Source: Erythrobacter sp.
GTDB taxonomy: Bacteria; Pseudomonadota; Alphaproteobacteria; Sphingomonadales; Sphingomonadaceae
Length of the DNA: 13,294 nucleotides
NCBI GenBank assembly: GCA_002695185.1
Contig: NZOF01000004.1
Span: forward strand, 1 to 13,294
Direction: 5' to 3'
Part shown: positions 1 to 13,294 of the stretch, in pieces
Position numbering within the stretch: position 1 is the stretch's first letter
Layout: every line of letters begins with the position of its first letter
Notes under the pieces: model-generated
Seen by the model: only the letters and a program-made list of their open reading frames with translations
Databases searched by the model: none
What the model was told of the DNA's origin: nothing
Program-made: the position numbers and the translations under genes

Positions 1-74
1 CTAGCGCCCGTCTCGCGATCAACACTCGCGTTCGTCAGTTTCGATTCTTCGGTTTTTTGAGGGGACCGCTCGCT

Positions 75-1703
75 GTGAAAAATCTCCATCGCTCGCTCGT
101 AATCGGTTGTAGCGCACTGGCACTGGCCGGTTGCGGTGCCGACGATATTGCTTCGCCCGGCGGCGACGGCGTCACCATCAACGTGCCGCCTGCGCCGGCT
201 CCCACGCCGACCCCGACGCCCACGCCGACACCGACCGTGACCGCAGCGGGCGCCTGCCCCTCGCTGACCAACGACGGCAGCGTGGTGTTGACCAATGCCG
301 GGACGATCTCCGGCCCGACCGGCGAATACCGCATCTGCCAGCTGCCCTCGCTCATCACCAAGAGCGTCGAACTGCCGCAGATCGACGGCCTGCTTTATGC
401 CATGAACGGCCGCGTGGACGTGGGTTGCGACGGCGGCTTCTCCGCCCCGAGCGCAGGCTCGCCCTACAACTCGACAACTATCGGCTGCGGCAACCTGACC
501 GCCGACACCAACGTCACGCTGTCGATTGCACCGGGCGTGATCCTTTACGGCCAGACCGGCCAGTCGTGGCTCGCGGTCAACCGTGGTAACAAGATCAATG
601 CAGTCGGTACTGCCGACAAACCGATCATCTTCACCAGTCAGGATAACGTCGCAGGTCTCAACACCGAATCGACCCCGGGCGGTCAGTGGGGCGGCGTCGT
701 GCTGCTCGGCCGTGGCAAGGTGACCGACTGTAACGTCGGCACCGTGGCAGCCAACACCTGCGAACGCGACACCGAAGGTGCGGTCAACCTGGCGCGCTTC
801 GGCGGCAACGACGACACCTACAACGCGGGCAAGATGAGCTACGTCCAGATCCGCTATTCGGGCTTCGTCCTGTCGAACAACAAGGAACTGCAGGCGCTTA
901 CCGCAGAGGCGATCGGTTCGGGCACCACGCTCGACCACATCCAGTCGCACCGCAGCTCTGACGACGGCGCGGAGTTCTTCGGCGGTAACTTCAACCTGAA
1001 GTACTACATCGCCACTGCCGCCGACGACGACAGCCTCGACGTCGATACCGGCGCGCGCGTCAACATCCAGTACGCGCTGCTGCTGCAGAAGCCGGGCGAG
1101 GGCGATGCCCTGTTCGAAATCGACTCGAACGGCCAGGAAGGCGACACCCCGCGCACCAACCTGAAGGTGGTGAACTTCACGGCGTTCCAGCCTGACGTGA
1201 GCTCGAACAACGAAGGCAACGACAAGGCTTCGGCGCTGTTCCGCGGCAATGCCGACGTCACGCTCTATAACGGCATGATCATCACGCCGAACAACCAGTG
1301 CGTGCGGATGACCTCGAACACCGACAGCGCCAACCGTGCGACGCTCACCGCGCGCTCGGTCGCTCTGCAGTGCTCGGGCACGGGCGATGCAAAGTTCCTC
1401 GGCGATGGTTCGGGTTCGGCACCGTTCACTCCTGCACAGGTCGCCGGGTTCTTCGGCGATGCGTCGAACAACCTCGACCTGACCGATGCGCTGACCAATG
1501 TCTTCGTCAATTCGACGGCAGCCGACGCGGTCGCCACCACCTCTCCGACCAGCCTGTCGAGCTTCTTCTCGGCGGAGCCGACCCCGTACCACATCGGTGC
1601 CGCGTGGAGCGGCAACACCAGCTGGGCCGGCGGATGGACCTGCAACAGCTCTTACGCGCCGCTCGGCGGCCTGACGGACTGCACCACGCTGCCCGTCTAC
1701 TGA
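75..1703 (+). CDS. Surface-type lipoprotein, putative partner of the downstream TonB receptor
   Basis: The product is 542 residues. I chose GTG at 75 because GAGGGGA (59-65) sits 9 bases upstream and because this start gives a compact lipoprotein signal. The signal has K2 and R6, a hydrophobic stretch and the lipobox LALAGC with Cys20 as the lipidation site. A TTG at 57 would add six residues but has no Shine-Dalgarno sequence. After the signal comes a Pro-Thr linker, then a long repetitive beta-type region. Its recognisable blocks are WGGVVLLG (205-212), SDDGAEFFGG (295-304) and an acidic DDDSLDVD (317-324). I recall this block pattern from uncharacterised secreted proteins of Bacteroidetes and sphingomonads that sit next to TonB-dependent receptors. 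It is probably anchored in the outer membrane. The receptor begins 102 bases downstream on the same strand, so co-transcription is likely. No enzyme motif is seen and the substrate is unknown. Confidence 0.85.
   Translation: MKNLHRSLVIGCSALALAGCGADDIASPGGDGVTINVPPAPAPTPTPTPTPTPTVTAAGACPSLTNDGSVVLTNAGTISGPTGEYRICQLPSLITKSVELPQIDGLLYAMNGRVDVGCDGGFSAPSAGSPYNSTTIGCGNLTADTNVTLSIAPGVILYGQTGQSWLAVNRGNKINAVGTADKPIIFTSQDNVAGLNTESTPGGQWGGVVLLGRGKVTDCNVGTVAANTCERDTEGAVNLARFGGNDDTYNAGKMSYVQIRYSGFVLSNNKELQALTAEAIGSGTTLDHIQSHRSSDDGAEFFGGNFNLKYYIATAADDDSLDVDTGARVNIQYALLLQKPGEGDALFEIDSNGQEGDTPRTNLKVVNFTAFQPDVSSNNEGNDKASALFRGNADVTLYNGMIITPNNQCVRMTSNTDSANRATLTARSVALQCSGTGDAKFLGDGSGSAPFTPAQVAGFFGDASNNLDLTDALTNVFVNSTAADAVATTSPTSLSSFFSAEPTPYHIGAAWSGNTSWAGGWTCNSSYAPLGGLTDCTTLPVY
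201..236 (+). repeat. Six tandem Pro-Thr codon pairs in the lipoprotein linker
   Basis: Six 6-base units, variants of CCSACS, encode (PT)6 directly after a PAPA stretch. They form a flexible linker between the lipidated N-terminus and the folded domain. Such repeats can change in copy number by slippage without breaking the reading frame. Confidence 0.8.
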
Positions 1704-1725
1704 TCGCGGCTGCCCTTAATGTGCC

Positions 1726-1754
1726 CGGGGGCGGTCGTTCGACGGCTGCCCCCG
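1726..1754 (+). other. Intercistronic hairpin between lipoprotein and receptor genes
   Basis: CGGGGGC (1726-1732) pairs with GCCCCCG (1748-1754) around a 15-base loop, 23 bases after the lipoprotein stop. No U-run follows, so it is not a canonical intrinsic terminator. It could stabilise the upstream message or lower expression of the receptor relative to the lipoprotein. The structure is seen in the sequence; the role is inferred. Confidence 0.4.
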
Positions 1755-1805
1755 TGCTCGCATCCACGATTGTGAAGTAGCGTTTTTGATTCGCAGGAGA
1801 CTTCG

Positions 1806-4559
1806 ATGTCCACCTTTTCGCGGCTGGCAGGCGTTCTGTTCCTGACCACGGCCCTGACCGCCCCGTCGCTCGCTCATGCCCAGAGCACGACACCCCAGCA
1901 GACGCCCGACACGCCGACGAGCCCCGAACCGGCGGACGAGCCCACGGTGCCGGGCCCCGATCCGGTCGAGGGCGATCTGCCTCTGCAAGAAGAGGTCGAT
2001 GTCTCCGTGCCGGGTGGCACGATCATCGTTACCGGCCGCCGCGATCGCAACATCGCACGCCGTTCCGACCAGGTCGTCTCGGTCCTCTCGACCGAGGAAA
2101 TCGCCCGCACGGGTGAAGGCAATATCGCTGGCGCGCTCAGCCGCGTGACCGGCCTGAGCGTGGTCGGCAACGGCTTCGTCTACGTGCGCGGCCTTGGCGA
2201 TCGCTATTCGCTCGCGCTGCTCAACGGCTCGCCCCTGCCGAGCCCCGAGCCGCTCAAGCGCGTCGTCCCGCTCGATCTCTTCCCCACGGGCGTGGTCGCA
2301 TCCTCGCTGGTGCAGAAAAGCTATTCGGTGAACTATCCCGCCGAATTCGGCGGCGGCGTCATCAACCTGACCACCACCGCGACGCCCAACGAGCCGTTCT
2401 TCAAGATCGGCTTCGGCATCTCGGGCGATACCGAGACGACCGGCCAGCTGGGCTATACCTATTACGGATCGAAGACCGACTGGCTCGGCTACGACAATGG
2501 CAATCGCGATGCGCCGCCGGCGCTGCAGGCCTATTTCGACAGCGGCCTGCTGATCGGCACCGACCCGGTCGATTCGACCGCGATTGCCGCGCAGTTGGTC
2601 ACCTCGCGGCAGGCGGTCGTCCAGAAGGCGAGCAAGACCTGGCCGAACTTCTCCGGCTCGTTCTCTGGCGGCAAGACCTTCGAGGTCGGCGGTGATGCAG
2701 AGCTGGGCGTGATCTTCGGCGGCGGCTATTCGAACAAGTGGCTGACCCGCGACATCACGCAGCAAAGCTCTTCTAGCGCGGACCTCAACTCGATCGAGAG
2801 CGATTTCCGACAGGTCAGCACCGACGAGCGTATTCTGGTGAACGGCCTGTTCGGCCTGGGTCTGGAATTCGGCACCAACAAGCTGCGCTGGACCAACGTC
2901 TATATCCACGACACGGTCAAGAAGGCGGCGCTCGCGCTCGGCCAGCGGCCCGCGCAGAACGGGGAGACCGACTTCCTCCAGCAGCGCACGGGGTTCTACG
3001 AAAGGCAACTGTTCGACACCCAGCTGACGGGCGAGTTCAACCTCACCGATGCGCTAAGCCTCGACGTGCGCGGCACTTACGCCAACACCAAGCGCAAGGC
3101 ACCGGGGGAGCTGTATTTCGAATATGTCCGCACCAATTCGGACTCCGATCCTTTCGGTGAGGTGTTCGTCAACCGGCTGACCGGCAACAGCGGTACGGCG
3201 GGCACCACCTATTCGGATCTGAACGAGAACCTGTGGGCTGGTGGTGCCGACCTGACCTACCGCGTATCGCCCAGCCTCGCATTCACGGCGGGCGGGGCCT
3301 ATTCGGACACTCAGCGCTACAACTCGCGGCGCGATTTCATCTTCCGCTCGAACGGCAGCACGGTGTGCGTCGATGACACGTGCGTATCGGACCCCGTCTA
3401 TCTGAGCGGGATCGGCACGTTGCGTCCCGACATCCTGCTGTCGCCGGATGTGGTCAATGCGCTGGGCATTACGCTGGTCGAAAACGATCCGGGTTCGCCT
3501 GCGTTCGACGCCGAGCTGGAGATCAAGGCCGGTTACCTGAAGACCAACTTCGCGATCGGCGATTTCGTGCAGATCGACGCGGGTGTTCGCTACGAGGACG
3601 CGACGCAGACGACCACGCCGATCCAGGTGTTCAGCTCGTTCTCGTCCGCCACCCCGCCGACGGTGCTCAAGAACGGCTACTGGCTGCCCGCCGCGACGAT
3701 CACCGTCGATCTCGGCAATTCGATGCAGCTGCGCGTGAACGGATCCAAGACGATCGCGCGTCCGCAGTTCCGCGAGCTGATCAACCAGCCGTATTACGAT
3801 CCCGACAACAACCGCCCCTATCGCGGCAATCCGCTGCTGCAGGACAGCCAGCTGTATAATGCGGAGGCGCGGTTCGAATGGTATTTCGACCGCGACCAGC
3901 GTGTTTCCGTCGCCGGGTTCTTCAAGAAGATCGACAAGCCGATCGAGGCATTCGTTGCCGGGATCGACCTGCTGACCTCCTACGCCAACGCCCCCGAAGC
4001 CCAGCTTTATGGTGCAGAGTTTGAAGTCCAGAAATACTTCGATCTCTCCAGCATGGGCGATGGCGGCTTCTGGGATGCCCGTCGCCTCGTCGCCATCGGC
4101 AACTACACCTTCACCCAGTCGAAGCTGAAGGTCGACGCAGGCGATACGGTGCAGGTGTTCGGCGCGGCATCCAACCTCGCGACCGACTACTTCCACGATG
4201 GTGCGCCGCTTACCGGCCAGTCGGACCATATCGTCAACGTGCAGCTGGGGCTGGAGGATGAAGACCGGCTGTCGCAGCAGACGATCCTGCTGTCCTATGC
4301 GAGCGATCGCGTGGTCAGCCGCGGCCTCAACGGCACCCCGCCGCAGCCTGACGTGATCGAATCGCCCGGCCTGCGGATGGACTTCGTCTGGCGTGAAGGC
4401 TTCGCGCTGTTCGGGGCCGAGATGGAGGCCAAGTTCGAAGCCCGCAACATCTTCGGCCGCGGGCACGAGGAGTTCCAGCAGTCGGGCGACAACCGGATCG
4501 ACATCAACAGCTACGATCTGGGGCAGAGCTTCGCGCTGTCGATCTCGGCCAAGATCTGA
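1806..4559 (+). CDS. TonB-dependent outer-membrane receptor
   Basis: The product is 917 residues, a usual size for the larger receptors of this family. The ATG at 1806 is preceded by AGGAG (1797-1801). A Sec signal peptide ends near SLAHA-Q (cleavage after about residue 25). A Pro/acidic linker follows to about residue 65, then IIVTGRR, which resembles the TonB-box-like segment that opens many sphingomonad receptors. The plug domain (about 73-195) contains YVRGLGDRYS, LNGSPLPSPEP and YPAEFGGGVINL, all typical of the plug fold. The rest is a beta-barrel rich in alternating aromatic strands, ending in a strand-like LSISAKI. It would take up a substrate across the outer membrane using TonB-ExbBD energy. 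No substrate specificity can be read. It is the second gene of a pair with the lipoprotein at 75-1703, and a strong terminator lies 55 bases after its stop. Confidence 0.93.
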   Translation: MSTFSRLAGVLFLTTALTAPSLAHAQSTTPQQTPDTPTSPEPADEPTVPGPDPVEGDLPLQEEVDVSVPGGTIIVTGRRDRNIARRSDQVVSVLSTEEIARTGEGNIAGALSRVTGLSVVGNGFVYVRGLGDRYSLALLNGSPLPSPEPLKRVVPLDLFPTGVVASSLVQKSYSVNYPAEFGGGVINLTTTATPNEPFFKIGFGISGDTETTGQLGYTYYGSKTDWLGYDNGNRDAPPALQAYFDSGLLIGTDPVDSTAIAAQLVTSRQAVVQKASKTWPNFSGSFSGGKTFEVGGDAELGVIFGGGYSNKWLTRDITQQSSSSADLNSIESDFRQVSTDERILVNGLFGLGLEFGTNKLRWTNVYIHDTVKKAALALGQRPAQNGETDFLQQRTGFYERQLFDTQLTGEFNLTDALSLDVRGTYANTKRKAPGELYFEYVRTNSDSDPFGEVFVNRLTGNSGTAGTTYSDLNENLWAGGADLTYRVSPSLAFTAGGAYSDTQRYNSRRDFIFRSNGSTVCVDDTCVSDPVYLSGIGTLRPDILLSPDVVNALGITLVENDPGSPAFDAELEIKAGYLKTNFAIGDFVQIDAGVRYEDATQTTTPIQVFSSFSSATPPTVLKNGYWLPAATITVDLGNSMQLRVNGSKTIARPQFRELINQPYYDPDNNRPYRGNPLLQDSQLYNAEARFEWYFDRDQRVSVAGFFKKIDKPIEAFVAGIDLLTSYANAPEAQLYGAEFEVQKYFDLSSMGDGGFWDARRLVAIGNYTFTQSKLKVDAGDTVQVFGAASNLATDYFHDGAPLTGQSDHIVNVQLGLEDEDRLSQQTILLSYASDRVVSRGLNGTPPQPDVIESPGLRMDFVWREGFALFGAEMEAKFEARNIFGRGHEEFQQSGDNRIDINSYDLGQSFALSISAKI

Positions 4560-4613
4560 TTACCGATAGATACGGCACAGGGGAGTGTTTCCCGAGGCCA
4601 GCCAATTGCACGA

Positions 4614-4639
4614 CGGTCGCCCGAAAGGGCGGCCGTTTT
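4614..4639 (+). terminator. Rho-independent terminator of the receptor operon
   Basis: CGGTCGCCC (4614-4622) and GGGCGGCCG (4627-4635) form a 9-bp stem with one G-U pair, closed by a stable GAAA tetraloop and followed directly by TTTT. It sits 55 bases after the receptor stop and marks the end of the chromosomal operon before the integration scar. Confidence 0.88.
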
Positions 4640-4731
4640 GCCTTTTGGGGTGATTATCACGCGCGATGGCATTGGCTGCGGCCCATGGCATGGACCGGCG
4701 GGCCATCTTCTCGCTTAACTATCTGAAAAGA

Positions 4732-4781
4732 TGGTGGGCGCGGCAAGGATTGAACTTGCGATCCCATCCGTGTGAAGGACG
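4732..4781 (-). other. 3' half of a tRNA-Val(CAC) gene: integration-site scar
   Basis: Read on the minus strand, 4781 to 4732 gives the 3' part of a tRNA. The anticodon stem is CGTCC/GGATG with one G-U pair, and the 7-base loop TTCACAC has anticodon CAC (Val). A 5-base variable loop follows. The T arm is GCAAG/CTTGC with loop TTCAATC. The acceptor 3' strand is CGCGCCC, then discriminator A and encoded CCA. Upstream of the anticodon stem, where a D arm and acceptor 5' strand should be, the sequence (4782 onward) does not match a tRNA. Tyrosine recombinases commonly cross over in the anticodon or T region of tRNA genes. This is therefore most likely the displaced 3' end of the target tRNA, and an intact copy is expected at the far end of the element. 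It is not a functional tRNA. Confidence 0.85.
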
Positions 4782-4878
4782 AGATTTTGGATATTGGCGA
4801 ACGCTAATGCACTGAAAAGCTGGGCATTGCAGTCTTTCAATGCCGCCATAGTCCGCCTATGTTTTTCATGTAATTCTC

Positions 4879-6070
4879 ATGGATGTATATGGGAGCGCTT
4901 CCGTTATCGACTTGAGCAAAGTCGGGGCCCGCAACAAGCTTAAGCCGTGGGCTGGAGATGAACCTTACTGGCAGAGGCTGAGGCCACGCGCATTTCTTGG
5001 CTATCGTCCCGCGGGCGGAGGGTCGAGGAACTTGGTTTGCTCGATGTTACGAGCCCGAGCATGGCAAATATAGGCGAAAAGCTCTGGGCGACTTTGGAGG
5101 TGTCGAAGGATTTGAAGTTTTTGCCGTCGCCAAAGCCGAAGTTGAGGAGTGGGCCCGGCAGGTCGACTCAGGTGGGGGCACCGTTGACCGGCCTGTAACC
5201 GTTAAAGATGCCTGTCTCGTTTACCTTCATGAACGCCAAGGGTCTATCGCAGAAGGCGTGTTCCGCAGGCACGTTTTCGATGATCCAATTGCGACCGTGA
5301 AGCTCGATAAACTGAGGCGTCATCATCTTATCTCGTGGCGTAAAAGGCTTGAGGCTGCGCCTGCATTGGTCACGAGATCTAAGCATGGCACGCCGAAGAC
5401 AAAGGCGAGATCGCCCTCGACTATTAATCGGGACATGGTGCCGTTAAGAGCCGCGCTGCATCGCGTTTTACCACCCGGTGCACCCGGTACAGATGCGGCT
5501 TGGCAAGAGGCGCTCAAGCCGGTCAGGGGTGCGGATCGACGACGAGAACTGTACTTGGATAAGGAGCAGCGAAAATCGCTCTTGAGCAGCGCGGACAGCG
5601 AAATTCTGCCATTTTTGAGAGCGCTGTGCCATTTGCCTTTGAGGCCCGGGGTTGTCGCAAAGCTACAATGTTCAAATTTTGACGTGCGGACACGCACGCT
5701 CACGATCGGACGAGACAAAAACGGCCTATCGAGGCAGCTGTTGGTGTCGTCGACGATCGCGCAGTTTCTGACAGAAGCGCAGAACGGGAAGCAAGGGGAG
5801 CAACCGCTATTCTCTCGAGATGATGGGAATTCCTGGAATAAGGATAGTTGGAAGAAGCCCATCAAGTTGGCGGCATCTCAAGCCAAGCTTCCGCAAGAGA
5901 CTACCGCTTATGTGCTCCGTCACAGTGTCATTACCGATCTAGTGCGGAGTGGCCTTCCAGTGCTTACAGTTGCGCAGTTGTCGGGCACAAGCGTTGCAAT
6001 GAGCGAAAGGCATTATGGGCACTTAGTCCGGTCAGATGCCGAACAAGCATTGGCTGCCTTGGAAATATGA
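4879..6070 (+). pseudogene. Tyrosine recombinase (tRNA-targeting integrase), frameshifted near its N-terminus
   Basis: Two overlapping frames together encode one integrase. The first (4879-5022) gives the N-terminal part, with LSKVGARNKLKP and YWQRLRPRAFLGYRPAGG. The second, from 5024, continues with RGTWFARCYEPEHGKY to the stop at 6070. Dropping one base (T5023 fits best) fuses them into 396 residues, a normal integrase length. Without correction, an ATG at 4997 could give 357 residues (numbering below) that lack the first part of the DNA-binding region. A core-binding domain lies at about 68-160 and a catalytic domain at about 185-350. Catalytic candidates are Arg216 (LPLRPG), Lys241, Arg308/His309 (YVLRHS) and the nucleophile Tyr340 (RHYGHL). 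The first box II His is Tyr305 and the later His/Trp position is Gly330. I recall these substitutions from this sphingomonad integrase type. It would insert and excise the element at the adjacent tRNA-Val site. A sequencing error or recoding could also explain the shift. Confidence 0.82.
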
Positions 6071-6420
6071 AGCGCTGGCAAAGACGGGGAGGGGCTGACA
6101 CCGGATCGTGGGATGCCCCGCTCCCGACACGGGGACACTTCAGATAAACCGCGTAGACGACGCCTTTCTCTGCAAGAAGCCAAGCTACGTTCCGGCGGCA
6201 CACCGCAACGAGCGTAAGTTACGAGCTCGCAGTTGTAGCTGAGCGGTCGCAGGCGGTCACTACGAATGACGAATGTCTCATTGATGACGCGGCCAGTACC
6301 TAAACGCGTTACGACCGATAGCGCCGAAGCGTGCGCTGCGAAGGTGCTACATAGGGGCCGACTAGGGAGCGGCCTTGCGCTGCGCCTGCCGTTGGCAAGA
6401 ACGCAAACAGTGACGAAAAA
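6071..6420. other. 350-base stretch without a convincing gene
   Basis: This stretch lies between the integrase stop and the end of the small minus-strand YD gene. Short open frames exist on both strands, but none has a ribosome-binding site, signal peptide or recognisable domain. A small CCCCG/CGGGG stem (6116-6120 with 6130-6134) has no U-run. The stretch may be decayed element DNA; I see no RNA gene or att copy in it. Confidence 0.5.
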
Positions 6421-6642
6421 CTATGGCGTCGCCTCGCCAGTCGCTTCGACATGAGTGCGGTTGCCCGCGTCGTCATATTCGTAATCGACCTGCTCGCCGT
6501 CGTTTGCATCTCCACTGCGCTCGACCTTAATCACCCGACCTTGAGCTTCATAGGTGTAGGGAAACGTCTCTTCGGCCGAGGCGGATGTGGCACCAAGCAA
6601 TACCAATCCAATGAGGATCACGGACGTGCGGATGCGAAACAT
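6421..6642 (-). CDS. Small secreted protein with a single YD-type repeat
   Basis: The product is 73 residues and begins MFRIRTSVILIGLVLLG, a clear Sec signal peptide with likely cleavage after SASA (residue 23). The mature part of about 50 residues reads as little more than one RHS/YD unit: YTYEAQGRVIKV, then a polar insert, then DYEYDDAGNRTHVEA. The two YxY and GRxxxV/GNRTxV elements are the hallmark of YD repeats. It is divergent from the giant YD-repeat protein that starts 237 bases away. The ribosome-binding site is weak (AAGAG about 9 bases upstream of ATG). It could be a small accessory or decoy for the large protein's shell, or the remnant of an older, longer RHS gene; an intact signal and stop make a real gene plausible. 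The YD and signal-peptide calls come from the sequence; the role is unknown. Confidence 0.65.
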   Translation of the reverse strand: MFRIRTSVILIGLVLLGATSASAEETFPYTYEAQGRVIKVERSGDANDGEQVDYEYDDAGNRTHVEATGEATP

Positions 6643-6879
6643 ACGTCATGACTCTTAGCCAACTGGCCTTATGCTAAAGGTGCAATACATCTCTCGAATG
6701 TGCAAGTTGCGTTGGGGAATGATTCTGAACGTTTAGGGGGGGGGGGCTCCGATTAACGCTAAGAGGTTGGGATCGGATGAAAAAATAATGTCCCTTGTAA
6801 TCAGCGGAACGTTCTGAACAAATCGACGTCAGAATCGTGAAATTCGAATCGAGTCGTCAAACGCTGTGGGGATGGGGTG
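6643..6879. promoter_or_regulatory. Divergent intergenic region between the two YD-repeat genes
   Basis: The 237 bases separate two divergent secreted YD-protein genes and must hold whatever promoters they use. I cannot place a good -35/-10 pair in either direction. A run of eleven G (6736-6746) lies about 133 bases before the large gene's ATG, and GTGCAA occurs twice exactly 20 bases apart (6680 and 6700). Confidence 0.4.
6736..6746 (+). repeat. G11 homopolymer upstream of the RHS gene
   Basis: Eleven consecutive G residues interrupt otherwise mixed sequence between the divergent YD genes. Tracts this long are prone to slipped-strand mispairing. In other bacteria, similar runs in promoter regions switch surface genes on and off. 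Here the link to expression is only inferred from position. Confidence 0.75.
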
Positions 6880-9800
6880 ATGGGGCACTGGTATTTTTTG
6901 AGGGCTCGCCTGATTGCGATCGTGGGCCTGGTGTTTCTGCCGCTCGCCCCCGCACTTGCCCAGTCAACCGCGCCTGCCCCGGTGCGCGCGGCAGTTGATG
7001 AATACGGAGTCGACCTGTTCGACGGCACTTATAGTGCGGCAGGGCCCGCCCTTACGATGGGCGGGGAGGATAACGGCATTTCCTACCGTCGCACCAATCG
7101 CGGCGATGGGTGGAGCGACAGTACGATCGGCTATCTTCAGCTTGACGGCAACAAGATGACCGTCAGCATTGGGGGGCTGTCGGACACCTTCACGGACGAG
7201 GGCGGAAGCTATGAATCAACCGAGTGGAATGGTTCGACGCTGACTTATTCCAGTGGCTTGTACACCTACACCCGCAGCGACGGTACGGTCGCGCATTTCG
7301 ATGAGACTCGCTTCAACGAGGACGCGCCTTATGGGAATAAGGGTACGATCACAGACATGGTCATGCCCGATGGAACGCGGCTCGACTACAGCTATTCCTC
7401 GATCACTTATTGCAAGCAGTCCAAGCCTAGCGCGTCCGGGTATATTTGCCTGGTCACGGCAAAGGCCTATCGTCTGGCAAAGGTGACCAGCAGCTATGGC
7501 TACGAATTGCGCCCGGTTTATCCCTATTACGAATGGTTTTACGATCCCTTCGATGCGCCAGTGCTTCCAGATTTCGGGACGTACCGCAAAGTCCTGGGGA
7601 TGACAGGCCACAATCTGGCTTCGGATACCAACGCGGCGGTGCGCAGCCAGTCGTTCGATGTGGTCTACGATGCCGGCAGCAACTGGTACACGATCACAGA
7701 TGATCTGTCGCGCGACACGCGCTACAAGATGGCCGGTGCGGCGGTGGCGGGGATCAAGCTGCCGGGCAGTACAAGCGAGGACATCTCGTTCACCTACACC
7801 TCTGGGAAGGTGACTGCGGTGACCACGCCCGCAGGCACTACGAGCTATGCGAGGAGCGACAGTGCCGGCCAGCGCACGGTCACGGTCACGCATCCGCTCT
7901 CGCGGGTGGAAACCTATGTGTTCGACATCGCCTCGCGAAGGCTCAAATCCTATACCGACCCGGTCGGCAAGACGACGACATACCAGTACGATGGCAACGG
8001 ACGGGTGACGCGCATCACTGCACCTGAGGGCAATCAGGTGCGTTACACGTATGATTCGCGCGGCAATGTCACCGAGCAGCGGATGGTCGCCAAGACGGCC
8101 GGCTCGCCGCCCGATATCGTGACCACTGCGGGCTACGACAGCAGTTGCTCGAACCCGGTCAAATGCAACAGCCCGAACTGGACGAAAGACGCGCTCGGCA
8201 AACAGACCGATTACACCTACGACGCGACGCATGGCGGCGTTCTCACGGTAACCGGCCCTGCGCCGAGCACGGGCGCAGCCCGCCCGCAGGTGCGCTACAG
8301 CTACTCCTCGTATCAGGCGTATTATAAGCACGGCTCGACCTCGCCGACCGCGTCTGGTGTACCGGTCTATCGCATGACGCAGGTGTCGACCTGCATCAGC
8401 GGATCGAGCTGCACGGGTACCGCGGACGAAGTGAAGACGACCGTCAGCTACGGCCCGCAGACCAGCGGTACGGGTAATAATCTGCTGCCCGTCTCGGTCA
8501 CGAAGCAGTCGGGCGACGGGTCGCTCACCGCGACCACCGCGATGAGTTACGATGCAGTCGGAAATCTCGTCTCGGTCGATGGCCCGCTTTCGGGCACTGC
8601 CGATACCACAGTGGTGCGCTACGACGCCCTGCGTCGCAAAGTCGGCACCATCGGTCCGGACCCGGATGGCGGGGGTGCGCTCAAAAACCCGGCGCAGCGG
8701 ATCACCTACAACACGCGCGGACAGGTCACCTTAAGCGAGGAAGGGTACACCGCCGGGCAAACCGATGCGGCGTGGACCGGCTTCACTGCGGGCGCGAGCG
8801 TGGAGAGCACCTATACGGCTTCGGGCCAGGTCGAGACCAGCACGACCAAGAATGGCTCGACCGTTTATGCGCTCACCCAATATGGCTACGACGCGGCGGG
8901 GCGGCTGCAGTGCACCGCGCAGCGCATGAACACCGCCATCTACGGTTCGCTGCCATCGAGCGCATGCTCGCTCGGCACACCAGGCGCAGCCGGGCCCGAC
9001 CGGATCACGAAGACAACTTACGACGCAGCCGACAGGCCGACACTGGTCCAGACCGCGTATGGTACCAGCGCACAGGCTAACGAAGTCACCACTGCCTATA
9101 CCGACAACGGCCAAGTCGCCTACGTCGTCGACGGCGAGGGCAACCGAACGACCTACGAATATGACGGGCATGATCGCCCCATCAAGACGCGCTATCCGGT
9201 CGCTACCAAAGGCGCGAACAGCAGCTCGACTACGGATTACTCGCAGCTGACCTATGGGGACAATGTTCGCGTTACGCAGCAGCGCCTGCGTGACGGCAAT
9301 ACGATCAGCGCCAGCTACGACAATCTGTCGCGCGTCACCCAGCTGTCCGGCTCGACGATCGACAACCGTACCATGACCTACAACCTGCTGGGTCAGCCGT
9401 TGGCGGTGACTTACACCAGCGGTGGGCAGAGCGTGGTCAATTCCTATGACGCCTTCGGCCGACTGACTGCGCAGACCGTGCCGCAGGGCAGCATCTCGTA
9501 CCAGTACGACGTTGCCTCGCGGATGACGCGCATGACCTGGCCCGACGCCTTCTACGCGGTCTACGATTACGACACGCTGGGCCGTGTGACCAAGATCCGC
9601 GAAAACGGGGCAAGCTCGGGAATAGGTGTCCTTGCAACCTATGCCTATGACAATCTGGGGCGGCGCAGCAGCGTCACTTATGGCAATGGTACAACGCGGA
9701 CCTACGGTGTCGATCCGCTGGGCCGACTCCAGGGTTTGAAAATCAATCTGGCGAGCACGAGTTCCGATCAGCTGATCGGCAAGGTCGGCAGCAGCGGTAC

Positions 9801-11133
9801 GGCGATGGCCTATAACCCGGCATCGCAGATCACGAGCATTACGAAGAGCAACGATGCCTATGCGTGGGACGGGCACGTCGATGTGGACCGCGACTACACC
9901 GCCAACGGCCTCAACCAGTACACGGCTGCCGGTGGGGTGTCGTTCGGCTACGACGCGCGCGGTAACCTCACGTCGTCCGGCTCCACCACCTATACCTATG
10001 ACGGGTTCAACCAGCTCAAATCGGTGAGTGGTGGGCCCACCGCCACGCTCACTTACGATCCGGTAGGTCGGCTGTACCAGTTGACCAGTGGTGGCAGCAC
10101 TTCGCGCTTCCTCTATGACGATGGGATGATGGTCGCCGAATATGACGGCTCAAACGCGCTCCAGCGCCGCTTCGTGCCGGGGCCGGGAGTGGACGAGCCG
10201 GTCGTATGGTACGAAGGTTCCGGTACCACCGACCGTCGGTTCCTGCAAGGCGACGAGCGCGGCTCGATCGTGGTGATCAGCAACGCCGCAGGCGCTATGA
10301 TCGCGATCAATTCCTACGATGAGTATGGCATTCCGGGCTCGGCCAACACCGGGCGCTTCGGCTACACCGGCCAGGTGTGGCTCGATGAGATCGGGCTCTC
10401 CTATTACAAGGCCCGGATGTACTCACCCTCGCTTGGTCGGTTCATGCAGACCGATCCGATCGGCTACGCCGACGGGATGAACTGGTATGCCTATGTCGGG
10501 AATGATCCGGTGAATAAATTCGATTCGACTGGATTGTTATGTGAGGATAACGTCGAAGATTGTACAGTTACCGTTTCGGGCTTTAGAGAAAAATGCAGTG
10601 CGGGGTTCACGTGCTATACTGGTCCTGAAATGGTATCTATGCTAAGTAATATGGGGCTCAGCCTCCCCCAGGAATTTCTAGATTCCCATAAGGAGTTCGC
10701 GTTTCTTCACGTTGTTACTGGGAAGAAAGAAAAGAAGAAGAAGCCGAAAAAGGGGGAGAAGCCCGATTACTGCTCTAGCATCGGCTATCGTGTGGGTGAC
10801 TTTGTCGACGGGGCAATAGGTGGAACCTTGCAGAATGTTGGCATTGGCGGTGTAGTAGCGGGAGGCGCAGTAGGATTGGCTACAGGTATAACCGGTGTAG
10901 GAGCAGGTGCAGGTGGCGCGATCGCGGCGGGAGGAGGAGGGCTTTATGCTGTTGGAACAACAGTCTCGACAATTGGTGTTGGAATTAAGTGGTTGAGTGG
11001 ACAAGACCCGGGAGTTACTATGACTGCACTACTTTCCGTGCCCACGATGCGCTTGGGTCCTGCGTCCCAAATCGTAACCGAGCAGGCACTTTCTTATCTT
11101 GGTGAAAAGGCCGTGCCAAACCCATGCGACTAA
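6880..11133 (+). CDS. Secreted RHS/YD-repeat polymorphic toxin-type protein
   Basis: The product is 1417 residues. ATG 6880 follows GTGGGGA (6866-6872) by 7 bases; a GTG at 6877 would add one residue. A Sec signal peptide ends at APALA-Q (about residue 23). An N-terminal beta region follows, then many YD repeats, for example YQYDGNGRVTRI, YTYDSRGNVTEQ, YDYDTLGRVTKI and YTYDGFNQLKSV. The RHS core is RFGYTGQVWLDEIGLSYYKA, then YSPSLGRFMQTDPIGYADG and ending DSTGL at about 1219. Family knowledge: YD repeats build a hollow shell that encloses a C-terminal toxin, released after cleavage at a DPxGL-like site. Here the Pro is replaced (DSTGL). The variable tip (1220-1417) has many Cys, a Lys-rich stretch (about 1282-1295) and a Gly/Ala-rich hydrophobic region (about 1308-1372), and it matches no toxin I recognise. 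Its DNA is clearly AT-richer than the core. No PAAR or VgrG link is visible; the signal peptide points to Sec export. Confidence 0.9.
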   Translation: MGHWYFLRARLIAIVGLVFLPLAPALAQSTAPAPVRAAVDEYGVDLFDGTYSAAGPALTMGGEDNGISYRRTNRGDGWSDSTIGYLQLDGNKMTVSIGGLSDTFTDEGGSYESTEWNGSTLTYSSGLYTYTRSDGTVAHFDETRFNEDAPYGNKGTITDMVMPDGTRLDYSYSSITYCKQSKPSASGYICLVTAKAYRLAKVTSSYGYELRPVYPYYEWFYDPFDAPVLPDFGTYRKVLGMTGHNLASDTNAAVRSQSFDVVYDAGSNWYTITDDLSRDTRYKMAGAAVAGIKLPGSTSEDISFTYTSGKVTAVTTPAGTTSYARSDSAGQRTVTVTHPLSRVETYVFDIASRRLKSYTDPVGKTTTYQYDGNGRVTRITAPEGNQVRYTYDSRGNVTEQRMVAKTAGSPPDIVTTAGYDSSCSNPVKCNSPNWTKDALGKQTDYTYDATHGGVLTVTGPAPSTGAARPQVRYSYSSYQAYYKHGSTSPTASGVPVYRMTQVSTCISGSSCTGTADEVKTTVSYGPQTSGTGNNLLPVSVTKQSGDGSLTATTAMSYDAVGNLVSVDGPLSGTADTTVVRYDALRRKVGTIGPDPDGGGALKNPAQRITYNTRGQVTLSEEGYTAGQTDAAWTGFTAGASVESTYTASGQVETSTTKNGSTVYALTQYGYDAAGRLQCTAQRMNTAIYGSLPSSACSLGTPGAAGPDRITKTTYDAADRPTLVQTAYGTSAQANEVTTAYTDNGQVAYVVDGEGNRTTYEYDGHDRPIKTRYPVATKGANSSSTTDYSQLTYGDNVRVTQQRLRDGNTISASYDNLSRVTQLSGSTIDNRTMTYNLLGQPLAVTYTSGGQSVVNSYDAFGRLTAQTVPQGSISYQYDVASRMTRMTWPDAFYAVYDYDTLGRVTKIRENGASSGIGVLATYAYDNLGRRSSVTYGNGTTRTYGVDPLGRLQGLKINLASTSSDQLIGKVGSSGTAMAYNPASQITSITKSNDAYAWDGHVDVDRDYTANGLNQYTAAGGVSFGYDARGNLTSSGSTTYTYDGFNQLKSVSGGPTATLTYDPVGRLYQLTSGGSTSRFLYDDGMMVAEYDGSNALQRRFVPGPGVDEPVVWYEGSGTTDRRFLQGDERGSIVVISNAAGAMIAINSYDEYGIPGSANTGRFGYTGQVWLDEIGLSYYKARMYSPSLGRFMQTDPIGYADGMNWYAYVGNDPVNKFDSTGLLCEDNVEDCTVTVSGFREKCSAGFTCYTGPEMVSMLSNMGLSLPQEFLDSHKEFAFLHVVTGKKEKKKKPKKGEKPDYCSSIGYRVGDFVDGAIGGTLQNVGIGGVVAGGAVGLATGITGVGAGAGGAIAAGGGGLYAVGTTVSTIGVGIKWLSGQDPGVTMTALLSVPTMRLGPASQIVTEQALSYLGEKAVPNPCD
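10537..11133 (+). other. Hypervariable C-terminal tip of the RHS protein (putative toxin domain)
   Basis: Directly after the core codons for DSTGL, base composition and codon use change: more A/T at third positions, and codons such as TTA, AGA and ATA appear. That is the known signature of exchangeable RHS tips. The encoded ~198 residues comprise a Cys-containing polar part, KKEKKKKPKKGEK, and a long hydrophobic glycine-rich stretch (GVVAGGAVGLATGI and onward), then a polar end with PNPCD. The hydrophobic stretch could insert into membranes, which would fit a pore-forming activity and the membrane-embedded partner that follows. That activity is inference. The stretch could also be a linker. 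Confidence 0.6.
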
Positions 11134-11306
11134 TGCGCGACATTCAAAATTACCTATTCAAGTTTACTGTTTTGATTGTGGTGTTTTTCGGAGCCTTGGG
11201 CCCCGTATTTCGCGCGGATGATGTTGCGCGATATGTAGGTTTTGCGTGCGTCATGATATTGTTCGTTGGCTGTCTCGTCTTGATATTCAAAAGGCCGCCA
11301 GAATAG
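11124..11306 (+). CDS. Small two-helix membrane protein, candidate immunity protein
   Basis: The product is 60 residues from ATG 11124, overlapping the RHS gene by 10 bases. A second ATG at 11133 forms a TAATG stop-start overlap and would give 57 residues; I cannot decide between them. Both imply translational coupling to the toxin gene. Two hydrophobic helices are seen (about 9-29, YLFKFTVLIVVFFGALGPVF, and about 37-55, YVGFACVMILFVGCLVLIF), with a short charged loop between and KRPPE at the end. No family is recognised. Cognate immunity proteins sit directly after RHS tips, and those against membrane-active toxins are usually integral membrane proteins, so location and topology agree. Its DNA is AT-rich like the toxin tip, so the two probably moved together. 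Confidence 0.7.
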   Translation: MRLMRDIQNYLFKFTVLIVVFFGALGPVFRADDVARYVGFACVMILFVGCLVLIFKRPPE

Positions 11307-11715
11307 CCGCGAAGTGAGCCTAGCTTAGCAGACCGAATCTGTGGCTTGCTTGACTCCCTTCCCGGTGATGGGGTCAACGCAGGATTGCGCGGCGGTGGCG
11401 GATTGGGGCTTCTGTTCGTCGGCAGCCCGAATTTTAGAATATCCGATTCAGGCCGGATTACTTACACTAACACCACCACTATCGGTGCTGGCGCGGGCCT
11501 GATCGGTCCTTTGCAAGCTGGGGCGTCCTCAGCAGAGCCCGCTGAAGGGGTGAGCTACGAATCAGGACCAGTTGGCGGACTCTCGTTAGGCGCTGCTTTG
11601 CTGAAATTGGCCAAGGGCGAAGGGCGAAGGGTTGGATATTGGCTCTGTTGGAGGATATGGCAGTTATGCCGAAACTCGGCGTGAGACGATCACCATAGGC
11701 GATCTTGGCTGCTAA
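11307..11715 (+). pseudogene. Orphan RHS C-terminal fragment, broken by a 7-bp tandem duplication
   Basis: The frame is open from the codon after the immunity gene's stop. It encodes a Gly-rich region: GLRGGGGLGLLFVG, ISDSGRITYTNTTTIGAGAG, SYESGPVGGLSLGAALLKLA. There is no RHS core before it and no good start (only TTG 11346, without a ribosome-binding site). At 11613-11626 AAGGGCG is duplicated, which throws translation into a frame that stops at 11684. Removing one copy restores ...KGEGLDIGSVGGYGSYAET and a stop TAA at 11713-11715, one base before an ATG. The composition resembles beta-rich glycine tails of some RHS proteins (recalled, not searched). It is best read as a displaced older tip of this RHS gene, now decaying. 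It could revive by recombination into the core. Confidence 0.65.
11613..11631 (+). repeat. AAGGGCG tandem repeat (2.7 copies) causing a frameshift
   Basis: Two full 7-base units (11613-11619, 11620-11626) are followed by a partial AAGGG. Because seven is not a multiple of three, copy-number change toggles the reading frame of the orphan RHS tip. One unit fewer restores the frame. Confidence 0.85.
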
Positions 11716-11716
11716 T

Positions 11717-11999
11717 ATGACACACGAGCGCGCGACTCCTATTCACGCTGATTGGCGCTATCGCTCTAATCCTGTTACTAGGTTCGATATTGTTATTTCT
11801 GGATGAATCGAGAGACAGTTTTGTGTTCGTAGGGCTGATGATTATTTTATCATTCTTCCTGATCATTGTTGGGCAAGTCGCCTTTCTTTTGACGGCAATG
11901 ATCTGGAACTGCGGTCAATGTGGCAGGCGATATTTTGATATTTTTATGCCCTATTGGCCTTTGAAGAATGACTGTCATAACTGTCACCTCCCAGATTAG
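11717..11999 (+). pseudogene. Orphan membrane/zinc-ribbon protein, putative second immunity gene, probably frameshifted
   Basis: The frame that ends at 11999 is open from 11721. It encodes a first helix (LLFTLIGAIALILLLGSILL), a second (FVGLMIILSFFLIIVGQVAFLL), and then a CGQC...CHNC pair that looks like a small zinc ribbon. No ATG or GTG lies in this frame upstream of helix 1; TTG 11790 would give 69 residues without helix 1. An ATG at 11717, one base after the restored toxin-fragment stop, is in another frame; dropping one base of the ACACAC that follows joins it to helix 1 and gives about 93 residues. I recall small membrane proteins with C-terminal zinc ribbons downstream of RHS genes. 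An immunity role for the orphan tip is inferred. A functional protein from TTG is possible. Confidence 0.55.
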
Positions 12000-12056
12000 A
12001 GAGTGTTCTTTTCTGAACGGTGTAAATCGCCACGCACAGCTCCAGCCAGCTGTCCC

Positions 12057-12527
12057 TCACCCCACCGCCATCTCGACCTCCCGACGCACCCCATCGATCG
12101 CCCCGACCTGCACGCCATCGCGTAGGCCGAGCGCTTCGGTGAGCTTGCAGCGGTTGTCGGTGTAGAGCGCCACCGCATCCCTGGCGCGGCTGATGGCGAC
12201 ATAGACCGCTGGTGCATCGATGGTCTTGGCGCGGAAGCTCTCCAGGTGGGCCATGACGCGATCGGCGGTCGCGCCCTGGGCGGAGTGGATGGTGCGCACC
12301 CACCCAGGGCGGATATGCCGATCGGCGAGTCGGGACAGGTCGAGCGTGTCCTGCTTGCCGTCCTCGCGCTCGACCGTGATGCCGCCACGCTGCGGATCGA
12401 TCCCGACGACGCTGGCGATATCGCCGTTGTTGCGCCCCGCGCGCCGGTTGTTACAGCTGCGGTTGAGTGCTTTCCTACTGGTGGAGAGGTGCGCTAGCTC
12501 AGCAGGCATGAGCTGCCTCCCTGCCAC
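12057..12527 (-). pseudogene. 3' remnant of a TraA/MobF-type relaxase-helicase
   Basis: The open frame gives 156 residues. From about residue 25 onward it matches the end of the helicase domain of conjugative relaxases. RNNGDIASVVGID is the beta-rich segment, WVRTIHSAQGATADRV (77-91) is helicase motif V-like, and VYVAISRARDAVALYTD (108-124) is the motif VI region with the conserved SRAR. Full TraA-type proteins run to roughly 900 residues or more. The relaxase domain (His triad, catalytic Tyr) and the Walker motifs are absent, and the upstream sequence (12467-12772) does not continue the match. This is a truncated gene end, facing the VirB genes. It shows that a mobilisation module was present and has been partly deleted or rearranged. 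It has no activity expected. Confidence 0.8.
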
Positions 12528-12772
12528 TGCATTCCCGCGTAAGAACTGTCTCGGCGGGCGGCCCGGCTTTCTGCCTCAGGACACTGTGTCAGGTGTGTCA
12601 GGGCCAGCGGAGGTGGTGCGCGGGACCGGCGGCGGCTCCACTCGCCTGCCTTATACCCGCCATCTCGACAACCCTAAGATCCGGACCCGCGACCGCCTCC
12701 CTGATGCAGGCCAAACCCATCCTTGATGTGGATGATGATAGTGGTACTCTCGGCGCCAAGAATGGGGGTCAC
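12528..12772. promoter_or_regulatory. Region upstream of the VirB genes, likely promoter/operator
   Basis: These 245 bases hold no convincing gene. They contain the perfect inverted repeat GACAC-T-GTGTC (12580-12590) and a tandem TGTGTCAGG duplicate (12585-12602). A weak promoter-like pair is TTGATG (12723-12728) with TACTCT (12745-12750), spacing 16, about 22 bases before the virB2 ATG. Regulation of the transfer operon from here is plausible but inferred. Confidence 0.4.
12580..12602 (+). repeat. Inverted repeat plus tandem TGTGTCAGG, candidate operator
   Basis: GACACTGTGTC is a palindrome around a central base. TGTGTCAGG occurs twice back to back (12585-12593, 12594-12602). Together they give three GTGTC/GACAC half-sites within 23 bases, a layout typical of a dimeric regulator's binding site, 170 bases before the pilin gene. 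Confidence 0.5.
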
Positions 12773-13075
12773 ATGAATCGCTTTTTCCGCCCCGCGGCGC
12801 TGCTCGCGTTTGTTTCGCCCAGTGTCGCGCTGGCGCAGGTCAGACAGGCCGACCCCGCTGGCTCGGGGCCCATCGTCAATGCGCTGGCGTGGCTGCAGGG
12901 CACGCTGCTCGGCAATGTCGCCACCGCGGTCGCGGTTATGGCGGTGGCCGCCGTCGGCTTCATGATGCTGACCGGTCGGCTCAACTGGCGCTTCGGTGCG
13001 ACCGTCATCATCGGTGTGTTCATCCTGTTCGGCGCGTCCTCGATCGTCTCCGGCATCCAGGCGGCTGCGGGCTGA
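12773..13075 (+). CDS. virB2: VirB2/TrbC-type conjugative pilin
   Basis: The product is 100 residues from ATG 12773, with GGGGG 4 bases upstream. The open frame extends further upstream (to 12593), but that part is Pro/Arg-rich and not signal-like. The signal peptide ends at SVALA-Q (cleavage after residue 21). Two hydrophobic helices follow (about 48-66, NVATAVAVMAVAAVGFMML, and 75-94), separated by the short basic loop TGRLNWR. This is the size and topology of VirB2/TrbC pilins, in which the two helices pack in the type IV secretion pilus with the loop in the lumen. A VirB3-like gene starts 21 bases downstream, as is usual in virB operons. Its GC-rich codon use resembles the chromosomal part, unlike the RHS tip modules. 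Confidence 0.87.
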   Translation: MNRFFRPAALLAFVSPSVALAQVRQADPAGSGPIVNALAWLQGTLLGNVATAVAVMAVAAVGFMMLTGRLNWRFGATVIIGVFILFGASSIVSGIQAAAG

Positions 13076-13096
13076 GCGACCGGGAGGGTCTGGCCG

Positions 13097-13294
13097 ATGA
13101 GCCAGCTTAACCGCACCACGCTGTTCACCGCACTCACGCGGCCGCAGATGTTCGCAGGCGTGACCTACAGCTTCTTCGTCATCAACGTCATCCTCGCGGT
13201 CGAGCTGTTCCTGATCTTCCGTGCCTGGTGGGTGCTGCTGATTGCGCTTGTGCTGCATGGGGTTGCCATGCTTCTATCCCTGCATGAGCCGCGC
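13097..13294 (+). CDS. virB3: VirB3-type type IV secretion protein, partial (runs off the window)
   Basis: The first 66 codons are present. ATG 13097 is preceded by GGGAGGGT (13082-13089), a strong ribosome-binding site with 7-base spacing. The motif LTRPQMFAGVTYSFFVIN and the later FRAWWVLL are characteristic of VirB3, a short inner-membrane protein that associates with VirB4. Two hydrophobic helices are predicted at about 20-40 and 43-60. Most VirB3 proteins have 85-110 residues, so roughly the last third is missing. A VirB4 ATPase gene would be expected next. Confidence 0.87.
   Translation, partial: MSQLNRTTLFTALTRPQMFAGVTYSFFVINVILAVELFLIFRAWWVLLIALVLHGVAMLLSLHEPR

Follow-up and report, generated by a model that had tools for sequence, protein, structure and literature searches.

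A candidate membrane-acting toxin-immunity pair behind the core of a Sec-signal-like RHS protein of Erythrobacter sp., and a TonB-box-like motif in the tips of its relatives

To our knowledge, it is an open question how RHS toxins that look Sec-exported instead of T6SS-loaded reach and enter other cells. A protein of this kind is encoded in the stretch of Erythrobacter sp. DNA analysed here (13,294 nucleotides of contig NZOF01000004.1, hereafter the window), and its locus raises both this question and that of what its C-terminal tip does. We read the RHS gene and the gene following it as a polymorphic toxin-immunity cassette, probably of the membrane-acting kind, and put the probability of this sequence-based reading at roughly 0.6.

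The RHS protein and the end of its core

The frame from 6877 to 11133 on the forward strand is uninterrupted, starts with GTG and encodes an RHS protein of 1418 amino acids with 11 stretches of RHS repeats (PF05593, E = 6.6e-48, Pfam) and an Rhs_assc_core at residues 1147-1220 (TIGR03696, E = 4.1e-21, NCBIfam). Its first part comprises:

6877 to 10536, forward strand: RHS delivery part, with a Sec-signal-like N-terminus (signal peptide by eye), YD/RHS repeats and the Rhs_assc_core up to DSTGL
10453 to 10536, forward strand: putative autoproteolysis motif DPIG-X19-DSTG(L), after the motif DPXGX18/19DPXG described in PMC10684867

The N-terminus resembles a Sec signal by eye, with a possible site between ALA and QS near residue 27. 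When 18 ORFs of more than 1300 aa, the window's included, were compared at this end, a signal-like start was seen by eye in 14; the 18 contain two ORFs whose start is cut off (L081, L092) and two of planctomycete origin (L013, L014). There was no Pfam match to a PAAR domain in the window protein, and T6SS delivery was set aside on this ground. VirB2/VirB3 genes lie downstream of the RHS locus, and such genes also adjoin the RHS gene of Sphingomonas aerolata. The reading of the window protein as a T4SS substrate was dropped because the protein looks Sec-exported.

At the end of the core both Asp residues and the spacing of the autoprotease motif are kept, with Ser in place of the second Pro. 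DSTGL is encoded at 10522-10536, and directly after it the GC content falls abruptly, from 0.605 over 9537-10536 to 0.509 over 10537-11133. An earlier note on this DNA had described the sequence behind DSTGL as AT-rich; the drop is there, but the term holds in relative terms only.

According to its description in PMC10684867, Tse5 of Pseudomonas aeruginosa combines an Rhs shell with a DPXGX19DPXG autoprotease, a motif of the spacing seen here, which frees a pore-forming C-terminal fragment. Tse5, however, is delivered by the T6SS and has a PAAR-like N-terminus in the place of the Sec-signal-like one of the window protein, and the likeness of the two tips is one of description.

The tip, its partner gene and an older cassette

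Behind the core the following features were delimited:

10537 to 10770, forward strand: tip linker, with four Cys and then a Lys-rich stretch, ahead of the toxin module
10771 to 11133, forward strand: candidate toxin module of 120 aa from Cys1299 to Asp1418, Gly/Ala-rich and hydrophobic, with Cys1417 next to last
11124 to 11306, forward strand: candidate immunity protein of 60 aa, or 57 aa from the ATG at 11133, with two hydrophobic spans, overlapping the stop of the tip

The tip (residues 1221-1418, 198 aa) consists of the linker and the 120-residue module. Its description in the earlier note as Cys-containing and Lys-rich, then Gly/Ala-rich and hydrophobic, agrees with what we found: six Cys (residues 1222, 1229, 1240, 1246, 1299 and 1417), a Lys-rich stretch at 1282-1298 and, beginning around residue 1312, a hydrophobic span rich in Gly and Ala. 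The module is 35% Gly+Ala with 8% charged residues, and among 143 tip clusters the last 120 residues rank fourth in mean hydropathy and ninth in Gly+Ala content. GxxxG motifs are not more frequent than in shuffled tips (8 vs. 6.2, p = 0.24), and the glycine zipper pattern occurs twice compared to 2.4 times in shuffles. AlphaFold2 gave no usable fold prediction (pLDDT 35.5 and 38.9).

That the tip has no recognisable toxin fold was likewise borne out, in that its weak library matches stayed below any cut-off (PHROG 12355, E = 0.032). Neither tip nor partner had a match in NCBIfam or PADLOC, and no PDB sequence was found for the tip. No homologue was seen in a word-limited search of 5.8 billion proteins, nor among the plasmids, genome contigs and viral contigs searched, and in 397 genomes of the family there were only weak, composition-like matches. 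In a comparison with 134 further clade tips, the reversed tip scored nearly as high as the tip itself when composition was not corrected for; with composition correction the scores vanished and the reversed tip scored higher. Comparison with the tip clusters by hhalign reached at most 11.9% probability, compared to 36.3% for a reversed query. The tip is a singleton among 146 clusters, and its likeness to other tips appears no closer than their composition.

The partner gene starts either at ATG 11124, with a 10-nt overlap with the tip frame (60 aa), or at ATG 11133 in the sequence TAATG (57 aa). Its two hydrophobic spans have mean Kyte-Doolittle values of 2.18 and 2.75, so that the two-helix membrane protein overlapping the tip stop, as proposed before, was found in either version. 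A database entry of 57 aa (P0002), 100% identical over 95% of the partner and present in 11 contigs, possibly including the window's own record, indicates that the partner is called as a gene. A weak library match, to AA_permease_2 (E = 0.042), stayed below the cut-off, and the searches made revealed no homologue beyond composition. Cell membranes are the probable target of the tip, from which the producer is probably shielded by the small membrane protein.

Directly downstream lie the remains of what looks like another cassette:

11307 to 11712, forward strand: displaced older tip with broken frame, its first piece matching the tip of locus L053
11721 to 11996, forward strand: displaced older immunity-like gene, an open frame without in-frame ATG, with hydrophobic spans and two CxxC pairs

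The Gly-rich first piece of the older tip matched the L053 tip with E = 1.4e-8 in a search among 199 tips, the likeness beginning, by eye, at a Cys. Searched apart among the partner ORFs, the piece 11790-11999 matched the L053 partner (E = 5e-7), so that both pieces point to the same locus. Tip replacement in Rhs and CDI loci leaves such remnants behind the active cassette. The displaced remnants support 10537-11306 as a newer and complete toxin-immunity unit. They also bear on a quite improbable alternative, by which the tip would be a decaying or inert hydrophobic C-terminus of low complexity, followed by a small ORF that arose by chance. Tip and partner, it is true, are without relatives found, the tip is of low complexity and AlphaFold2 gave no model; yet its frame has no break before the stop, on which the partner begins, the Cys bracket is kept and a similar anatomy stands behind other cores, whereas the cassette that did decay looks different, with its frames broken.

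Related cores, membrane partners and Cys brackets

Three features go beyond the earlier note: the displaced older cassette, Cys brackets, and a TonB-box-like motif, which stands out in related tips but is weak in the window's. Relatives of the core were found mainly in sphingomonads (21 loci in a first set, four of them from Planctomycetota), and the nearest ones point to a sphingomonad host for the window. Within the family, 61 of 249 genomes gave a core match (E 0.001), and within the order 87 of 396 (E 1e-15); the genomes of both searches overlap. In several genomes the cores stand in tandem, and every core has a tip of its own. From the regions of part of the listed core matches, 200 distinct tips were obtained, 196 of which are followed by an ORF under the rule applied; they form the 146 clusters mentioned above. 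Three are planctomycete, and the other 197, contributed by the window, the first set of loci (with L005, from an uncultured bacterium) or the searches of sphingomonad genomes, span 87 genomes or records in a hand-made table. Excluded beforehand were core matches that ended before position 95 of 101, tips below 100 aa, tips with less than 300 nt after the stop and identical tips. In the window as in its relatives, the tip varies behind a conserved core and has its own small downstream gene.

Partners with at least two predicted TM spans were found for 10 of the 14 hydrophobic, Gly/Ala-rich tip clusters, of which the window is one, compared to 26 of the 129 remaining (Fisher p = 1.6e-4, 143 clusters with partner ORF); the other four of the 14 have no such partner by the rule used. 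Tip hydropathy also differed between tips with partners of at least two TM spans and those with partners of none (Mann-Whitney p = 1.7e-6). The combination of a membrane-acting toxin with a membrane immunity protein, suggested in the earlier note as possibly new, fits this pattern, but its kind is not new: membrane-depolarising RHS, CDI and T7SS toxins are already known. As to the same pair behind other RHS cores, a like pair exists on a plasmid of S. aerolata, but the searches made revealed no homologue of the window tip itself. The S. aerolata tip (L378) is homologous to that of L105 (E = 1.6e-5); both are Cys-bracketed and Gly/Ala-rich, and their two-span partners comprise 75 and 54 aa.

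An alternative that we consider unlikely is a tip that acts in the periplasm or envelope as an enzyme or binding domain of unknown fold instead of forming a pore. Its hydrophobicity would then reflect an entry or anchoring helix, and the small membrane protein would still be the immunity partner. Some related tips, part of them Cys-ended, do look HExxH-like or phospholipase-A2-like by eye, and the 26 of 129 less hydrophobic clusters have multi-span partners, too. The low charge and high Gly+Ala content of the window module argue against it, as do the lack of a recognisable catalytic-looking motif and of a family match.

The closest working parallel to the pair, as an analogy and not as membership, is the CDI type-10 ionophore family, whose members, as described in PMC11630599, share only a putative glycine zipper and whose CdiI proteins are very hydrophobic two-helix hairpins of 72-100 aa. 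The window partner shows two hydrophobic spans by Kyte-Doolittle, but with 57-60 aa it falls below this range. The type-10 toxins are carried by CdiA, with a separate entry domain, and AlphaFold2 predicts a five-helix bundle for them, whereas the window tip is carried by an RHS core, lacks a confident model and a GxxxG excess, and has a Cys bracket. By their descriptions, CdzC/CdzD of Caulobacter (PMC5380434), glycine-zipper killing proteins in bacterial competition, and EsxX of the S. aureus T7SS (PMC12744356), a glycine-zipper competition toxin that depolarises membranes, are comparable, too; both are delivered otherwise than by RHS.

A Cys within the last eight residues was found in 101 of 200 tips, while about 13% are expected from a Cys frequency of 1.7%. 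The value for control tips is 18 of 68; these are RHS tips of at least 60 aa (median 150, kinship among them not stated) from genomes drawn from the phylum Pseudomonadota minus those in the sphingomonad samples. Counted by cluster, the C-terminal Cys accompanies partners with at least two TM spans in 28 of 36 cases, compared to 42 of 107 for the others (p = 8.5e-5). Swap points were checked in 35 tip pairs whose local alignment starts close to the core and ends early. In the L085 pair and in several pairs from a single genome (L175/L215), both sequences reach a Cys 0 to 5 residues after the point of divergence. The distance to the Cys is 5 and 9 residues in L018/L166, and in L012/L016 it is 3 residues in one tip but 18 in its counterpart. 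The majority of the other pairs lack a Cys at the break, and many of those alignments look spurious. The module boundary in the window was placed at Cys1299 because related tips diverge at or near a Cys. We infer that the toxin module is exchanged as a unit running from Cys to Cys, whose ends may be joined by a disulfide in the periplasm.

A TonB-box-like motif and a possible route of entry

In the linkers of many related tips we detected a motif resembling the TonB box of sphingomonad TonB-dependent receptors, with a weak counterpart in the window:

10555 to 10587, forward strand: weak TonB-box-like motif EDCTVTVSGFR, residues 1227-1237, a regex match 7 residues after DSTGL

The expression [IVLT][IVTLE]V[TS][AG]x[RK], written after the motif had been seen in the tips, the window's included, occurs in 37 of 200 tips, compared to a mean of 0.57 (maximum 3) in 200 shuffling rounds. 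A position weight matrix (PWM) was built from receptors only, namely the 24 of 30 Plug-selected ones in which a similar pattern was found, and is not fully blind because its receptors were chosen by that pattern. It exceeded the 1% shuffle threshold in 50 of 200 tips, which come from 37 genomes and represent 38 of 144 toxin clusters, leaving 150 tips without clear motif; none of the 68 control tips passed (Fisher p = 1.1e-7). Passes were concentrated in the first halves of the tips (48 vs. 3 in the second halves). The L378 tip, outside the 200, has no such motif by eye. The window motif scores 6.6 and stays below the 5% threshold of 8.26 of this receptor-trained matrix, while the chance of a match to the post hoc regex in its shuffled linker is 0.095%.

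The motif comes behind the site at which release is predicted and would stand near the new N-terminus of a tip released at the core; its presence ahead of many toxin clusters gives it the look of a delivery element. ColM-type and group B colicins carry a TonB box in their unstructured N-terminal part for crossing the outer membrane, and as described in PMC5821083 and PMC11658791 this box belongs to the travelling toxin, with exchangeable toxin domains behind it, much like the arrangement in the clade tips. These colicins are free bacteriocins and not RHS proteins, whereas the clade motif sits in a tip linker and is a putative TonB box. By this analogy the motif suggests a colicin-like, TonB-driven passage, a short tag by which related tips may borrow nutrient importers. 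Sphingomonads are rich in TonB-dependent receptors, with 153 reported in S. wittichii RW1 (PMC7142613). The clade-level TonB-box-like motif in RHS tip linkers is new, as far as open-licence PubMed Central texts go: no report of RHS toxin tips with a TonB box was found there, partly by title, nor one linking Sec-signal RHS proteins and TonB in Alphaproteobacteria or one on polymorphic RHS toxins of sphingomonads. Papers that pair the TonB box with polymorphic toxins dealt, by title, with bacteriocins or with Ton and Tol.

Two other explanations of the motif in the sister tips have to be weighed. It is unlikely to be a signature that linkers of exported sphingomonad proteins share in general and that is unrelated to TonB. 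The strict DNA form IVVT[AG]xR occurs 61 times in three sphingomonad genomes (reversed control: 1), and 55 of these occurrences match TonB-dependent receptors by phmmer (26/30 and 29/31) with three more recognised by eye. That leaves three outside receptor N-termini, including the small, plausibly exported L245 and the Pro-rich L359, which would fit a general signature; against this, the matrix passed in none of the 196 partner ORFs and in a single one of 183 RHS core stretches. Rather improbable, too, is a role in export, TonB pulling the tip or the RHS protein out through a TonB-dependent transporter like PopC/Oar in Myxococcus, where TonB-dependent secretion of PopC is described (PMC11658791). 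The full-length relatives look Sec-signal-like by eye, so that a route out of the periplasm would be needed, and the motif also occurs in L245 as a small exported non-receptor protein. Being located behind the release site, within the portion that would travel independently, the motif instead resembles in position the N-terminal TonB box of colicin type.

The toxin-immunity reading can be extended to a sequence of events, which as a whole we regard as somewhat better than an even chance. The RHS protein would be exported by Sec, its shell would wrap the C-terminal tip, and it would cut the tip off after DSTGL, as suggested by an aspartyl-protease motif that is conserved for the most part. Once free, the tip would consist of a loose linker and the Cys-bracketed 120-residue module which, to judge from its composition and the type of its partner, would insert into a competitor's inner membrane and make it permeable to ions. 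In the producer, the overlapping two-helix protein would sit in the membrane and block the tip. This newer cassette would have taken the place of the older one, of which broken remnants are left immediately downstream. For the outer membrane, TonB-driven passage through a TonB-dependent receptor, as in group B colicins, would be the likely route because a quarter of the sister tips carry the TonB-box-like motif; this applies to the clade and only weakly to the window tip.

More tentatively, and with somewhat less than even odds, a large clade of Sec-exported RHS proteins in sphingomonads, and perhaps Caulobacterales, may release mini-colicins composed of a receptor-type TonB-box linker and an often membrane-acting Cys-to-Cys module exchanged at a Cys, the window pair being one member. 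The window pair itself adds a membrane-type toxin-immunity set outside all family libraries searched, and the Cys brackets together with the association of hydrophobic tips and multi-span partners offer a way to find more such pairs. If the released tips do carry a TonB box, this would answer the entry half of the question for Sec-exported-looking RHS toxins and explain the many unrelated toxins in one RHS family; entry would then proceed via the many TonB-dependent receptors of sphingomonads, with no need of a T6SS or a CDI filament.

Receptor gene and TonB-box-like motifs

Upstream of the RHS gene, the window contains two adjoining genes:

57-1703: lipoprotein-like protein of 548 aa
1806-4559: TonB-dependent receptor (Plug, E 8.3e-10; TonB-box PWM score 16.7)

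For the lipoprotein-like protein no Pfam match was obtained. TonB-box-like sequences were detected outside sphingomonad RHS tips, too. A small protein encoded at L245 (G001:C24; 184-aa frame) exhibits a signal-like start shortly followed by DDIVVTATR, and judging from this sequence further soluble proteins may carry TonB boxes. The RHS tip of the Asticcacaulis plasmid locus L377 contains QEVVVVGKRR in front of a putative Hint domain, so that the range of the motif may extend to Caulobacterales.

Tips, partners and a displaced cassette

At L084/L085 (genome G007, with 19 core matches), L078 (G109) and L130 (G034), RHS core ends are strung together in long tandem arrays, and every core end is followed by a different tip and partner. 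The Cys-rich tips of L054, L085_3407, L114, L166 and L215_1333 are homologous to one another and, inspected by eye, appear to resemble phospholipase A2, showing an HDxC pattern. Downstream of its RHS gene the window harbors an older cassette:

11307-11996: displaced RHS tip and immunity-like gene

Both frames are broken here, whereas those of the relatives at locus L053 are open.

Possible inserted element and conjugation-type genes

The GC content of the window falls to about 0.55 beginning at 4.5 kb, hinting at an inserted element. Further genes surrounding the RHS gene are:

4997-6070: tyrosine recombinase/integrase (PF00589), upstream
6421-6642 (-): 73-aa protein with signal-like start and one RHS repeat, divergent, immediately upstream
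12057-12527 (-) and 12593-13294: helicase-like fragment and VirB2/VirB3 genes

A smaller RHS-repeat gene likewise precedes the RHS gene of L377. On the Sphingomonas aerolata plasmid (L378), VirB2-VirB3-VirB4 genes adjoin the RHS gene. The presence of VirB genes beside RHS genes both there and in the window indicates that some such RHS genes are carried on conjugation-type DNA.
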